Assembly: GCA_030682475.1 (NCBI GenBank)
Contig: JAUXOA010000040.1
Coordinates: 1-64,000 of the forward strand
Origin: Rhodoferax sp.
GTDB lineage: Bacteria > Pseudomonadota > Gammaproteobacteria > Burkholderiales > Burkholderiaceae_C
Length of the DNA stretch: 64,000 nt
Direction: 5' to 3'
Shown here: positions 1 through 64,000 of the stretch, one piece after another
Position numbering within the stretch: the first letter of the stretch is position 1
Layout: each line of letters starts with the position of its first letter
Position numbers and translations under genes: made by a program
The notes under the pieces: model-generated
Databases searched by the model: none
Seen by the model: the letters and a program-made list of their open reading frames with translations, nothing else
What the model was told of the DNA's origin: nothing

Positions 1-10
1 GACAAGTTCT

Positions 11-45
11 CCTGTGATGTCGGGGAACATTCCCCGGCTCACAGG
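11..45. repeat. Nested inverted repeat (hairpin)
   Basis: The outer arms CCTGTGA (11-17) and TCACAGG (39-45) enclose a second perfect pair, CGGGGAA (21-27) and TTCCCCG (30-36), around a two-base loop. AAGTT and AACTT further out may extend the stem. No T-run follows on either side, so it is not a clear terminator. Confidence 0.6.
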
Positions 46-90
46 GTGCAACTTCTCATGCGTTAGCGCAGTGACCCTCCCGAACCAAAA

Positions 91-123
91 CGCGGTGGCG
101 GCCTGTGAGGACCAGCCACCGCG
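91..123. repeat. Inverted repeat, 9-bp perfect arms
   Basis: CGCGGTGGC (91-99) pairs with GCCACCGCG (115-123) across a 15-base loop. The right arm overlaps a competing small hairpin, ACCGC-GAA-GCGGT (118-130), so two alternative folds are possible. Confidence 0.6.
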
Positions 124-156
124 AAGCGGTTTAGTTCAACGTAATGTAGATGAGCG

Positions 157-180
157 GATATCCTGGAATCCCAGGATATC
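157..180. repeat. Perfect 10-bp inverted repeat
   Basis: GATATCCTGG (157-166) and CCAGGATATC (171-180) are perfect complements around a four-base spacer. It could be a dyad operator or a hairpin. No gene start lies close by. Confidence 0.65.
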
Positions 181-468
181 AGACGGGATAAACCCGAATT
201 CCGCCTCCAGATACGAATGACCCCATTCGGCGACAAGGCGCATACCGACTTGGTTCGCAGCCATTTACCCAAAAAACTGAAGTCATTTGCATCCCCTTAA
301 ACCTTGTCGCCTATCCTGGCGAAATTTGCTCAACGTCGAGTTCGCTTTCCTGACCTTACATGTTGCCTGACTATAGCCCAGTGGAGCAAGCATCTGACTG
401 ACCGTCGCTGCAAAGCCGCCTTTCGCGGGAACCCACAACTCTCTCTATGTGATCCAAAAACGTCACCC

Positions 469-597
469 GCAGAGATTGGGGCATGGTTCCCCGCCGATTT
501 AGTTACGACATAACTTGCAAGCAAGTTAGTCTCCTCTGAAACTTCGTTTTCTGGGCATTTGACAGTATGAGGCGGGGGGCCATGCCCCAATCTCTGC
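469..597. repeat. Long inverted repeat, 27-base arms (25/27 matching)
   Basis: The left arm (469-495) begins GCAGAGATTGGGGCATGG. The right arm (571-597) is its reverse complement apart from two adjacent mismatches. The 75 bases between hold another hairpin (TAACTTGC, AA, GCAAGTTA, at 511-528). The arrangement resembles a small non-autonomous element or a large RNA stem. It ends about 24 bases from the purH stop, so it may also fold at the 3' end of that transcript. Confidence 0.6.
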
Positions 598-620
598 CCC
601 CACGTCAATCCCCCGTCAGC

Positions 621-2204
621 TCAATGCCTGAAATGTCGCACGCCTGAAAACACCATGGCCACGCCGCGCTCGGCGGCGGCGGCTATCACTTCTTGGTCGC
701 GCATCGAGCCGCCGGGCTGGATGATGCAGCTTGCGCCAGCGTCCACCACCACGTCCAGGCCGTCGCGGAACGGGAAGAAGGCGTCGCTGGCGACTGCCGT
801 GCCACTCAGCGAAAGGCCCGCATGCTGGGCCTTGATACTGGCAATGCGGGCCGAATCCAGGCGGCTCATCTGGCCGGCACCGACGCCCATGGTCATGCCG
901 CCTTTGCAGAACACGATGGCGTTGCTCTTGACGTATTTGGCCACTTTCCAGGCGAACAGCAGGTCTTGCAACTGTTCCGGCGTGGGCTGTTTTTGGGTGA
1001 CGACTTTCAGATCGGCCAGCGTCAACTGGTGGTTGTCTGACGTTTGCATCAGCAGGCCGGAGCTGACGCGCTTGATGTCCATAGCGTTGCGGCCCTGGCT
1101 GCCGTCGGTGGGCAGACTGATTTTCAGGATGCGCACGTTGACCTTGCTCTTGAACACTTCCAGCGCCTCGGGCGTGAAGTCGGGCGCCATCAGCACTTCG
1201 ACGAACTGCTTGCTCACGGCCTGCGCCGCCGCAACGTCGAGCGGTCGGTTGAAGGCAATAATGCCGCCAAACGCGGAGGTTGGGTCGGTCTGAAACGCCT
1301 TGCTGTAGGCCTCCAGCGGATCGGCGCCCAGCGCCACGCCGCAGGGGTTGGCGTGTTTGATAATCACGCAGACGGTGCCGTCCTTGCTGGCATCAAAACT
1401 CTTGACACATTCCCAGGCGGCGTCGGCATCGGCGATATTGTTGTAGCTCAGCTCCTTGCCCTGCAGTTGCTGCGCGGTGACCAGCGAGCCGGGCACCGGG
1501 TGCAGGTCGCGGTAGAAGGCGGCCTGCTGGTGCGGGTTTTCGCCGTAGCGCAGGTCTTGCAGCTTGATGAACTGGCTGTTGGTCTGGGCCGGGAACAACT
1601 GGCGCGCTGGCGTGTTGTTGCCTTCTTCGAAGGTGATCGACGACAAATAGTCGCTGATGGCGCCGTCGTACTGGCTGATGCGGTTGAAGGCAGCCACCGA
1701 CAAGGCAAATTTGGTTTTGCGGGTGATGCCACCGGCTTTGAGCTCGGCCAGCACTTGCGCATACTGCGAGGCGTCCGTCAATACCGCCACATCCTTCCAG
1801 TTCTTGGCGGCGCTGCGCACCATGGCGGGGCCGCCGATGTCGATGTTCTCGATCGCGTCTTCGAGCGTGCTACCGGCCTTGGCGACGGTCGCCTCAAACG
1901 GGTACAGGTTGACCACCAGCAGGTCGATGGTGTCGATGTGGTGTGCTTTGAGCGCTGCCATGTGCTCGGGCACATCGCGGCGCGCCAGCAGGCCGCCATG
2001 CACCTTGGGATGCAAGGTTTTGACACGGCCATCGAGCATTTCTGGAAAGCCGGTGAGCTCGGCCACTTCGGTGACAGGCAAGCCCTGCTCGGTCAGCAGT
2101 CTGGCGGTGCCGCCGGTAGAAATGAGCTTGATGCCCAGCGCGTGCAGAGCCTGCGCAAACTCAAGGATGCCGGTTTTGTCGGAGACGGACAGGAGTGCGT
2201 TCAT
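621..2204 (-). CDS. purH: Bifunctional AICAR formyltransferase / IMP cyclohydrolase
   Basis: This enzyme performs the last two steps of purine synthesis in the cytosol: formylation of AICAR with 10-formyl-tetrahydrofolate, then ring closure to IMP. At 527 residues it has normal PurH length. The N-terminal MGS-like cyclohydrolase domain shows STGGTA (29-34), [12 protein letters not shown] (62-73) and [16 protein letters not shown] (about 120-135). The transformylase domain shows [12 protein letters not shown] (218-229) and the catalytic KHANPCG motif (283-289). It is the last gene of a minus-strand run dusB-fis-purH, 30 bases after fis. No strong ribosome-binding site is visible at the chosen ATG, but the N-terminus fits the family well. 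Confidence 0.97.
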
Positions 2205-2234
2205 GGGTTTAATAATGTGGGGGACAGGTTTTGG

Positions 2235-2471
2235 CTACTTGATCAGCTTGTGTTCGAGCAGCTTTTTACGCAGGGTGTTGCGGTTCAAGCCCAGCCATTG
2301 GGCCGCTTTGGATTGGTTGTTGTCAGTATGGTGCATGACGACTTCAAGCAGGGGTTTTTCAACCACATTGACCAGCATGTTGTACATGCCGTCCGGCTCA
2401 GTTCCCCGCAGGTCCCTGAGATAGCCCTCCAGACTGGTGCGCACGCATTCTTCGATCTGCTTTTTGCTCAT
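2235..2471 (-). CDS. fis: Fis-family nucleoid-associated DNA-binding protein
   Basis: Fis bends DNA and modulates rRNA transcription, recombination and chromosome structure. The 78-residue product is shorter than the 98-residue E. coli protein, as is common in beta-proteobacteria, and lacks part of the N-terminal hairpin arm. The C-terminal helix-turn-helix (about residues 53-74, NQSKAAQWLGLNRNTLRKKL) is intact. Its ATG overlaps the dusB stop by four bases, so the two are probably translationally coupled. The dusB-fis pairing is widely conserved. Confidence 0.95.
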   Translation of the reverse strand: MSKKQIEECVRTSLEGYLRDLRGTEPDGMYNMLVNVVEKPLLEVVMHHTDNNQSKAAQWLGLNRNTLRKKLLEHKLIK

Positions 2472-3520
2472 GCTGCCGTCTCCATATGCTTTTCTTCCTG
2501 ACTTGCAAAATGATTCGGAGTGACACCCGGAATCCGGTCCATGCGCTCGTTCAACTGGTCAAAAAAATCAGCCACGGCGCTCGCCTGCTGACCACAGTTC
2601 TCTATCAAATTCATGCGCGCACGAAAGTCATCGCCGCCCGGCAAGGACTTGACATACCAGCCAATGTGCTTGCGCGCGGTCCGCACCCCGGAGAACTCAC
2701 CGTACAGTGCGTAATGGTCTTGCAGGTGGTCCAGCAGCAAGTGCTTGACCTCGGCCACCAGCGGTGCCGCCAGGTGGGTGCCGGTGGCCATGAAATGCGC
2801 CAGCTCGCGAAAAATCCAGGGCCGGCCCTGTGCTGCCCGGCCAATCATGACTGCATCGGCCTTTGTCGCCGCCAGCACCTGGCGCGCTTTCTCCGGCGTA
2901 TCGATATCACCATTGGCCACTACCGGCACACCAACCGCCGCCTTGACCGCAGCAATGGTGTCGTACTCCGCTTGCCCGCCATAGCCCTGTTCGCGGGTAC
3001 GCCCGTGCACCGCGATCATCTGCACGCCGGCGCACTCGGCCGCCCGCGCCAGCCGCACCGCATTTTTTTGCGCCTGACACCAGCCGGTGCGCATTTTGAG
3101 GGTGACCGGCACGCCACGCGGCGCACAGACTGCCACCACCGCCGCCACGATGGACAAGGCCAGGGCCTCATCCTGCATGAGCGCGGAGCCGGCCCATTTG
3201 TTGCACACCTTTTTGGCCGGGCAACCCATGTTGATGTCAATAATCTGGGCGCCCCGGTCGATGTTGTAGGCTGCCGCTTCGCCCATCATCAGCGGCTCTG
3301 TGCCGGCAATCTGCACCGCAATCAGGCCGGGCTCACCCTCGTGGTTGGCGCGGCGGGAAGTTTTGAGCGTGTTCCACAAGTCCGGCCGGCTCGTGACCAT
3401 CTCACTGACCGCATAAGCCGCACCCAGCTTTTTGCAAAGCTGGCGGAAAGGGCGGTCTGTCACACCTGCCATGGGTGCAACAAAGAAAGGATTGGCCAGG
3501 ATAAATGGACCGATGTTCAT
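2468..3520 (-). CDS. dusB: tRNA-dihydrouridine synthase B
   Basis: A flavin enzyme that reduces specific uridines in the tRNA D-loop using NADPH. The TIM-barrel start shows APMAGVTDRPFR (15-26), and the active-site motif NMGCPAKKVC puts the catalytic Cys at residue 100. A HGRTREQGYGG segment (about 174-184) contacts FMN or tRNA in this family. At 350 residues it is slightly longer than E. coli DusB (321), with an extended C-terminus. It heads the dusB-fis-purH run and is transcribed away from yqaA, which starts about 150 bases upstream on the other strand. Confidence 0.96.
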   Translation of the reverse strand: MNIGPFILANPFFVAPMAGVTDRPFRQLCKKLGAAYAVSEMVTSRPDLWNTLKTSRRANHEGEPGLIAVQIAGTEPLMMGEAAAYNIDRGAQIIDINMGCPAKKVCNKWAGSALMQDEALALSIVAAVVAVCAPRGVPVTLKMRTGWCQAQKNAVRLARAAECAGVQMIAVHGRTREQGYGGQAEYDTIAAVKAAVGVPVVANGDIDTPEKARQVLAATKADAVMIGRAAQGRPWIFRELAHFMATGTHLAAPLVAEVKHLLLDHLQDHYALYGEFSGVRTARKHIGWYVKSLPGGDDFRARMNLIENCGQQASAVADFFDQLNERMDRIPGVTPNHFASQEEKHMETAA

Positions 3521-3667
3521 GCGAACAAATCGAAGAGGACGAGGTGGAACAAGGTGTTGGAGTCTGGGGCGGCGTAATGCCAGTCGATGATTCTAACTGC
3601 CCAATATTTCAGCAATTCAAACGCGGTGCGCTGGCGCGTGCGACGGTCTGCCTATACTCACGCACCC

Positions 3668-4150
3668 ATGGAAGCCTGGCTCGAACACCTACTGATACTT
3701 CTCGCACTGCCAAAATTCGGGTTGAGCACGGTGTTTGTGGTGTCATTCATTTCTGCCACGCTCCTTCCCCTGGGCTCAGAGCCTGCGGTTTTCGGACTGG
3801 TCAAGCTCAACCCGGAACTTTTTTGGCCCGCCATTCTGGTCGCCACTGCCGGCAACACCCTGGGCGGCGCGGTGAGCTGGGCCATGGGCTTGGCCTCGCA
3901 CAAAGTGCTGGACAAATACAGCCACTCCCAACATCACATCCGGGCCCTCGACTGGCTGGAACGCATTGGCCCCAAGGCCTGCCTGCTGAGCTGGCTGCCG
4001 ATCGTGGGGGACCCGCTGTGTGCCGTAGCAGGCTGGCTCAAGCTGCCCTTCTGGCCCTGCTTCGCCTACATGGCGGTTGGCAAGTTCGCGCGCTATGTGA
4101 CGATGACCGCCGCGCTGCTGTGGGTGTTCCCGGGCATCTTGAAATTCTGA
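3668..4150 (+). CDS. yqaA: YqaA-family (VTT/SNARE-associated) inner membrane protein
   Basis: A small membrane protein related to E. coli YqaA and more distantly to DedA. Its exact function is unknown, but the fold is linked to lipid or ion transport across the inner membrane. I chose the ATG at 3668 (160 residues, MEAWLEHLL...) over an upstream ATG at 3587 because the extra residues are charged and unlike the family. Family segments visible are SFISATLLPLGSE, ATAGNTLGGAVSWAMG and LSWLPIVGDPLCAVAGWLK, the last typical of YqaA. Four hydrophobic segments are likely. It converges on ychF with an 18-base gap. Confidence 0.88.
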   Translation: MEAWLEHLLILLALPKFGLSTVFVVSFISATLLPLGSEPAVFGLVKLNPELFWPAILVATAGNTLGGAVSWAMGLASHKVLDKYSHSQHHIRALDWLERIGPKACLLSWLPIVGDPLCAVAGWLKLPFWPCFAYMAVGKFARYVTMTAALLWVFPGILKF

Positions 4151-4168
4151 GACGACGCTGAATACCTC

Positions 4169-5260
4169 TCAGGGGCTGAACAGGAAGTTCATCACATCGC
4201 CGTCCTTGACGATGTATTCCTTGCCTTCGCTGCGCATCTTGCCGGCGTCTTTGGCGCCCTGCTCGCCCTTGTAGCTGATGAAGTCGTCAAAAGCGATGGT
4301 CTGGGCGCGGATGTAGCCCTTCTCGAAATCGGTGTGGATCACACCTGCCGCTTGCGGGCCGGTATCACCCACGTGAATGGTCCAGGCGCGCACCTCTTTC
4401 ACACCCGCCGTGAAGTAGGTTTGCAGGCCCAGCAGCTTGTAGGCGGCCACGATCAGGCGGTTCAGGCCCGGCTCGTCCTGACCGATTTCATGGAGGAACA
4501 TTTTTTTGTCTTCCTCCTCCATGTCGGCCATTTCGGCTTCGATCTTGGCGCAGATCGCCACCACCGGCGCGTTTTGCGCGGCGGCGTAGGCCGTCAGGCG
4601 GTCCAGGAAAGGGTTGTTCTCAAAGCCATCTTCGGCCACGTTGGCCACAAACATGGTGGGCTTGGCAGTAATCAGGAAAAACTGCGTCAACAGCGGCAAC
4701 TCTTCTCTGCTGAAGTCCAGAGTACGAACCGGCTTGGCGTCGTTCAGTGCAGCTTGGCATTTTTCCAGAATTGCCACCAGCTTGATCGACTCCTTGTCGC
4801 CCGAGCGCGCGGTCTTGGTGACGCGGTGCAAGGCCTTTTCAACCGCCGTCAAATCCGCCAGGCACAACTCGGTCTGGATCACTTCAATGTCAGAGATCGG
4901 GTCCACCTTGCCGGCCACGTGGATCACGTTCTCGTCTTCAAAGCAGCGCACCACATTGAGGGTGGCGTCGGTCTCGCGAATGTGGGCCAGGAATTTGTTG
5001 CCCAGGCCCTCGCCGGTGCTGGCGCCAGCGACCAGGCCGGCGATGTCGACAAACTCCACGATGGCCGGCACGATGCGCTCAGGCTTGACGATGGCAGCCA
5101 GCGCGGCCAGCCGCGGGTCTGGCACTTCCACCATGCCCACATTGGGCTCGATGGTGCAAAAGGGATAGTTCTCCGCCGCAATGCCCGCCTTGGTCAGGGC
5201 ATTGAACAGGGTCGATTTACCGACGTTGGGCAAACCCACAATGCCACATTTCAAACTCAT
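4169..5260 (-). CDS. ychF: Redox-regulated Obg-like ATPase YchF
   Basis: A universally conserved P-loop ATPase of the OLA1/YchF group that binds ribosomes and affects translation-start choice and oxidative-stress responses. At 363 residues it has family length. The P-loop is GLPNVGKS (9-16) and the G3 motif is DIAG (about 71-74). The G4 segment reads NVAEDG instead of NKxD, which is the known reason these proteins prefer ATP over GTP. A C-terminal TGS domain runs from about residue 280 and ends in DGDVMNFLF. An AAGG lies about ten bases before the ATG. Confidence 0.97.
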
Positions 5261-5305
5261 GGAATACCTTAAAAATCAGGGTGACAAGTGTATGCGATGC
5301 GCGGT

Positions 5306-6211
5306 TCATTCGAAGCTGAAATCGCCCGAAACCGCCTGGCCCACGCGCAGGACCGTGTCCACCCCGCTGAGCACGATGGCATTCATGCCAAACGTGACCG
5401 CGCCACCCAGCCGGGCATCCTGCCGATAGCTTTGCAGCATGTCGCCGACAACGGGGGTGCTCAACGCCGTGACCGGGTCGATGTTCGGGATGGGGCAGCG
5501 CGCACAGGGCTTGACCGGTTTGAGGACGGCCTCGCCCTGCCCTGTGGCAAGGTGCAGCGTGCCGAGCCGGTCTTCATCGTGCGCCTCCAGCCCCGAGAGA
5601 ACGATGTTGGGCCGAAAGCGCTCCACCGCCACGGCGCCCTGTCCCGCCGCCAGCAGCCGGGTATTGAGTGCGTCCAGCGACGCCTCGCCCAGCACCAGCA
5701 AGGGATACGCATCACTGAACTGGTTGGGCGCCGCCACCCCGCCCGTCCACTTCATGTCCGAGAGACGCTGGTGTTCCGGGTCAAACCGCACCAGCCGGTA
5801 TTTTTTTGCATGTGCCGCCGGCGCGCCGTCTTGCGGCAGGGATAAAAAATCTGTAAACCATTGCGCCGCCACATCGCCCATGTCAAAGGCCGGCACCACG
5901 TCGTCCCAGACCCTGGCCGTCGTCGCCTGTTCCACCGCATCGAGTGCCATGTGCAAAGCCAGCATGCCGGGCGCACGCAGCACCAGTTCATGTGTCTTCA
6001 ATTGGGGTTTGACCAGCGCCAGCCGGGGCACCTCACGCTGCGAGACGAACTCTCCCGCCGGACCCACCACCATCCAGGCGCGGTCCAGATCGAGCCCGGT
6101 CCCGGTCAGGACCGCCTGCTGCACCTCCACGCCGGCACACGATTTGACCGGGTAAACAAAAAGGCGCGCGATTTTTGCGCTCACGTCCCGCACGGGCAAA
6201 GTAGAAGACAT
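5306..6211 (-). CDS. MOSC domain-containing protein (YcbX-like)
   Basis: A MOSC N-terminal beta-barrel (LFVYPVKSCAGVEVQ) is followed by the MOSC domain, with the Cys-bearing stretch KPCARCPIPNIDPVTA near the C-terminus. YcbX-type proteins bind molybdenum cofactor and help reduce N-hydroxylated base analogues. That activity is inferred by family here. I took the ATG at 6211 (301 residues) because it is preceded by AAGGAA and gives a normal N-terminus. An in-frame ATG at 6289 would add 26 unrelated residues and run toward the divergent monooxygenase gene. Confidence 0.88.
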   Translation of the reverse strand: MSSTLPVRDVSAKIARLFVYPVKSCAGVEVQQAVLTGTGLDLDRAWMVVGPAGEFVSQREVPRLALVKPQLKTHELVLRAPGMLALHMALDAVEQATTARVWDDVVPAFDMGDVAAQWFTDFLSLPQDGAPAAHAKKYRLVRFDPEHQRLSDMKWTGGVAAPNQFSDAYPLLVLGEASLDALNTRLLAAGQGAVAVERFRPNIVLSGLEAHDEDRLGTLHLATGQGEAVLKPVKPCARCPIPNIDPVTALSTPVVGDMLQSYRQDARLGGAVTFGMNAIVLSGVDTVLRVGQAVSGDFSFE

Positions 6212-6309
6212 GTTCACTTGAAGATTCCTTTGGGCAACGGGTTCCTGATTTGAGGCCGGACCGGCGCACGCCGATACCAGATTCTGCACTGCCTTCTACA
6301 ATCTCCCCC

Positions 6310-7428
6310 ATGGCTCAACCCTTTGACGTTTGTATTCGTGGCGGCGGCATGGTGGGCCGCACCCTGGCGCTGCTGTTGGCGCGCGAACGCCTGCGCGTCG
6401 GCCTGGTGGCGCCAGCACCGCCCGGCGCCGCTGCCGGCACCGGCGATGTGCGGGCCTATGCCCTGAACCTCAAATCAAAAAATCTGCTGGAATCTTTGCG
6501 CTGCTGGCCCGATGCCCTGCATGCGACCGAAGTGCTGGCTATGCAGGTCAAGGGCGATGCGGGTGGCGAGGTGAACTTCAGCGCCGCCGAGCTCAAGGTC
6601 CCCGGCCTGACCTGGATTGTGGACGTGCCGGTGCTCGAAGCCCAGTTGGCCGAAGCCGTGCGGTTTCAGCCGCAAATCGAATTGCTCGATGCACCCCAGC
6701 CCGCCGCACTGACCGTGATCTGCGAAGGCAAGGCCAGCAGCACGCGCGCCGAGTTCGGCATCGGCTTTGATGTCACGCCCTATCCCCAGCGGGCGATCGC
6801 AGCGCGTCTGGCGTGCGAATCGCCCCATGCCCAAACTGCGCGTCAGTGGTTTTCTGAGGGCGAAATTTTGGCTTTTTTGCCGATGGCGGGGCCGCAAGGG
6901 AACTCTGTTGCCATTGTCTGGTCTGTTCAAGAGGGCCGCGCGCAGGCACTGCTGGAGGAAAGTCCAGCCGAGTTCTGCCAAAAGCTCGAAGCCGTCAGTC
7001 AGGACTGTCTTGGCAAGCTCACCCTGATCAGCGAGCGAAGCGCGTGGCCACTGCAAATGGCACGCGCAGACCGCTGGACCGGGATCTGCGCGGGCAAGGC
7101 CTGGGCCTTGGCGGGCGACGCCGCACACAATGTGCATCCGCTGGCCGGGCAAGGCCTGAATTTGGGACTGTCCGACGTGACCGCGTTGGCGGCGGTACTG
7201 CATGAGCGCGAATACTGGCGTCCTGTAGGTGATGAAAAACTGCTGCGGCGTTATGAGCGCTCGCGCAAGGCAGAGGTGGGGGCCATGGCTGCCACGATGG
7301 ATGGTCTGCAGCAGTTGTTTTCGCAGCATGGCGCCCCTTGGCAGGCCGTGCGCAACTGGGGCATGAACGGGTTTGAGCGCAGCGGCCTGATCAAGCAATG
7401 GGTCGCACGCCAGGCCATCGGGTTTTAA
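6310..7428 (+). CDS. FAD-dependent monooxygenase of the UbiH/UbiF family
   Basis: A 372-residue flavoprotein hydroxylase. The N-terminal GxGxxG FAD-binding motif is GGGMVG (11-16). The second FAD motif, GDAAHNVHPLAGQG, starts near residue 269 with Asp270. Family members hydroxylate the ubiquinone ring at C5, C6 or C1, acting on membrane-bound intermediates. Which position this one modifies cannot be read from the sequence. The upstream in-frame ATG at 6250 lies in the promoter space shared with the MOSC gene and adds an unrelated leader, so 6310 is preferred. dsbC follows after about 20 bases. Confidence 0.88.
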   Translation: MAQPFDVCIRGGGMVGRTLALLLARERLRVGLVAPAPPGAAAGTGDVRAYALNLKSKNLLESLRCWPDALHATEVLAMQVKGDAGGEVNFSAAELKVPGLTWIVDVPVLEAQLAEAVRFQPQIELLDAPQPAALTVICEGKASSTRAEFGIGFDVTPYPQRAIAARLACESPHAQTARQWFSEGEILAFLPMAGPQGNSVAIVWSVQEGRAQALLEESPAEFCQKLEAVSQDCLGKLTLISERSAWPLQMARADRWTGICAGKAWALAGDAAHNVHPLAGQGLNLGLSDVTALAAVLHEREYWRPVGDEKLLRRYERSRKAEVGAMAATMDGLQQLFSQHGAPWQAVRNWGMNGFERSGLIKQWVARQAIGF

Positions 7429-7448
7429 TATTTTTAATGTTTGAATGG

Positions 7449-8174
7449 ATGACGATGATGATGAAACTGATGAAGACCGTGTTGATCGCCGCCGCCCTGG
7501 CGGCTACTTTGAGCGCCGCAGCGCAAGAGGCCACCATCCGCAAGAACCTGGGCGAGCGGATCCCCCAACTGCAAAAAATCGACGAGGTATCCAAAAGCCC
7601 GATGCCGGGCCTGTTTGAGATTCGTGTCAACGGCACGGAGATTTACTACACCGATGCCGAGGGCAATTTTTTGCTTCAGGGCAATCTGATTGACACCAAA
7701 CAACGCCGCAACCTGACTGAAGAACGGGTCGACAAGTTGACCGCCATCAGTTTCGACTCGCTGCCGCTCAAGGACGCCATCACCATCGTGCGCGGCAACG
7801 GCAAACGCAAGCTGGCGGTCTTTGCCGACCCCAACTGCAGCTTCTGCAAGAAGTTTGAGCGGGATTTGCTCCAAGTGGACAACGTGACAGTTCACCTGTT
7901 CCTCTACCCCATTCTCAGTGCCGACTCGAACGAGAAGTCCAGGCACATCTGGTGTGCCAAAGACAAAGCCAAAGCCTGGCTAGACTGGATGGTGCGTGAC
8001 CAGTTGCCCAAAGCGGCAAGCTGCGATAGCGCAGCCATCGAACGCAACATCGAAATCGGTCGCAAGTACAAGATTAACGGCACACCTCTTTCGATCTTCG
8101 CTGATGGCTCCAGAGTGCCCGGGGCGATTGGCGCTGCGGAAGTTGAGAAACGTCTGACTACAGTCAAAAACTGA
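7449..8174 (+). CDS. dsbC: Periplasmic thiol:disulfide isomerase DsbC
   Basis: A disulfide-bond isomerase that acts on misfolded periplasmic proteins. A Sec signal peptide is clear (MMMKLMKTVLIAAALAATL, then SAAAQ), followed by an N-terminal dimerisation domain and a thioredoxin fold. The CSFC active site (Cys130 and Cys133 counted from 7449) sits in FADPNCSFCKKF, with a GTP cis-proline loop (NGTPLSIF) near the C-terminus. Several ATG codons between 7449 and 7470 could start it. All give the same mature protein of about 218 residues. Its TGA overlaps the next ATG by one base. Confidence 0.93.
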   Translation: MTMMMKLMKTVLIAAALAATLSAAAQEATIRKNLGERIPQLQKIDEVSKSPMPGLFEIRVNGTEIYYTDAEGNFLLQGNLIDTKQRRNLTEERVDKLTAISFDSLPLKDAITIVRGNGKRKLAVFADPNCSFCKKFERDLLQVDNVTVHLFLYPILSADSNEKSRHIWCAKDKAKAWLDWMVRDQLPKAASCDSAAIERNIEIGRKYKINGTPLSIFADGSRVPGAIGAAEVEKRLTTVKN

Positions 8175-9985
8175 TGCCAACTGCGGCCGTGAGCTACCGG
8201 GTCCGGGTGCACGACCTGCATGCCCATTTGTTTCAAGTCACACTCACCATCGCACAGCCCGCCGCGTTGCAGCGCGTGAGTCTGCCGGTCTGGATTCCGG
8301 GCAGCTACCTGGTGCGCGAGTTTTCCAAAAACTTGCAGCAACTGCAGGCGCGCCAGGGCGTCAAAACGGTTGAACTGACACAAATCGACAAATGCAGTTG
8401 GCAAGCCCGCTGTTCGGTGGACCAGCCGCTGGACCTGAGCTACCAGATTTACGCCTTCGATAACTCGGTGCGCACCGCCTGGCTGGACACAGCGCGTGGC
8501 TTCTTCAACGGCACCAGCATGTTCCTGCAGGTGGCGGGGCAGGAAACTTCGCCCCATGAGCTGGAGTTGGTGGCAGACAAGGCATTGCCCAACTGGCAGG
8601 TTGCGACCGGCCTGACGCCCAAGAAGACCACAAAAGGCGGCTTCGGCACTTACCGCGCCGCCAACTACGACGAACTGGTGGACTGCCCGGTGGAACTGGG
8701 CGCGTTCTGGCGTGGCTCTTTTTTGGCTTGCGGCATAGCGCACCGTTTTGTAGTGGCCGGAGCGCCGCCCAGCTTTGACGGTGCCCGGCTGCTGGCCGAT
8801 ACCCAAGCGATTTGCGAAACTGAAATCCGTTTTTGGCACGGCGCCAAGGCGGGTACCCGCGCCAACACAAAGCCACCGCACAAAACCTATCTGTTCATGC
8901 TCAATGCCGTGGACGACGGCTATGGCGGTCTGGAGCACCGCAACTCGACCGCGCTGATCTGCACGCGCAAGGATTTACCCCGACTGGACCACCCGGCGCT
9001 CATGCCCGGCACCGCCAAACCGACCGCGACAAAGCTCAAACCAAGCGAAGGCTACACCACCCTGTTGGGTCTCATCAGCCACGAGTACTTCCATACCTGG
9101 AACGTCAAGCAGTTGCGCCCGGCCGAATTTGCCCGCTACGACTACGCCAGCGAAAACTACACGCAACTGCTCTGGTTTTTTGAAGGTTTTACCAGCTACT
9201 ACGACGATCTGCTGCTGCGGCGCTCCGGTCTGATTGACGACACCAGCTACCTGAAACTGCTCACCAAAACCATCAACCAGGTGCTACAGACACCCGGGCG
9301 CGCGCTGCAAAGCGTTGCGCAAGCCAGCTTCGACGCCTGGGTGAAGTACTACAGGCCGGACGAAAACACGCCCAATGCCACGGTCAGCTACTACACCAAG
9401 GGATCGCTGGTAGCCCTGTGTCTTGACCTGACGCTGCGCCAGGAGGGGAAAACCACACTCGATGCCGTGATGCGTGCCCTGTGGCTGCGTTGCCAGGGCG
9501 GGCCGATGCTGGAGGGCGACTTGTCCGCCGTGCTGGCAGAACTGGCGGGACGGTCTTTCGCCAAAGAAATCGCACGCTGGGTTCACGGCACTGCAGACCT
9601 GCCACTCAAACCCTTGCTGGAGAAACAAGGCATCACCGTGCTGGAAGAACCGGCCCAGATCGCCCAGCGCCTGGGTTTGCGCGTGGCCGAGAGCACAGGG
9701 ATTCAGATCAAAACCGTTTTGCGCGGCGGTGCCGCCGAACGCGCCGGTTTCGCAGCGGGGGATGAGTGGCTGGGTTTAGAGGCGGGCAGCGGCAAGTCAG
9801 CCTCAAACTGGCGTCTCAGCAAGCTCGATGACCTGTTACTGTATGCAGGAACGGCAACAAAAATCGGCGCCCTGGTGGCGCGCGACAAACGGCTGTTGAA
9901 ACTGTCACTGACGCTGCCCAAGTCCGCCACCACCTGGCGGCTAGTGGCGCGCGACAGCAAACTGATCCATCATTGGCTCAACTAA
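8174..9985 (+). CDS. M61-family metallopeptidase (glycyl aminopeptidase-like) with PDZ domain
   Basis: A 603-residue zinc peptidase of the M61 family. The zinc motif is HEYFH (His303, Glu304, His307). A downstream [10 protein letters not shown] segment supplies the third ligand region and is diagnostic for M61. The N-terminal beta-sandwich domain contains [15 protein letters not shown], and a PDZ-like domain occupies roughly residues 480-580. No signal peptide is obvious, so it is likely cytosolic. Family members cleave N-terminal glycine or alanine. The substrate here is unknown. The start codon overlaps the dsbC stop (TGATG), indicating coupled translation. Confidence 0.92.
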
Positions 9986-10001
9986 CAACCCGGAGCACCC
10001 G

Positions 10002-10781
10002 ATGAATTACGAACTGATCAATGTCCGCACCGAAGCCGACAAAGTCGGCGTCGTCACCCTGAACCGACCCAAACAACTCAATGCGCTGAACGACCAGTTG
10101 ATGGATGAACTGGGTGCTGCCCTCAAAGCCTTTGACGCCGACCCGGCGATTGGCTGCATGATCGTGACCGGCAGTGAAAAGGCTTTTGCCGCCGGGGCCG
10201 ATATTGGTGCCATGGCCAGCTACAGCTTCGCCGATGTGTACAAAGGCGACTACATCACCCGCAACTGGGAACAGATTCGCAGCATCCGCAAACCCGTCAT
10301 TGCAGCGGTCAGTGGCTTTGCGCTGGGCGGCGGCTGTGAGCTGGCCATGATGTGTGACTTCATCATCGCGGCTGACAACGCCCGCTTCGGTCAACCCGAA
10401 ATCAAGCTCGGCATCATCCCCGGCGCCGGCGGCACCCAACGCCTGCCGCGCGCAGTCGGCAAGGCCAAAGCCATGGACATGGCGCTGACCGGCCGCATGA
10501 TGGACGCGACGGAAGCTGAACGCGCCGGACTGGTCAGCCGCGTGGTGCCGCTGGACAAGTTGATGAGCGAGGCCCTGGGTGCCGCCTTGATGATCAGTGA
10601 GTACTCACAAATTGCCACCATGGCAGCCAAAGAATCGGTCAACCGGGCGTACGAGGGCAGCCTGAGCGATGGCATTGTTTTTGAGCGCCGCCTGTTCCAT
10701 GCCCTGTTTGCCACCGCCGACCAAAAGGAAGGCATGGACGCTTTTGTGAACAAACGCAAGGCTAATTTCCGGCACCAGTAG
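10002..10781 (+). CDS. Enoyl-CoA hydratase (crotonase family)
   Basis: A cytosolic enzyme that hydrates 2,3-trans-enoyl-CoA to 3-hydroxyacyl-CoA in fatty-acid or branched-chain acid breakdown. At 259 residues it has exact family length. The oxyanion hole is formed by AAGADIGA (63-70) and [12 protein letters not shown]. The two catalytic glutamates match the crotonase pair in position: Glu113 in GGGCE and Glu133 in [22 protein letters not shown] ribosome-binding site lies about nine bases before the ATG. It stands alone after the M61 gene, and tRNA-Met follows. Confidence 0.95.
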
Positions 10782-10814
10782 GACGGCGCGGTGGGCCGCG
10801 CTGCGGCTTCTGGT

Positions 10815-10820
10815 TATAAT
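10815..10820 (+). promoter_or_regulatory. -10 box of the tRNA-Met promoter
   Basis: A perfect TATAAT lies 10 bases before the mature tRNA 5' end. No good -35 is visible in the GC-rich sequence upstream. Confidence 0.6.
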
Positions 10821-10830
10821 CTGCGGCTTC

Positions 10831-10907
10831 GGCGCTTTAGCTCAGTCGGTTAGAGCGATGGAATCATAATCCACAGGTCCGCGGTTCGAATCCGTGAAGC
10901 GCCACCA
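10831..10907 (+). tRNA. tRNA-Met (anticodon CAT)
   Basis: A 77-base cloverleaf with CCA encoded. Acceptor arms are GGCGCTT and AAGCGCC, the D arm is GCTC/GAGC, and the anticodon loop is ATCATAA, giving CAT. The T arm is CGCGG-TTCGAAT-CCGTG. An A-C mismatch sits at the top of the anticodon stem. A CAT anticodon can belong to elongator Met or to lysidine-modified Ile2. Acceptor pairs 4-69 and 5-68 are not the C-G pairs typical of Ile2, so Met is favoured. Confidence 0.88.
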
Positions 10908-11195
10908 GACAATCCCTTGCCGGATATAGAAAGTCTGCTACTTAAACAATAGCTGGCTTTTTTTATGTCGGTCGTTTTCTTCCCTGTGTAGCCACCAGCA
11001 CCGGCCAAAAAAAACCCAGCGGGTAAGGCTGGGTCTAAACTCTTTCGAGCCGCGCTCAGGGAGGTGAAGCGCGGGGGCTTGAGGCCCACGGGTAATGTAG
11101 CAGTTCTCCACCAGCGCGGTCATGTCGGGTAACGCGCAGGCGGTTGAAGGATTGCCGCTCTTCGGTTCACGGGCCTAGCTGGAGTGAATGATTGG
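10908..11195. other. Structured non-coding stretch between tRNA-Met and vapC
   Basis: No recognisable protein is encoded in these 288 bases. They contain an intrinsic terminator-like hairpin (11007-11034, minus strand), a perfect stem CCGCGCT/AGCGCGG around 11051-11076, a GGGGGCTTGAGGCCC hairpin just after it, and three copies of GGGTAA. This may be an untranslated 3' region of vapC, an unrecognised small RNA on the minus strand, or remains of an insertion at the tRNA. I could not match it to 6S RNA, SRP RNA, tmRNA or RNase P RNA. Confidence 0.4.
11007..11034 (-). terminator. Intrinsic terminator, minus strand
   Basis: On the minus strand ACCCAGC (11034-11028) and GCTGGGT (11020-11014) form a perfect 7-bp stem with a 7-base loop, followed by a run of eight T. 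It ends minus-strand transcription coming from vapC or from an RNA gene in between. Confidence 0.75.
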
Positions 11196-11618
11196 CTAGA
11201 TCGCCACAGGTTTCACCTTGAAGCGCTTCGCATTCCTGGCCAGCAAGGCATCCAAGGTCACCAGGCCCTGCGCTTTGGCTTCCATGGCACACGCAAGATG
11301 CAAGGCATCACCAGCGCGCAAACCTGCGGCTGCGTCCATGGTCAGCATCGCCGCCTTGTGAAACGTCATCGCCTCCACGGGGAGCAATTGCAGGTCATTG
11401 GCGCACACCCGCTCGAACTGAACCCACGCGGTCTGCGCTTGCGCCTCGGTCAATTGACCGGTACGTTGCTTGATGCCCAAGGCACTGGCAAATTCAGTGA
11501 CGCACCACGCTGCGGATGCCAGTTCGTCGTTACAGGCGGCGTACCACTTGACCACCTTGGCAGTTTTAACCTCGTTGGTGCACAGCGCCACCAATACGCT
11601 GGTATCGACGTACAGCAT
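11196..11618 (-). CDS. vapC: VapC-type PIN-domain toxin ribonuclease
   Basis: A 140-residue PIN-domain endoribonuclease, the toxin of a type II toxin-antitoxin pair. All four acidic residues expected for magnesium binding are present: Asp5 (MLYVDTSVLVAL), Glu42 (CVTEFASAL), Asp104 (RAGDALHLA) and Asp123 (VTLDALLA), so it should be active. The ATG overlaps the vapB stop by one base (TGATG). An in-frame ATG 102 bases upstream lies inside vapB and is not the start. VapC toxins usually cut tRNA or the sarcin-ricin loop. The target here is unknown. Confidence 0.92.
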   Translation of the reverse strand: MLYVDTSVLVALCTNEVKTAKVVKWYAACNDELASAAWCVTEFASALGIKQRTGQLTEAQAQTAWVQFERVCANDLQLLPVEAMTFHKAAMLTMDAAAGLRAGDALHLACAMEAKAQGLVTLDALLARNAKRFKVKPVAI

Positions 11619-11866
11619 CAGTACCGTGCCTCTTGTCGCAACTGCTCCATCACCGAAGTGCCCATCGGCAGTGCCTTGGCGTCGCGTGCCAATTCCTGCG
11701 CAAAGGCTTTGCGGCTCCACTGAGATGGCGGCCTTAGATTCAACGCGCCGTCAGCGCCCAGGTGCGCTACAAGCTGGTCACCTTCTTTGACACCAATTTG
11801 GCGCACATAGTCGGCTGGGATACGTACCGCAAGACTGTTCCCCCATTTGGCAATTTGTAGATTCAT
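11618..11866 (-). CDS. vapB: VapB-type AbrB/MazE-fold antitoxin
   Basis: An 82-residue antitoxin with an N-terminal swapped-hairpin DNA-binding domain (AKWGNSLAVRIPADYVRQIG, about residues 6-25) and a C-terminal tail that should wrap the VapC active site. Two consecutive ATG codons (11869 and 11866) could start it. The second is used here and the difference is one residue. A promoter with an embedded 14-bp palindrome lies just upstream, so the VapBC complex probably represses its own operon. The module sits between tyrS and tRNA-Met. Confidence 0.9.
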   Translation of the reverse strand: MNLQIAKWGNSLAVRIPADYVRQIGVKEGDQLVAHLGADGALNLRPPSQWSRKAFAQELARDAKALPMGTSVMEQLRQEARY

Positions 11867-11898
11867 CATGATTGGTTTGGATATACGTTGATGTTGAT

Positions 11899-11929
11899 AC
11901 ATTCTAGAATGTTATGACACTGCGTGCAA
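11899..11929 (-). promoter_or_regulatory. vapBC promoter with overlapping operator palindrome
   Basis: On the minus strand TTGCAC (-35, 11929-11924) and TAGAAT (-10, 11906-11901) are separated by exactly 17 bases. The -10 lies inside a perfect 14-bp palindrome, ACATTCTAGAATGT (11899-11912). The vapB ATG follows about 35 bases downstream. A dyad over the -10 is the expected place for autorepression by a VapB-VapC complex. Confidence 0.75.
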
Positions 11930-11953
11930 CTTGCCAGGCGCGGCCTTGCGGGT

Positions 11954-13198
11954 TCAGCCCAGCGTGACCTTGGCAAACTTGCGCTTGCCGACCTGCAGCA
12001 CATAAGTGCCCGCCCCCAGCTTGAGTCCCTTGTCGCTGACCACGCTGGAATCCAGCCGCACGCCGCCGCCGTCAATCAGGCGGTTGCCATCACCGCTGGA
12101 CGCCGCCAGCCCGGCCATCTTGAGCAGGGCACCGATGCCGAGCGGCGCGCCACCTTCACCCAGGGGCAAGCTTATTTCGGCAATCTCGTCGGGCACTCCC
12201 CCGCGGGCGCGGTTGATGAAATCCTGCCCGGCCGCGTCAGCCGCCGCAACCGAGTGAAAACGCGCGGTAATCTCTTTGGCCAGCGCCACTTTGGCATCCT
12301 TGGGGTTGCGGCCAGCCTGCACCTCGGCCCTCAGACGGGCAATGTCAGCCTCGCTCTTGAAGCTCAACAAGGTGTACCAGCGCCACATCAGCACGTCGGA
12401 AATGCTCAACACTTTGGCAAACATGGTGTTGGCATCTTCAGAAATGCCGATGTAGTTGTTCTTGCTCTTGGACATTTTCTCAATGCCATCGAGCCCTTCA
12501 AGCAGCGGCATGGTCAAAATGCATTGCGGCTCCTGGCCGTATTCCGCCTGCAGGTGACGCCCCATCAGCAGATTGAATTTCTGGTCGGTGCCGCCCAGTT
12601 CCAGATCGCTCTTGAGTACCACGCTGTCATAACCCTGCATGAGAGGGTACAAAAACTCATGCACGCCGATCGGGGTGCCGGACTTGAAACGGTCCGAGAA
12701 ATCATTGCGCTCCATCATGCGCGCCACCGTGTACCTGGCGGCCAGCTCAATCATGCCGCGCGCGCCCAGCGCATCACCCCATTCGCTGTTGTAACGAATT
12801 TCGGTTTTTGAAGGGTCCAGCACCATCGATGCCTGCCGGTAATAGGTCTGGGCGTTGACCTCGATCTGCTCCCGGCTGAGCGGGGGGCGGGTGCTGTTGC
12901 GCCCCGATGGGTCGCCAATCAGGGAGGTGAAATCGCCAATCAGAAAAATGACCGTATGGCCCAAATCCTGCAATTGGCGCATTTTATTAAGCACCACGGT
13001 GTGGCCGATATGGATGTCAGGCGCCGTCGGATCAAGTCCCAACTTGATGCGCAGCGGGCTGCCGGTGGCCTCCGAGCGGGCCAGCTTCTTGACCCAATCG
13101 TCTTGCGGAATCAACTCTTCACAACCGCGCAAGGACACGGCCAGCGCCTCCCGGACACGGTCTGTTACAGAAAACTGGGGGGGCTGAGCTTGGTTCAT
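11954..13198 (-). CDS. tyrS: Tyrosyl-tRNA synthetase
   Basis: A class I synthetase that charges tRNA-Tyr. It has 414 residues. The HIGH signature is at 63-66 (DPTAPDIHIGH) and KMSKS at 241-245. GDFTSLIGDPSGR (about 88-100) is typical. A C-terminal S4 RNA-binding domain covers about residues 345-412. The canonical KMSKS rather than KFGKT places it with the TyrZ-like subgroup common in beta-proteobacteria. It is transcribed divergently from the M23 peptidase gene. vapBC lies downstream on the same strand with its own promoter. Confidence 0.97.
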   Translation of the reverse strand: MNQAQPPQFSVTDRVREALAVSLRGCEELIPQDDWVKKLARSEATGSPLRIKLGLDPTAPDIHIGHTVVLNKMRQLQDLGHTVIFLIGDFTSLIGDPSGRNSTRPPLSREQIEVNAQTYYRQASMVLDPSKTEIRYNSEWGDALGARGMIELAARYTVARMMERNDFSDRFKSGTPIGVHEFLYPLMQGYDSVVLKSDLELGGTDQKFNLLMGRHLQAEYGQEPQCILTMPLLEGLDGIEKMSKSKNNYIGISEDANTMFAKVLSISDVLMWRWYTLLSFKSEADIARLRAEVQAGRNPKDAKVALAKEITARFHSVAAADAAGQDFINRARGGVPDEIAEISLPLGEGGAPLGIGALLKMAGLAASSGDGNRLIDGGGVRLDSSVVSDKGLKLGAGTYVLQVGKRKFAKVTLG

Positions 13199-13234
13199 AA
13201 GGGTTTTTCTGGATGCGATGGGATTGGGTGAAGC

Positions 13235-13240
13235 TATACT
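13235..13240 (+). promoter_or_regulatory. Possible -10 box (TATACT) for the M23 peptidase gene
   Basis: TATACT lies in the space between divergent tyrS and the peptidase gene. No matching -35 is evident. If it is used, transcription would start near 13247, which favours the downstream TTG start at 13340 for the peptidase. Confidence 0.3.
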
Positions 13241-13339
13241 TCGCGTTTGCTCAAGCGCTTGATTTTAATTCGTCAAGCATGCGCACCTTCTTTGTCTGTT
13301 CGGTTGCACACAAACCAACCCTCACCTGGAACACTTCTT

Positions 13340-14695
13340 TTGATAAACGGCCTTGTCACCGGTGGAAATGCATTACTGACGTTTGCCAGTCAGACCATCA
13401 AACAACATTCCAAACGGGTCGCCGCCGTCATTGCTGCTTTGCTGCTGGGTGGCGGTGGCGGCGCGTTCGCAGTAGCCTCCCTTGCGCCGGATGCCTCAGA
13501 ATTGCCCGTGCACAACGTGCTGGAGTCGGTGCAGGCGCTGCCTTTGAATGTTCCGTCCGACCTGGACCTCCTGGCACTCAGACTGTTCAGATCAGAGCTC
13601 ACCCGCGCCAGCGACACGGCGGACACCCTGCTCAAACGCCTGGGGGTTGACGACGCGGCAGCCGCCGCTTTCCTGCGCTCTGACGCCACGTCCCGCCAGG
13701 TGTTGCTCGGGCGAAGCGGTCGCAGCGTCACCATTGAGGCCAGCGACAGCAACAGCTTGCTCAAGCTCAGCGCCCGCTGGAGCCCCGAAGATGATGGCAA
13801 CTTCAAGCGGCTGGTGCTTGAGAAAACCCCACAAGGCTTTCAGTCACGGATTGAGTCCGCCCCGCTTGTCGCCTCCAGCCGGCTCGCCAGCGGCACGATC
13901 CAAACCTCGCTGTTCGCGGCCACCGACGATGCCAAAATTCCTGATGCCATCGCGACCCAGGTCGCTGAAATTTTCTCGAGCGAGATTGATTTCCATCGGG
14001 CCCTGCGCAAGGGAGACCGCTTTTCCATCGTCTATGAAACCCTCGAAGGCGATGGGGAACCGCTTCGTACCGGGCGCGTGTTGAGCGCCGAATTTGTCAA
14101 CCGTGGCAAGAGCTTCCAGGCCATGTGGTTCCAGGATCCCATGGCCGCTGGCAAGGGCGGCTACTACGCGCTGGATGGCCAGAGTCTGCGCCGGGCCTAT
14201 CTGGCATCCCCCATGGAATTTTCCCGCATGAGCAGCGGTTTCAAGATGCGTTTTCATCCTATTTTGAAAACCTGGCGGGCGCATCTGGGCGTCGATTACG
14301 CCGCCCCAACCGGAACCGCCGTGCGCAGCATTGGTGAGGGTATGGTTGAATTTGCCGGCGTTCAAAATGGTTTCGGCAACGTGGTTTTTGTGAACCACGG
14401 CAAGCAGCACACCACGGTGTACGCCCACCTGAGCCGTATCAATGTGCGCAAAGGTCAATCCGTCAGCCAGGGCCAGAACATCGGCGCCGTGGGTTCTACC
14501 GGCTGGGCCACCGGCCCGCATTTGCATTTTGAATTTCGCATCAATGGGCAACAACGCGACCCCTTGACAATGGCTCGGCAAAGCGAGGCGCTGGCGGTGA
14601 CTGCATCGGCCAAGCCGCTGTTTGACCGGTCCGCGTCCGAAGCCCGGCTTGCGCTCGCGGCGGCGGCGTCCATGCAGCAAAGCAGCGCCCAGTAA
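13340..14695 (+). CDS. M23-family (LytM-like) peptidoglycan metallopeptidase, membrane-anchored
   Basis: A cell-envelope endopeptidase or LytM-type amidase activator. An N-terminal hydrophobic segment (VAAVIAALLLGGGGGAFAVA) anchors it in the inner membrane with the rest in the periplasm. The LytM domain carries zinc ligands in HLGVDYAAPTGT and HLHFEF, with YAHLS between, all near the C-terminus. I propose a TTG start at 13340 (MINGLVTGGN..., 451 residues), with GGAA upstream, because the 31 extra residues from an ATG at 13247 look unrelated to the family. That upstream ATG remains possible. It precedes anmK by 22 bases, so murein cleavage and anhydro-MurNAc recycling genes are adjacent. Confidence 0.88.
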   Translation: MINGLVTGGNALLTFASQTIKQHSKRVAAVIAALLLGGGGGAFAVASLAPDASELPVHNVLESVQALPLNVPSDLDLLALRLFRSELTRASDTADTLLKRLGVDDAAAAAFLRSDATSRQVLLGRSGRSVTIEASDSNSLLKLSARWSPEDDGNFKRLVLEKTPQGFQSRIESAPLVASSRLASGTIQTSLFAATDDAKIPDAIATQVAEIFSSEIDFHRALRKGDRFSIVYETLEGDGEPLRTGRVLSAEFVNRGKSFQAMWFQDPMAAGKGGYYALDGQSLRRAYLASPMEFSRMSSGFKMRFHPILKTWRAHLGVDYAAPTGTAVRSIGEGMVEFAGVQNGFGNVVFVNHGKQHTTVYAHLSRINVRKGQSVSQGQNIGAVGSTGWATGPHLHFEFRINGQQRDPLTMARQSEALAVTASAKPLFDRSASEARLALAAAASMQQSSAQ

Positions 14696-14717
14696 GCTCG
14701 CTGGTCAGTGAAGCGGC

Positions 14718-15833
14718 GTGTCTGAACTCTATGTCGGTCTGATGTCTGGCACCTCACTGGACGGGGTAGACGGGGTTTTGGCTGATTTTTCTGGCGCCCA
14801 CCTGAGCGTCCTGGGGCATTCCAGCGCGCCCCTGTCGCAGGCCTTGACCCAGGAGTTACTGGCACTCAACAGCCCCGGCCCCAACGAATTGCACCGTGCC
14901 GCCCTGGCGGCAAATGCACTGGTGCGCGTGTATGCACAAGTGGTAGTCCAATTGCTTACGAAGGCAGGGATCAACAACAACAAAGTGAGCGCCATCGGCG
15001 CGCATGGCCAGACCGTGCGACACCAGCCCCAGGCGTTCGACGGCACCGGCTACACCCTGCAACTCAACAACCCGGCCCTGCTGGCCGAGCTGACCGGCAT
15101 CAATGTTGTCGCCGATTTCCGCAACCGTGATGTGGCCGCCGGTGGACAGGGCGCGCCGCTGGTACCGGCCTTCCACCAATTCGTGTTTGGACGCCCCGGT
15201 GAAACAGTAGCCGCACTCAATATGGGTGGCATTTCAAACCTCACCGTGCTGGGCCCGAAACTGGCTGACGACGTGCTGGGCTTTGACTGCGGTCCCGGCA
15301 ATGCACTGATGGATGCCTGGTGCCGGCAGCATCTCGGGCAAGCCTTCGACGCAGACGGCGCCTGGGCTGCCGCTGGGCGGGTTCACGATGACTTGCTAAG
15401 GGCCTTGCTGGCTGAACCCTACTTTGACCGACCCGCTCCCAAAAGCACCGGGCGCGACCTGTTTAACCCAGCCTGGCTGGCTGGGAAACTTGCCAATTTC
15501 AAGTCTATTGCGCCGGTCGACGTACAGGCGACGCTGACAGAACTGACTGCCAGTGTCTGTGCAGCAAGCATCAAGCGCTACGGATTGGAGAGCAAGGAGT
15601 TGATTGTGTGCGGTGGTGGTACTTTCAACGGTCACCTGATGGCGCAGCTCCGGGCATATTTACCTTCGCTGCGGGTCAGTTCCTCGCAAGCCCATGGGTT
15701 GCCGCCGCAGCAGGTGGAAGCAGCCGCGTTCGCATGGTTGGCCCGCAAAACCGTTTTACGCGAAACAGCAAGCTTGCAAGCAGTAACGGGCGCCCTGGGT
15801 GCCCGTGTGCTGGGTGCGGTTTACCCGGCTTGA
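14718..15833 (+). CDS. anmK: Anhydro-N-acetylmuramic acid kinase
   Basis: AnmK cleaves and phosphorylates 1,6-anhydro-MurNAc to MurNAc-6-phosphate in peptidoglycan recycling. The 371-residue protein starts at a GTG, with the hallmark GLMSGTSLDGVD at residues 7-18. FDCGPGNALMDAW carries a conserved Asp/Gly segment of the active site, and NMGGISNLTVL is a family nucleotide-binding segment. It follows the M23 peptidase closely and may be co-transcribed with it. It converges on erpA, which ends 22 bases beyond its stop. Confidence 0.96.
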   Translation: MSELYVGLMSGTSLDGVDGVLADFSGAHLSVLGHSSAPLSQALTQELLALNSPGPNELHRAALAANALVRVYAQVVVQLLTKAGINNNKVSAIGAHGQTVRHQPQAFDGTGYTLQLNNPALLAELTGINVVADFRNRDVAAGGQGAPLVPAFHQFVFGRPGETVAALNMGGISNLTVLGPKLADDVLGFDCGPGNALMDAWCRQHLGQAFDADGAWAAAGRVHDDLLRALLAEPYFDRPAPKSTGRDLFNPAWLAGKLANFKSIAPVDVQATLTELTASVCAASIKRYGLESKELIVCGGGTFNGHLMAQLRAYLPSLRVSSSQAHGLPPQQVEAAAFAWLARKTVLRETASLQAVTGALGARVLGAVYPA

Positions 15834-15854
15834 GCCGGCCCACAGGAGGCGCCC

Positions 15855-16220
15855 TCAGGTCGAGAAGCTTGACCCGCAGCCACAGGTAGACTTGGCGCCG
15901 GGGTTTTTGATCACAAACTGCGCCCCCTGCAAGTCTTCCTTGTAATCAATTTCGGACCCCAGCAGATACTGGTAGCTCATCGCGTCAATCAACAGCGAGA
16001 CGCCATTCTTGGTCATGGTGGTGTCGTCTTCATTGGTGATTTCATCAAAAGTGAAACCATACTGGAAGCCGGAACAGCCACCGCCCTGCACGAAAACGCG
16101 CAATTTCAGATCCGGGTTGCCCTCTTCGGCAATCAACTCTGCCACCTTGGCGGCAGCACTGTCGGTAAAGAGAATCGGACTCGGCATTTCAGTCTGGATG
16201 TTTTCTGCGACGGCGTTCAT
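15855..16220 (-). CDS. erpA: Iron-sulfur cluster insertion protein ErpA
   Basis: An A-type carrier that delivers Fe-S clusters to apoproteins, notably those of isoprenoid synthesis and respiration. It has 121 residues. The three cluster-binding cysteines are Cys49 ([11 protein letters not shown]), Cys113 and Cys115 (STCGCGSSF). AGGAG stands about 11 bases before the ATG. A copy of the GGACAGA dispersed repeat (16243-16294) lies between it and the bactofilin gene upstream, and could reduce read-through. Confidence 0.96.
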
Positions 16221-16242
16221 GGGCTACTCCTAAATTGACGAT

Positions 16243-16294
16243 CAGTTGGGGACAGAGCTTGTTCACTTTGTGTAACTGCGGTCTGTCCCGCAAG
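16243..16294 (+). repeat. Dispersed palindromic repeat, copy A
   Basis: Starts CAGTTGGGGACAGAGCT and ends GCGGTCTGTCCCGCAAG, so GGACAGA and TCTGTCC can pair across a loop of about 20 bases. Closely related copies lie at 38794-38843 (inverted) and 41340-41391, and a shortened one at 24076-24109. It sits between bactofilin and erpA. Confidence 0.8.
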
Positions 16295-16333
16295 TTCAAT
16301 TTGAATATTACAGTAATTCGCTCAGGAATTCAG

Positions 16334-16729
16334 CTAACTGTTATTAGCCGCTAGTTTCAGTGTGGTTTTTTCCTCGCTGCCAATGACAGGGCGCAACTGC
16401 CCGGCGATGAGGGCCCCCTGGTGCATCTCCAGCGCCGTGTAGTGCACATCCCCCTGGATACGGGCCTTGGGCTGCAACTCGAGCATGACACGGGCGTGCA
16501 CCGACCCCTTGACCGTGCCATTGATGATGATGTGATCCGCATGGATTTCACCCGTCACCGAAGCGGTCTCCGAGATCACCAGAATGCTCGCCAGATCGGG
16601 CTTGGCGCGGAGGTTCCCGACGATCACGCCATCGATCCGCAACCCGTCGGCAAAACTGAAATCCCCGTCAATCTGACTGCCTTCGGCAATCAGGCTTTTG
16701 ATGGGGGGTTGTTTTTTCTTGTTGAACAC
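16334..16729 (-). CDS. Bactofilin (polymer-forming cytoskeletal protein)
   Basis: A 131-residue bactofilin (DUF583/CcmA). The central right-handed beta-helix shows the repeating hydrophobic pattern IDGVIVGNL / LVISETASVTGEI / IIINGTVKGSV / MLELQPKARIQGDV. Short disordered ends flank it, starting with a basic, proline-containing MFNKKKQPP. Bactofilins polymerise without nucleotide and often scaffold cell-wall enzymes. Proximity to an M23 peptidase and anmK fits a cell-wall role but does not prove it. It follows the DUF6776-type gene on the same strand after about 36 bases. Confidence 0.92.
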   Translation of the reverse strand: MFNKKKQPPIKSLIAEGSQIDGDFSFADGLRIDGVIVGNLRAKPDLASILVISETASVTGEIHADHIIINGTVKGSVHARVMLELQPKARIQGDVHYTALEMHQGALIAGQLRPVIGSEEKTTLKLAANNS

Positions 16730-16765
16730 GTTGATACCCTCGAATAGTTTGGAGAATGGATTGGA

Positions 16766-17494
16766 CTATAGCTTGATGGATTGGACGGCTTTGGCGACCG
16801 AACCTTCCAGGACTCTGGCGGTAATTCCCTTGATCACGGTTTGCGGTGGCAGCTCAAAAACACCTTCAAGGCGGCCATACTGTTTCAGCTTGAACGCCTG
16901 CGCCCCGCCCGGCAATGCCGCCGCCCACGGCCGGCCATTCTGCACACCGGTAAAATTCAACTCCAGCGATCCGCTGAACTCAGGCGGATTTTTGAGAGAC
17001 TGAAACACCAGCACCTGCCATTTTATTTCACGCCCGTTGTGGACCTCGGCCTGCAAGCCGCGTATCGCAATTCCTCCACTCCCCGCCGCTGGTATCAATT
17101 TTTCAAAAAAGCCCAAGTCATCACGCAGGCTCTGGTTATCGGTTGCCAACTGCTTGTTCTGCACTGCCAGTCTTTCCTGCGTCACCTTTTCCGAGGTCAG
17201 CAAAGTGTCGGCGGTATTGGCGATCGACTGCGCTTTGTCACGCGCCTCTTTCAGGGTCGCGACTTCTGCCCGCAAGGCCAGCAGTTCAACTCGTGATTGT
17301 TGCAGCGCCTCCTTGTTGCCGCCATCAAGACCGGCAATGTCTTTGCCAAACTCGAATGCCCACAGACCAATTGCGGCACAAAAACCAAAAACGATAGCCA
17401 GCACCGCCCAGCGAAACGGCCAGGGCAAGGCACTGCGCACGGCCATGCGCGGGGCGCTGACCGTCAGGCGGCGTAGAAACAGGCGAAGTCTCAT
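16766..17494 (-). CDS. DUF6776-type membrane-anchored coiled-coil protein
   Basis: A 242-residue protein of unknown function. A basic N-terminus is followed by one transmembrane helix (about 27-48, WAVLAIVFGFCAAIGLWAF) and a coiled coil of about 65 residues (65-128, rich in Leu, Glu, Lys and Gln). A compact C-terminal beta domain (about 135-242) follows, probably periplasmic. The type and its place next to bactofilin and erpA are conserved in Burkholderiales. The family name is from memory and was not searched. A link to the bactofilin scaffold is an inference from gene order. Confidence 0.75.
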   Translation of the reverse strand: MRLRLFLRRLTVSAPRMAVRSALPWPFRWAVLAIVFGFCAAIGLWAFEFGKDIAGLDGGNKEALQQSRVELLALRAEVATLKEARDKAQSIANTADTLLTSEKVTQERLAVQNKQLATDNQSLRDDLGFFEKLIPAAGSGGIAIRGLQAEVHNGREIKWQVLVFQSLKNPPEFSGSLELNFTGVQNGRPWAAALPGGAQAFKLKQYGRLEGVFELPPQTVIKGITARVLEGSVAKAVQSIKL

Positions 17495-17523
17495 CGGACG
17501 ATAAGTCTAGCAGCCGCAATGCA

Positions 17524-17557
17524 AACAGCCGCCGGAATCTGCATTCTGGCGGCTGTT
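17524..17557 (-). terminator. Hairpin after rpsI, probable terminator
   Basis: AACAGCCGCC (17524-17533) and GGCGGCTGTT (17548-17557) form a perfect 10-bp stem, with GAAT/ATTC able to extend it inward. On the minus strand only TTT follows. On the plus strand TTGTTTTG follows. It lies 38 bases past the rpsI stop and most likely ends the rplM-rpsI transcript. Confidence 0.6.
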
Positions 17558-17594
17558 GTTTTGCAACAATTCGTTGGCGTAATTTCTGTTGAAA

Positions 17595-17987
17595 TTAACG
17601 CTTGCTGAACTGCTTGCGGCGACGCGCACCGTGCAAGCCGACCTTTTTACGCTCGACTTCACGTGCATCGCGCGTGACGAAGCCAGCCTTGCTCAGCTCG
17701 GGCTTGAGCGTCGCATCGTAGTCAATCAGGGCGCGGGTAATGCCGTGGCGCACCGCACCAGCCTGGCCCGACTCACCGCCGCCTGCGACGTTGACCATGA
17801 TGTCAAACGTCTCGACGTGGTTGGTCAAAAACAGGGGCTGCTTGCAAATCATGATCGAGGTTTGACGACCGAAGAATTTTTCGATGTCTTTGCCGTTCAC
17901 CACGATCTGGCCGGAGCCTTTTTTCAGAAATACACGGGCGACGCTCGATTTGCGACGGCCGGTACCATTGTTCCATTCACCGATCAT
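17595..17987 (-). CDS. rpsI: 30S ribosomal protein S9
   Basis: A 130-residue S9 protein of the small subunit head. Typical N-terminal sequence is [19 protein letters not shown]. The basic tail ends in QFSKR, whose last residues reach the P-site tRNA. The start overlaps the rplM stop by four bases, matching the conserved rplM-rpsI operon. Confidence 0.98.
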
Positions 17988-18442
17988 TTGGTTGACTCCC
18001 TAGATACGCCTGCAATTTCCAACACTTTGGGTTGCTGGGCAGTGTGCGGGTGCTCAGCACCACCGTACACCTTGAGCTTCTTGATCATGGCATAGCCCAG
18101 GGGACCCTTGGGCAGCATGCCCTTGACGGCTTTTTCCAAAGCGCGGCCGGGGAACTTGGCTTGCATGTCACGGAAGTTGGTGCTTGAGATGCCACCGGGG
18201 TAGCCGGAGTGGCTGTAATAGATCTTGTCAGTCGACTTGGCGCCGGTGACGCGCAACTGGGCTGCGTTGATGATGACGATAAAGTCACCGGTATCGACGT
18301 GAGGCGTGTAAATGGCCTTGTGTTTGCCGCGCAAACGGAGAGCAACTTCGCTGGCTACTCGTCCGAGGACCTTATCGGTCGCGTCAACCACAAACCACTC
18401 GTGCACCACGTCAGCGGGTTTGGCGCTGAAGGTCTTGGTCAT
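17984..18442 (-). CDS. rplM: 50S ribosomal protein L13
   Basis: A 152-residue L13, an early assembly protein of the large subunit. Conserved segments are [29 protein letters not shown] and [20 protein letters not shown]. It has about ten more residues than E. coli L13 at the N- and C-termini together. It is first in the operon. A promoter -10 and a small leader hairpin stand upstream. Confidence 0.98.
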
Positions 18443-18469
18443 GAGTTTTCTCGTTAAAAGAGGGTTTGC

Positions 18470-18486
18470 CTAACCTAAGGGGTTAG
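18470..18486 (-). promoter_or_regulatory. Small leader hairpin before rplM
   Basis: CTAACC (18470-18475) and GGTTAG (18481-18486) form a perfect 6-bp stem with a five-base loop, 28 bases before the rplM start. In E. coli L13 represses its own operon through the leader. Whether this hairpin does so here is speculation. Confidence 0.35.
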
Positions 18487-18588
18487 CTTCCTTGAGCTCT
18501 TTTCCACGGTCGGCGTTCCTCTGATGGGAATCTCTTAGGTGGGGTTCTGGCTTCGCCGCGGAGCCACAAAAGCGCTGCGAAGCCGAGC

Positions 18589-18594
18589 ATTATA
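18589..18594 (-). promoter_or_regulatory. -10 box of the rplM-rpsI promoter
   Basis: A perfect TATAAT on the minus strand, about 150 bases upstream of rplM. The -35 region is weak. The divergent rlmJ starts only 34 bases away. Confidence 0.5.
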
Positions 18595-18627
18595 CGAAAT
18601 TTGCAGCAAGCCGGTTACCATTCCCCC

Positions 18628-19566
18628 ATGTTCAGTTATCGCCACGCCTTCCATGCCGGCAACCACGCCGACGTACTCAAGCACACGGTGCTGATTGCCA
18701 TGCTGCGGCATTTGCTGCAAAAAGACACGGCGCTGACGGTGTTTGACACCCACGCCGGGGCCGGTTTGTACCGGCTTGACGGCGACTACGCCGAGACCAG
18801 TGGCGAGGCCGCGGGCGGCTTTTTGCGCCTCATTGCCTGGTTAAATGCGCCGCCTGCTCCGGTCAAAAAATCGTCTGCGGCCGCCAAATCAATAGCAGAG
18901 GGTCTGGCGCCCGTGATCCAGGACTATCTTGATCTGGTCGCCAGCTTCAATAGCAAGGGCAGCCACAAGGTTTACCCCGGCTCCCCTTTCATCATTCAGC
19001 GCCTGCTGCGCGAACGTGACAAGCTGAAAGTTTTTGAACTGCACCCGACCGACGCCAAAACACTGTCCGCCAACATCGCCCAACTGGAAGCCGGGCGCCA
19101 GGTCGCCGTGCTGCGCGAGGATGGTTTTGAAGGCCTCAAAAAATTTCTGCCACCGCCAGCGCGCCGGGCACTGGTGCTGAGTGACCCCAGTTACGAAATC
19201 AAGAACGATTACGCCCGCGTGGTGGCGATGGTCGCTGATTCGCTCACCCGGTTTGCCACCGGCAGCTACGCCGTCTGGTACCCCCTGATTCCGCGCCCCG
19301 AGGCGCATGACGTGCCGCGCAAACTCAAAACCCTGGCCACCAAAGCAGGCAAGAGCTGGTTGAACGCCACTTTGACCGTGAAATCAAGCAAGTTGACAGC
19401 CGATGACGCGGGCGAGGTGATCCGCCCCGGCCTGCCCGCCAGCGGCATGTTCATCATTAATCCGCCCCATACCTTGAAGGCGGCGCTCCAGCTCGCGCTG
19501 CCCCAATTGGCGACAATTCTCGGCCAGGACCAGCACGCCACATCCAGCGTCGAGTCCGGCGGTTGA
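18628..19566 (+). CDS. rlmJ: 23S rRNA (adenine-2030 N6)-methyltransferase RlmJ
   Basis: RlmJ methylates A2030 of 23S rRNA using S-adenosylmethionine. The chosen ATG gives the family N-terminus MFSYRHAFHAGNHADVLKH, with FDTHAGAGLY (39-48) as the SAM-binding loop. The catalytic motif reads DPSYE (186-190) instead of the usual DPPYE. At 312 residues it is about 30 longer than E. coli RlmJ, with an Ala/Lys-rich insertion near residues 74-95. The stop is only three bases before rfbB, so the rhamnose genes may be read from the same transcript. Confidence 0.93.
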   Translation: MFSYRHAFHAGNHADVLKHTVLIAMLRHLLQKDTALTVFDTHAGAGLYRLDGDYAETSGEAAGGFLRLIAWLNAPPAPVKKSSAAAKSIAEGLAPVIQDYLDLVASFNSKGSHKVYPGSPFIIQRLLRERDKLKVFELHPTDAKTLSANIAQLEAGRQVAVLREDGFEGLKKFLPPPARRALVLSDPSYEIKNDYARVVAMVADSLTRFATGSYAVWYPLIPRPEAHDVPRKLKTLATKAGKSWLNATLTVKSSKLTADDAGEVIRPGLPASGMFIINPPHTLKAALQLALPQLATILGQDQHATSSVESGG

Positions 19567-19569
19567 TAC

Positions 19570-20643
19570 ATGACCCTCCTCGTCACCGGCGGTGCCGGCT
19601 TTATTGGCAGCAACTTCGTGCTCGACTGGCTTGGCGCATCTGACGAGCCGGTCATCAACCTCGACAAACTGACCTACGCTGGCAACCTTCAAAACCTGGC
19701 CTCGCTCTCAGGCGATGCGCGCCATGTGTTTGTGCACGGCGACTTCGGTGACACGGCGCTGGTGGCTGGCTTGCTGTTGCGCTATCAGCCGCGTGCGGTG
19801 GTCAACTTTGCCGCCGAGTCGCATGTGGACCGCTCCATCCACGGGCCGGGCGAATTCATCCAGACCAATATTGTGGGCACCTTCAATCTGCTGGAGTCGG
19901 TGCGGGCGTATTGGAGCACTTTGGACACCCCCGCCAAGACTGCTTTCAGGCTGCTGCACGTGTCCACCGACGAGGTGTACGGATCGCTGGCCAAAACCGA
20001 CCCCGCCTTTACCGAAACCCACCGCTACCAGCCCAACAGCCCCTACTCGGCCTCCAAGGCGGCCAGCGACCACCTGGTGCGGGCCTACCACCACACTTAC
20101 GGCCTGCCGGTGCTCACCACCAACTGTTCCAACAACTACGGGCCGTTTCATTTTCCTGAAAAACTCATCCCGTTGATGATCGTGAACGCCCAGGCCGGCA
20201 AGCCGCTGCCGGTGTATGGCGATGGTCAGCAGATTCGCGACTGGCTCTATGTCAAAGACCATTGCAGCGCCATCCGCCGTGTGCTGGAAGCGGGCCAGCC
20301 AGGCGAGATTTACAACATTGGCGGTTGGAACGAAAAGCCCAACCTCGACATCGTGCACACCGTCTGCGCGCTGCTCGATGAGCTCAAGCCGCGCGCTGAC
20401 GGCAAGCCTTACAAAGACCAGATTACTTATGTAAGCGACCGCCCCGGCCACGACCGCCGCTACGCGATTGATGCGCGCAAGATCGAGCAGCAACTGGGCT
20501 GGAAACCGGTTGAAACTTTTGAAACCGGCATCCGCAAGACCGTGCAGTGGTACCTCGACAACCCGGCTTGGGTGGCCAATGTGCAAAGCGGCGGCTACCG
20601 CGACTGGGTGGCCAAACAGTACGGCGCAGGGGCGTCAGCATGA
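19570..20643 (+). CDS. rfbB: dTDP-glucose 4,6-dehydratase
   Basis: Second step of dTDP-L-rhamnose synthesis: converts dTDP-glucose to dTDP-4-keto-6-deoxyglucose with bound NAD. A short-chain dehydrogenase fold of 357 residues. The cofactor loop is GGAGFIG (7-13). Catalytic residues Thr133-Asp134-Glu135 lie in STDEVYG, and Tyr159/Lys163 in [17 protein letters not shown] is typical of RfbB. It begins the rfbBDAC run and overlaps rfbD by four bases. Confidence 0.97.
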
Positions 20644-21548
20644 AGATTTTGTTGTTGGGTCGGGGCGGCCAAGTGGGCTGGGAGCTGCAGCGCTCCTTAA
20701 GCATTCTGGGCGAGCTGGTGGCGCTGGACTTTGACCCGACCCATAACCCAGATCACCTATGCGGCGACTTCAGCAACCTGGCAGGCCTGGCCGAGACCGT
20801 GCGCCGGGTCGCGCCCGACGTCATCGTGAACGCTGCGGCGCACACCGCCGTCGACAAAGCCGAAGCTGAGCCTGCGCTGGCCCGCACGATCAATGCGCTG
20901 GCGCCGGGCGTGCTGGCCACCGAGGCGCATAAGTTGGGCGCCTGGCTGGTGCACTACTCCACCGACTACGTGTTTGATGGTAGCGGCAGCCAGCCATGGC
21001 GCGAGACCGACGCCACCGTCCCCTTGAACGTGTATGGTCTGACCAAGCTGGAGGGTGAGCAACGGGTGGCAGCCTGCCCCAAGCACCTGATTTTTAGAAC
21101 CAGTTGGGTTTACGGCGCACGCGGCGGCAACTTTGCCAAGACCATGCTGCGCCTGGCTCAAGAGCGCGAAGCACTGACGGTGATTGACGACCAGATCGGC
21201 GCCCCCACTGCGGCCGAGCTGCTGGCCGATGTGACGGCGCATGCGTTGCTTCGCGCGAGCGCCAGGCCCGAGCTGGCCGGGCTCTACCACTGCGTGGCGG
21301 GGGGCGAGACCAGTTGGCACGGCTACGCCCGCTATGTGCTGGGCCAAGCCCAGGCGCTGGGCTGGACGCTCAAGGCCGGACCAGAACAAGTCACACCCAC
21401 GGTCACCGCCAACTACCCCACGCCGGCCCGGCGGCCCTTGAATTCGCGCCTGGACACGACGCGGTTGCAAAGCGCATTCGGCTTGACACTTCCGCACTGG
21501 CAGCACGGGGTGGCGCGTATGCTGACCGAAATCACAGGGAAACAATAA
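20640..21548 (+). CDS. rfbD: dTDP-4-dehydrorhamnose reductase
   Basis: Last step of dTDP-L-rhamnose synthesis, reducing the 4-keto sugar with NAD(P)H. It has 302 residues. The nucleotide loop is GRGGQVG (8-14). YSTDYVFDG precedes the active site, and YGLTK holds the catalytic Tyr/Lys pair. The ATG at 20640 overlaps the rfbB stop (ATGA). Gene order is B-D-A-C, a common arrangement. Confidence 0.96.
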
Positions 21549-21550
21549 GT

Positions 21551-22480
21551 ATGACGACAACACCCATGACAGCCACAGCGCCACAAACCGACACTGCTGC
21601 GCGGCGCAAGGGCATTATTCTGGCTGGCGGCTCGGGCACGCGCCTGTACCCGGCGACGCAGGTGGTAAGCAAACAGTTGCTGCCGATTTACGACAAACCG
21701 ATGATCTATTACCCGCTCAGCGTCCTGCTGCTGGCGGGCATTCGCGAGCTGCTGGTGATCTCGACGCCGCAGGACACACCGCGCTTTGCACAACTGCTGG
21801 GCGATGGCAGCCAGTGGGGCCTGCAGATCAGCTATGCGGTGCAGCCCTCACCCGACGGACTGGCGCAGGCGTTTTTGATTGGCGAACAGTTTCTCGATGG
21901 CGCACCGAGTGCGCTGGTGCTGGGCGACAACATTTTTTACGGCCACGACTTTGCCGGGCTGCTGCACAGCGCCAACCAACAGACGCATGGTGCCACCGTG
22001 TTCGCCTATGCGGTGCAAGACCCCGAGCGCTACGGCGTGGTCGAGTTTGACGACAAGGGGCGCGCCATCAGCCTCGAAGAAAAGCCCCCCAGCCCGAAGT
22101 CGCGCTACGCCGTGACCGGCCTGTATTTTTACGACCACCAGGTGGTGGAGTTGGCCAAAAGCGTCAAACCATCGGCCCGCGGCGAGCTGGAAATCACCGA
22201 CCTGAACCGCCTCTACCTGGCGCAGGGAACGCTGGACGTGCAGACCATGGGCCGCGGCTACGCCTGGCTGGACACGGGCACGCACGAGTCGATGCTGGAG
22301 GCCAGCCAGTTTATTTACACCATCGAGAACCGCCAGGGCCTCAAGGTAGCCGCGCCCGAAGAAATTGTGTGGCGGCACGGCTGGATTGACGATGCCCAGT
22401 TGCACAAGCTGGCGCAAGCGCTGGCCAAGTCGGGCTACGGGCAATACCTGCTGCGCCTGCTGAAAGAAAAGGTCTATTGA
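21551..22480 (+). CDS. rfbA: Glucose-1-phosphate thymidylyltransferase
   Basis: First step of the dTDP-L-rhamnose pathway: glucose-1-phosphate plus dTTP gives dTDP-glucose. It has 309 residues. The nucleotidyltransferase signature [11 protein letters not shown] begins near residue 26 and is followed by [28 protein letters not shown] carries the metal-binding Asp. An N-terminal Thr/Ala-rich extension of about 18 residues precedes the fold, so the true start may be the ATG at 21566. It overlaps rfbC by one base. Confidence 0.96.
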
Positions 22481-23025
22481 TGAAAGTCACCCCTTGCGCC
22501 ATTGCCGATGTGCTGCTGATCGAACCCCGCGTGTTCGGAGATGAGCGTGGTTTTTTTTATGAGAGCTTCAACCAGCGTGCCTTTCACCAGGCTAGCGGGC
22601 TGGATTTGCAGTTTGTGCAGGACAACCACTCCAAATCGGCCAGAGGCGTGCTGCGCGGCCTGCACTACCAGCTAGGCCAGCCGCAGGGCAAGCTGGTGCG
22701 CGTGGTGGCAGGCGAGGTGTTTGACGTGGCGGTGGATATTCGCCGCGACTCGCCTACTTTTGGCAAATGGGTGGGGCAACTGCTGTCGGGTGCCAACAAG
22801 CGCCAGCTCTGGGTGCCGCCGGGCCTGGCCCACGGTTTCGTGGTGCTATCGGACAGCGCCGAGTTTTTGTACAAGACCACCGACTACTACGCGCCAGAAC
22901 ACGAGCGCTGCATTGCCTGGAACGACCCGACGCTGGGCATCCAATGGCCCGAACTGAACGGCCCACCCCAACTCTCGGCCAAAGACGCGGCGGGCATGGC
23001 GTTTCTGGACGCCTGCGCAGGCTAA
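22480..23025 (+). CDS. rfbC: dTDP-4-dehydrorhamnose 3,5-epimerase
   Basis: Third step of the rhamnose pathway, epimerising C3 and C5. A 181-residue cupin with catalytic His62 in RGLHYQ, the companion Asp in FDVAVDIR, and the YYAPEHERCIAWND segment near the C-terminus. Its ATG shares an A with the rfbA stop (TGATG). galE follows 26 bases later. Confidence 0.97.
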   Translation: MKVTPCAIADVLLIEPRVFGDERGFFYESFNQRAFHQASGLDLQFVQDNHSKSARGVLRGLHYQLGQPQGKLVRVVAGEVFDVAVDIRRDSPTFGKWVGQLLSGANKRQLWVPPGLAHGFVVLSDSAEFLYKTTDYYAPEHERCIAWNDPTLGIQWPELNGPPQLSAKDAAGMAFLDACAG

Positions 23026-23051
23026 ACTTGTTTTCACCTTAGGTACACAGC

Positions 23052-24074
23052 ATGACCATGATTCTTGTGACGGGTGGCGCCGGTTATATCGGCTCCCACA
23101 CCTGCGTCGAGTTGCTTAACGCGGGGCATGATGTCACTGTATTTGACAACTTCTGCAACAGCCAGCCCGAAGCCCTGGCGCGCGTGCAGCGCATCACCGG
23201 CAAAAGGCCCGCCCTGATCCAGGGCGATGTGCGCGAGCGCGCTGCCCTGGTGGCGGCCTTGCGCGACAGCGGCGCCACCAGCGTGATTCATTTCGCGGGT
23301 CTGAAGGCGGTCGGCGAGTCGGTGCAAAACCCGTTGGCCTATTACGACAACAATGTAGTGGGCACGGTGCGGCTGCTGGAGGCGATGATTGAATGCGGCG
23401 TGAAGACCCTGGTGTTCAGTTCGTCGGCCACGGTCTATGGCGACCCGCAGCGCCTGCCGCTGACCGAAGACCATCCCCTGTCGGCCACCAACCCCTATGG
23501 CCAGACCAAGCTGGTGATCGAGTCCATGCTACGCGACCTCTACCACAGCGACGCCACCTGGCGCATTGGCATCCTGCGCTATTTCAACCCGGTGGGGGCA
23601 CACGAAAGTGGCCTGATTGGCGAAGACCCGCAGGGCATGCCCAACAACCTGCTGCCGTTTGTAGCCCAGGTGGCTGTGGGGCGGCGCGAGTTCCTGAACG
23701 TGTGGGGCAATGACTACGCCACGCCCGACGGCACCGGCGTGCGCGACTACATTCATGTGGTGGACCTGGCGCTGGGGCACCTCAAGGCGCTGGAGCGTCT
23801 GCAAAAGCAGGCCCAATGCCTGGCCGTCAACCTGGGCACGGGCGTTGGCTACAGTGTGCTGGAGATGGTGCGCGCTTTTGAGCAAGCCAGCGGCAAACCG
23901 GTTCCCTTCAGAGCGGCGCCGCGCCGCGCCGGCGATGTTGCCGCGTGCTACGCTGATCCGGCTCAGGCCTGGGCGCTGCTGGGCTGGCGCGCACAACGTG
24001 GGCTGGAAGCGATGTGTGCAGACGCCTGGCGTTGGCAAAGCGACAACCCCAACGGGTATGCGCTTTGCACTTGA
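23052..24074 (+). CDS. galE: UDP-glucose 4-epimerase
   Basis: Interconverts UDP-glucose and UDP-galactose for surface polysaccharide or galactose use. It has 340 residues. The NAD loop is GGAGYIG (8-14), with Ser124 in SSSATVYG and Tyr149/Lys153 in NPYGQTK, the same numbering as E. coli GalE. The start could also be the second ATG at 23058. A shortened GGACAGA repeat (24076-24109) follows immediately and separates it from the next gene. Confidence 0.95.
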   Translation: MTMILVTGGAGYIGSHTCVELLNAGHDVTVFDNFCNSQPEALARVQRITGKRPALIQGDVRERAALVAALRDSGATSVIHFAGLKAVGESVQNPLAYYDNNVVGTVRLLEAMIECGVKTLVFSSSATVYGDPQRLPLTEDHPLSATNPYGQTKLVIESMLRDLYHSDATWRIGILRYFNPVGAHESGLIGEDPQGMPNNLLPFVAQVAVGRREFLNVWGNDYATPDGTGVRDYIHVVDLALGHLKALERLQKQAQCLAVNLGTGVGYSVLEMVRAFEQASGKPVPFRAAPRRAGDVAACYADPAQAWALLGWRAQRGLEAMCADAWRWQSDNPNGYALCT

Positions 24075-24075
24075 T

Positions 24076-24109
24076 TAGTTGGGGACAGAGCTAAAGGGCT
24101 GTCCCACAA
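24076..24109 (+). repeat. Dispersed palindromic repeat, shortened copy B
   Basis: TTAGTTGGGGACAGAGCT, a short loop, then GGCTGTCCCACAA. It looks like the dispersed repeat at 16243, 38794 and 41340 with the loop and one arm reduced. It lies right after the galE stop. Confidence 0.65.
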
Positions 24110-24140
24110 ACTCAAAACAATTTCAAAAGTGAGGTAAGCG

Positions 24141-25244
24141 ATGGCTAAGGGAATGATTCTGGCGGCTGGGCAAGGCACCCGTGTGCGACCACTGACGCGC
24201 GACTTGCCCAAGCCGATGGTGCCGATTCTGGGCAAGCCGGTGATGGAGTATCTGATTGAGCATCTCGCGCGCCACGGCATCACCGAGATCATGGTCAACG
24301 TGGCCTACCATCATCAGAAGATAGAAGAATATTTTGGCGACGGTCACCGCTGGGGCGTGCAAATTGGCTACTCCTACGAGGGTGTGCGCGACCATGGCGA
24401 CATCCTGCCCCGTCCCATGGGCTCCGCAGGCGGCATGCGACGCATTCAAGACTTCAGCGGCTTCTTTGACGAAACCACGCTGGTGCTGTGCGGCGATGCC
24501 CTGATTGACCTGGACATCACAGCGGCGCTGGCTGAACACAAGGCCAAGGGCGCCATCGCCAGTGTGGTCGCGCTGGATGTGCCGCTGGCCGATGTGCAGA
24601 ACTACGGCATTGTTGTGGCGGCGCCTGACGGGCACATTCAGTCCTTCCAGGAAAAACCCAAGCCCGCAGACGCCAAATCCACTTTGGCCAGCACCGGTAT
24701 CTATATCTTCGAGCCGGCGGTGCTGGGATTGGTACCCTCAGGCAAGGTCTATGACATTGGCTCGCAGTTGTTCCCCGACCTGGTCGAGCATGGTTTACCG
24801 TTTTTTGTCCAGAACCGCCCATTCAACTGGATCGACATCGGGCGCGTCAGCGACTACTGGTCTGTTTTGCAGCGCGTGCTGCGGGGTGAAGTGGCCGAGA
24901 TGAACATGCCCGGGCGGCAGATCAAGCCCGGTATCTGGGTCGGGCTCAACACCTCCATTCCATGGGACAGGGTCAAGATTGAAGGGCCGGTGTACATTGG
25001 CTCCAGCGTGCGCATCGAGCCCGGCGTCACCCTCACGGGGCCGGCCTGGATCGGTCATGGCAGCCACATTCGCACGGGGGCAAGGGTGGTACGCAGCATT
25101 TTGTTTGAGTACACCCGTATTGCCGCCGATATGCGGTTCAGCGAGATGATTGTCTCGCCCGATTACTGCGTCGACCGCCACGGCGATACCTTGTATCACG
25201 GTGACGACACCTCCCAACTGCGCTGGGGCGATGCCCGTGCCTGA
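24141..25244 (+). CDS. Sugar-1-phosphate nucleotidyltransferase (GMP-type, left-handed beta-helix C-terminus)
   Basis: A 367-residue NDP-sugar pyrophosphorylase. The signature AAGQGTRVRPLTRDLPKPMVP is present, with LCGDALIDLDI as the metal-binding segment. The C-terminal third (about 265-345) has hexapeptide-like repeats (VKIEGPVYIGSSVRIEPGV, WIGHGSHIRTGARV). It resembles mannose-1-phosphate guanylyltransferase or glucose-1-phosphate pyrophosphorylases. The nucleotide and sugar cannot be assigned from sequence. GAGG stands about ten bases before the ATG. manC follows after 17 bases. Confidence 0.88.
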   Translation: MAKGMILAAGQGTRVRPLTRDLPKPMVPILGKPVMEYLIEHLARHGITEIMVNVAYHHQKIEEYFGDGHRWGVQIGYSYEGVRDHGDILPRPMGSAGGMRRIQDFSGFFDETTLVLCGDALIDLDITAALAEHKAKGAIASVVALDVPLADVQNYGIVVAAPDGHIQSFQEKPKPADAKSTLASTGIYIFEPAVLGLVPSGKVYDIGSQLFPDLVEHGLPFFVQNRPFNWIDIGRVSDYWSVLQRVLRGEVAEMNMPGRQIKPGIWVGLNTSIPWDRVKIEGPVYIGSSVRIEPGVTLTGPAWIGHGSHIRTGARVVRSILFEYTRIAADMRFSEMIVSPDYCVDRHGDTLYHGDDTSQLRWGDARA

Positions 25245-25261
25245 ATGAAACTACACCCCCC

Positions 25262-26740
25262 ATGTTGATACAACCGGTTGTTTTATCCGGCGGCTCCGGC
25301 AGCCGCTTGTGGCCGCTCTCGCGCGAGAAATACCCCAAGCAGCTCCTGCCATTGATTGGCGCAGACTCCTTGCTGCAAGCCACGGTGCGCCGGGTGGAGG
25401 GGATTGCCGGTGCGGAGCTGGCGCCGCCCATGGTGGTGTGCAACGAGGATTACCGCTTTGTCATCGCCGAGCAACTGCGCCTGATTGGCAAGCCCGGCAC
25501 CATCGTGCTCGAACCAACAGGCAGGAATACGGCCCCAGCCCTGACATTAGCTTCCTTGTCAGCTATCAAAACAGGTGCAGATCCGGTTTTACTGGTGATG
25601 CCGGCTGACCACGTCATCCTCGACCTCGCGGCGTTCCAGCGCGTTGTGAGCCAGGGTGCCGTGCTGGCAGCAGGCGGCGCAGTGGTCACTTTTGGTATCA
25701 CACCCGATGCACCCGAGACCGGCTACGGCTACATCCAGTCCGGCGCGGCTTACACAGCGCCATCCGACCAAAGTAGCCCCTCCCCCGCCCGGCTGATCGC
25801 CCGCTTTGTGGAAAAACCTGACCTGACCACGGCACAAGCCTATCTGGACGCGGGCTCGTACCTCTGGAACAGTGGCCTGTTCATGGTGCGCGCCTCGGTC
25901 TGGCTGGCCGCCATGGGCGTCTGCCGGCCTGACATTCTGGCGGCCTGCCAAAGCGCTTGGGATCAGGGCTCAGTGGATGGCGAATTTGTCCGGGTTGGCA
26001 AGGAAGCCTTTGCCGGGTGCCCCAGTGACTCGATCGATTACGCAGTCATGGAGCGCATTGCCGCTGGCGCAGCGGGGTCCGACCCCGGCACGGGCTCACT
26101 CCCGCCAGGGGTGGTCATTGCACTCACTGCGGGCTGGTCGGACGTTGGCGCGTGGGATGCGTTGTGGCAAGTGCTGCCAAAAGACGATTGCGGCAACGTC
26201 AGCCAGGGCGACGTGCTGCTGCAAGACTGTCACAACACGCTGGTCCTGTCGGAACGCCGCCTGGTGGCCTGCGTCGGCGTGAGCGATCTGGTCGTGGTAG
26301 AAACTGCGGACGCCGTTTTGGTGGTGCACAAAGACTGGACGCAAGACGTCAAAAAAATCGTCGATACGCTTAAAAAACAAGGGCGTGCCGAAAGTTCTGT
26401 GCACCGCAAAGTATTCCGCCCCTGGGGCTCTTACGATGGCGTGGACGCCGGCGAGCGCTTTCAGGTCAAACGCATTGTGGTGAAACCTGGCGGCATTCTG
26501 TCGCTGCAAATGCACCACCACCGCGCCGAACACTGGATTGTGGTCAGCGGCACGGCCAAGGTAACGAGGGGCGACAGCACGTTCTTGTTGTCAGAGAACG
26601 AGTCCACCTTTATTCCACTGGGCACAACCCACCGCCTGGAGAATCCCGGCCACGTGGCGCTGGAGATGATCGAGGTCCAATCCGGTTCCTATTTGGGAGA
26701 AGACGATATCGTCCGGTTTGAAGATGTGTATGGGCGTTAG
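25262..26740 (+). CDS. manC: Mannose-1-phosphate guanylyltransferase / mannose-6-phosphate isomerase
   Basis: A bifunctional type II enzyme that makes GDP-mannose and isomerises fructose-6-phosphate to mannose-6-phosphate. It has 492 residues. The N-terminal transferase domain has GGSGSRLWPLSREKYPKQ (10-27) and FVEKPD. The C-terminal cupin isomerase domain has RPWGSYDGVD and the metal-binding region QMHHHRAEHWIVVSG. It ends the plus-strand sugar cluster. Its stop overlaps the convergent metF stop by four bases. Confidence 0.95.
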   Translation: MLIQPVVLSGGSGSRLWPLSREKYPKQLLPLIGADSLLQATVRRVEGIAGAELAPPMVVCNEDYRFVIAEQLRLIGKPGTIVLEPTGRNTAPALTLASLSAIKTGADPVLLVMPADHVILDLAAFQRVVSQGAVLAAGGAVVTFGITPDAPETGYGYIQSGAAYTAPSDQSSPSPARLIARFVEKPDLTTAQAYLDAGSYLWNSGLFMVRASVWLAAMGVCRPDILAACQSAWDQGSVDGEFVRVGKEAFAGCPSDSIDYAVMERIAAGAAGSDPGTGSLPPGVVIALTAGWSDVGAWDALWQVLPKDDCGNVSQGDVLLQDCHNTLVLSERRLVACVGVSDLVVVETADAVLVVHKDWTQDVKKIVDTLKKQGRAESSVHRKVFRPWGSYDGVDAGERFQVKRIVVKPGGILSLQMHHHRAEHWIVVSGTAKVTRGDSTFLLSENESTFIPLGTTHRLENPGHVALEMIEVQSGSYLGEDDIVRFEDVYGR

Positions 26741-27579
26741 AAAAGATCCAGTCTTCTGCAAATTTCCAGGGTCGCCACGCTCTGGTTCATGGCGTAAAAG
26801 TGCAAGCCAGGTGCGCCACCGGCGCGCAGTTGCTCACACAGGCCGGTGACCACGTCCAGACCAAAGGCCCTGATCGACACCGTGTCGTCACCCAGGCTTT
26901 GCAGGCGCAGGCGAATCCAGCGCGGGATCTCGGCGCCGCAGGCATCGCTGAAGCGCATCAGTTGGGTCGAACTGGTGATGGGCATGATGCCGGGCACCAC
27001 GGGCAGGGTCAGACCCAACGCGTCCACCTCTTCGACAAAACGGAAGTAGGCGTCGGCGTTGTAGAAGTACTGGGTGATGGCGGAGTTGGCTCCGGCTTTG
27101 ACTTTGGCGGCAAAGGCCTGCAGGTCAGCCGCAGGTGACTTGGCTTGCGGATGCACCTCTGGGTAGGCCGCCACTTCGATGTGGAAATCGTCGCCGGTCT
27201 CAGTCCGGATAAACGCCACCAGGTCGCTGGCGTACTGGAACTCGCCACCGGCGCCGTAGCCGCTGGGCAGGTCGCCACGCAAGGCCACCAGGCGCTTCAC
27301 ACCCATGGCTTTGAGAATACCCAGGTGTTGGCGCAGCGTGACCCGTGTGGCGCCAATGCAGGAGAGGTGGGACGCCGCATCGACACCCTCGCCGAGGATG
27401 TCCCGTACCGTGGAGAAAGTGCCTTCCTGAGTCGAGCCCCCCGCACCAAAGGTGACCGAGCAAAACTCGGGCTTGAGGGCATAGAGTTGCTGCCGCACAG
27501 CGCGCAGCTTGTCGACCCCCTCGGGGGTTTTGGGGGGGAAGAACTCAATACTCAGGGGAATTGGCGAAGCTTTGTTCAT
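26737..27579 (-). CDS. metF: 5,10-methylenetetrahydrofolate reductase
   Basis: Supplies 5-methyl-tetrahydrofolate for methionine synthesis. A flavin TIM-barrel enzyme of 280 residues. The N-terminal signature SIEFFPPKTPEG is present, with VTFGAGGS and FNADAYFRFVEE further on. The ATG at 27579 overlaps the tlyA stop (ATGA), which decides the start over an in-frame ATG at 27597. It is the third gene of ahcY-tlyA-metF, so the SAH riboswitch upstream of ahcY may control it too. Confidence 0.96.
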   Translation of the reverse strand: MNKASPIPLSIEFFPPKTPEGVDKLRAVRQQLYALKPEFCSVTFGAGGSTQEGTFSTVRDILGEGVDAASHLSCIGATRVTLRQHLGILKAMGVKRLVALRGDLPSGYGAGGEFQYASDLVAFIRTETGDDFHIEVAAYPEVHPQAKSPAADLQAFAAKVKAGANSAITQYFYNADAYFRFVEEVDALGLTLPVVPGIMPITSSTQLMRFSDACGAEIPRWIRLRLQSLGDDTVSIRAFGLDVVTGLCEQLRAGGAPGLHFYAMNQSVATLEICRRLDLF

Positions 27580-28361
27580 GGCCGCTTTCGGGAGCAAATA
27601 AAAAACTCACGGTTACCGTCGCCGCCTGCAATCGGCGAGTCGAACCAGGCGGTCACGGTCAGATCAAGCGCGACGCAGGCAGCGCGCAGGCGCTGCTCGA
27701 TCAATGGGTAAAAGGCGACGTCGCGCACGATGCCGCCCTTGCCGACCTGGCCGGGTTGCAGCTCGAACTGCGGCTTGACCAGCGTCAGCAAGGTACCGCC
27801 CTGCTTAAGCAAGGGCACGATGGCCGGCAGCACCAGGGTTTGCGAGATGAAGGACAGGTCGGCCACGATCAGATCAAACGCGGGCACGAACTCCGGGCCT
27901 TCAACCCCCGTACTGTCTTCATAAACCGCTATCAAATCAGCAGCAACCAGGGCGCGGGCGTTGACTTTTTCGACGCACAGCACGCGCGCGTCTGCGCGCA
28001 GCCGGGGGTGCAACTGGGCGCTGCCCACATCCACCCCGACGACAAACGCAGCCCCTTGCTGCAGCAGGCAGTCAGTGAAGCCGCCAGTGGACTGGCCCAC
28101 ATCCAGGCAGATCAAGCCGGCAACCGACAGGCCCACCTGCTGCAGCGCAGCTTCGAGCTTCAGGCCACCGCGGGACACGTAACGGGCCTCCGAGTCGTCG
28201 AGCAGCTGGATGGGCGCGTCGTCCGGAACCTCATCGCCATTTTTGGCGACGTTTTTCCATTCATTCCCCTTGCGCCACTGCACCCCATCCGCAATCAAAC
28301 GCTGCGCTTGTGACCGGGTGCTGGCCAGACCGCGGGCCACCAAAAGCTGATCGGCGCGCAT
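27576..28361 (-). CDS. tlyA: TlyA-family rRNA 2'-O-methyltransferase
   Basis: A 261-residue protein with an N-terminal S4 RNA-binding domain (RADQLLVARGLASTRSQAQ) and an FtsJ-like methyltransferase domain (CLDVGQSTGGFTDCLL as SAM motif). TlyA methylates ribosomal RNA riboses and is the determinant of capreomycin sensitivity in some species. Older databases call it hemolysin A. Its start overlaps the ahcY stop by one base. As a SAM user inside the SAH-recycling operon it fits metabolically. Confidence 0.93.
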   Translation of the reverse strand: MRADQLLVARGLASTRSQAQRLIADGVQWRKGNEWKNVAKNGDEVPDDAPIQLLDDSEARYVSRGGLKLEAALQQVGLSVAGLICLDVGQSTGGFTDCLLQQGAAFVVGVDVGSAQLHPRLRADARVLCVEKVNARALVAADLIAVYEDSTGVEGPEFVPAFDLIVADLSFISQTLVLPAIVPLLKQGGTLLTLVKPQFELQPGQVGKGGIVRDVAFYPLIEQRLRAACVALDLTVTAWFDSPIAGGDGNREFFICSRKRP

Positions 28362-29809
28362 CAGTAGCGGTAGCTATCGGCTTTGTAAGGGCCAGCTTTG
28401 TTAACGCCAATGTAGGCGGCCTGCTCGTCCGTCAGTTCGCTCAGCATGGCGCCGACTTTTTTCAGGTGCAAACGCGCCACTTTCTCATCCAGGTGCTTGG
28501 GCAGCACATAGACCTTGCCGACCTTGTACTCTTTGGGCTTGGTAAACAGTTCGATCTGGGCAATGGTCTGGTTGGCAAAGCTGGACGACATCACAAAGCT
28601 GGGGTGGCCGGTGCCGCAACCCAGGTTCACCAAGCGGCCCTTGGCCAGCAGGATGATGCGCTTGGCGGGGGTCTTGCCTTTGGCCGGGAAGATCACGTGG
28701 TCAACTTGCGGCTTGATTTCTTCCCACTTGCACTTCGACAACGAGGCAACATCGATCTCATTGTCAAAGTGGCCAATGTTGCAGACGATGGCCTGGTCTT
28801 TCATGGCCGCCATGTGCTTGTAGGTGATGACGTTTTTGTTGCCGGTGGCGGACACGAAAATATCGCACTTGTCGGCTGCGTATTCCATGGTGACCACTTT
28901 GTAGCCTTCCATCGCAGCTTGCAGGGCGTTGATCGGGTCCACTTCGGTCACCCAGACCTGGGCGGACAGCGCGCGCAGGGCCTGGGCCGAACCTTTGCCG
29001 ACATCCCCGTAACCGGCCACGCAAGCCACTTTGCCAGCGATCATCACGTCGGTGGCGCGCTTGATGGCATCCACCAAAGACTCGCGGCAGCCGTACAGGT
29101 TGTCGAACTTGCTCTTGGTTACCGAGTCGTTGACATTGATGGCGCGCAAGGCCAGCTCGCCCCTGGCTGACATTTCATTCAAGCGCAGCACGCCGGTGGT
29201 GGTTTCTTCGGTCACGCCAATGATGTTTTTCAGGCGGCGGCTGTACCAGGTCGGGTCCAATTTCAGCTTGGCCTTGATGGCATTGAACAGGCAAATCTCT
29301 TCTTCGCTGCCGGGCTTGGCCAGCACCTTGATGTCTTTCTCGGCCTTGGCACCCAGATGCATCAACAAGGTGGCGTCGCCACCGTCGTCCAGAATCATGT
29401 TCGGGCCCTCAAGCTTGCTGCCCTTCTTGCCAAATTCGAAGATGCGGTGGGTGTAATCCCAATAGTCGGTCAGGTTTTCGCCCTTGTAGGCAAACACCGG
29501 CGTGCCCGCGACCACCAGCGCAGCGGCGGCATGGTCTTGCGTGGAGAAAATATTGCACGAAGCCCAGCGCACCTCGGCACCCAGCGCCTGCAGGGTCTCA
29601 ATCAGCACGCCGGTCTGAATCGTCATGTGCAGCGAGCCGGTGATGCGCGCGCCCTTGAGCGGCTGCGCCTTGGCAAATTCTTCGCGAATCGCCATCAGAC
29701 CGGGCATTTCGGTCTGGGCAATGTTCAACTCCTTGCGGCCCCAGGCGGCCAGGCTCAGGTCGGCAGCTTCATAGTCTTGGTTCTTGACAGGTTTCAATAC
29801 GGCGCTCAT
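28361..29809 (-). CDS. ahcY: S-adenosylhomocysteinase
   Basis: Hydrolyses S-adenosylhomocysteine to adenosine and homocysteine, removing the inhibitor produced by methyltransferases. It has 482 residues with bound NAD. Diagnostic segments are [35 protein letters not shown] and [14 protein letters not shown]. The C-terminus YKADSYRY is characteristic. It heads ahcY-tlyA-metF. An SAH riboswitch and a promoter lie upstream. Confidence 0.98.
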
Positions 29810-29832
29810 GGTTCACTCCAAAAGTAAATTTG

Positions 29833-29889
29833 AAAAACCACTGCCGACGCGGGAGACTTTTGAGAAAGACTCACCGCACAGACCAGTGG
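29833..29889 (-). promoter_or_regulatory. Possible expression platform between SAH aptamer and ahcY
   Basis: On the minus strand CCACTG (29889-29884) can pair with CAGTGG (29843-29838), followed by five T, a weak terminator-like element about 20 bases before the ATG. An alternative 8-bp stem TCACCGCA (29911-29904) with TGCGGTGA (29878-29871) encloses CCACTG in its loop, so the two folds may exclude each other. The short 6-bp stem makes the terminator reading uncertain. Confidence 0.35.
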
Positions 29890-29890
29890 G

Positions 29891-29977
29891 TGAGCGCGGT
29901 TAATGCGGTGACTTGAAACTTCCCAAACCACCCGGTCCGAGCCTCGTTCAACATGCGTGAACTGCAACGCTCCTCGG
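29891..29977 (-). promoter_or_regulatory. SAH riboswitch aptamer
   Basis: On the minus strand the leader begins CCGAGGAGCGTTGCAG (29977-29962) and returns with AGGCTCGG (29944-29937), closing the P1 stem. CGCTCA (29896-29891) downstream can pair with GAGCG to form the pseudoknot known for this class. The pattern (CCGAGGAGCG, GCTGC-like, AGGCTCGG, distal CGCTCA) matches published SAH riboswitches, which sit before ahcY in beta-proteobacteria and raise expression when SAH accumulates. Confidence 0.88.
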
Positions 29978-29987
29978 AAGAAGCCCG

Positions 29988-29993
29988 ATTATA
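29988..29993 (-). promoter_or_regulatory. -10 box of the ahcY operon promoter
   Basis: A perfect TATAAT on the minus strand, 11 bases before the first aptamer base. The -35 candidate is weak. It fits transcription starting just ahead of the riboswitch. Confidence 0.6.
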
Positions 29994-30205
29994 CGGATTG
30001 ACTGACGGGAGCAAACTTGCATCGCTATCCGATCAGATACCGATATGCAACCTTGTATGCAGTGATCGAGCTTGCCTGATCTTTGGCAAGCTGTGCCTCA
30101 CCGCTTAAAATCCATTCTTGACCAACGCCACCCTGGCACCGCCTCGCGCCGAAGTGTTCTCGGACATCCCCCGTTGCACCTAGAGAACTGATCTGGAATT
30201 AATCT
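29994..30205. other. Intergenic space between ahcY promoter and prfC
   Basis: About 210 bases without a gene. A perfect hairpin AGCTTGCC (30069-30076) with GGCAAGCT (30085-30092) has an eight-base loop and no T-run. The divergent promoters of ahcY and prfC must lie here. No clear plus-strand promoter was recognised. Confidence 0.5.
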
Positions 30206-31837
30206 GTGACTTTTGAAAAAGAAACCCGGCGCCGCCGCACCTTTGCCATCATCTCCCACCCGGACGCCGGCAAGACCACGCTGACGGAAAAGCTGCTGCT
30301 GTTCTCGGGCGCGATCCAGATCGCAGGCTCTGTCAAGGCGCGCAAAGCGACCCGCCACGCCACCAGCGACTGGATGGAGATCGAGAAGCAGCGCGGCATC
30401 TCAGTGGCATCTTCCGTCATGCAGATGCTGTACCGCGAGCACGTCATCAACCTGCTCGACACGCCCGGTCACAAGGACTTTTCCGAAGACACCTACCGCG
30501 TGCTGACCGCCGTCGATTCGGCGCTGATGGTGATCGACGCCGCCAACGGCGTGGAGGCGCAAACCCGGCGCCTGATCGAGGTCTGCCGCCAGCGCAACAC
30601 GCCCATCATCACCTTTGTCAACAAGATGGACCGCGAGGTGCGCGAGCCGCTCGACATCCTGGACGAGATCGAGCGCGAGCTGGGCATGCCCTGCGTGCCC
30701 ATGACCTGGCCGGTGGGCCAGGGCAAAACCTTTGGCGGCATCGTCAACTTGCGCACGCACGCCATGACGGTGTTCGAGTCGGGCCAGGAGCGGCGCCCGC
30801 AGGACTTCACCACCATTCCCTTGAGCGAGTACGCCACGCTGTTCAAGCGCTTTGGCCACGAGTTCGAGACCGCCATGGAGAGCATGGAACTGGCCACCGG
30901 CGCCTCACCGACCTGGGACCACGCCGCCTTTCTGGCGGGCCAGCAGACCCCGGTATTCTTTGGCTCGGGCGTGAACAACTTTGGCGTGATGGAAGTGCTG
31001 AACGCGCTGGTGGACCTGGCGCCCTCGCCCCAGCCGCGAACCAGTTCACGCATCGTCAACCAGCAGCCAGTGATCGAGGAGGTGCGGCCGCAAGACGACG
31101 CCTTCTCGGGCGTGGTGTTCAAGGTGCAGGCCAATATGGATGCCAATCACCGCGACCGCATTGCCTTTGTGCGCATGTGCTCGGGCAGGTACACGCCGGG
31201 CCTGAAGCTCAAGGTCATGCGCACCAGCAAAGAACTGCGCCCGACCAGCGTCGTCACTTTCATGAGCCAGCGCCGCGAGGCGGTGGAAGAAGCCTATGCC
31301 GGCGACATCGTGGGTTTTACCACCCACGGCGGCGTGCAGTTGGGCGACACCATCACCGACGGCAGCGTGGCCCTGCAATTCACCGGCCTGCCCTTTTTTG
31401 CGCCCGAACTCTTCATGACAGTCGTGCTGCGCAACCCCTTGCGCACCAAGCAGTTGCAGCAAGGCCTGGCGCAGTTGGGTGAAGAAGGCGCGATTCAGGT
31501 GTTTCGCCCCGAGATCGGCGGCAACATGCTGCTCGGTGCCATCGGCCAACTTCAATTCGAGGTGGTGCAGCACCGTCTGAAAGGCGAGTATGACGCCGAC
31601 ATCCGGTTGGAGGGCAGCCAGTACACCGGCGCGCGCTGGATCAGCGCCGACTCTCCCGCAGAGCTCAAGACCTTTTGCGAGGCCTACCCGATGCGCATGG
31701 CACGCGATGCGGCCAACACGCTGGCCTATCTGTGCACCTCGCCTTATGACGTGCGGCTGGCACAGGAGCGTTTCCCGAAAATCCATTTTCACCCGCTGCG
31801 CGAACATGCGGGCTTGGCGCTGCAAAGCATCGGTTGA
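30206..31837 (+). CDS. prfC: Peptide chain release factor 3
   Basis: A translational GTPase that recycles RF1/RF2 from the ribosome after termination. It has 543 residues. G1 is HPDAGKTTLTE, G2 lies in RGISVASSV, G3 is DTPGH and G4 is NKMD, followed by EF-G-like domains II and III. The start is a GTG with GGAA about a dozen bases upstream. The next gene begins about 57 bases after its stop, with a palindromic repeat copy in between. Confidence 0.97.
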   Translation: MTFEKETRRRRTFAIISHPDAGKTTLTEKLLLFSGAIQIAGSVKARKATRHATSDWMEIEKQRGISVASSVMQMLYREHVINLLDTPGHKDFSEDTYRVLTAVDSALMVIDAANGVEAQTRRLIEVCRQRNTPIITFVNKMDREVREPLDILDEIERELGMPCVPMTWPVGQGKTFGGIVNLRTHAMTVFESGQERRPQDFTTIPLSEYATLFKRFGHEFETAMESMELATGASPTWDHAAFLAGQQTPVFFGSGVNNFGVMEVLNALVDLAPSPQPRTSSRIVNQQPVIEEVRPQDDAFSGVVFKVQANMDANHRDRIAFVRMCSGRYTPGLKLKVMRTSKELRPTSVVTFMSQRREAVEEAYAGDIVGFTTHGGVQLGDTITDGSVALQFTGLPFFAPELFMTVVLRNPLRTKQLQQGLAQLGEEGAIQVFRPEIGGNMLLGAIGQLQFEVVQHRLKGEYDADIRLEGSQYTGARWISADSPAELKTFCEAYPMRMARDAANTLAYLCTSPYDVRLAQERFPKIHFHPLREHAGLALQSIG

Positions 31838-31859
31838 AAGCTGTGCTGCCCCTCCCAAA

Positions 31860-31886
31860 CCGTTCGCACTGAGCTTGTCGAAGTGC
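31860..31886 (+). repeat. REP-like half repeat (CCGTTCG...TGAGCTTGTCGAAG type), copy 1
   Basis: A 27-base unit starting CCGTTCGCACTGAGC and ending TTGTCGAAGTGC. Related units are at 58834-58860 (inverted) and within uvrA at 37921-37971, where both arms are present. This copy touches the start of the HAD gene: its last bases contain a GTG in frame with it. Confidence 0.75.
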
Positions 31887-31894
31887 CCGACATC

Positions 31895-32737
31895 ATGTTG
31901 CCCCTGTCGCATTGGCCGCTTGAAGACCGCCGCAACATCTTCGGCGTTTTCACCGACATCGACGATACGCTGACGACCGAGGGCGCCATCACGCCGGATG
32001 CTTTGCAGGCGCTGAGCGATTTGAAGGTAGCCGGCCTGCAGGTGATTGCCATCACCGGGCGGCCAATTGGCTGGAGCGAGCCCTTTGCGCGCGGCGACGC
32101 CAGTCAGGGTATCTCGCCCTGGCCGATGGACGCCATCGTGGCGGAGAACGGCGCCGTGGCCTTTGTTTTGAATGAAAGCGGTCTGCAGCCACCGTCCCTA
32201 TTTCGCAAGCAGCCTGCAAAACTGTATCAACAAGACGCCGCCACCCGCGCTGCCAATTACACCCGGATGCAGGAAGTGGCGGCTCAGGTTCTGCGTGAGG
32301 TACCCGGCGCCCGACTGGCGCAAGACTCGGGCGGCCGCGAAACCGACATCGCAATTGACCACAGCGAGTTCACGCACCTGCCCCCGGAAAAAATCGCACA
32401 GGCGGTCCAGATCATTCAAAGCGCAGGTATGACCGCCACCGTCAGCAGCATTCACATCAACGGCTGGTTTGGTGCCCACAACAAGCTGGCAGGGGCGCGC
32501 TGGATCGTGCGCGAACTGTTCGGCCGGGATCTGGATGTCGAGCTCAGGCGCTGGGTCTTTGTCGGCGACTCGACCAACGACCAGTTGATGTTTGCGCATT
32601 TCCCGCACAGCGTGGGGGTGGCCAATATCCGCCGGTTTGAGGCGGAGCTGAGCCACCAGCCACGTTACATCACGCAAGGCTTGCGTGGTGCCGGGTTTGC
32701 CGAGGTGGCCCGCGCGATTCTCTGCGCGCGCGATTGA
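31895..32737 (+). CDS. HAD-superfamily (Cof/IIB type) phosphatase
   Basis: A 280-residue haloacid-dehalogenase-fold hydrolase. Motif I is FTDIDDTLT with nucleophile Asp21 and general acid Asp23. Motif II is AITGRP. Motif IV is FVGDSTNDQLMF. The large cap between motifs II and III marks subclass IIB, related to mannosyl-3-phosphoglycerate and sucrose phosphatases. The substrate is unknown. The start could also be a GTG at 31883, inside the REP-like repeat. No good ribosome-binding site is seen for either. Confidence 0.85.
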   Translation: MLPLSHWPLEDRRNIFGVFTDIDDTLTTEGAITPDALQALSDLKVAGLQVIAITGRPIGWSEPFARGDASQGISPWPMDAIVAENGAVAFVLNESGLQPPSLFRKQPAKLYQQDAATRAANYTRMQEVAAQVLREVPGARLAQDSGGRETDIAIDHSEFTHLPPEKIAQAVQIIQSAGMTATVSSIHINGWFGAHNKLAGARWIVRELFGRDLDVELRRWVFVGDSTNDQLMFAHFPHSVGVANIRRFEAELSHQPRYITQGLRGAGFAEVARAILCARD

Positions 32738-32758
32738 TTCTGCAGGCCTTGACCCACT

Positions 32759-35700
32759 TCACCGGCTCAATACTGCCACCAGTGCCACCCCCGTAGGGGT
32801 GCCCAGCTTCACCACCCCTTCCGGCGTCGCAGCCGCCACCACGCGCCCACCGGCGTTGCCGCCGTCCGGTCCGAGGTCGATCACCCAGTCGGCTTCGGCG
32901 ATCACATCGAGGTCGTGTTCAATCACCACCACGCTGTGGCCGCCGTCGACCAGGCGGTGCAGCACTTTGATGAGCTTTTCGACATCCGCCATGTGCAGTC
33001 CGACGGTCGGTTCGTCCAGCACGTACAAAGTGTGCGGCGCCTTCATCCCGCGCCTCGTGATGTCATCGCGCACCTTGCTCAGTTCAGTCACCAGCTTGAT
33101 GCGCTGCGCCTCGCCACCGCTGAGCGTGGGCGACGGCTGGCCCAGCGTGAGGTAGCCCAGCCCGACGTCTTTCAGCAGTTGCAGCGGATGGCTGATATTG
33201 GGCATGGCGGCGAAGAATTCGACCGCCTCATCGACTTCCATTTGCAGCACGTCGCCTATGTTTTTGCCGCGCCAGGTCACCGCCAGGGTTTCGGGGTTGA
33301 AGCGCGCGCCCTTGCAGGTTTCGCACAGCACTTTGACGTCGGGCAGGAAACTCATGGCGATGGTGCGGATGCCCTGCCCTTCACAGCCGGCGCAGCGGCC
33401 CTCACCGGTGTTGAAGCTGAAGCGGTTGGCGGCATAGCCTCGCGCTTTGGCTTCCAGCGTGTCGGCAAACAGCTTGCGGATGATGTCCCAGAAGCCGATG
33501 TAGGTGGCTGGGCAACTGCGCGGGGTTTTGCCGATGGGGGTCTGGTCCACTTCCAGTACGCGGTCGACAAGCTCAAAGCCCGTAACAGCCGCGCAGCCGA
33601 CCCAGGTGATGGGTTCGCCTGCGGCCAGTGCGTCGCGGCCGGCTTTGGTGCTGCGTTTCTGGACCGCGGTGTGCACGTTGACCAGCAGCACGTCGCGGGC
33701 GAGGGTGGATTTACCGGAGCCGGAGACGCCGGTGACGGCGACGAGGCGGCTGAGGGGGACGTCGGCGGTGACGTTTTGCAGGTTGTGCAGGGTGGCGCCC
33801 GTGACGGTGAGCCAGCGCTGCGCTGAAATCGCTGCAACGGGGTCCGTCACTACGCTTCTTCTGGCCTGTAGCGGGTGTTGCATGGCGTGCAGCAGATAGC
33901 GGCCGGTCTGCGAGTCGCTGGCTTGCACGATATCGGCCACCGTGCCTTCGGCCACCAGTCGTCCGCCGCGTTTGCCGGCGCTGGGGCCGATGTCGATGAT
34001 GTGGTCGGCGTGGCGAATCGTGTCTTCATCGTGCTCCACCACTACCAGTGTGTTGCCTTTGTCGCTCAGGCTTTTTAGCGCACCCAACAGGATCTGGTTG
34101 TCACGCGCGTGCAGGCCGATGGTGGGCTCGTCCAGCACGTAGCACACGCCCTGCAGGTTGCTGCCGAGTTGCGCCGCCAGACGGATGCGCTGGGCCTCGC
34201 CACCACTGAGCGTCGGCGCACCACGATCGAGCGTCAGGTAGCCCAGGCCGACCTGTTCGAGAAACTCCAGTCGGCTTTTTATTTCCGGAATCAGGTCGCG
34301 GGAAATGCCCGCTTCGCGCGCACTCATGCGGTTCTTGTCTTGAAGGGTTTGGACCCACTGCCGGATGTCGGTCACGCTCAGGCGGGCGAGGTCGGTGATG
34401 CTCACACCATTGAACTTCACGGCGCGGGCGGTCGCGTTCAGGCGGGTACCCGCGCAACCGGGGCAAGCCGCATCCACCAAGTCTTCCACCTCAGGCTCGG
34501 CAAAGGTCTGCTCGCGCCCCTTGTTGTCATCGTCACGAACGGAATCGTCAAACACCTTGCGCTGCTCTTTGGTCAAGCGCACACCGGTGCCGACGCAGTC
34601 CGGGCACCAGCCGTGCTTGCTGTTGTAGGAAAACAGGCGCGGGTCCAGCTCGGCATAGCTGGTGCTGCACAGCGGGCAGGCGCGCTGGGTGGAGAAAGCA
34701 GCCAGCGTACCGATGGTGGCGGTCGATGTACCGGCCAGCATGGCCTCGCGCAAGCCGCTCAGATTGCTCAGCACATGCACCACCCCCTTGCCATGCACCA
34801 GCGCGGCAGCCAGCGCCTCGCGCAAGGCCGCCTCTTTCTCCGGCAACACGTCCAGACTGGCCACCGGCAGCTCAATCGTATGCTCCTTGAATCGGTCAAT
34901 GCGCGGGAAACCGGTGGTCGGTAAAAAGTTGCCATCCACCCGCAGATGGGTGAAGCCACGCGGCCGCGCCCAATCCGCCAGCTCGGTGTACACGCCCTTG
35001 CGGTTCATCACCAAAGGGGCCAGCAAGCCGATGTGCTGGCCGGAGAAGTTTTTCAGCAATTGCGCGGCAATGCTGTCCGGCGTTTGCGGCGCTACTGCCG
35101 TGCCGTCATGGATGCAGTGCTGTGTGCCGAGCTTCACAAACAGCAGACGCAAAAAATGCCAGACCTCGGTGGTGGTGCCGACGGTTGATTTTCTGCCGCC
35201 ACGGGACAAGCGCTGCTCGATCGCCACGGTGGGCGGAATGCCGTACACCGCGTCCACTTCCGGCCGCCCGGCCGGCTGCACGATGGAGCGGGCATAGGCG
35301 TTGAGCGACTCCAGGTAACGGCGCTGGCCTTCGTTGAAGAGGATGTCGAAGGCCAGCGTCGATTTGCCCGAGCCAGACACGCCAGTGATCACATTGAACT
35401 TGCCGCGCGGGATGTTGACACTGAGGGATTTGAGGTTGTGTTCTCGGGCGTTGATGATCTGGATCGACTGTGCGGTGCCCGCTGGAGATGCGTCATTGCG
35501 AGCAACGCGAAGCAATCCATCTTCCAAAGGCATGGATTGCTTCGTTCCTCGCAATGACGGGAGGGAGGAGGGGACCCAGCTCCTCGCCTCTTGCACTGTT
35601 GCAACACCAATCCCCAATGCGCTGTCGTACTCGCGCAAGGCCTTGCCAGTGTGCGAGCTCGGGTGCTGGCGCACATCTTCTGGGGTGCCCACAGTCACCA

Positions 35701-38677
35701 CTTCACCACCAGCGTCACCGCCTTCGGGGCCGAGGTCAATCAGCCAGTCACTGGCGCGGATCACATCGAGGTTGTGCTCAATCACCACCAGCGAATGGCC
35801 GGCATCAAGCAGCCTGCGCAAGGCGCGCATCAACTTGGCGATGTCGTCGAAATGCAGGCCGGTGGTGGGCTCGTCAAACATGAACAGGGTGCCGCGCCGG
35901 GCCGTCGCCTGGCGGCTGACGGTGGCACTTTTAGCGGCTTCGGCCAGAAACCCGGCCAGCTTGAGACGCTGCGCCTCGCCGCCTGACAGGGTTGGCACCG
36001 GCTGCCCGAGCCTCACGTATTCCAGGCCCACATCAACGATAGGCTGCAGGGCACGGATGACGTCGCGGTCGGCGGCAAACAGGGTGGCCGCCTCACTGAC
36101 TGTGAGATTCAATACGTCGGCCACATTCAAGGATTTGCCACGCCGCTCAACCGTGACCTCCAGTATCTCGGGCCGGTAGCGCTTGCCATCGCAGTCCGGG
36201 CAGCGCAGATACACATCACTCAAAAACTGCATTTCCACATGCTCAAAGCCCGAGCCGCCGCAGGTGGCGCAGCGGCCATCGCCGTTGTTGAAGCTGAATT
36301 TGGAAGCGGTGTAGCTGCGCTGACGCGACAGCGGCGCATTGGCGAAGATCTCGCGGATGGCGTCCCAGGCACCGACATAACTGGCCGGGTTGGAGCGTGC
36401 CGTTTTGCCAATCGGGGACTGGTCCACAAACACCACATCGCTGAGTTGCTCGGCGCCCAGCAGGCGCTCATGCGCGCCCGGCGCTTCAGTGGATTTGCCA
36501 AAGTGGCGCAGCAGGGCCGGTGCCAGAATGTCCTGGATCAGGGTCGATTTTCCGGAGCCGCTGACGCCGGTCACGCAGACCAGGCGTTGCAGGGGAAATT
36601 CGACCGTCACGTTTTTCAGATTATGGTCACGCGCGCCCTCCAGAATGAGGCGCGGCGTGTTGGCTGCCACCAGCCGCTTGAACCCGATGCCGACCTGCTT
36701 GCGGCCTCCGAGGTAGGCGCCGGTGAGGGTGTCGGCATGGCGCAAGTCGGCGATAGCGCCATCAAACACGATCTGACCGCCGCGCTCGCCGGGGCCGGGC
36801 CCCATGTCGATAACGCGGTCGGCTGCCAGCATCACGGCCGGATCGTGCTCCACCACCACCAGCGTGTTGCCGGCATCGCGCAGGCGCTGCATGGCGAGGA
36901 TGATGCGGTGCATGTCACGCGGGTGCAAGCCAATGCTGGGCTCGTCCAGCACGAACAAGGTGTTGACCAGCGAAGTGCCGAGTGCGGTGGTGAGGTTGAT
37001 GCGCTGCACTTCACCGCCCGACAGGGTGCGGCTTTGGCGGTCCAGCGTGAGGTAGCCAATGCCGACCTCGCACAGGTATTTGAGGCGGGTGGTGATTTCT
37101 TCGAACAGCAGTTTTTGCGCTTGCTGGTTGGCATTGTCCAGAGGCGCCAATTGGGGGTCAGAGCCCAATTTCGAAGTCGCTCCACTTTCGCCGGATACAG
37201 CGTGTCCTGAATTGGGATCTGACCCCAAATTGGCTATTTGAACGCTGTCAAAGAAACGGCGCAGCCGCTCCAGCGGCAACAGCATCAAGTCATGCAGACA
37301 CAGACCCGGCAGGGCTTCGAGCTGCGCGCGTGTCCACTTCACCCCGACCGGCATGAAACGTTTTCCCGGCTCCAGCACGGCATCGGCAGCCGCCTTGCTA
37401 CCCACGCGCCACAGCAGACTCTCCAGCTTCAACCGGGCGCCGCCGCAGACGCCGCACGGCGTGTAGCTGCGGTACTTGGACAGCAGCACACGAATGTGCA
37501 TCTTGTAGGACTTGGTCTCCAGGTACTCAAAGAAACGCTTGATGCCGAACCAGTGCTGGTTCCATTTGCCGTTCCAGTTCGGTGAGCCATTGACCACCCA
37601 GTATTGCTGCTCGGCGGTGAGCTTGTACCAGGGCGTGTCGCGCGGAATGCCGGCGCTCTCGGCATGGCGCATCAGATCATCCTGGCATTCTTGCCAGGCC
37701 GGGGTTTGCATCGGCTTGACGGCGCCGGCGCGCAGTGTCAATTTCTCGTTGGGAATCACCAGCCCATAGTCAACCCCAATGACGCGGCCAAAGCCGCGAC
37801 AGGTTTCGCACGCGCCCACCGCCGAGTTGAAGGAGAACATCGACGCGATCGGGTCGGTGTAGCGGATGTCACTCTGCGGGCAATGCAGACCGGTGGAAAA
37901 CTTCCAGACGTCGGCCTCATCCGTTCGGCCTGAGCCTGTCGAAGGCGTTTCGACAGGCTCAACGCGAACGGTTGACGCATACACCGCCATGCGCCCACTG
38001 CCGTGTTTGAGTGCCACCTCAATCGCCTCCAGCACGCGCGCGCGCTCGGCATTGCCGAGCCGAAAACGGTCCGCCACCACATCCAGCACTTTGCGCGGCC
38101 CACTCAGGCTGGCCAGCTCCCGCTGCGCCTGCACTTTGGTAAAGCCGCTGACTGAGAGCCACTGTTCGATTTCTTCTGGTGTTGTGTTGGCTGGCAACTC
38201 CACCGGAAACGTCACCACCAGCCGAGGGTCAGGCAGGGCCCCCACGCGACGCTGGAGCTCGGCGTAAATCGTCTCGGGTGAGTCGTGCCGCACCGCTTGC
38301 GCCGTCTCGCGGTCAACCAATTGGCCACCACGTGCAAATAAAAGCTTCAGGTGGTCGTTGAGTTCGGTCATTGTGCCCACCGTAGAGCGCGAGGAACGTA
38401 CCGGATTGGTCTGGTCAATGGCAATGGCTGGCGGTACGCCTTCCACCTTGTCGACCGCGGGCTTGTCCATGCGATCCAGAAACTGGCGCGCGTAAGCCGA
38501 GAAGGTTTCCACGTAGCGCCGCTGGCCCTCCGCATACAGCGTATCGAACACCAGACTCGACTTGCCTGAGCCACTGGGGCCGGTGACCACCGTCAACTCG
38601 CCGGTGCGAATGTCAAGGTCAAGATTTTTCAGATTGTGTTGGCGCGCGCCGCGAATGCGGATAAAACCGTGTGGCAT
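32759..38677 (-). CDS. uvrA: Tandem (double-length) excinuclease ABC subunit UvrA
   Basis: DNA damage-recognition ATPase of nucleotide excision repair, at 1972 residues about twice the usual 940. Two UvrA-like units are joined head to tail: about 1-1035, and about 1066-1972 starting IQIINAREHNLKSL. Four Walker A lysines are visible (Lys39, 710, 1105, 1656), each with an LSGGE-type signature and a DEPxxGLH Walker B. Most zinc modules have paired CxxC, but the first reads HCPQSD and lacks one Cys. Double UvrA proteins are known in Burkholderiales. Three palindromic repeats lie in frame (residues about 236-253, 482-511, 1040-1063), adding about 70 residues at likely surface loops. A terminator upstream separates it from the symporter operon. 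Confidence 0.93.
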   Translation of the reverse strand: MPHGFIRIRGARQHNLKNLDLDIRTGELTVVTGPSGSGKSSLVFDTLYAEGQRRYVETFSAYARQFLDRMDKPAVDKVEGVPPAIAIDQTNPVRSSRSTVGTMTELNDHLKLLFARGGQLVDRETAQAVRHDSPETIYAELQRRVGALPDPRLVVTFPVELPANTTPEEIEQWLSVSGFTKVQAQRELASLSGPRKVLDVVADRFRLGNAERARVLEAIEVALKHGSGRMAVYASTVRVEPVETPSTGSGRTDEADVWKFSTGLHCPQSDIRYTDPIASMFSFNSAVGACETCRGFGRVIGVDYGLVIPNEKLTLRAGAVKPMQTPAWQECQDDLMRHAESAGIPRDTPWYKLTAEQQYWVVNGSPNWNGKWNQHWFGIKRFFEYLETKSYKMHIRVLLSKYRSYTPCGVCGGARLKLESLLWRVGSKAAADAVLEPGKRFMPVGVKWTRAQLEALPGLCLHDLMLLPLERLRRFFDSVQIANLGSDPNSGHAVSGESGATSKLGSDPQLAPLDNANQQAQKLLFEEITTRLKYLCEVGIGYLTLDRQSRTLSGGEVQRINLTTALGTSLVNTLFVLDEPSIGLHPRDMHRIILAMQRLRDAGNTLVVVEHDPAVMLAADRVIDMGPGPGERGGQIVFDGAIADLRHADTLTGAYLGGRKQVGIGFKRLVAANTPRLILEGARDHNLKNVTVEFPLQRLVCVTGVSGSGKSTLIQDILAPALLRHFGKSTEAPGAHERLLGAEQLSDVVFVDQSPIGKTARSNPASYVGAWDAIREIFANAPLSRQRSYTASKFSFNNGDGRCATCGGSGFEHVEMQFLSDVYLRCPDCDGKRYRPEILEVTVERRGKSLNVADVLNLTVSEAATLFAADRDVIRALQPIVDVGLEYVRLGQPVPTLSGGEAQRLKLAGFLAEAAKSATVSRQATARRGTLFMFDEPTTGLHFDDIAKLMRALRRLLDAGHSLVVIEHNLDVIRASDWLIDLGPEGGDAGGEVVTVGTPEDVRQHPSSHTGKALREYDSALGIGVATVQEARSWVPSSLPSLRGTKQSMPLEDGLLRVARNDASPAGTAQSIQIINAREHNLKSLSVNIPRGKFNVITGVSGSGKSTLAFDILFNEGQRRYLESLNAYARSIVQPAGRPEVDAVYGIPPTVAIEQRLSRGGRKSTVGTTTEVWHFLRLLFVKLGTQHCIHDGTAVAPQTPDSIAAQLLKNFSGQHIGLLAPLVMNRKGVYTELADWARPRGFTHLRVDGNFLPTTGFPRIDRFKEHTIELPVASLDVLPEKEAALREALAAALVHGKGVVHVLSNLSGLREAMLAGTSTATIGTLAAFSTQRACPLCSTSYAELDPRLFSYNSKHGWCPDCVGTGVRLTKEQRKVFDDSVRDDDNKGREQTFAEPEVEDLVDAACPGCAGTRLNATARAVKFNGVSITDLARLSVTDIRQWVQTLQDKNRMSAREAGISRDLIPEIKSRLEFLEQVGLGYLTLDRGAPTLSGGEAQRIRLAAQLGSNLQGVCYVLDEPTIGLHARDNQILLGALKSLSDKGNTLVVVEHDEDTIRHADHIIDIGPSAGKRGGRLVAEGTVADIVQASDSQTGRYLLHAMQHPLQARRSVVTDPVAAISAQRWLTVTGATLHNLQNVTADVPLSRLVAVTGVSGSGKSTLARDVLLVNVHTAVQKRSTKAGRDALAAGEPITWVGCAAVTGFELVDRVLEVDQTPIGKTPRSCPATYIGFWDIIRKLFADTLEAKARGYAANRFSFNTGEGRCAGCEGQGIRTIAMSFLPDVKVLCETCKGARFNPETLAVTWRGKNIGDVLQMEVDEAVEFFAAMPNISHPLQLLKDVGLGYLTLGQPSPTLSGGEAQRIKLVTELSKVRDDITRRGMKAPHTLYVLDEPTVGLHMADVEKLIKVLHRLVDGGHSVVVIEHDLDVIAEADWVIDLGPDGGNAGGRVVAAATPEGVVKLGTPTGVALVAVLSR
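35491..35559 (-). repeat. In-frame palindromic repeat in uvrA, CGTCATTGCGAG type
   Basis: CGTCATTGCGAG ... GAAGCAATCCAT (35491-35520) faces ATGGATTGCTTC ... CTCGCAATGACG (35532-35559). At 69 bases it is exactly 23 codons. It encodes SLRGTKQS ... RVARNDA at the junction of the two UvrA units. The same core is a well-known dispersed repeat in many bacteria. No stop arises in the uvrA frame. Confidence 0.85.
37146..37234 (-). repeat. In-frame palindromic repeat in uvrA, AATTGGGGTCAGA type
   Basis: Two 25-base arms, 37146-37170 and 37210-37234, match at 23 of 25 positions as inverted repeats around GGGGTCAGA and CAATT. A 39-base centre lies between. It encodes LGSDPNSGH ... KLGSDPQLA, in the linker before the first signature motif of UvrA unit 1. 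Confidence 0.8.
37921..37971 (-). repeat. In-frame palindromic repeat in uvrA, TGAGCCTGTCGAA type
   Basis: A 51-base palindrome, exactly 17 codons: CCGTTCG (37921-37927) pairs with CGAACGG (37965-37971), and TGAGCCTGTCGAA (37931-37943) with TTCGACAGGCTCA (37949-37961). It encodes VRVEPVETPSTGSGRTDE in the loop before the first zinc module. Half units of the same family lie at 31860 and 58834. Confidence 0.88.
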
Positions 38678-38758
38678 GGCTTGATGTCTTTCCTGTAGGG
38701 GCCAGACATTTTAGGCAGTTCTTCTTGCCAGCAGGGGTCACTGCCACGTTCGTAAAAA

Positions 38759-38787
38759 AACCTCCGCCACCTGAGGTGACGGAGGTT
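38759..38787. terminator. Bidirectional intrinsic terminator between symporter operon and uvrA
   Basis: AACCTCCG plus CACC (38759-38771) pairs with GGTG plus CGGAGGTT (38775-38787), with one internal mismatch and a three-base loop. On the minus strand seven T follow, which is ideal for ending the DUF4212-symporter transcript before uvrA. Four T follow on the plus strand. Confidence 0.85.
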
Positions 38788-38793
38788 TTATAT

Positions 38794-38843
38794 CTTGCGG
38801 GACAGACCGCAGCCACGCGCAGCGAGCCAGCTCTGTCCTCAAC
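38794..38843 (-). repeat. Dispersed palindromic repeat, copy C (inverted)
   Basis: Read on the minus strand: GTTGAGGACAGAGCTGG, a loop, then GCGGTCTGTCCCGCAAG. Apart from a few loop changes it is the same as copy D at 41340-41391. It follows the symporter stop and precedes the terminator at 38759. Confidence 0.8.
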
Positions 38844-38917
38844 ACTTTAAGCTTGGCAGCCTGAGCCCTTGCGGGCCTTGTATCTGACTTGCGTCAGATC
38901 AATTCAGACACTCAAGA

Positions 38918-41032
38918 TCAGGTCGCCTGCGTGTTGATATCGCCCTGGAGGCTGGGGTAGCGCACATGCTCTACCAGTTCCTGAGTTTCCTTGCCCGGCG
39001 CCTTGGTCAGCAGCGACACGATGATGATCACGGCAAAGCCCAGCGGCACACCAAACAGGCCGGCCGAGATCGGCGCGATGTCCCACCAGGTATTGGCCTT
39101 GAGGATCTCGGGCGTGATGGCCGCTCCTCCATGCGTCAGCTTGTAGAGCCAGGGCTGGGTTGTGGCCATATAGTAGAACGTGGTGCCCAAACCGGCCATC
39201 ATGCCCAGCGAGGCGCCCCACTTGTTGGCACGCTTCCAGAAGATGCCCAGGACAAGCGCCGGAAAGAACGAAGCCGCCGCAAACGAGAACGCCGCCGATA
39301 CCAGGAATAAGATGTCGGCAGGTTTCTGCGCGGCGACATAGGCCGCCGCCAGCGCCACCACCAGCAACAGTGCCTTGGAAACGGCCACACGACGCGCGGT
39401 GGACGCATTCGGATCCAGCACCTTGTAGTACAGATCGTGCGACAGCGCGTTGGCAATCGTCAGCAGCAAGCCGTCGGCCGTGGACAGCGCCGCCGCCAGA
39501 CCGCCGGCCGCGACCAAGCCGGACACCACGTAGGGCAAGCCACCGATTTCTGGCGTGGCCAGCACGATGATGTCACCGCCGATCGAGATTTCCGCCAGTT
39601 GCAGGATGCCATCCTTGTTGATGTCCACCACCGACAACAGGCTCGCGTCCACTGCGCTCCAGCGCGCAATCCAGCGCGGCAACTGATCAAAGGGAGTGTT
39701 CACCAGCACGGTGTAGACCTCATACTTGGCCAGCACCGCCAGCGCTGGGGCCGTGAAGTAGAGCAGAAAAATGAAGAACAGCGACCAAGCCACCGACTCG
39801 CGCGCTTCTTTCACCGACGGTGTGGTGTAGTAGCGCATCAGAATGTGCGGCAATGCGGCGGTACCAATCATCAGGCAGAACACCAGCGCCAGGAAGTTCT
39901 TGCGCGAAATATCCCGCGCCGCCTCGTCCTTGCCCGGGAAGGGTTCGGCGTGGCGGATGGGTGGGTTGGACCGGGCTGCATTCGAGGTGCGCGCCGCCGT
40001 GTAAGCCGCCTTGGCAGCCGCCTCATCCTTGGGCAGTGCCGCCAATGCGGTCTCGGCGGCCTTGATCTCGGCCACCGGGCCATTCGCAGCCTTCAGGTCA
40101 TCGACCTTCTTCTGCGCGGTGGCCTTGTCGGCAGCCATGGCAGCGGGAACGTCCTTCAGCTTGGCAGCAGCCGCGTCTGAGCGCGCCTTGAAGATGCCAC
40201 GCACTTCCAGCTCTTTCGGGTCTTTCAGCAACTGCTCTTCCTTGGCCGTGACCTTTTCCAGCGTGTAGCCATAGACCGCCTGAGGAATCGGCACACCGGT
40301 GTGCTTGACCGACAACCAGATCACCGGCAGCAAGTACGCAATGATCAGAATCACGTACTGCGCCACCTGGGTCCAGGTGACGGCACGCATACCGCCCAGA
40401 AACGAACACACCAGAATGCCGGCCAGACCGGCAAAAATACCGACCTCAAAAGCCAGCCCGGTCAAACGCGTGGTAATCAAGCCCACACCGTAAACCTGCG
40501 CCACCACATAGGTGAAGGAACACAAAATGGCCGCCACCACACCAATCAGGCGCGGCAGGTTGCCCTCATAGCGGGCGCCCAGAAAGTCAGGGATGGTGAA
40601 CTGGCCAAACTTGCGCAGATAGGGCGCCAGAAACAGCGCCACCAGGCAGTAACCGCCGGTCCAGCCCAGAATGAAGGCCAGACCACCGAAGCCGGTCAGG
40701 TACAGCGTACCTGCCATACCGATGAAGGACGCCGCCGACATCCAGTCGGCCCCCGTCGCCATGCCGTTGTACATGGCGGGCACGCGACGCCCGGCCACGT
40801 AGTATTCAGCGGCATCGCTGGTTCGGCTCATCACGCCGATGCCGGCGTACAGCAACACGGTACCAGCGAGGAACAGGTAGCCGATCCAGTTCCGGGACAG
40901 GCCCATTTGTTCGAGGATCGCCAGCACCAGCACAAAGCCGATAAAACCCCCTGTGTACCAGGTGTAGACCTTGTTCAGGCCCTTCTTGAAGTCGCCTTGC
41001 GACTGATTTGTAGTTCCGAACATTCCCATCAT
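38918..41032 (-). CDS. Sodium:solute symporter (acetate/ActP-type, VC_2705-like)
   Basis: An inner-membrane cation/monocarboxylate symporter with about 13 transmembrane helices. MATGADWMSAASFIGMAGTL and FTIPDFLGARY are family segments. At 704 residues it is about 150 longer than E. coli ActP. The extra length lies mainly in an Ala/Lys-rich, probably helical insert (about 255-355) and a loop with an EF-hand-like calcium motif, D470-I-N-K-D-G-I-L-Q-L-A-E481. Its start overlaps the DUF4212 stop (ATGA), the usual pairing for this subfamily. The substrate (acetate, propionate or pyruvate) is inferred from the family. Confidence 0.92.
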   Translation of the reverse strand: MMGMFGTTNQSQGDFKKGLNKVYTWYTGGFIGFVLVLAILEQMGLSRNWIGYLFLAGTVLLYAGIGVMSRTSDAAEYYVAGRRVPAMYNGMATGADWMSAASFIGMAGTLYLTGFGGLAFILGWTGGYCLVALFLAPYLRKFGQFTIPDFLGARYEGNLPRLIGVVAAILCSFTYVVAQVYGVGLITTRLTGLAFEVGIFAGLAGILVCSFLGGMRAVTWTQVAQYVILIIAYLLPVIWLSVKHTGVPIPQAVYGYTLEKVTAKEEQLLKDPKELEVRGIFKARSDAAAAKLKDVPAAMAADKATAQKKVDDLKAANGPVAEIKAAETALAALPKDEAAAKAAYTAARTSNAARSNPPIRHAEPFPGKDEAARDISRKNFLALVFCLMIGTAALPHILMRYYTTPSVKEARESVAWSLFFIFLLYFTAPALAVLAKYEVYTVLVNTPFDQLPRWIARWSAVDASLLSVVDINKDGILQLAEISIGGDIIVLATPEIGGLPYVVSGLVAAGGLAAALSTADGLLLTIANALSHDLYYKVLDPNASTARRVAVSKALLLVVALAAAYVAAQKPADILFLVSAAFSFAAASFFPALVLGIFWKRANKWGASLGMMAGLGTTFYYMATTQPWLYKLTHGGAAITPEILKANTWWDIAPISAGLFGVPLGFAVIIIVSLLTKAPGKETQELVEHVRYPSLQGDINTQAT

Positions 41033-41289
41033 GCTTCTCCTTCGGCCACGCCGTATTCATTGTCCAGCTTGTTCATGTAGCGGGCGTAGAACCAGATGAT
41101 CAGGCAATACACCACCAAAGCCCCCTGGCCCGCCACCCAGAACGAGAACGGCCAGCCGAAAAAGCTGAACGTCAACTCACGGGCAAAATAAACCACAACG
41201 AACGTTACGAAAAACCAGATGCCCAGCAAAATGGCCGTGATTCGCAGATTTTTGCGCCAGTATTCCTGGTGCCTAGCTGTTAGTTGCAT
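41029..41289 (-). CDS. DUF4212 small membrane subunit of the symporter
   Basis: An 86-residue protein with two transmembrane helices (about 18-38 and 50-68) and the family start RHQEYWRKNLRITAILLGIW. DUF4212 proteins are encoded directly before VC_2705-type sodium:solute symporters and are thought to be their accessory subunit. A strong GAGAGGAG ribosome-binding site precedes the ATG. The stop overlaps the symporter start. Confidence 0.93.
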   Translation of the reverse strand: MQLTARHQEYWRKNLRITAILLGIWFFVTFVVVYFARELTFSFFGWPFSFWVAGQGALVVYCLIIWFYARYMNKLDNEYGVAEGEA

Positions 41290-41339
41290 TACATGCTCCT
41301 CTCATTGTTAAAAAAACACCCGACAAACTTCTATCTAAT

Positions 41340-41391
41340 CAGTTGAGGACAGAGCTGGTTCGCTTCGCGTAACTGCGGTCTGTCCCGCAAG
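41340..41391 (+). repeat. Dispersed palindromic repeat, copy D
   Basis: AGTTGAGGACAGAGCTGG, a loop of about 16 bases, then GCGGTCTGTCCCGCAAGG. It is the best-preserved copy together with 38794-38843. It lies between the TPR gene stop and the DUF4212 start. Confidence 0.8.
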
Positions 41392-41394
41392 GTC

Positions 41395-42009
41395 TCAGGA
41401 TTCCCCGACCTTCAACCCGGTCTCGCGCTCCAACTGAGCCGCCACCTTGGGCTCGAACCCTTTCAGGTGCCGAATGACAGCACGCGCTTGCTCGGGTTGC
41501 TTCAAGTCCACGTGCACGCGCGCCAGTTGGTACCAGCCAAACGGGCTCATGGGCTGCAATTGGGTGTTGTGCTTGAGCGCCGCCACGGCCTCGTCCAGGC
41601 GCCCCTGGCGCACCAGCACCAACCCCAGGCCGTACCAGGCCCGGTCCATCTTTTCCTCGATCCGAATCGCAGCACGAAACCCGCGCTCGGCGACATCCAG
41701 GTGCCCCATCTCTTCACACACAAAGGCCTGGTTGAAATAGGCATTGGAGGTGTCCGGCGCCAGTTGCACCACCTGCTCGAAATAGCCCAGCGCCAGCGCA
41801 GGATGACCACTTTGCAGCGCGTCATAAGCCAGACTATTGAGGGTCAGCACATCGTTGGGCGAACGCGCCAGAACGCTGTGGAAAACGCCCATCGCGCGTT
41901 CCCGCAGGCCCAGCAACAGAAGGAGCTTGGCCTTCCAGTGCAGCACAAAACGCTCCAGACCACCGATGCCGCAGGCACTTGCGTCGGTACGACGGGTGTT
42001 TACTGACAT
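41395..42009 (-). CDS. Tetratricopeptide repeat protein
   Basis: A 204-residue soluble protein built of about four TPR units. Examples are SPNDVLTLNSLAYDALQSGH, TSNAYFNQAFVCEEMGHLD and DRAWYGLGLVLVRQGRLDEA. Such repeats bind other proteins. The partner is unknown. The ATG at 42009 overlaps the end of the preceding small membrane gene by ten bases, and extra upstream residues from an ATG at 42147 would lie inside that gene. No signal peptide is seen. Confidence 0.85.
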   Translation of the reverse strand: MSVNTRRTDASACGIGGLERFVLHWKAKLLLLLGLRERAMGVFHSVLARSPNDVLTLNSLAYDALQSGHPALALGYFEQVVQLAPDTSNAYFNQAFVCEEMGHLDVAERGFRAAIRIEEKMDRAWYGLGLVLVRQGRLDEAVAALKHNTQLQPMSPFGWYQLARVHVDLKQPEQARAVIRHLKGFEPKVAAQLERETGLKVGES

Positions 42010-42296
42010 GCTGCGGCTCCCAATTGAAGACATAAATCGATTTTTACTTTGACCACCAGCACCCAGGCCACGATCAGCCAGCTTGCTGCGGCCAGCGGAA
42101 TGTGCTGGTCCAGAATCAGTTTGGGGCTGATGCGCCGCGTCAACCACAGTACCGGCTTGGTCGCCACATCCAGCAACTGCCAGAACACATTGGTCTGGCG
42201 CTTGGCACCCGCCAGCAAGCCCAAGAGGAAGCGCCCAGCGATGAACATCAGCGAGAGCTCAATCAGGCTTTTCAAAATAACCACGGCCAACAACAT
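42000..42296 (-). CDS. Small membrane protein, YggT-like
   Basis: A 98-residue protein with two hydrophobic segments (about 5-28 and 66-88). Between them, FWQLLDVATKPVLWLTRRISP resembles the linker of YggT-family proteins. The resemblance is weak, so the family assignment is tentative. It overlaps the TPR gene and is transcribed divergently from the kinase operon. Confidence 0.6.
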   Translation of the reverse strand: MLLAVVILKSLIELSLMFIAGRFLLGLLAGAKRQTNVFWQLLDVATKPVLWLTRRISPKLILDQHIPLAAASWLIVAWVLVVKVKIDLCLQLGAAACQ

Positions 42297-42341
42297 AAAG
42301 CGTCATTCTCTCTTGCAAGGTCTTATCTCAGGTCGCACTGT

Positions 42342-42379
42342 CTGACAATGTCCTGACCTGATTCTGACGGCGTCCTGAT
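42342..42379. promoter_or_regulatory. Four phased 11-bp direct repeats (CTGA(C/T) motifs)
   Basis: CTGAC at 42342, 42353 and 42364 and CTGAT at 42375 recur at exactly 11-base spacing, one helical turn. They lie between the divergent YggT-like gene and the small membrane/kinase operon. Direct repeats at 11 bp are the pattern bound by OmpR/PhoB-type regulators. The bound protein is not known. Confidence 0.5.
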
Positions 42380-42518
42380 TGCAAACTTACAAACCAGGGA
42401 CTAACCATGTCTTCTTGTTTCGCAATGCGATAAATCGGCCCTCAGCACGTGCCAACCTAGGGAATGTACTAATCAGGCCGAGGCCTACAATTCGCCGATA
42501 TCTTGAGGAGAAACAGCC

Positions 42519-42716
42519 ATGCATCGCTCCGACATCACGGGCCAGCGTCTGGTTGCCATCGTTTTGCTGGGTTGCGTACTGTTCAACTACCCGGTGCTCT
42601 CCCTCTTCAGCAAGCCTGGTGCCATGTTCGGAATCCCTCTGCTGTACTTTTACATCTTCGCGGTGTGGGCGCTGCTGATTGGCCTGACCGCCTTTGTGAT
42701 TGAACGGCACGAGTGA
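42519..42716 (+). CDS. Small membrane protein heading the kinase operon
   Basis: A 65-residue protein with two transmembrane helices (about 10-30 and 38-60) joined by a short loop, FSKPGAMFGIP. A GAGGAG ribosome-binding site lies 8 bases before the ATG. Its TGA shares an A with the ATG of the kinase gene (TGATG). Its fixed position before the symporter-kinase suggests an accessory subunit, like DUF4212 for the transporter. I do not recognise a named family with certainty. Confidence 0.8.
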   Translation: MHRSDITGQRLVAIVLLGCVLFNYPVLSLFSKPGAMFGIPLLYFYIFAVWALLIGLTAFVIERHE

Positions 42717-45502
42717 TGCTGCAGGGCTGGGTCATCATCAGCGTGTCCTTTGCCTACCTGGGCGTGCTGTTTGCCATTGCCTACTACGGCGACAAGCGCG
42801 CCGACGCCGGACGCTCCATCATCGCCAATCCGGCGATTTATGCCTTGTCCCTGGCAGTTTACTGCACCACCTGGACCTTTTATGGCAGCGTCGGGCGTGC
42901 TGCATCGGCCGGTATTGGCTTCCTGCCAATCTACCTGGGTCCGACCCTGGTCGCCGGTCTGTGGTGGTTTGTGATGCTCAAGATCATTCGCATCAGCAAG
43001 GCCAACCGCATCACCTCGATTGCCGACTTCGTGGCCTCACGCTACGGCAAGAGCCAACTGCTGGGCGGGCTGGTGACCGTGATTGCGGTGGTCGGCATCA
43101 TTCCTTACATCTCATTGCAGTTGAAGGCGGTCTCCTACAGTTTCACGATTCTGCTGAACTACCCCGATATCGTGATGCCGGCCAAGGCCGCGACCCAGGC
43201 GCTGTGGCAGGACAGCGCGCTCTACATCGCCGCGATCCTGGCCGCCTTCACCGTGTTGTTTGGCACGCGGCACCTCGACGCCACCGAGCGGCATGAAGGC
43301 ATGGTGGCAGCCATTGCATTTGAATCGGTGGTCAAGCTGCTGGCCTTCCTGGCGGTGGGCCTGTTTGTAACCTTTGGCCTCTTCAATGGCCTGGGCGACA
43401 TCTTTGCCCGCGCCGAACTGGTGCCCAAACTCAAGGCGCTGATGACGGTGGCCGACACCGGCAACAGCTATGGCAGTTGGTGGTCGCTCACCATTCTCTC
43501 CATGCTCTCGGTCATGCTGCTGCCACGCCAGTTCCAGATCGCGGTGGTGGAAAACGTCGATGAACGGCACTTGCGCAAGGCGGTCTGGCTGTTTCCGCTG
43601 TACCTGTTGCTGATCAATATCTTCGTGCTGCCGATTGCCCTGGCCGGCATGCTGCACTTCCCGGCGGGCAATGTGGATGCCGACACTTTTGTGCTGACCC
43701 TGCCGATGGCCCTGCGCCACGAGGGACTGACCCTGTTCGTGTTCATCGGTGGTTTGTCGGCCGCCACTGGCATGGTGATTGTGGAGACGATTGCGCTGTC
43801 CACCATGATCTGCAACGATCTGGTGATGCCGCTGGCCCTGCGCGTGAAGGCCTTGCGCCTGAACCAGCGACAGGACCTCTCCGGTTTGCTGCTGGGCATT
43901 CGCCGCTGGGCGATTGTGGCGATTCTGCTGCTGGGCTACATCTACTTTCGCGCTGCCGGCGACGCCTACGCCCTGGTGGCTATCGGCTTGATCTCGTTCG
44001 CCGCAGTGGCCCAGTTTGCGCCCGCCATTTTTGGCGGCATTTACTGGAAAGGCGGCACCCGCAACGGCGCCATGGCCGGGCTGCTCGGTGGCTTTGCGGT
44101 GTGGGGCTACACCCTGCTGCTGCCCTCGTTTGCCAAATCGGGCTGGCTGCCCTCCGAGTTTCTGCGCGAGGGTCTGTTCGGACTGGAACTGCTGCGACCG
44201 CAACAACTGTTTGGCCTGGCCGGGCTCGATGAGATCTCGCACAGCCTGTTCTGGAGCTTGTTGACCAACATCGGCTTCTATCTGGGCGTGTCACTGACAA
44301 GCCGGCCCAGCGTGGTGGAAGCGCGGCAGGCCACAGCGTTTGTGGACGTATTTCGTCATACCTCAGGCACCGTCGGTGGTTCGCGCCTGTGGCGCGGCAG
44401 TGCTCAGGTGCAGGACCTGCTGCCGCTGATCGGTCGCTTCCTCGGTCCGGTGCGGGCGCAGGAAGCCTTCCTGAGCTATGCCCGGGGACGCGGCCTGTTT
44501 TCCATCGCGGAACTGAAGGCCGACGCGGAACTGGTGCATTACGCCGAAACCCTGCTGGCCGGCGCCATTGGCGGCGCATCCGCGCGCGCCATGGTGGCCT
44601 CGGTGGTGCAGGAAGAACCGCTGGGCCTTGACGAGGTGATGAACATCCTCGATGAGGCTTCCCAGGTGCGCGCCTACTCCAGGGAGCTTGAACTCAAGTC
44701 ACAGGAGCTCGAAGCCGCCACCGCCGGGTTACGGGCCGCCAACGAGCGCTTGAAAGAGCTTGATCGGATGAAGGATGACTTCATGTCCACCGTCACCCAT
44801 GAGCTGCGCACACCGCTTACCTCGATTCGCGCCTTCTCGGAAATCCTGCTCGAAGACCCCAACACCAGCCTGGCCGAGCGTAAAAGGTTCCTGGGCATCA
44901 TCGTCAAGGAAACCGAGCGTCTGACGCGCCTGATCAACCAGGTGCTGGCCATGGCCAAGATCGAATCGGGCAATGCCGAGTGGCACACGGCCGAACTGGA
45001 TTTGCGTGAAGTGATCGAGGAGTCAGTGGTCGCCACCTACTCACTGTTCAATGACCGGCATGTCGCACTGACACAGCATCTGGCGGCCGACACGCCGCGC
45101 ATCCTGGCCGACCGGGACCGCCTGATTCAGGTGATGCTCAACCTGCTGTCCAACGCCGTCAAGTTTTGCCATCCGACCCAGGGCCAGGTGCACATCGCCT
45201 TGCACCAGGAGCCCGGCGCTCTGCGGGTGGACGTGCGGGACAACGGCAGTGGCATCAGTGCTGCCAATCAAGAAATCATCTTCGAGCGCTTTCGTCAGGT
45301 CGGCAATACCATGACCGACAAACCCCAGGGAACCGGTCTGGGGCTGCCCATCAGCCGACACATCATCGAACGTTTTGGCGGTCGACTGTGGGTGAAAAGC
45401 GAACCCGGCAAGGGGGCCACCTTCTCGTTTACACTGCCGTTCAAGCAGGGCGACAGCGGCCCGACCGCAGCGCCTCACAACCCAGATTGGACCAGCACAT
45501 GA
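42716..45502 (+). CDS. Sensor histidine kinase with sodium:solute symporter domain (CbrA/CrbS-like)
   Basis: A 928-residue membrane sensor. The N-terminal half (about 1-480) is a sodium:solute symporter-like domain of about 13 helices. It is followed by a STAC-like region (about 560-640), a coiled coil, and a histidine kinase core. The phospho-acceptor is His695 in STVTHELRTPL, the N-box is NLLSNAVKF, and the G-boxes are DNGSGIS and GTGLGLPISR. The kinase looks intact. CbrA and CrbS kinases of this build control carbon-source and acetate use, consistent with the transporter next door. A GTG three bases upstream is an alternative start. It overlaps the receiver gene by four bases. Confidence 0.92.
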   Translation: MLQGWVIISVSFAYLGVLFAIAYYGDKRADAGRSIIANPAIYALSLAVYCTTWTFYGSVGRAASAGIGFLPIYLGPTLVAGLWWFVMLKIIRISKANRITSIADFVASRYGKSQLLGGLVTVIAVVGIIPYISLQLKAVSYSFTILLNYPDIVMPAKAATQALWQDSALYIAAILAAFTVLFGTRHLDATERHEGMVAAIAFESVVKLLAFLAVGLFVTFGLFNGLGDIFARAELVPKLKALMTVADTGNSYGSWWSLTILSMLSVMLLPRQFQIAVVENVDERHLRKAVWLFPLYLLLINIFVLPIALAGMLHFPAGNVDADTFVLTLPMALRHEGLTLFVFIGGLSAATGMVIVETIALSTMICNDLVMPLALRVKALRLNQRQDLSGLLLGIRRWAIVAILLLGYIYFRAAGDAYALVAIGLISFAAVAQFAPAIFGGIYWKGGTRNGAMAGLLGGFAVWGYTLLLPSFAKSGWLPSEFLREGLFGLELLRPQQLFGLAGLDEISHSLFWSLLTNIGFYLGVSLTSRPSVVEARQATAFVDVFRHTSGTVGGSRLWRGSAQVQDLLPLIGRFLGPVRAQEAFLSYARGRGLFSIAELKADAELVHYAETLLAGAIGGASARAMVASVVQEEPLGLDEVMNILDEASQVRAYSRELELKSQELEAATAGLRAANERLKELDRMKDDFMSTVTHELRTPLTSIRAFSEILLEDPNTSLAERKRFLGIIVKETERLTRLINQVLAMAKIESGNAEWHTAELDLREVIEESVVATYSLFNDRHVALTQHLAADTPRILADRDRLIQVMLNLLSNAVKFCHPTQGQVHIALHQEPGALRVDVRDNGSGISAANQEIIFERFRQVGNTMTDKPQGTGLGLPISRHIIERFGGRLWVKSEPGKGATFSFTLPFKQGDSGPTAAPHNPDWTST

Positions 45503-45876
45503 GCAAACGGATCCTGATTGCGGACGACGAACCCAACATCGTGGTTTCGCTCGAATTTCTGATGAAACGCGAAGGCTTCGAGGTCCAGGTGGCGGTGGAC
45601 GGCGAGGCGGCGTTGCAGGCCATCGCCGCGCAGCAGCCGGACCTGATTCTGCTCGACATCATGCTGCCCAAGAAGGACGGCTTTGAGGTCTGCCAGCAAA
45701 TCCGCGCCAACCCCCAATGGCAATCACTCAAAGTGGTGATGCTCACCGCCAAGGGGCGCGACACCGAGGTCAGCAAGGGTCTCGCGCTCGGGGCGGATGC
45801 CTACATGACCAAACCCTTTTCGACCCGGGATCTGGTGGCACAGGTGCGTCAATTGCTGGGGCTGAGCGTGCAGTAA
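45499..45876 (+). CDS. Stand-alone response-regulator receiver
   Basis: A 125-residue receiver domain with no output domain. The acidic pocket is Asp9/Asp10, the phosphorylation site is Asp53 (LLDIMLPKKDGF), and Thr83 and Lys105 complete the active site. It starts within the kinase stop codon region (ATGA) and must be its partner. Because it lacks a DNA-binding domain it differs from CrbR or CbrB, so signal output should go through protein contact, perhaps with the exonuclease fusion or DUF294 protein downstream. Confidence 0.93.
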   Translation: MSKRILIADDEPNIVVSLEFLMKREGFEVQVAVDGEAALQAIAAQQPDLILLDIMLPKKDGFEVCQQIRANPQWQSLKVVMLTAKGRDTEVSKGLALGADAYMTKPFSTRDLVAQVRQLLGLSVQ

Positions 45877-45920
45877 CCGTTGCGGCCGAACCTCCACCCA
45901 AGAGCCTTCGCTCAGCCGCC

Positions 45921-48110
45921 ATGAATCACCGCATCAGGCTCGCCATCGGACTCGGCGGCCTGTACGGCTTGCTGGTCGTGCTGTTTGGCATTCTTGGCGC
46001 GGTGCTGTGGTCCGACATGCAGGACGCCGAGCGCCAGGCCGTGCTGTCCATCATGCGCCAGCGCTACGCGCTGGCCGTACTCATCATCCTGCTGGCCTGG
46101 GCCGGGCTGGGCTTGCTGGTTTGGGCCTTGTACCGGGCCTATGCGCTGGCCCCTTTGCGCCTGCGCGAGCAGGCCCTGATCATGGTCAACTCCAACCCGG
46201 CGCTGCGCCTGCAGGAACTGGGCGCGCCCGAGATTCGAACGCTGGCGCAGGTGGTCAATGCACTGGCTGATCAACGCGAGTCGCTGCAGCATGATGTGGC
46301 GCAAAAGATCCTGCAGGCCAAGGCCTCGGTCGAAGAGGAAAAGAACCGCCTGGCGGCCTTGATGTCGGAACTCACGCAGAGCGTGGTGGTGTGCAACCTG
46401 GACGGCCGCATCCTGCTCTACAACCACCGTGCACGGCTGCAGTTTCAGGTGCTGGGACCCAGCGCGCCAGGCGGCAGCGCGGCCTTGATCGGCCTGGGGC
46501 GCTCGATTTTTTCCATGATGGAGCGCAGTCTCATCACCCACGCTCTGGAGAGCGTGCAGCACCGCCTGATACGCGGCAGCGTACAACCCTCGGCCAACTT
46601 CGTCACCACCACGCACAGCGGGCAATTGATCCGCGTCCAGATGGCCCCGGTCTTTAGCAACAGCGGGCGCGACAAGGACCTGCAAGCCAGCGCCACCGCC
46701 GGGCGGGTCATCAGTGGCTACGTGCTCATGCTTGACAACATCACGCGCAATGTGGAGGCGCAAAGTCGGCGCGACTTGCTCTTGCAAGCACTCACCGAAG
46801 GCAGTCGTGCGTCACTGGGCAATGTGCGCGCGGCGGTGGAGAATCTGCTGCAATACCCGGACATGGAGAACGAGCAGCGCGACTGCTTCGTGGGCGTGAT
46901 CCGCGATGAAGTGGAGGGGATGAGCCAACACATCAATCACGCCAGCGCCGAGTTTGCCGACACACTCAAGACCCGCTGGCCACTGGAAGACATGCATGGA
47001 TCGGACCTGCTACAGGCGGCGCAACGGCGCATCGAGCAAAGGCTCGGCATCAGCGTCACGGTTGAAGCGCTTGCCAGCGATTTGTGGATCAGGGTTGACA
47101 GTTTCTCGCTGATACAAGGCTTGAGTTATCTCGCCGTGCGGCTCAAGGAGGAATGCGACGTGGACGCAGTGGCCTTGCGGCTGCGACCGACCGGCCGACT
47201 GGCAGAGCTGGATCTGCTCTGGTCGGGCCCAGCCCTGGACGCGGCCACGCTGGCGAGCTGGGAACAGGCATCCATGAGCGCGGGCGGCGAAGGCACCCCC
47301 CTGACGCTGCGCGAGGTGATCGAACGCCATGGCGGCGAACTCTGGCAGCAGCGCGACCAGGACACGCCGCTGACCCTGATCCGGATGCTGCTGCCCACCG
47401 CTGCGGCGCAGGACGCGGCCGACCCGGCAGTCTGGCTGCGCAATGAGAGCCGCCCCGAGTACTACGACTTTGACCTGTTCAGGCAAACCGAGGAGACGCG
47501 TGCGCTGGATGATCGCTTGCTGACACAACTGAGCTACACCGTGTTTGACACCGAAACCACCGGTCTGGAGCCCTCGGAGGGCGATGAGATCATCCAGATT
47601 GGCGCCATCCGCATCGTCAACGGTCGCCTGCTGCGAAACGAGACCATCGACCAGTTGATTGATCCCCGGCGACGCCTCAACCCCGAATCCATTCCGATTC
47701 ACGGCATCACGGAGGACATGGTCAAGGGTCAGCCCACGATTGAGCAGGTCCTGCCGGTCTTTCATGAATTTTGTGAGGACACGGTGCTGGTGGCGCACAA
47801 CGCGGCGTTTGACATGCGGTTTCTGCAACTCAAGGAGGCGTCCACCGGCATCGTGTTCCAGCATCCGGTGCTGGACACCTTGCTGCTGTCGGCGCTGATT
47901 CACCCGAACCAGGAATCGCACCGCCTGGAGGCCATTGCCGAGCGCCTGGGCGTCAACGTGATCGGGCGGCACACGGCATTGGGCGACGCCATCGTCACGG
48001 GCGAAATTTTTCTCAAAATGATTCCCCTGCTGGCCGAACAGAACATCCACACCCTGAGTCAGGCGCGCTCGGCCACCGCGCGCACTTACTACGCCAGGGC
48101 GAGCTACTGA
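45921..48110 (+). CDS. Membrane-anchored pseudokinase fused to DnaQ-type 3'-5' exonuclease
   Basis: A 729-residue fusion. Two transmembrane helices (about 9-30 and 47-68) are followed by a HAMP/coil-like linker, a PAS-like region (about 145-280), and a histidine-kinase-like region (about 285-500). That region has lost its key residues: LTEGSRASLGNVRAAVENL stands where a phosphorylatable His would be, and no Asn box is found. The C-terminal exonuclease is complete (DEDDh): Asp543 and Glu545 in FDTETTG, Asp631 in HNAAFDMRF, His684 and Asp689. Exonuclease genes next to symporter-kinase systems are known in pseudomonads, but the substrate and reason for membrane anchoring are not. Confidence 0.9.
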   Translation: MNHRIRLAIGLGGLYGLLVVLFGILGAVLWSDMQDAERQAVLSIMRQRYALAVLIILLAWAGLGLLVWALYRAYALAPLRLREQALIMVNSNPALRLQELGAPEIRTLAQVVNALADQRESLQHDVAQKILQAKASVEEEKNRLAALMSELTQSVVVCNLDGRILLYNHRARLQFQVLGPSAPGGSAALIGLGRSIFSMMERSLITHALESVQHRLIRGSVQPSANFVTTTHSGQLIRVQMAPVFSNSGRDKDLQASATAGRVISGYVLMLDNITRNVEAQSRRDLLLQALTEGSRASLGNVRAAVENLLQYPDMENEQRDCFVGVIRDEVEGMSQHINHASAEFADTLKTRWPLEDMHGSDLLQAAQRRIEQRLGISVTVEALASDLWIRVDSFSLIQGLSYLAVRLKEECDVDAVALRLRPTGRLAELDLLWSGPALDAATLASWEQASMSAGGEGTPLTLREVIERHGGELWQQRDQDTPLTLIRMLLPTAAAQDAADPAVWLRNESRPEYYDFDLFRQTEETRALDDRLLTQLSYTVFDTETTGLEPSEGDEIIQIGAIRIVNGRLLRNETIDQLIDPRRRLNPESIPIHGITEDMVKGQPTIEQVLPVFHEFCEDTVLVAHNAAFDMRFLQLKEASTGIVFQHPVLDTLLLSALIHPNQESHRLEAIAERLGVNVIGRHTALGDAIVTGEIFLKMIPLLAEQNIHTLSQARSATARTYYARASY

Positions 48111-48127
48111 TTCGGTAACACCACATC

Positions 48128-49588
48128 ATGGAACAGACGCCCCCCTCGAGCCCACGCAATGATTTCCAGGCCATGCACAGCCCGCTGAGCCAGATAGCAA
48201 TGCGCCAGCCGGTGACGGTCACACTGGGCACGCCGCTGCGCGAAGCGCTGGCGATCATGGACCGCCTGCGCATCGGCTCCATCATCGTGGTCGATGACCA
48301 GGGGCAAATGCCGCTGGGCATTTTTACCCTGCGCGACCTGCTGCACCGCGTGACGCTGCCGCAAGTCAGCCTTGACGAGCCGATTGCCAGCGTCATGACC
48401 GGCGGCGTGATCACGGTCAAGCCGCACACCACCGCCTATGAGGCCTCGCTCATCATGGCGCGCCGTGGCCTGCGCCATCTGCTGGTGGTGGATGAGTCCG
48501 CACGTCTGATCTCGATCGTGTCACAGAACGACTTGTTTGCCTTGCAGCGCACCAGCCTCAAGGACGTGAGCAACGACATCCGCCAAGCCCACGATCTGCC
48601 AACCTTGCAGGCCTGCGCCAAGGATGTCCAGCGCATCGCCATGGCTTTGCTGACGCAAGGCATGGCCGCCGCGCAGTTGACCGAGTTCGTCTCCACGCTC
48701 AATGACCTGCTGACCCTGCGCGTCATTGAGCTCACCCACGACGAGTTCGATCTGCCGCAGATCAAGTGGTGCTGGGTGGCGTTGGGCTCAGAAGGGCGCT
48801 ATGAACAAACACTGTGTACCGACCAGGATAACGGCATCATCTTCGAGTGCGAGAACGCAGCGGCCACCGAAGCGCTGCGTCAGCGCTTCCTGCCCTTTGC
48901 CCAGGCCGTCAACAACAAGCTCGATGCCTGTGGTTTTCCGCTCTGCAAGGGCGGCATCATGGCGGGCAACCCACAATGGTGCCTGTCTCTGCCCGAGTGG
49001 CGCGCCAGGTTCAGTGACTGGATTGAACACCCGCAGCCCAAGGCCTTGCTCAACGCGGCGATTTTTTTCGACTTTCGCCCGCTCTACGGCGACGAGAACC
49101 TCAGCAACTCCCTGCGCAGTTGGTTGCTTGATGCGACCCGTAACGCGCAACTGTTTTTGCGTCTGATGGCCGAGAACGCGCTGCAATGCGCACCACCGCT
49201 GGGCCTGATTCGCGATTTCGTGTTTGACAGCAACCAGAACTTTCCCAACACCCTGGACCTGAAAATGTACGGCTCCAGGCCCTTTGTCGATGCAGCGCGC
49301 CTGCTCTCACTCACGCACGGCGTGCGTCAGACCAGCACGGCGCAACGCCTGCTGGGCGCCGCCAAATCCGTCAACTTTGGCGGCGACGACGTGGCGGCCA
49401 TGGTGGACAGCTTCTACTACATCCAGTTGCTGCGGCTGCGCCACCAGCATCAGGTGCTGGGCAAACAAGGCGGCGGTAACCGCATCAACCCGGACCTCTT
49501 GAATGAACTTGATCGCCACATCCTGAAGGAAGCCTTCAAGCAGGCCCGCAAGCTGCAAAGCCGACTCAAGCTCGACTACCGGCTGTAA
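48128..49588 (+). CDS. CBS-pair / DUF294 putative nucleotidyltransferase
   Basis: A 486-residue soluble protein. Two CBS motifs (about 20-145) could bind adenine nucleotides. A GlnD-like nucleotidyltransferase domain (DUF294) follows, with the catalytic pattern GSEGR ... TDQDNGI (about 219-237), and then a DUF294 C-terminal domain. It may modify a protein or small molecule in response to energy state. That is an inference from domains. It lies 17 bases after the exonuclease fusion and ends the operon. Confidence 0.9.
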   Translation: MEQTPPSSPRNDFQAMHSPLSQIAMRQPVTVTLGTPLREALAIMDRLRIGSIIVVDDQGQMPLGIFTLRDLLHRVTLPQVSLDEPIASVMTGGVITVKPHTTAYEASLIMARRGLRHLLVVDESARLISIVSQNDLFALQRTSLKDVSNDIRQAHDLPTLQACAKDVQRIAMALLTQGMAAAQLTEFVSTLNDLLTLRVIELTHDEFDLPQIKWCWVALGSEGRYEQTLCTDQDNGIIFECENAAATEALRQRFLPFAQAVNNKLDACGFPLCKGGIMAGNPQWCLSLPEWRARFSDWIEHPQPKALLNAAIFFDFRPLYGDENLSNSLRSWLLDATRNAQLFLRLMAENALQCAPPLGLIRDFVFDSNQNFPNTLDLKMYGSRPFVDAARLLSLTHGVRQTSTAQRLLGAAKSVNFGGDDVAAMVDSFYYIQLLRLRHQHQVLGKQGGGNRINPDLLNELDRHILKEAFKQARKLQSRLKLDYRL

Positions 49589-49599
49589 CGCGACTTAAC

Positions 49600-50244
49600 T
49601 CAGGCCGGTCGGCGCACGGCCCCCGCCCCGACCCTGCTGACGCCCTCCCAATGCCCCTGCGCAAACCAGGCCTCGCCCGCCAAATAATCGCGCAGCATGG
49701 GCAGGGCATCCAGACCCCAGAATAATTTGTCGTCCACCTTGAAACTTGGCACGCCAAACACCTCTTGCTCGATGGCTTCCTGGGTGTGCGCCTTGAGCTG
49801 GGCCTTGACTTCCTCGCTAGCCGGGTCGCGCCGGGGCGCCAAATCGGCACTCAGGGCCTGCAGGCGACTTGCATCCGCCGCATCGGCGCCACCTTGCCAG
49901 ACATGGCGAAACAGGGTCTCGCAGACATAGCGGTTGGGCCAACCCTGCGCATCACAGGCGATAGCCAGACGCAATAGCGCCAGCGGGTTGAAGGGGTGCG
50001 CGGTGGGCAACTGCAAGTTCACATCCTGACTGTGCGCCAGCCACAGCACCTGGCGGTAGGTCCAGTCACGCTTGGGCGCAATCTCGGCAGGCCCAAGCTG
50101 GCCGTGCTGCTTGAGCAGTGCGGCCAGCAACACCGGTTGGTACGTCACGCTGTAGCTGTGCCCCATCAGAGCCTCGGGCAGTTTCTCGAACGCCAGATAG
50201 GCGTAGGGTGAAATGAAATCCAGGTAGAAGGTGATGTGTTTCAT
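49600..50244 (-). CDS. 2-hydroxychromene-2-carboxylate isomerase / DsbA-family protein
   Basis: A 214-residue DsbA-fold protein of the HCCA isomerase/kappa-GST type, using glutathione. FYLDFISPYAYLAFE carries the Ser that replaces the DsbA CxxC. FGVPSFKVDDKLFWG holds the cis-proline and a substrate loop. The substrate is unknown. The name reflects naphthalene degradation homologues, but no such pathway is seen. The start overlaps the DUF1289 stop (ATGA). It is the last gene of the leucine-degradation run. Confidence 0.88.
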   Translation of the reverse strand: MKHITFYLDFISPYAYLAFEKLPEALMGHSYSVTYQPVLLAALLKQHGQLGPAEIAPKRDWTYRQVLWLAHSQDVNLQLPTAHPFNPLALLRLAIACDAQGWPNRYVCETLFRHVWQGGADAADASRLQALSADLAPRRDPASEEVKAQLKAHTQEAIEQEVFGVPSFKVDDKLFWGLDALPMLRDYLAGEAWFAQGHWEGVSRVGAGAVRRPA

Positions 50245-50459
50245 GATGGGCTCGCATTGATACGTTGCTCAATCTGCGTCCAGATCGTGCGCTTGGCTTG
50301 ATCGTCCGCACTGCTCCACTGACGAATCTCGTCCAGCGTGCGGTAACACCCTTCACACAAGCCGGTGAGTTCACTCATGCGGCACACCGAGGTACAGGGG
50401 GATGGCACCCCATCCGCTACCGGCGCACCTGACAGGCGTTTCAACTTGGCGCTCCCCAT
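50241..50459 (-). CDS. DUF1289 cysteine-rich small protein
   Basis: A 72-residue protein with the DUF1289 pattern SPCTSVC ... GLCEGCYRTLDEI. Its four cysteines probably bind a metal or Fe-S cluster. Function is unknown. It starts right after the HMG-CoA lyase stop. Confidence 0.88.
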   Translation of the reverse strand: MGSAKLKRLSGAPVADGVPSPCTSVCRMSELTGLCEGCYRTLDEIRQWSSADDQAKRTIWTQIEQRINASPS

Positions 50460-50460
50460 A

Positions 50461-51369
50461 TCAAGCCAGCCGCTTGTTCAGGATCGCCGTGGCCGCACGT
50501 GAGTTGGGCTTGCGTTCCAGGAAATCGCTGATGAACTTGCCGGCATCGATCAATTTGTCCAGGTCAATACCGGTTGCTATGCCCATGCCGTGCAGCATGT
50601 AGAGCACGTCCTCCGTCGCCACATTGCCGGTCGCTCCCTTGGCGTACGGGCAGCCGCCCAGACCGGCGACCGAGGTGTCAAACTGCCACACGCCCATTTG
50701 CAAACAGATAAGCGTGTTGGCCAAAGCCTGACCATAGGTGTCGTGAAAGTGGCCCGACACATCATTGATGTCGTAATGTTTCAGCGTGGCTTCCATCGCG
50801 CGCCGTACTTTCAGCGGCGTGCCGACGCCGATGGTGTCCGCCACACCGATGTGCTGCACGCCGATACCCTTCATCAACCCGGCCAGATAGCTGACCCGTT
50901 CCGGCGCAATCTCGCCTTCGTAGGGGCAGCCCACGGTGCAGGACATGGCGCCACGCACATAAATTCCCTTGACTCGCGCGGCCTCCACCACGGGCGCAAA
51001 GCGCTCGATGCTCTCGGCAATCGAGCAGTTGATGTTTTTCTGGCTGAAGGCTTCACTGGCGGCGGCAAACACCACGATCTCGTCCGGCCTGGACTTCAGC
51101 GCGGCCTCGAAGCCCTGCAGGTTGGGCGTGAGCACCGAATAGCGCACTCCGACGCGACGCTCTATGCCGGCCATGACGGAGGCAGCGTCAGCCATTTGCG
51201 GCACCCACTTCGGACTGACGAAGCTGGTGACTTCGATTTCTTTCAGCCCCGCGTCCTGCAAGCGGTGCACCAGCTCGATCTTGACTGCGGCCGGCACCGG
51301 TTGCTTTTCATTCTGCAGACCGTCGCGTGGCCCGACATCGACCAGTTTGACTCGGTTGGGAATGCTCAT
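50461..51369 (-). CDS. mvaB: Hydroxymethylglutaryl-CoA lyase
   Basis: Splits HMG-CoA to acetoacetate and acetyl-CoA, the last step of leucine degradation. A TIM barrel of 302 residues. VDVGPRDGLQNE carries catalytic Arg/Asp, SGHFHDTYG gives metal-binding histidines, and GLGGCPYAKGATGNVATED contains the catalytic Cys loop. It belongs to the minus-strand cluster with methylcrotonyl-CoA carboxylase upstream. Confidence 0.96.
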   Translation of the reverse strand: MSIPNRVKLVDVGPRDGLQNEKQPVPAAVKIELVHRLQDAGLKEIEVTSFVSPKWVPQMADAASVMAGIERRVGVRYSVLTPNLQGFEAALKSRPDEIVVFAAASEAFSQKNINCSIAESIERFAPVVEAARVKGIYVRGAMSCTVGCPYEGEIAPERVSYLAGLMKGIGVQHIGVADTIGVGTPLKVRRAMEATLKHYDINDVSGHFHDTYGQALANTLICLQMGVWQFDTSVAGLGGCPYAKGATGNVATEDVLYMLHGMGIATGIDLDKLIDAGKFISDFLERKPNSRAATAILNKRLA

Positions 51370-51402
51370 CTTCGTTTCCTCAATTGGACAGCGCGGCCAG
51401 GC

Positions 51403-52326
51403 TCAGTAACCGCGCACAGGCTCCACGATACCGGCAATTGGCTGACCGCGTGCCAGCGCCATGATCTTGTCCGCAATCTGCGCAATACTTTCATCGCGAA
51501 GGGTGCGCGCCGAGGTATGCGGTGTCACGGTAATTTTGGGGTGCTGCCAGAACGGATGATCCAGCGGCAGGGGTTCGGTGCGAAACACATCCAGCGTGGC
51601 GCCGGCCAGATGCCCGCTGTCAATCAGCGCAATCAGGTCTTCGTCCACCAGATGAGATCCGCGTGCGACGTTGATGACATAGCCACCGGGCTGCAGTTGT
51701 GACAAGGTATCAAAGCGCAGGATGTCGCGCGTGTCCGGCGTCAGCGGCAGCAGGCACACCAGCACTTTGGTCGCCGCCAGAAAGTCGGCCAACTGCGCTG
51801 CTCCGGCAAAGCTGCGCACGCCTGCAATCGCTTTGCTTGAGCGGCTCCAGCCCAACACCGGGAATTCAAACTGGGCCAATGCCTTGGCCACCCGCTCACC
51901 CAGCACCCCCAGCCCCATCACGCCGACCGGAAAAGCGGCGCGCGCGCGCGGCTTGCGGTACGACCATTTGCCCGCCTTCACGTCAGCCTCGTAGCCACCA
52001 AATTCACGAAAGTGGCGGATCACGGCGTGGCAGACATACTCGGCCATTTGCACCGACATGCCGGCGTCATCGAGCCGCACCACCGTGGCCAGCGGAGGCA
52101 GGCGCAACTTCAGCAGCGCATCCACCCCGGCGCCGATATTGAAAACGCCTTTGAGCTGTGGCTGCTCATCAAAGAAAGCTTGCGGCGGTGCCCACACCAC
52201 GGCGTGGTCCGCAGGGGGTGCTCCGGCGGACCACAACTCGACACTGGCGTCCGGCAAAGCTGCCCGCAATCCTTGCAGCCAGGGCTCCGCTTTGGTATCG
52301 GTGCAACAAAAGCTGATGCGCATCAC
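51403..52326 (-). CDS. D-2-hydroxyacid dehydrogenase (GhrA-like glyoxylate/hydroxypyruvate reductase)
   Basis: A 307-residue NAD(P)-dependent enzyme. The nucleotide loop is GVMGLGVLGERVAKAL. Catalytic Arg lies in INVARGSHLVDEDL, Glu in VFRTEPLP and His in TPHTSART. It resembles GhrA, which reduces glyoxylate and hydroxypyruvate. It sits between the carboxylase and the lyase with short gaps, though it is not a known leucine-pathway step. Confidence 0.9.
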   Translation of the reverse strand: MMRISFCCTDTKAEPWLQGLRAALPDASVELWSAGAPPADHAVVWAPPQAFFDEQPQLKGVFNIGAGVDALLKLRLPPLATVVRLDDAGMSVQMAEYVCHAVIRHFREFGGYEADVKAGKWSYRKPRARAAFPVGVMGLGVLGERVAKALAQFEFPVLGWSRSSKAIAGVRSFAGAAQLADFLAATKVLVCLLPLTPDTRDILRFDTLSQLQPGGYVINVARGSHLVDEDLIALIDSGHLAGATLDVFRTEPLPLDHPFWQHPKITVTPHTSARTLRDESIAQIADKIMALARGQPIAGIVEPVRGY

Positions 52327-52334
52327 GGCCCCGC

Positions 52335-54368
52335 TTAAACCACGACCGGGGCCACCAGCTTGAGCAGCTCAGCCCCTTCAGTCACCTGGTCGCCCGGCGC
52401 ATAGAGCAGCTCGACCACCACACCCTCCATCGGGGCGGAAATAGTGTGTTCCATTTTCATGGCATCCATCACGGCCAGCGTCTGCCCGCGTTTGACCTTG
52501 TCACCCGCCTTCACCGCGAACGACACCAGCTTGCCCGGCATCGGTGCTGTCAGACGTCCACCCTCCGCCTGGCTGTCACCGGCATGCGCCAGCGCATCAA
52601 TTGCTATTATTTGTGTAGCGCCTTTGGCAGAAAACACGTGAGCGACATCGCCTTTTAAGTACACGCTGACAATCTGGCGCTGCGCCGCAAACTGCACATC
52701 GATGCCTTGCGTCACTGGTTCAAACGAGAACACACCCGTCTCACCCGCCACCGCCAGTTGCAGTGCACCGTCGTGCCGACAGGTCATTTGCACCGTATGC
52801 ACGACGCCCTGGAACGCGTAGTCGAAGCGGCGCGTGCTGGGCCCGTGGGAGCGCCAGCCATCGCGCCGGGCCCAGGGGTCCAGCCACTCGACCCGCTGGC
52901 TGACCTGCGCTTCTTCCGCTTTTTCCTGCAGCAGGGTGTGGGCAATGGCACTGGCCACGGCCAGGCTCAATCCCACCTTCTCCTGTTTGAACAGCACCGC
53001 CTCCTCACGCGGAATCAGGGCTGTGTCCAGATCGGCCTGCACAAACGAGCGGCTTTGCACCACATTGCGCAAAAACTGCACATTGGTATTGAGCCCGACG
53101 ATGTGGGTGTGGACCAGCGCCGCGTCCAGCCGGGACAGCGCTTGCTCGCGGGTGTCACCATGCACAATCAGTTTGGCGACCATGGAATCGTAAAACGGCG
53201 AGATGGGATCGCCCTCGCGCACACCGGAATCGACGCGGACACCGCCGCTGTTGCGCTCAAAGGTCACGCAGTCGGGCAGGCCATAGACATGCAGGGTGCC
53301 GGTGGCGGGCAGGAAATTGTTGTCCGGATTTTCAGCGCAGATGCGCGCCTCGATCGCGTGCCCGGTGATCTTCAACTGATCCTGACGCAGCGGCAGCGCC
53401 TCACCACAAGCCACCCGCAGTTGCCACTCCACCAGGTCTTGCCCGGTGATGGCTTCAGTCACGGGGTGCTCCACCTGCAGCCGCGTGTTCATCTCCATGA
53501 AGAAAAACTTCATGGCACCGTCCTGGCGCTGCTCAACGATGAACTCCACCGTACCGGCCCCCACATAATTCACCGCCCGGGCGGCGGCCACGGCGGCCTC
53601 GCCCATCTGCTGTCGAAACTCGGGCGTGATGCCGGGCGCGGGCGCTTCTTCCAGCACTTTCTGATGGCGACGCTGCACCGAGCAGTCGCGCTCGAACAAA
53701 TACACGTAGTTGCCCTGCGTGTCGCCGAACACCTGAATTTCGATATGGCGCGGCCGCTGCACGTACTTCTCGATCAGCACCGCCTCAATGCCAAAACTGT
53801 TGATCGCCTCACGCTTGCAACTGACCAGTGCCGCCGCAAAGTCTTCGGCCTGGTCCACCGCCCGCATGCCCTTGCCGCCGCCACCGGCGCTGGCCTTGAT
53901 CAGCACCGGGTAACCGATGCGGTCGGCTTCACGTTTAAGCAAAGCCGGGTCCTGGTCGCTGCCGTGGTAACCCGGCACCAGCGGCACGCCGGCTTTTTCC
54001 ATCAGGCGTTTCGACTCTGCCTTCAGGCCCATGGCCTTGATGGCTGACGCGGGCGGACCGATAAAGACCAGGCCGGCGCTGACACAGGCCTGCGCAAACT
54101 CTTCGTTTTCGCTCAAAAAGCCATAGCCCGGGTGGATCGCTTGGGCCCCCGAAGCCTTGGCCACTCCGATGATTTTTTCCCAACACAAATAGCTGTCTTT
54201 TGGCGCGCTGCCGCCGATGTGGACGGCCTCGTCGCACACGCTGACGTGTTTGGCGTTGGCATCGGCATCGGAATAAACCGCTACCGTCTTGATGGCCATG
54301 CGGCGGGCAGTGGCTGCCACGCGGCAGGCGATTTCTCCTCGATTCGCGATCAGGATTTTGTTAAACAT
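52335..54368 (-). CDS. Methylcrotonyl-CoA carboxylase biotin-containing (alpha) subunit
   Basis: A biotin carboxylase/biotin carrier protein of 677 residues. The N-terminal carboxylase domain starts KILIANRGEIACRV, and the ATP-grasp loop is KASAGGGGKGMR. A linker and a C-terminal biotinyl domain follow, with the biotin lysine Lys638 in AMKMEH. Acyl-CoA carboxylase alpha subunits look alike. The partner beta gene 15 bases upstream and HMG-CoA lyase nearby favour methylcrotonyl-CoA (MccA/LiuD) in leucine breakdown over propionyl-CoA. Confidence 0.92.
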   Translation of the reverse strand: MFNKILIANRGEIACRVAATARRMAIKTVAVYSDADANAKHVSVCDEAVHIGGSAPKDSYLCWEKIIGVAKASGAQAIHPGYGFLSENEEFAQACVSAGLVFIGPPASAIKAMGLKAESKRLMEKAGVPLVPGYHGSDQDPALLKREADRIGYPVLIKASAGGGGKGMRAVDQAEDFAAALVSCKREAINSFGIEAVLIEKYVQRPRHIEIQVFGDTQGNYVYLFERDCSVQRRHQKVLEEAPAPGITPEFRQQMGEAAVAAARAVNYVGAGTVEFIVEQRQDGAMKFFFMEMNTRLQVEHPVTEAITGQDLVEWQLRVACGEALPLRQDQLKITGHAIEARICAENPDNNFLPATGTLHVYGLPDCVTFERNSGGVRVDSGVREGDPISPFYDSMVAKLIVHGDTREQALSRLDAALVHTHIVGLNTNVQFLRNVVQSRSFVQADLDTALIPREEAVLFKQEKVGLSLAVASAIAHTLLQEKAEEAQVSQRVEWLDPWARRDGWRSHGPSTRRFDYAFQGVVHTVQMTCRHDGALQLAVAGETGVFSFEPVTQGIDVQFAAQRQIVSVYLKGDVAHVFSAKGATQIIAIDALAHAGDSQAEGGRLTAPMPGKLVSFAVKAGDKVKRGQTLAVMDAMKMEHTISAPMEGVVVELLYAPGDQVTEGAELLKLVAPVVV

Positions 54369-54383
54369 GCGGCTGCCTTTCCA

Positions 54384-56006
54384 TTACATCCGGAACACGC
54401 CAAACTGGGTATCCGGTATCGGGGCGTTCAGCGACGCACTCAATCCCAGGGCCAGCACACGTCGGGTATCGGCCGGGTCGATGATGCCGTCATCCCACAG
54501 GCGGGCGGTGGCGAAGTAGGGGTGACCCTGTTCCTCGTACTGGCGCCGGATCGGCGCCTTGAAGGCCTCTTCCTCCTCCATGCTCCAGCTACCGCCTTTG
54601 CCTTCGATGCCGTCGCGCTTGACGGTGGCCAGCACGCTGGCCGCCTGTTCGCCGCCCATGACCGAGATGCGGGCGTTGGGCCACATCCACAAAAAGCGCG
54701 GCGAGTAGGCGCGGCCACACATGCCGTAGTTGCCGGCGCCAAAACTGCCGCCGATGATGATGGTGAACTTCGGCACCGCCGCCGTCGCCACCGCTGTCAC
54801 CATCTTGGCGCCGTTGCGCGCGATACCTTCGTTCTCGTACTTGCGCCCGACCATGAACCCGGTGATGTTCTGCAGGAAGATGAGCGCAATCTTGCGCTGG
54901 CAGCACAACTCGATGAAGTGGGCCCCCTTCAAGGCCGACTCGCTGAACAAGATACCGTTATTGGCGATGATGCCCACCGGCATACCCTCAATATGGGAAA
55001 AGCCGGTGACCAGCGTGGTGCCAAAGCGCGGCTTGAACTCATGAAACTCCGACCCATCGACGATGCGGGCGATGATCTCGCGCACGTCAAACGGCTTGCG
55101 CGTGTCGGTGGGGATCACGCCGTACAACTCTTGCGCGGCGAACTTGGGCGCACATGAGGTTTGCAGGGTGGTAGCGGGCACTTTTTTATGATTCAGATGC
55201 GACACCGCCTGACGCGCCAGTGCCAGCGCGTGCAGGTCGCTCGAAGCCAGATGATCGGCCACCCCCGAGAGACGCGTGTGCACGTCGCCACCGCCCAGGT
55301 CTTCGGCCGTGACCACTTCGCCAGTGGCGGCCTTCACCAGCGGCGGTCCGCCCAGAAAAATCGTGCCCTGGTTCTTGACGATGATGGCCTCGTCGCTCAT
55401 GGCCGGCACATAGGCACCACCGGCCGTGCAACTGCCCATCACCACCGCGATCTGGGCGATGCCCTGCGCACTCATGTTGGCCTGGTTGAAGAAGATGCGA
55501 CCAAAGTGCTCACGGTCTGGAAACACCTCGTCCTGATTAGGCAGGTTGGCACCACCCGAGTCCACCAGATAGATGCAGGGCAGGCGGTTTTGCTGGGCAA
55601 TCTCCTGCGCCCGCAGGTGTTTCTTGACCGTCAGGGGAAAGTAGGTGCCGCCTTTGACGGTGGCGTCGTTGCACACAATCATGCAGTCCACGCCGCTCAC
55701 GCGGCCGATGCCGGCAATCACGCCGGCGCAGGGCGCGCTGTCCGTTCCGTCGCGTTCCGGGTACAGGCCCATGGCGGCCAGCGGCGACAGCTCAAGGAAC
55801 GGCGTGCCGGGGTCCAGCAGCAGTTGCACCCGCTCACGCGGCAGCAGCTTGCCGCGCGCTGTGTGCCTGGCGCGCGCTGCCTTGCCACCGCCTAAGGCGG
55901 CCTTGGCGAGTTGCACGTTGAGGTCTTCGACCAGGGCGTGCATAGCGAGAGCGTTGGCCTGAAAATCCGCTGAGCGGGCATTGAGTTGGGACTCCAGAAT
56001 CGGCAT
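54384..56006 (-). CDS. Methylcrotonyl-CoA carboxylase carboxyltransferase (beta) subunit
   Basis: A crotonase-fold carboxyltransferase of 540 residues (MccB/LiuB). Segments typical of this family are [38 protein letters not shown] and [15 protein letters not shown]. The last marks methylcrotonyl- rather than propionyl-CoA enzymes. It heads the leucine cluster. A 28-bp palindrome lies 60 bases upstream. Confidence 0.94.
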
Positions 56007-56066
56007 GGTTTTGCTTTCCGATCAAGTGGCGCAGAGCTGGAAGCGAGGCCGCAGTTTAATTGACGC

Positions 56067-56094
56067 CAATTGACGTTTACGTAAACGTCAATTG
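56067..56094. promoter_or_regulatory. Perfect 28-bp palindrome, probable operator of the leucine cluster
   Basis: The half site CAATTGACGTTTAC (56067-56080) is exactly mirrored in 56081-56094. It stands about 60 bases before the carboxyltransferase start. MerR-family LiuR regulators of leucine/isovalerate genes in proteobacteria recognise dyads with TTTACGTAAA-like cores, so a LiuR site is the leading guess. No regulator gene is in the window. Confidence 0.7.
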
Positions 56095-56118
56095 TGGCAG
56101 ATTTCAGGCTGCCCGCGC

Positions 56119-56541
56119 TCAGTCTTTCTTGTGGCGGCGTGCCTTGTGCTCTTCCAGCGTCTCGGTTGGCGCGCCCTGCTTGACCCATTCGGTATAACCC
56201 CCGTCGATATGCGCCACATTGGTCATGCCCATCTCCTGCAAGGCTTTGGCCGCGAGTGCGCTGCGCCAGCCCGCGCCACAGAACAGGATGAACTCTTTAG
56301 ACTCGTCGGCAAACAGGGGCTTGTGGTAGGGCGAGGCCGGGTCCACCCAGAACTCCAGCATGCCCCTTGGCGCGTGATAAGCGCCGACCACGGTGCCTTC
56401 GGCCAGTTCACGGATGTCGCGGATGTCGACGATTTGCGTGCGCGGGTCAGCCAGCCTGGCCACGGCCTCCTGCACCGACCAGGTCCTTACCTGGACCATC
56501 GCCTCGGCCACGAGTTGTTGATAACCTCTGGTGATGGGCAT
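56119..56541 (-). CDS. Rhodanese-like domain protein
   Basis: A 140-residue single-domain sulfurtransferase. The active-site loop is FCGAGWRSALAA with Cys88. VDIRDIREL and HIDGGYTEWVKQG are typical rhodanese segments. The basic C-terminus, KARRHKKD, is unusual. It may carry persulfide sulfur. The acceptor is unknown. It lies downstream of glcB after about 40 bases. Confidence 0.92.
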   Translation of the reverse strand: MPITRGYQQLVAEAMVQVRTWSVQEAVARLADPRTQIVDIRDIRELAEGTVVGAYHAPRGMLEFWVDPASPYHKPLFADESKEFILFCGAGWRSALAAKALQEMGMTNVAHIDGGYTEWVKQGAPTETLEEHKARRHKKD

Positions 56542-56580
56542 GAGGTTTTCCTTGTAAAACGCAGCTATTATTTTAGTGGC

Positions 56581-58815
56581 TTACACGGCCGCCTTCACCT
56601 TCAACCTCCACGCATGCAGCAAGGGCTCGGTGTAGCCGCTGGGTTGGGCCAATCCCTTGAACACCAGCTCACACGCCGCCTGGTAGGCCATCGAGGTGTC
56701 GAAGTGACCTGCCATGTTCTGGTACAGCGGGTCGCCCGCGTTCTGGCTGTCCACCACGGCGGCCATGCGCTCAAAGGTTTCCTTCACCTGCGCCGCAGTG
56801 ACGACGCCGTGCAGCAACCAGTTGGCGATGTGCTGGCTGCTGATACGCAGGGTGGCGCGATCTTCCATCAGAGCCACGTTGTGGATGTCGGGCACCTTGG
56901 AGCAGCCCACGCCCTGGTCGATCCAGCGCACCACATAGCCCAGAATGCCCTGCGCGTTGTTGTCGAGCTCCTGCTGTTTCTCGGCAGTGCTCCAGTTTGG
57001 CGTGGCGGTCACGGGGATTTGCAGCAGGTCGCCCAAAAGCTTGTCACGCTCCTGGTCGGCGTCGATCTTTTCCAGCTCTTTTTGCACCTCACTGACCAGC
57101 ACCTGGTGGTAATGCAGCGCGTGCAGCGTGGCAGCGGTGGGGCTGGGCACCCAGGCGGTGTTGGCGCCGGCTTGGGGGTGATTGATTTTTTGTTCCAGCA
57201 TGGCCTTCATCAGGTCCGGCATGGCCCACATGCCTTTGCCGATTTGCGCCCGTCCGCGCAGACCACAGGCCAGGCCCACCAGCACATTATTTTTCTCATA
57301 AGCGTGGATCCAGGCGCTGGTTTTCATGTCGCCCTTGCGGATCATGGCGCCGGCCTGCATGGCGCTGTGTATCTCGTCGCCAGTGCGGTCCAGGAAGCCG
57401 GTGTTAATGAAGGCGAGGCGGCTGACGGCCGCCGCAATACAGGCTTTCAAATTCACACTGGTGCGGCGTTCTTCGTCCATGATGCCGAGCTTGACGGTGC
57501 TGTCAGGCAGACCCAGCATTTTCTCCACGCGGCTGAACAGTTCGACGGCAAAGGCGACTTCAGCGGGGCCGTGCATCTTGGGCTTGACGATATAGACCGA
57601 GCCCTTGCGTGAGTTGCAGAGGGCGTCTTTTTTGGTACGCTTCAAGTCGTGCAGGGCGATGGTGGTGGTGAGCACCGCGTCCAGGATGCCTTCCGGGATT
57701 TCGCGCGTCTGGCCTTGCTCGTCGGTGTAGAGGATGGCCGGGTTCGTCATCAGGTGGCCGACGATGCGCACAAACATCAGGGCGCGCCCGTGCAGGGTCA
57801 CCTTTTTGCCCTTGCCACTGGGGGGCGTGTAGACGCGGTCCGGGTTCAGGCCACGGGTGAAGGTATGTGCGCCCCTGCTGACTTCTTCGGTCAGCGTGCC
57901 TTGCAGAATGCCGAGCCAGTTGCTGTAGGCCAGCACTTTGTCGTCGGCATCCACCACGGCCACCGAGTCTTCCAGGTCCAGGATGGTAGCCAGCGCCGCT
58001 TCCAGCACCAGGTCGCACACACCGGCCGGGTCGGCGGCGCCAATCAGACCGGCACGGTTGATCTGGATGTCCAGATGCAAGCCATTGTGTTGCAAGAGTA
58101 CGCTGGAGGGCGCTTTGGCATCGCCCTGATAGCCAATCAGTTGCGCCGGGCTTTGCAAACTGGTGTTGCTACCGTCCGTAAGCTGGACTGCCAGCTTGCC
58201 ATTCCGGATGCAGTAAGCCATGGAGTCGACATGCGAGCCCTTGCGCAGCGGCGCGGTACGATCCAGCACATGGCGGGCGTATTCGATCACCATGGCGCCG
58301 CGCACCGGGTTGTAGCGGTGGCCTTTTTCGGCGCCGTCTGCTTCGGAGATCACATCGGTGCCATACAGCGCGTCGTACAAACTGCCCCAGCGCGCGTTGG
58401 CGGCGTTCAGGGCGTAGCGGGCGTTGAGCAGCGGCACTACCAGTTGCGGTCCGGCTTGCACGGCCAGTTCGGCGTCAACTTTGGAAGTGGTGATGCGCAC
58501 CTTCCTGGGCGCAGGCACCAGGTAGCCAATTTTCTCCAGGAAGGCGCGGTAGGCGCTCATGTCCGTGGGGCTGGTGGCGTCCCCTGCGGTGATGGGGCCG
58601 GGGTGGGCCTGGTGCCAGGCGTCCAGTTCGGTTTGCAGGCGGTCGCGCTCAGCCAGCAGCGCGATGTTTTTGGGCGCCAGGTCGTGGACGATGGCATCGA
58701 AGCCCCTCCAGAAGCTGGCGCTGTCGATGCCTGTGCCGGGCAGCACCCGGCTTTCAATAAACTGGTGCAGAACGGTGGCAACTTGCAGGCGGTGCGTGGG
58801 AGTGTGTTGGGTCAT
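56581..58815 (-). CDS. glcB: Malate synthase G
   Basis: Condenses glyoxylate with acetyl-CoA to malate, allowing growth on glycolate, acetate or two-carbon compounds. The protein has 744 residues, the G-type length. [16 protein letters not shown] and [14 protein letters not shown] lie in the barrel, and [20 protein letters not shown] in the C-terminal part with the catalytic Asp region. AGGAG about ten bases before 58815 decides the start over an in-frame ATG at 58845, which lies inside a REP-like repeat. Confidence 0.96.
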
Positions 58816-58833
58816 GGTGATGGCTCCTGACAA

Positions 58834-58860
58834 GGGCTTCGACAAGCTCAGCCCGAACGG
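58834..58860 (-). repeat. REP-like half repeat, copy 2
   Basis: On the minus strand CCGTTCGGGCTGAGC, then TTGTCGAAGCCC. It is the same 27-base unit as 31860-31886 and as one arm of the uvrA palindrome at 37921. It lies in the 5' leader of glcB, 19 bases before its ATG. Confidence 0.75.
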
Positions 58861-58896
58861 TTTGGGTAAGACGCACAGTTTGGTTAATGTGAACAG

Positions 58897-59646
58897 TTAG
58901 TTGAAAAAGTCCAGCACATCGCGCAGACTGCTGCCGCTGCGGGTGGGCTGGGTGCCCAGCTCTTCAAAAGGCAGTTGGTAGCGGTTGACCCACAGCGTCT
59001 GGTAGCCGTACCAGGTGGCAGCCAGCGCGTCCCAACTGTTGCTGCTGACAAAGGCTATTTGGTTGGCCCTCAGGCCGGTGGCCTGCTCGCCCAGCGCGTA
59101 GGCATCGGGGTGGGTTTTGTATTTGCGGATCGGGTCGACGCTGATCACGTGGTCCAGCAGGCCATCCAGCCCGGCGGATTTGACGGCGAGCTTCAGCATG
59201 GCCGGGTCACCATTGCTCAAAATGCCGGTGGGGATGCTTTTGGCCTTGAGCGCGCGCAGCACGTCCTTGTTTTCGGGGAAGGCGCTCAAGTGACGGTACT
59301 GGTTCATCAAGCGCTCAACTTGAGTGGCAAACAGGCCGCTAGCCCCCGCTGCCTGTGCGGGAACCACGGTCCTTTTAATAGCGTAAACCAGCGCGGCGCG
59401 GGTCAGCTCCCAAAACGGCTGGTAGTGGGCGCCGTGGTTGCTGGTGGTCACCAGACGGGTGTATTCAATCTGCTTGTCGCGCCACAACACGCTCAAGGCC
59501 GGGCCGTGACCGGGGAACAACTGCTCGGCCAGAAGGCCCACGCTGTACACGTCAAACAAGGTGCCGTAGGCGTCAAACAATACAGCGCGGGGCGCTTCAA
59601 GCCTCGATGTTTTGGATTTTTCGAACGCAGCGGGACTGGTTTTCAT
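58897..59646 (-). CDS. Haloacid dehalogenase, type II
   Basis: A 249-residue L-2-haloacid dehalogenase-like protein. The nucleophile motif is LFDAYGTLFD, with SNGDP, the lysine motif YKTHPDAY, and VSSNSWDALAA, all specific to type II dehalogenases. The enzyme may release halide from 2-haloacids, giving 2-hydroxyacids such as glycolate, which would feed glyoxylate to malate synthase next door. That link is inference. Confidence 0.9.
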   Translation of the reverse strand: MKTSPAAFEKSKTSRLEAPRAVLFDAYGTLFDVYSVGLLAEQLFPGHGPALSVLWRDKQIEYTRLVTTSNHGAHYQPFWELTRAALVYAIKRTVVPAQAAGASGLFATQVERLMNQYRHLSAFPENKDVLRALKAKSIPTGILSNGDPAMLKLAVKSAGLDGLLDHVISVDPIRKYKTHPDAYALGEQATGLRANQIAFVSSNSWDALAATWYGYQTLWVNRYQLPFEELGTQPTRSGSSLRDVLDFFN

Positions 59647-59688
59647 AGTCCTCTTACTTTATTCGATACTTCGTCATCGATTAACTTT

Positions 59689-59727
59689 GATTAAATCTGT
59701 TTATCCATGACAAAAACAGATGTAATC
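59689..59727. repeat. Inverted repeat upstream of the dehalogenase
   Basis: GATTAAATCTGTTT (59689-59702) and AAACAGATGTAATC (59714-59727) match at 13 of 14 positions with an 11-base loop. It lies 43 bases upstream of the dehalogenase start in an AT-rich stretch. It may be an operator or the terminator of the glycosyltransferase gene before it. Confidence 0.5.
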
Positions 59728-59764
59728 AGACGAGGGAAGACCCTGGGCGTGACGAGCTGGGGCG

Positions 59765-61258
59765 TTAATCGGTCGGCCCGGTGACGGGCAACACGCTGCT
59801 GCCCATCAAAAACAGCGTGTAGTCGCCATGCCGGGACAGCCATTGCAGTTGAGTCTGGACTTGCGATGGCAGGGTGGCCACAGCGTTGGTCTTGACGGCC
59901 AGGAAGGCTGGTGGCTGCGTCAGGTGGGCGAGCAAATTTGATAGCTGGGAGATTTGCCTGGCCTGGCCCCGGCTGTAAAAAGCCGCCGAGTAAGGGCGCA
60001 CGGGATAGAAAATCAAGGGGCTGTGGCTGGTGTTGAGCGCGGCATAGTGCGCAACCAGACGCTTGGTCGTGTGCAGGTCTTCCGCCTGCTTCCAATTCAG
60101 GCTGCCGACAAAGCCTGCAAACAGCACAGCGCTCAGCATCAAGCCCCACGTCAGCAGGCGGTTGACGCGCTGCTGGTCAGACTGTCTGGTCAACCAGGTG
60201 GCGCCCAGCAAGGCCAGTGCTGGAAGCGCCGGCAGGACGTAGGTCCAGAGAATATTGCCGGCGAAGGTAAAAAACACGGCGGGCGCCAGGCTCCACAAGA
60301 TCAGATAGCGCCGCAGCGGCTTGCCACTGGCCTGGACCGGCTCGGCCGCGACACCGGTTTTGCGCCAGCGCCACCAGGCCAGTGGCAGCAGCAGCGACCA
60401 GGGCAGGACTGCCACCCCGGCATACAACCAGATGCTGCCTCGTGGCACCGAATGGGCCACGCCATAACGGTCGCCGGTCCAGCCCGGGGTGACAAAGCGG
60501 TGCCAGTGCTCCCCGAGCAAAAAATAATCCAGAAAGCCGGGCGTGCGCACTTCAGCCGCCACATACCAGGGGCCGACCAGCAGCAGGACAGCCAAGCTGC
60601 CGCGAATCCATGGCAGGTCGCGCCAGACCCGCCCAAGTTGCCGGTTGAACAGCGTCCACAGGCCCAGCGGCAGGCCGGCCAGTACCAGCACCAGGGGGCC
60701 CTTGGCCAGCAGACCGACGGCCAGGCCGAGAAAAAACAGCCAGCCTTCCCGTCGCCGCTGGGTTTCATCACCGTGCAGGCCCAGCCAAAAGCCGCGCATC
60801 ACGAGCGTTGTGCCAAGCGTCAGTGTCATGTCTGTCATTACCGCACCGGCCGCGATCAGCATCAGGGCGCTCCCGGCCAGCAAGGCAAGGGCTGCCAGCG
60901 CCTCCTGTCTGGAGTGCCGCAGCGCCCAGCCCCACACCAGCCAAGCCACCCCCAGCGCGGCCAGGAAGTGAGGCAGGCGAGCTGCAAACTCGTTGACGCC
61001 CAACACGCCAAAACTCGCCGCCGTGGTCCAGAACGACAAGGGTGGCTTGCCCCAGAAGGGCAAGTTGCTGTCGTACCAGGGGGTGATCCAGTCACCCAGG
61101 GAAAACATCACGCGCGATATTTCGGCGTAGCGCGCCTCGGTGTTGTCCATCAGCGGGTACAACCCCAGGCTGAGCAGGCGCAGGCCCAGCAAAAGGGCCA
61201 GGGCCCACCACACCGGGGCCTGGCTTGCCGCGTCTGTGCGCACAGGCTGCTTGCTCAC
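59765..61258 (-). CDS. ArnT/PMT-like (GT83) membrane glycosyltransferase
   Basis: A 497-residue membrane protein with about 11-12 helices and a C-terminal soluble part. The first periplasmic loop carries DNTEARYAE (Asp38, Glu41) and FWGKPPLSFW, typical of lipid-linked sugar transferases such as ArnT, which adds aminoarabinose to lipid A. The sugar is unknown. Its start overlaps the GtrB-like gene stop (ATGA), so the pair probably makes and uses a polyprenyl-phosphate sugar. Confidence 0.88.
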   Translation of the reverse strand: MSKQPVRTDAASQAPVWWALALLLGLRLLSLGLYPLMDNTEARYAEISRVMFSLGDWITPWYDSNLPFWGKPPLSFWTTAASFGVLGVNEFAARLPHFLAALGVAWLVWGWALRHSRQEALAALALLAGSALMLIAAGAVMTDMTLTLGTTLVMRGFWLGLHGDETQRRREGWLFFLGLAVGLLAKGPLVLVLAGLPLGLWTLFNRQLGRVWRDLPWIRGSLAVLLLVGPWYVAAEVRTPGFLDYFLLGEHWHRFVTPGWTGDRYGVAHSVPRGSIWLYAGVAVLPWSLLLPLAWWRWRKTGVAAEPVQASGKPLRRYLILWSLAPAVFFTFAGNILWTYVLPALPALALLGATWLTRQSDQQRVNRLLTWGLMLSAVLFAGFVGSLNWKQAEDLHTTKRLVAHYAALNTSHSPLIFYPVRPYSAAFYSRGQARQISQLSNLLAHLTQPPAFLAVKTNAVATLPSQVQTQLQWLSRHGDYTLFLMGSSVLPVTGPTD

Positions 61259-62271
61259 GTGGCGTCGGGTGCGCTCAGGGTGGCGGGCTTGAAGAAATCG
61301 AGCAGATAGATGGGGCGCCGCTTGGACTCCAGGTACATGCGCCCGACATACTCGCCCACGATCCCGATCGCCATCAATTGCAGGCCGCCGAGCAGCAGCA
61401 CAATCTCGATCAGGGTCGGGAAGCCCTTGACCGACTCACCCCATACAAGCGTTTTGATGAAAAAATAGAACGCGTACACGAAGGCGCCAAGAGCACTTAA
61501 AAAACCCACATAGGACGCGACCCGCAGCGGCACTGTGGAGAAGGACGTCACCCCTTCCAGCGCAAAGTTCCACAAGCGCCAGTAAGGCCACTTGCTGTGG
61601 CCGGCAGCACGTGCCTTGCGCTGGTAGTCCAGTGTTACCTGCGAGAAGCCGATCCAGGCAAACAGGCCTTTCATGAATCGGTTGCTCTCGGGCATACGGT
61701 TCAGCGCGTCCACCGCGCGCCGGCTGAACAGGCGAAAATCGCCGACATCGCTGGGGATCGGCACGTCGCTGAGACGGTTGATGATTCGGTAAAAGAGATG
61801 GGCGGTAACTTTTTTGAACGCCGTTTCGCCGTCGCGCCCGCTGCGCCGCATGTTGACCACATCGGCACCGGCGCGCCAGGCGTCCAGCATGGGTGGAATC
61901 AACTCGGGCGGGTCCTGCAAGTCCACATCCAGAATGATCACGGCTGCGCCCCTGGCCAGTTCCAGGCCCGCCGTCATGGCGCGTTCCTTGCCAAAGTTTC
62001 GGCTGAGCCGGGCCACACCCACCTGCGGGCAGGTCGCGCGCAGGGCATCCAGCACCTGCGCTGAGCCGTCGCTGCTGCCATCGTCAACGTAAATAATTTC
62101 ATGCACGCCCGGGCACGCGGTCAGCACCTTGATCAAACGCGCATGAAACAGGGCGATCACCGCCTCTTCGTTGAAAACCGGCACCACCACGCTGAGCTGG
62201 CAGGCGGGAACAAGAGGTGATGGGGGCCGGGCGGACGGATGTCCTGCCAATGGGGGGAGTTCGATGGTCAT
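61255..62271 (-). CDS. GtrB/ArnC-like polyprenyl-phosphate glycosyltransferase (GT2)
   Basis: A 338-residue family 2 glycosyltransferase: VVVPVFNEE, VDDGSSDGS and the metal-binding LDVDLQDPPELIP, followed by two C-terminal membrane helices (about 235-260 and 280-305). Such enzymes move a sugar from a nucleotide to undecaprenyl phosphate in the inner leaflet. A proline-rich stretch of about 20 residues precedes the domain. It is encoded directly before the ArnT-like transferase. Confidence 0.92.
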   Translation of the reverse strand: MTIELPPLAGHPSARPPSPLVPACQLSVVVPVFNEEAVIALFHARLIKVLTACPGVHEIIYVDDGSSDGSAQVLDALRATCPQVGVARLSRNFGKERAMTAGLELARGAAVIILDVDLQDPPELIPPMLDAWRAGADVVNMRRSGRDGETAFKKVTAHLFYRIINRLSDVPIPSDVGDFRLFSRRAVDALNRMPESNRFMKGLFAWIGFSQVTLDYQRKARAAGHSKWPYWRLWNFALEGVTSFSTVPLRVASYVGFLSALGAFVYAFYFFIKTLVWGESVKGFPTLIEIVLLLGGLQLMAIGIVGEYVGRMYLESKRRPIYLLDFFKPATLSAPDAT

Positions 62272-62352
62272 GGAAGCTACTGAATTTTGGGTTGGCTACT
62301 GATCGTAGTATTGTTACGCATTCCTGTGGGCCTGCGACTGACATGCGCTATC

Positions 62353-62374
62353 CTGAGCCGATCCAAGGGCTCAG
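62353..62374. repeat. Small hairpin before the CoA-transferase gene
   Basis: CTGAGCC (62353-62359) and GGCTCAG (62368-62374) pair perfectly with an eight-base loop, 38 bases before the chosen start. It could be an operator or leader element. Confidence 0.4.
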
Positions 62375-62411
62375 CCCAAATGGAGCGTAACCATTGAACA
62401 TACCGAGGTCC

Positions 62412-63614
62412 ATGCCTAAAGCGAACAAAGCACCCCTGCCCCTGGCTGGCCTGCGTGTCGTCGAATTCACCCACATGGTCATGGGTCCGACCTGCGGCAT
62501 GGTGCTGGCCGACATGGGGGCCGAGGTGATCAAGGTCGAGCCCATCGACGGCGACCGCACAAGGCACCTGCTGGGCGCGGGCGCGGGCTTTTTCCCGATG
62601 TTCAACCGCAACAAGAAAAGCATCGCGATTGATCTGCACCAACCCGCCGGAGCTGAAATCGCGCGCAGGCTGGCGGCCACGGCTGACGTGGTGGCCGAGA
62701 ACTTCAAGCCCGGCACCATGGGCAAGTACGGGCTGGACTACGCCTCGCTCTCCAAAGCCAATGCGCGCCTGATCTACGTGAGCCACAAGGGCTTTCTGCC
62801 CGGCCCCTACGAGCACCGCACGGCGCTCGACGAAGTGGTGCAGATGATGGGTGGCCTGGCCTACATGACCGGGCGCCCCGGCGACCCGCTGCGCGCCGGC
62901 ACCAGCGTCAACGACATCATGGGCGGCATGTTTGGCGCCATCGGCGCTTTGGGTGCACTGATCCAGCGCGGCATCACGGGCAAGGGGCAGGAGGTGCAGA
63001 GCGCCCTGTTCGAGAACAATGTATTTCTGGTCGGCCAGCACATGCTGCAGTACGCCGTTACCGGCCAGCCCGCCGCGCCCATGCCCGCGCGCATCTCGCC
63101 CTGGGCGGTGTACGACGTGTTTACGGTGAAAGACGGCGAACAGATCTTTCTGGCGGCAGTGAGCGACGCGCAGTGGGTTTCGTTCTGCGACGCACTGGGC
63201 TTCGATGACCTCAAGCTTGAGGCGCAATTCGCCACCAACAACGACCGGGTGCGCGCTCGCCCCACCCTCATGCCCCTGCTGCGCGAGCGCCTGGCCAGCC
63301 GCAGCGCGGTCGAATTGACTGCCCTGCTGGAGGCGCATGAGTTGCCGTTCGCGCCCATTCGCAAGCCCGAAGAGCTGTTCGATGACGAGCACCTGCTGGC
63401 CACCGGCGGCCTGGCCGACATCACCCTGCCCGATGGCGAGCGCGCCGGGCAGACCGCGCAGACCACCCTGTTCCCCTTCACCATGGGCGGCCAGCGCTTG
63501 GGCGTGCGCTTATCGCCGCCAACCTTGGGACAACACACAGCGGAACTGCTGGCCGGACTGGGCTACACAACTGACGCCATCGAAGCGCTGCGTACCGGAC
63601 AAGCGGTGTACTGA
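62412..63614 (+). CDS. Family III CoA-transferase (CaiB/BaiF)
   Basis: A 400-residue protein of the CaiB/BaiF/Frc type that moves CoA between carboxylic acids. LRVVEFTHMVMGPTCGMVLA and GAEVIKVEP start the fold. ENFKPGTMGKYGLDY is a family segment. ALDEVVQMMGGLAYMTG holds the likely catalytic Asp. A GAGG stands a few bases before the ATG at 62412. A TTG 18 bases upstream is possible. Substrates are unknown. A LysR gene follows after 12 bases. Confidence 0.93.
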   Translation: MPKANKAPLPLAGLRVVEFTHMVMGPTCGMVLADMGAEVIKVEPIDGDRTRHLLGAGAGFFPMFNRNKKSIAIDLHQPAGAEIARRLAATADVVAENFKPGTMGKYGLDYASLSKANARLIYVSHKGFLPGPYEHRTALDEVVQMMGGLAYMTGRPGDPLRAGTSVNDIMGGMFGAIGALGALIQRGITGKGQEVQSALFENNVFLVGQHMLQYAVTGQPAAPMPARISPWAVYDVFTVKDGEQIFLAAVSDAQWVSFCDALGFDDLKLEAQFATNNDRVRARPTLMPLLRERLASRSAVELTALLEAHELPFAPIRKPEELFDDEHLLATGGLADITLPDGERAGQTAQTTLFPFTMGGQRLGVRLSPPTLGQHTAELLAGLGYTTDAIEALRTGQAVY

Positions 63615-63626
63615 TAATCGCAACAC

Positions 63627-64000
63627 ATGGACAAACTCAAGCAACTCGAATCATTCGTCTCCGTCGCCACCCGCGGCAGCCTGACTGCCGCCGCCATCGC
63701 TGAGGGTGTGGCACCGGCCATCATGGGGCGGCGACTCGACGCGCTGGAAGAGCGCCTCGGTGTCAAGCTGCTGGTGCGCACCACGCGGCGCCTCACGCTG
63801 ACGCACGAGGGCAGTGCGTTTCTGGAAGACTGCCAGCGTTTGCTGGCCGACTTTTCCAATGCCGAGGCCAGTGTTTCTGCCGGCGGCGTGAAAGCCAGTG
63901 GTCACTTGCGAATGACCGCACCGGCCAGGTTTGGGCGTCGTCACGTGGCACCGTTGGTACCGCGTTTTCGTGAACTGCACGCCGATGTGACCATCTCACT
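63627..64000 (+). CDS. LysR-type transcriptional regulator, N-terminal part (cut by window end)
   Basis: The first 124 codons of a LysR-family regulator. The winged helix-turn-helix is clear: KLKQLESFVSVATRGSLTAAA, then GRRLDALEERLGVKLLVRTT. The effector domain begins around GHLRMTAPARFGRRHVAP before the sequence ends. It lies 12 bases after the CoA-transferase and points the same way, which is less usual than divergent LysR genes. Its target is unknown. Confidence 0.9.
   Translation, partial: MDKLKQLESFVSVATRGSLTAAAIAEGVAPAIMGRRLDALEERLGVKLLVRTTRRLTLTHEGSAFLEDCQRLLADFSNAEASVSAGGVKASGHLRMTAPARFGRRHVAPLVPRFRELHADVTIS

Follow-up and report, generated by a model that had tools for sequence, protein, structure and literature searches.

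How does a single gene come to hold three unrelated palindromic repeats within its reading frame? The question is raised by a gene in the window, by which we mean the whole stretch of 64,000 nucleotides analyzed here; it belongs to contig C45 of genome G000, a Rhodoferax genome of 3.29 Mb in 112 contigs. The gene and its three elements are as follows.

32759..38677, minus strand: tandem (double-length) UvrA gene, 1972 aa, reading frame open throughout.
35491..35559, no strand assigned: element A, an inverted repeat; 69-bp CGTCATTGCGAG-type inverted dimer encoding about residues 1040-1062, which belong to the inter-half linker.
37146..37234, no strand assigned: element B, an inverted repeat; 89-bp GGGGTCAGA-type inverted dimer of two REP-like units, encoding about residues 482-511.
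37922..37970, no strand assigned: element C, an inverted repeat; 49-bp TTCGACAGGCTCA-type palindrome encoding about residues 236-252.

An earlier note on this DNA had described three unrelated palindromic repeats lying in frame in one gene, and the description holds: the 1972-aa open reading frame is uninterrupted, and the elements are mutually unrelated in sequence as judged by eye. An inverted-repeat search placed their arms at 35491-35507 and 35543-35559 (A, 94%), 37146-37181 and 37199-37234 (B, 81%), and 37914-37943 and 37949-37978 (C, 83%). The length of 69 bp previously given for A is exact, the 89 bp given for B is recovered when measured between the outer arms, and the 51 bp given for C is replaced by a palindrome of 49 bp. 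Because 89 is not a multiple of three, the bare B element cannot insert cleanly in frame without an indel, and the net insert must differ from it. Four of the six reading frames are open in each element (for B, across an 85-bp core). Within the window, the B core motif matches four times with at most three mismatches (0.48 expected; none of 100 shuffles reaches four) and the C core motif seven times with at most two mismatches (1.5 expected; none of 100 shuffles reaches seven); the A motif with two mismatches shows no excess in the window, with 4 matches vs 7.95 expected. One-mismatch copies of the C motif are also present outside the gene, close to the starts of ORFs (31870-31882 and 58838-58850). 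Across the 3.29-Mb genome, the exact A 12-mer has five matches at four sites, two of the five being the ones described here.

The host had been labeled simply as uvrA. Its membership of the UvrA fold and family stands: the first half (about residues 1-1020) matches the solved UvrA structure 2r6f in sequence (8.7e-218), and an AlphaFold2 model of this half (mean pLDDT 72.8, pTM 0.62) aligns to UvrA 3uwx in Foldseek (E = 6e-69). NCBIfam model NF001503 matches the protein in four stretches, best in the second half (about residues 1066-1972), and TIGR00630 matches in three, best in the first half. This is, however, not the ordinary gene but a tandem UvrA-UvrA paralogue, and a separate canonical uvrA of 1060 open codons is present on contig C48 of the same genome. 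Motifs A, B, and C were not found in that canonical gene. The genome assembly has one more canonical uvrA, truncated and lying at a contig edge (G000:C23:1-1659); it is 81% identical and possibly a paralogue or contamination. The closest named orthologue of the tandem protein comes from a Rhodoferax metagenome-assembled genome (MAG; 82%, among the 80 top-ranking of at least 590 loci). All 60 relatives listed match the tandem query, some, among the matches listed, with matches of canonical size only.

Alignment of orthologues shows that unrelated families reuse the same sites of tandem UvrA. Of the 110 aligned rows, 30 come from genus genomes and the rest from named loci, the 80 top-ranking ones among at least 590; each row is the longest open frame, which favors in-frame inserts, and the rows are related rather than independent. 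Inserts cluster at some seven positions of the query (residues 190, 238, 482-510, 847, 1034-1066, 1422, and 1611); those at residues 148 and 1674-1691 are smaller. Orthologues without the window's repeats, against which the earlier note had proposed to place the insertions, do exist: close relatives lack the A, B, and C inserts or differ there, and at the element A site the orthologues compared have other or shorter sequence. A MITE would be marked by a target-site duplication and terminal inverted repeats; insert borders are blurred in the compared pairs, and no target-site duplication was legible in them. At residue 190, a B dimer is found in G001, G012, G030, and G034 and an apparent remnant in G018, and no B element is found at this residue in G007 and G028. 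Three genus members have A-type DNA at residue 482. Altogether, nine motif-defined families occur in 45 of the 110 rows; site 482 hosts five of the nine, site 1040 six, and site 1611 five. A tenth regex-defined family, A2 (GTCATTCC), has no match in the 110 rows, though several inserts at site 1040 resemble it by eye.

The inserts are palindromic beyond what base composition would yield. Chance palindromes can be rejected, since 30 of the 50 genus inserts of at least 25 aa exceed all 60 of their dinucleotide shuffles in inverted-repeat score; the proportion is 10/30 for genus inserts of 15-24 aa and 3/43 for those of 8-14 aa. Among the other named loci, the corresponding figures are 18/44, 13/50, and 8/123. 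Inserts of at least 15 aa number 174, of which 74 contain a named family, 20 more are palindromic without one, and 80 are neither. Blastn among inserts (taken with 18 bases of flank) gave 519 alignments joining different sites, and the nine motifs make 153 contacts with insert DNA (27 kb) vs 8 in core DNA (584 kb).

Structure models bear on the suggestion that each repeat falls at a predicted loop or linker. In the model of the first half, pLDDT drops below 50 at residues 237-254 (the C peptide) and 484-513 (the B peptide). This moderately supports loop placement of B and C, given that ten of the twelve stretches below 50 in this model lie elsewhere, some of them in conserved parts (e.g., residues 56-79). 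Element A lies in the inter-half linker, at which the two half models were cut. As judged by eye, the other main insertion sites of the relatives (residues 190, 847, 1422, and 1611) are at places where the models turn or loop from one secondary-structure element to the next.

Tandem uvrA is not the only decorated gene; we rejected this idea because many other genes of G000 carry elements in frame. Family C has 39 exact motif matches in this genome, which we merged by hand into 32 sites. Nineteen of these lie in frame in the interior of coding ORFs with a family match, inside 17 genes: those for HrpA, a SpoU methylase, an HsdR-like protein, FMN_bind_2, IcmF, lipoamide dehydrogenase, tandem UvrA, IleS, CobB, LigA, a YdiJ-like protein, PolA, PurL, LplA/B, and a xanthine-dehydrogenase type protein, plus two hosts with two sites each, Tex and an MmeI-like ORF (in which the second stretch, in the same ORF, has no Pfam match when taken alone). 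The other 13 sites are between genes or at ORF starts, as judged by ORFs alone. The earlier note had called for a genome-wide count of in-frame against frameshifting copies, and this count gives 19 of 32 family C sites in frame and no frame-breaking or gene-splitting copy seen among the 32, with the 13 assessed from ORFs. Several elements occupy domain boundaries: family C lies between the OB-fold and zinc finger of LigA, between two exonucleases in PolA, and between two MoCo domains in Xdh, and in Tex it adjoins a split YqgF match. Not all copies sit between domains: those of FMN_bind_2 and LplA/B are internal to one Pfam domain.

Family B behaves similarly. It has 35 matches in G000 with at most two mismatches, many of them as inverted pairs (loci were assigned for 30 of the 35 and spanning ORFs named for some), and is also in frame in GltB and PurL. 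In G012 and G030 together, a coding-like ORF, in part a putative gene, runs across the element at 16 of the 22 site loci examined. PurL, Tex, and the MmeI-like ORF of G000 contain two elements each. One loop of LipB is used by two families, C occupying it in G000 and B in G012 and G030. A further B-associated locus in G000 suggests how this family may be mobilized:

G000:C67:4218-5087: Y1 (RAYT-like) transposase gene, PF01797, between inverted B-subtype ends at 4218 and 5071.

The enzyme encoded here, a Y1 transposase of the RAYT/TnpAREP-like kind, is the probable mobilizer of family B. The gene lies just upstream of gltB, which has its own in-frame B dimer.

The elements can be compared with known palindromic repeats. 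Element B consists of inverted paired units and is dispersed, as are REP/BIME elements, and a subtype of it flanks a Y1 transposase gene in G000, as in RAYT/TnpAREP systems with their REP/BIMEs; unlike these, it has no GTAG tag that we could see by eye. One bacterium that matters for the comparison is abbreviated O. terrae in the literature, which we take to be Opitutus terrae. REPs in frame in uvrA have been known since 2013, when Di Nocera et al. (PMC3733652) reported them inside uvrA of O. terrae and Thioalkalivibrio, and also within uvrB of R. conorii, DNA polymerase I, DNA ligase, and other repair and further genes. In the portion of that paper drawn on here, tolerance at linkers is proposed, neutral linkers and mutator effects are both discussed, and chance alone is thought unlikely to account for REPs in replication and repair genes, the reason being a matter of speculation there. 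The same source defines CGTC REPs by a CGTC tag at one end and a CCA tail, with a stem of 8-9 bp and a loop of 4-5 nt. Element A has both the tag and the tail, each of its units reading CGTCATTGC...GCAATCCA; a single unit pairs over only about 5 bp (ATTGC/GCAAT, by eye), and the greater part of the fold comes from pairing of one unit with the other. High copy number, a property of CGTC-type REPs, was not seen for element A in G000, with its five exact matches at four sites. An A 11-mer has 279 matches in G012, and other genus members also exceed G000.

The likeness to the intragenic GTAG/CGTC REPs of PMC3733652 is thus close, in that the same kind of palindrome lies inside uvrA and element A bears the CGTC tag. 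The difference is one of convergence. As far as the portion of that work used here goes, shared sites are described only in recB of two Xanthomonas, with other genes of the same category having different sites, whereas here nine motif families reuse the same linkers of one paralogue, and the comparison includes canonical UvrA, flanking genes, and whole genomes. The parallel drawn by the earlier note with the palindromic elements of Rickettsia (RPEs) is apt, because the same source, in that portion, equates RPE-6 and RPE-4 with CGTC repeats (RPE-1 being described as longer), which places them in the superfamily whose tag element A carries. As with RPEs, palindromic DNA lies in frame in unrelated proteins, family C being the case in point; the organism is different, many families here converge on one protein, and the resemblance described here is one of behavior. 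Among the open-licence papers listed for intragenic palindromes, tandem UvrA, or these motifs, judged largely by their titles, we found nothing nearer than PMC3733652.

We consider it likely that A, B, and C are non-autonomous REP/BIME-like palindromic repeats that inserted into a functional tandem UvrA and survive there as open, in-frame, tolerated spacers. With four of six frames open, a copy that lands in coding sequence would often add an uninterrupted peptide, provided that the net insert is divisible by three in length. Insertion may be broad, with selection removing most copies that are out of frame or outside tolerant loops; those that survive would do so mainly where the peptide can serve as a tolerated spacer, in inter-domain linkers and loop turns, which is consistent with the models. 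A linker lengthened in this way could accept further insertions, so that families visit, replace one another, and accrete at the same sites. The reuse of sites is directly visible in the alignment, and the order of events is our proposal. Mobile DNA would in this case be a source of new spacers for conserved enzymes.

Comparison with canonical UvrA refines this picture. In 27 genus genomes, the canonical protein has 965-1053 aa and seven inserts of at least 15 aa, all at one site and none of the seven palindromic; one 8-aa insert reaches p = 0.016. Tandem UvrA in 15 genus genomes spans 1928-2212 aa, with more than 1880 open codons in each copy (all full-length or nearly so, the G034 copy being cut off by the end of its contig close to the C terminus). 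Under the same genus-only alignment rule as used for the canonical protein, 11 of its 27 inserts of at least 15 aa are palindromic, and against the 110-row alignment 26 of 52 are; the genus-only count is lower because inserts common to half of the rows are scored as core. Without any alignment, the nine motifs have 57 matches in the 15 tandem genes (92 kb), spread over 14 of them and falling to 51 when G000 is left out, vs no match in 27 canonical uvrA genes (82 kb) of the same genus. As far as sampled, then, the positions of tandem UvrA that hold repeats here hold other, unrelated ones in related bacteria, and the single-length sister holds none. The earlier note had proposed that UvrA "tolerates, or recruits" such elements. 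Tolerance fits the intact frame and the strongly constrained core (see below). Recruitment by UvrA remains conjectural, and UvrA in general does not have this property, since other genes carry elements in frame and canonical UvrA does not collect them. On the latter ground, we rejected a general property of UvrA as the cause.

Canonical UvrA shares the fold and is equally constrained, yet it lacks elements, a contrast that tolerance by itself leaves unaccounted for. In an alternative reading, tandem uvrA would be a favored landing or retention site, because REPs attract REPs, because its linkers contain target motifs, or because hairpins serve the gene (through mRNA stability or linker-length tuning, both hypothetical). 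The nine-motif contrast between tandem and canonical genes favors it, as does G012, in which three of 18 family B sites fall in tandem uvrA. A further control supports the main reading, insertion of dispersed repeats: a library of palindromic inserts gave 33 matches in 467 kb of tandem uvrA (19 of 80 loci having a match in the gene), whereas the flanking DNA had one match in 770 kb of coding sequence, two at ORF edges, and four in 76 kb of intergenic sequence; library and motifs derive from tandem uvrA and so favor that gene, for which reason we counted only matches from another organism and, within uvrA, from another site, and also give motif counts without G000. Genome-wide counts again favor preference: in the 27 genus genomes, the tandem gene has 20 of 404 family B matches (15 sites; 0.58 expected, 34-fold), 14 of 630 family A matches (7 sites; 0.93 expected, 15-fold), and 2 of 49 family C matches (1 site; 0.08 expected), where several matches are inherited, so that Poisson values overstate significance, the 27 are drawn from 60 genus genomes with sizes rounded, and 12 of these 27 have the gene incomplete or divided in two.

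Given this 15- to 34-fold excess, insertion or retention may be preferential in the tandem paralogue. Against preference of either kind, the matches are partly inherited rather than independent, and the motifs were picked for occurring in tandem uvrA; without G000, the counts become 19 of 386 for B, 12 of 625 for A, and 0 of 10 for C. The tandem gene carries B in 10, A in 4, and C in 1 of the 27 genomes, and other genes are reused too, as seen in the LipB loop (C or B) and in the three genes with two elements each. On balance, we regard a favored site as unlikely. We are similarly doubtful of its widest form, in which many palindromic families, unrelated to one another, would preferentially land or be retained in double-length UvrA across Comamonadaceae, with mobile hairpins setting and resetting its loop lengths and the single-length sister spared. 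If true, this would mean that insertion is targeted, with REP seeds attracting REPs, or that the hairpins or spacers benefit the gene.

We return to tolerated insertion into a functional gene, for which selective constraint is the relevant measure. Over nine pairs, core dN/dS is 0.05-0.11 in tandem UvrA vs 0.05-0.14 in canonical UvrA of the same pairs, and non-core aligned codons of tandem UvrA have a pN/pS of about 0.4-0.8 (eight pairs with enough codons, alignment uncertain there). The core is maintained and the inserts are under less constraint. A redundant, decaying tandem UvrA that gathers insertions for want of selection might be suspected from the presence of canonical uvrA in the same genome and from G023, where the tandem gene is divided among frames and contains a stop; core constraint as low in dN/dS as that of the canonical gene, together with fifteen genus copies open over more than 1880 codons, makes this very improbable, and we rejected decay. 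An assembly or binning artefact, conceivable because many rows are MAGs with fragmented contigs, was likewise rejected as having almost no chance of being correct, since the single-contig genome G010 has a 2212-aa copy, and family D is present at the linkers in question in isolates (Variovorax, Comamonas badia, and Polaromonas jejuensis).

What remains is a contrast within one genus and one fold, in which tandem UvrA collects palindromes and canonical UvrA does not, their cores being about equally constrained; tolerance and targeting are therefore directly testable against each other here. Two individual copies deserve mention. The broken gene of G023 (G023:C79:8100-14300), split over several frames with a stop and for that reason left out of the alignment, is the sole such case among the genus rows listed. 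In G012, site 1040 of tandem uvrA contains a local run of family A units that encode the peptide SSLRG several times over, a pattern resembling amplification on the spot.
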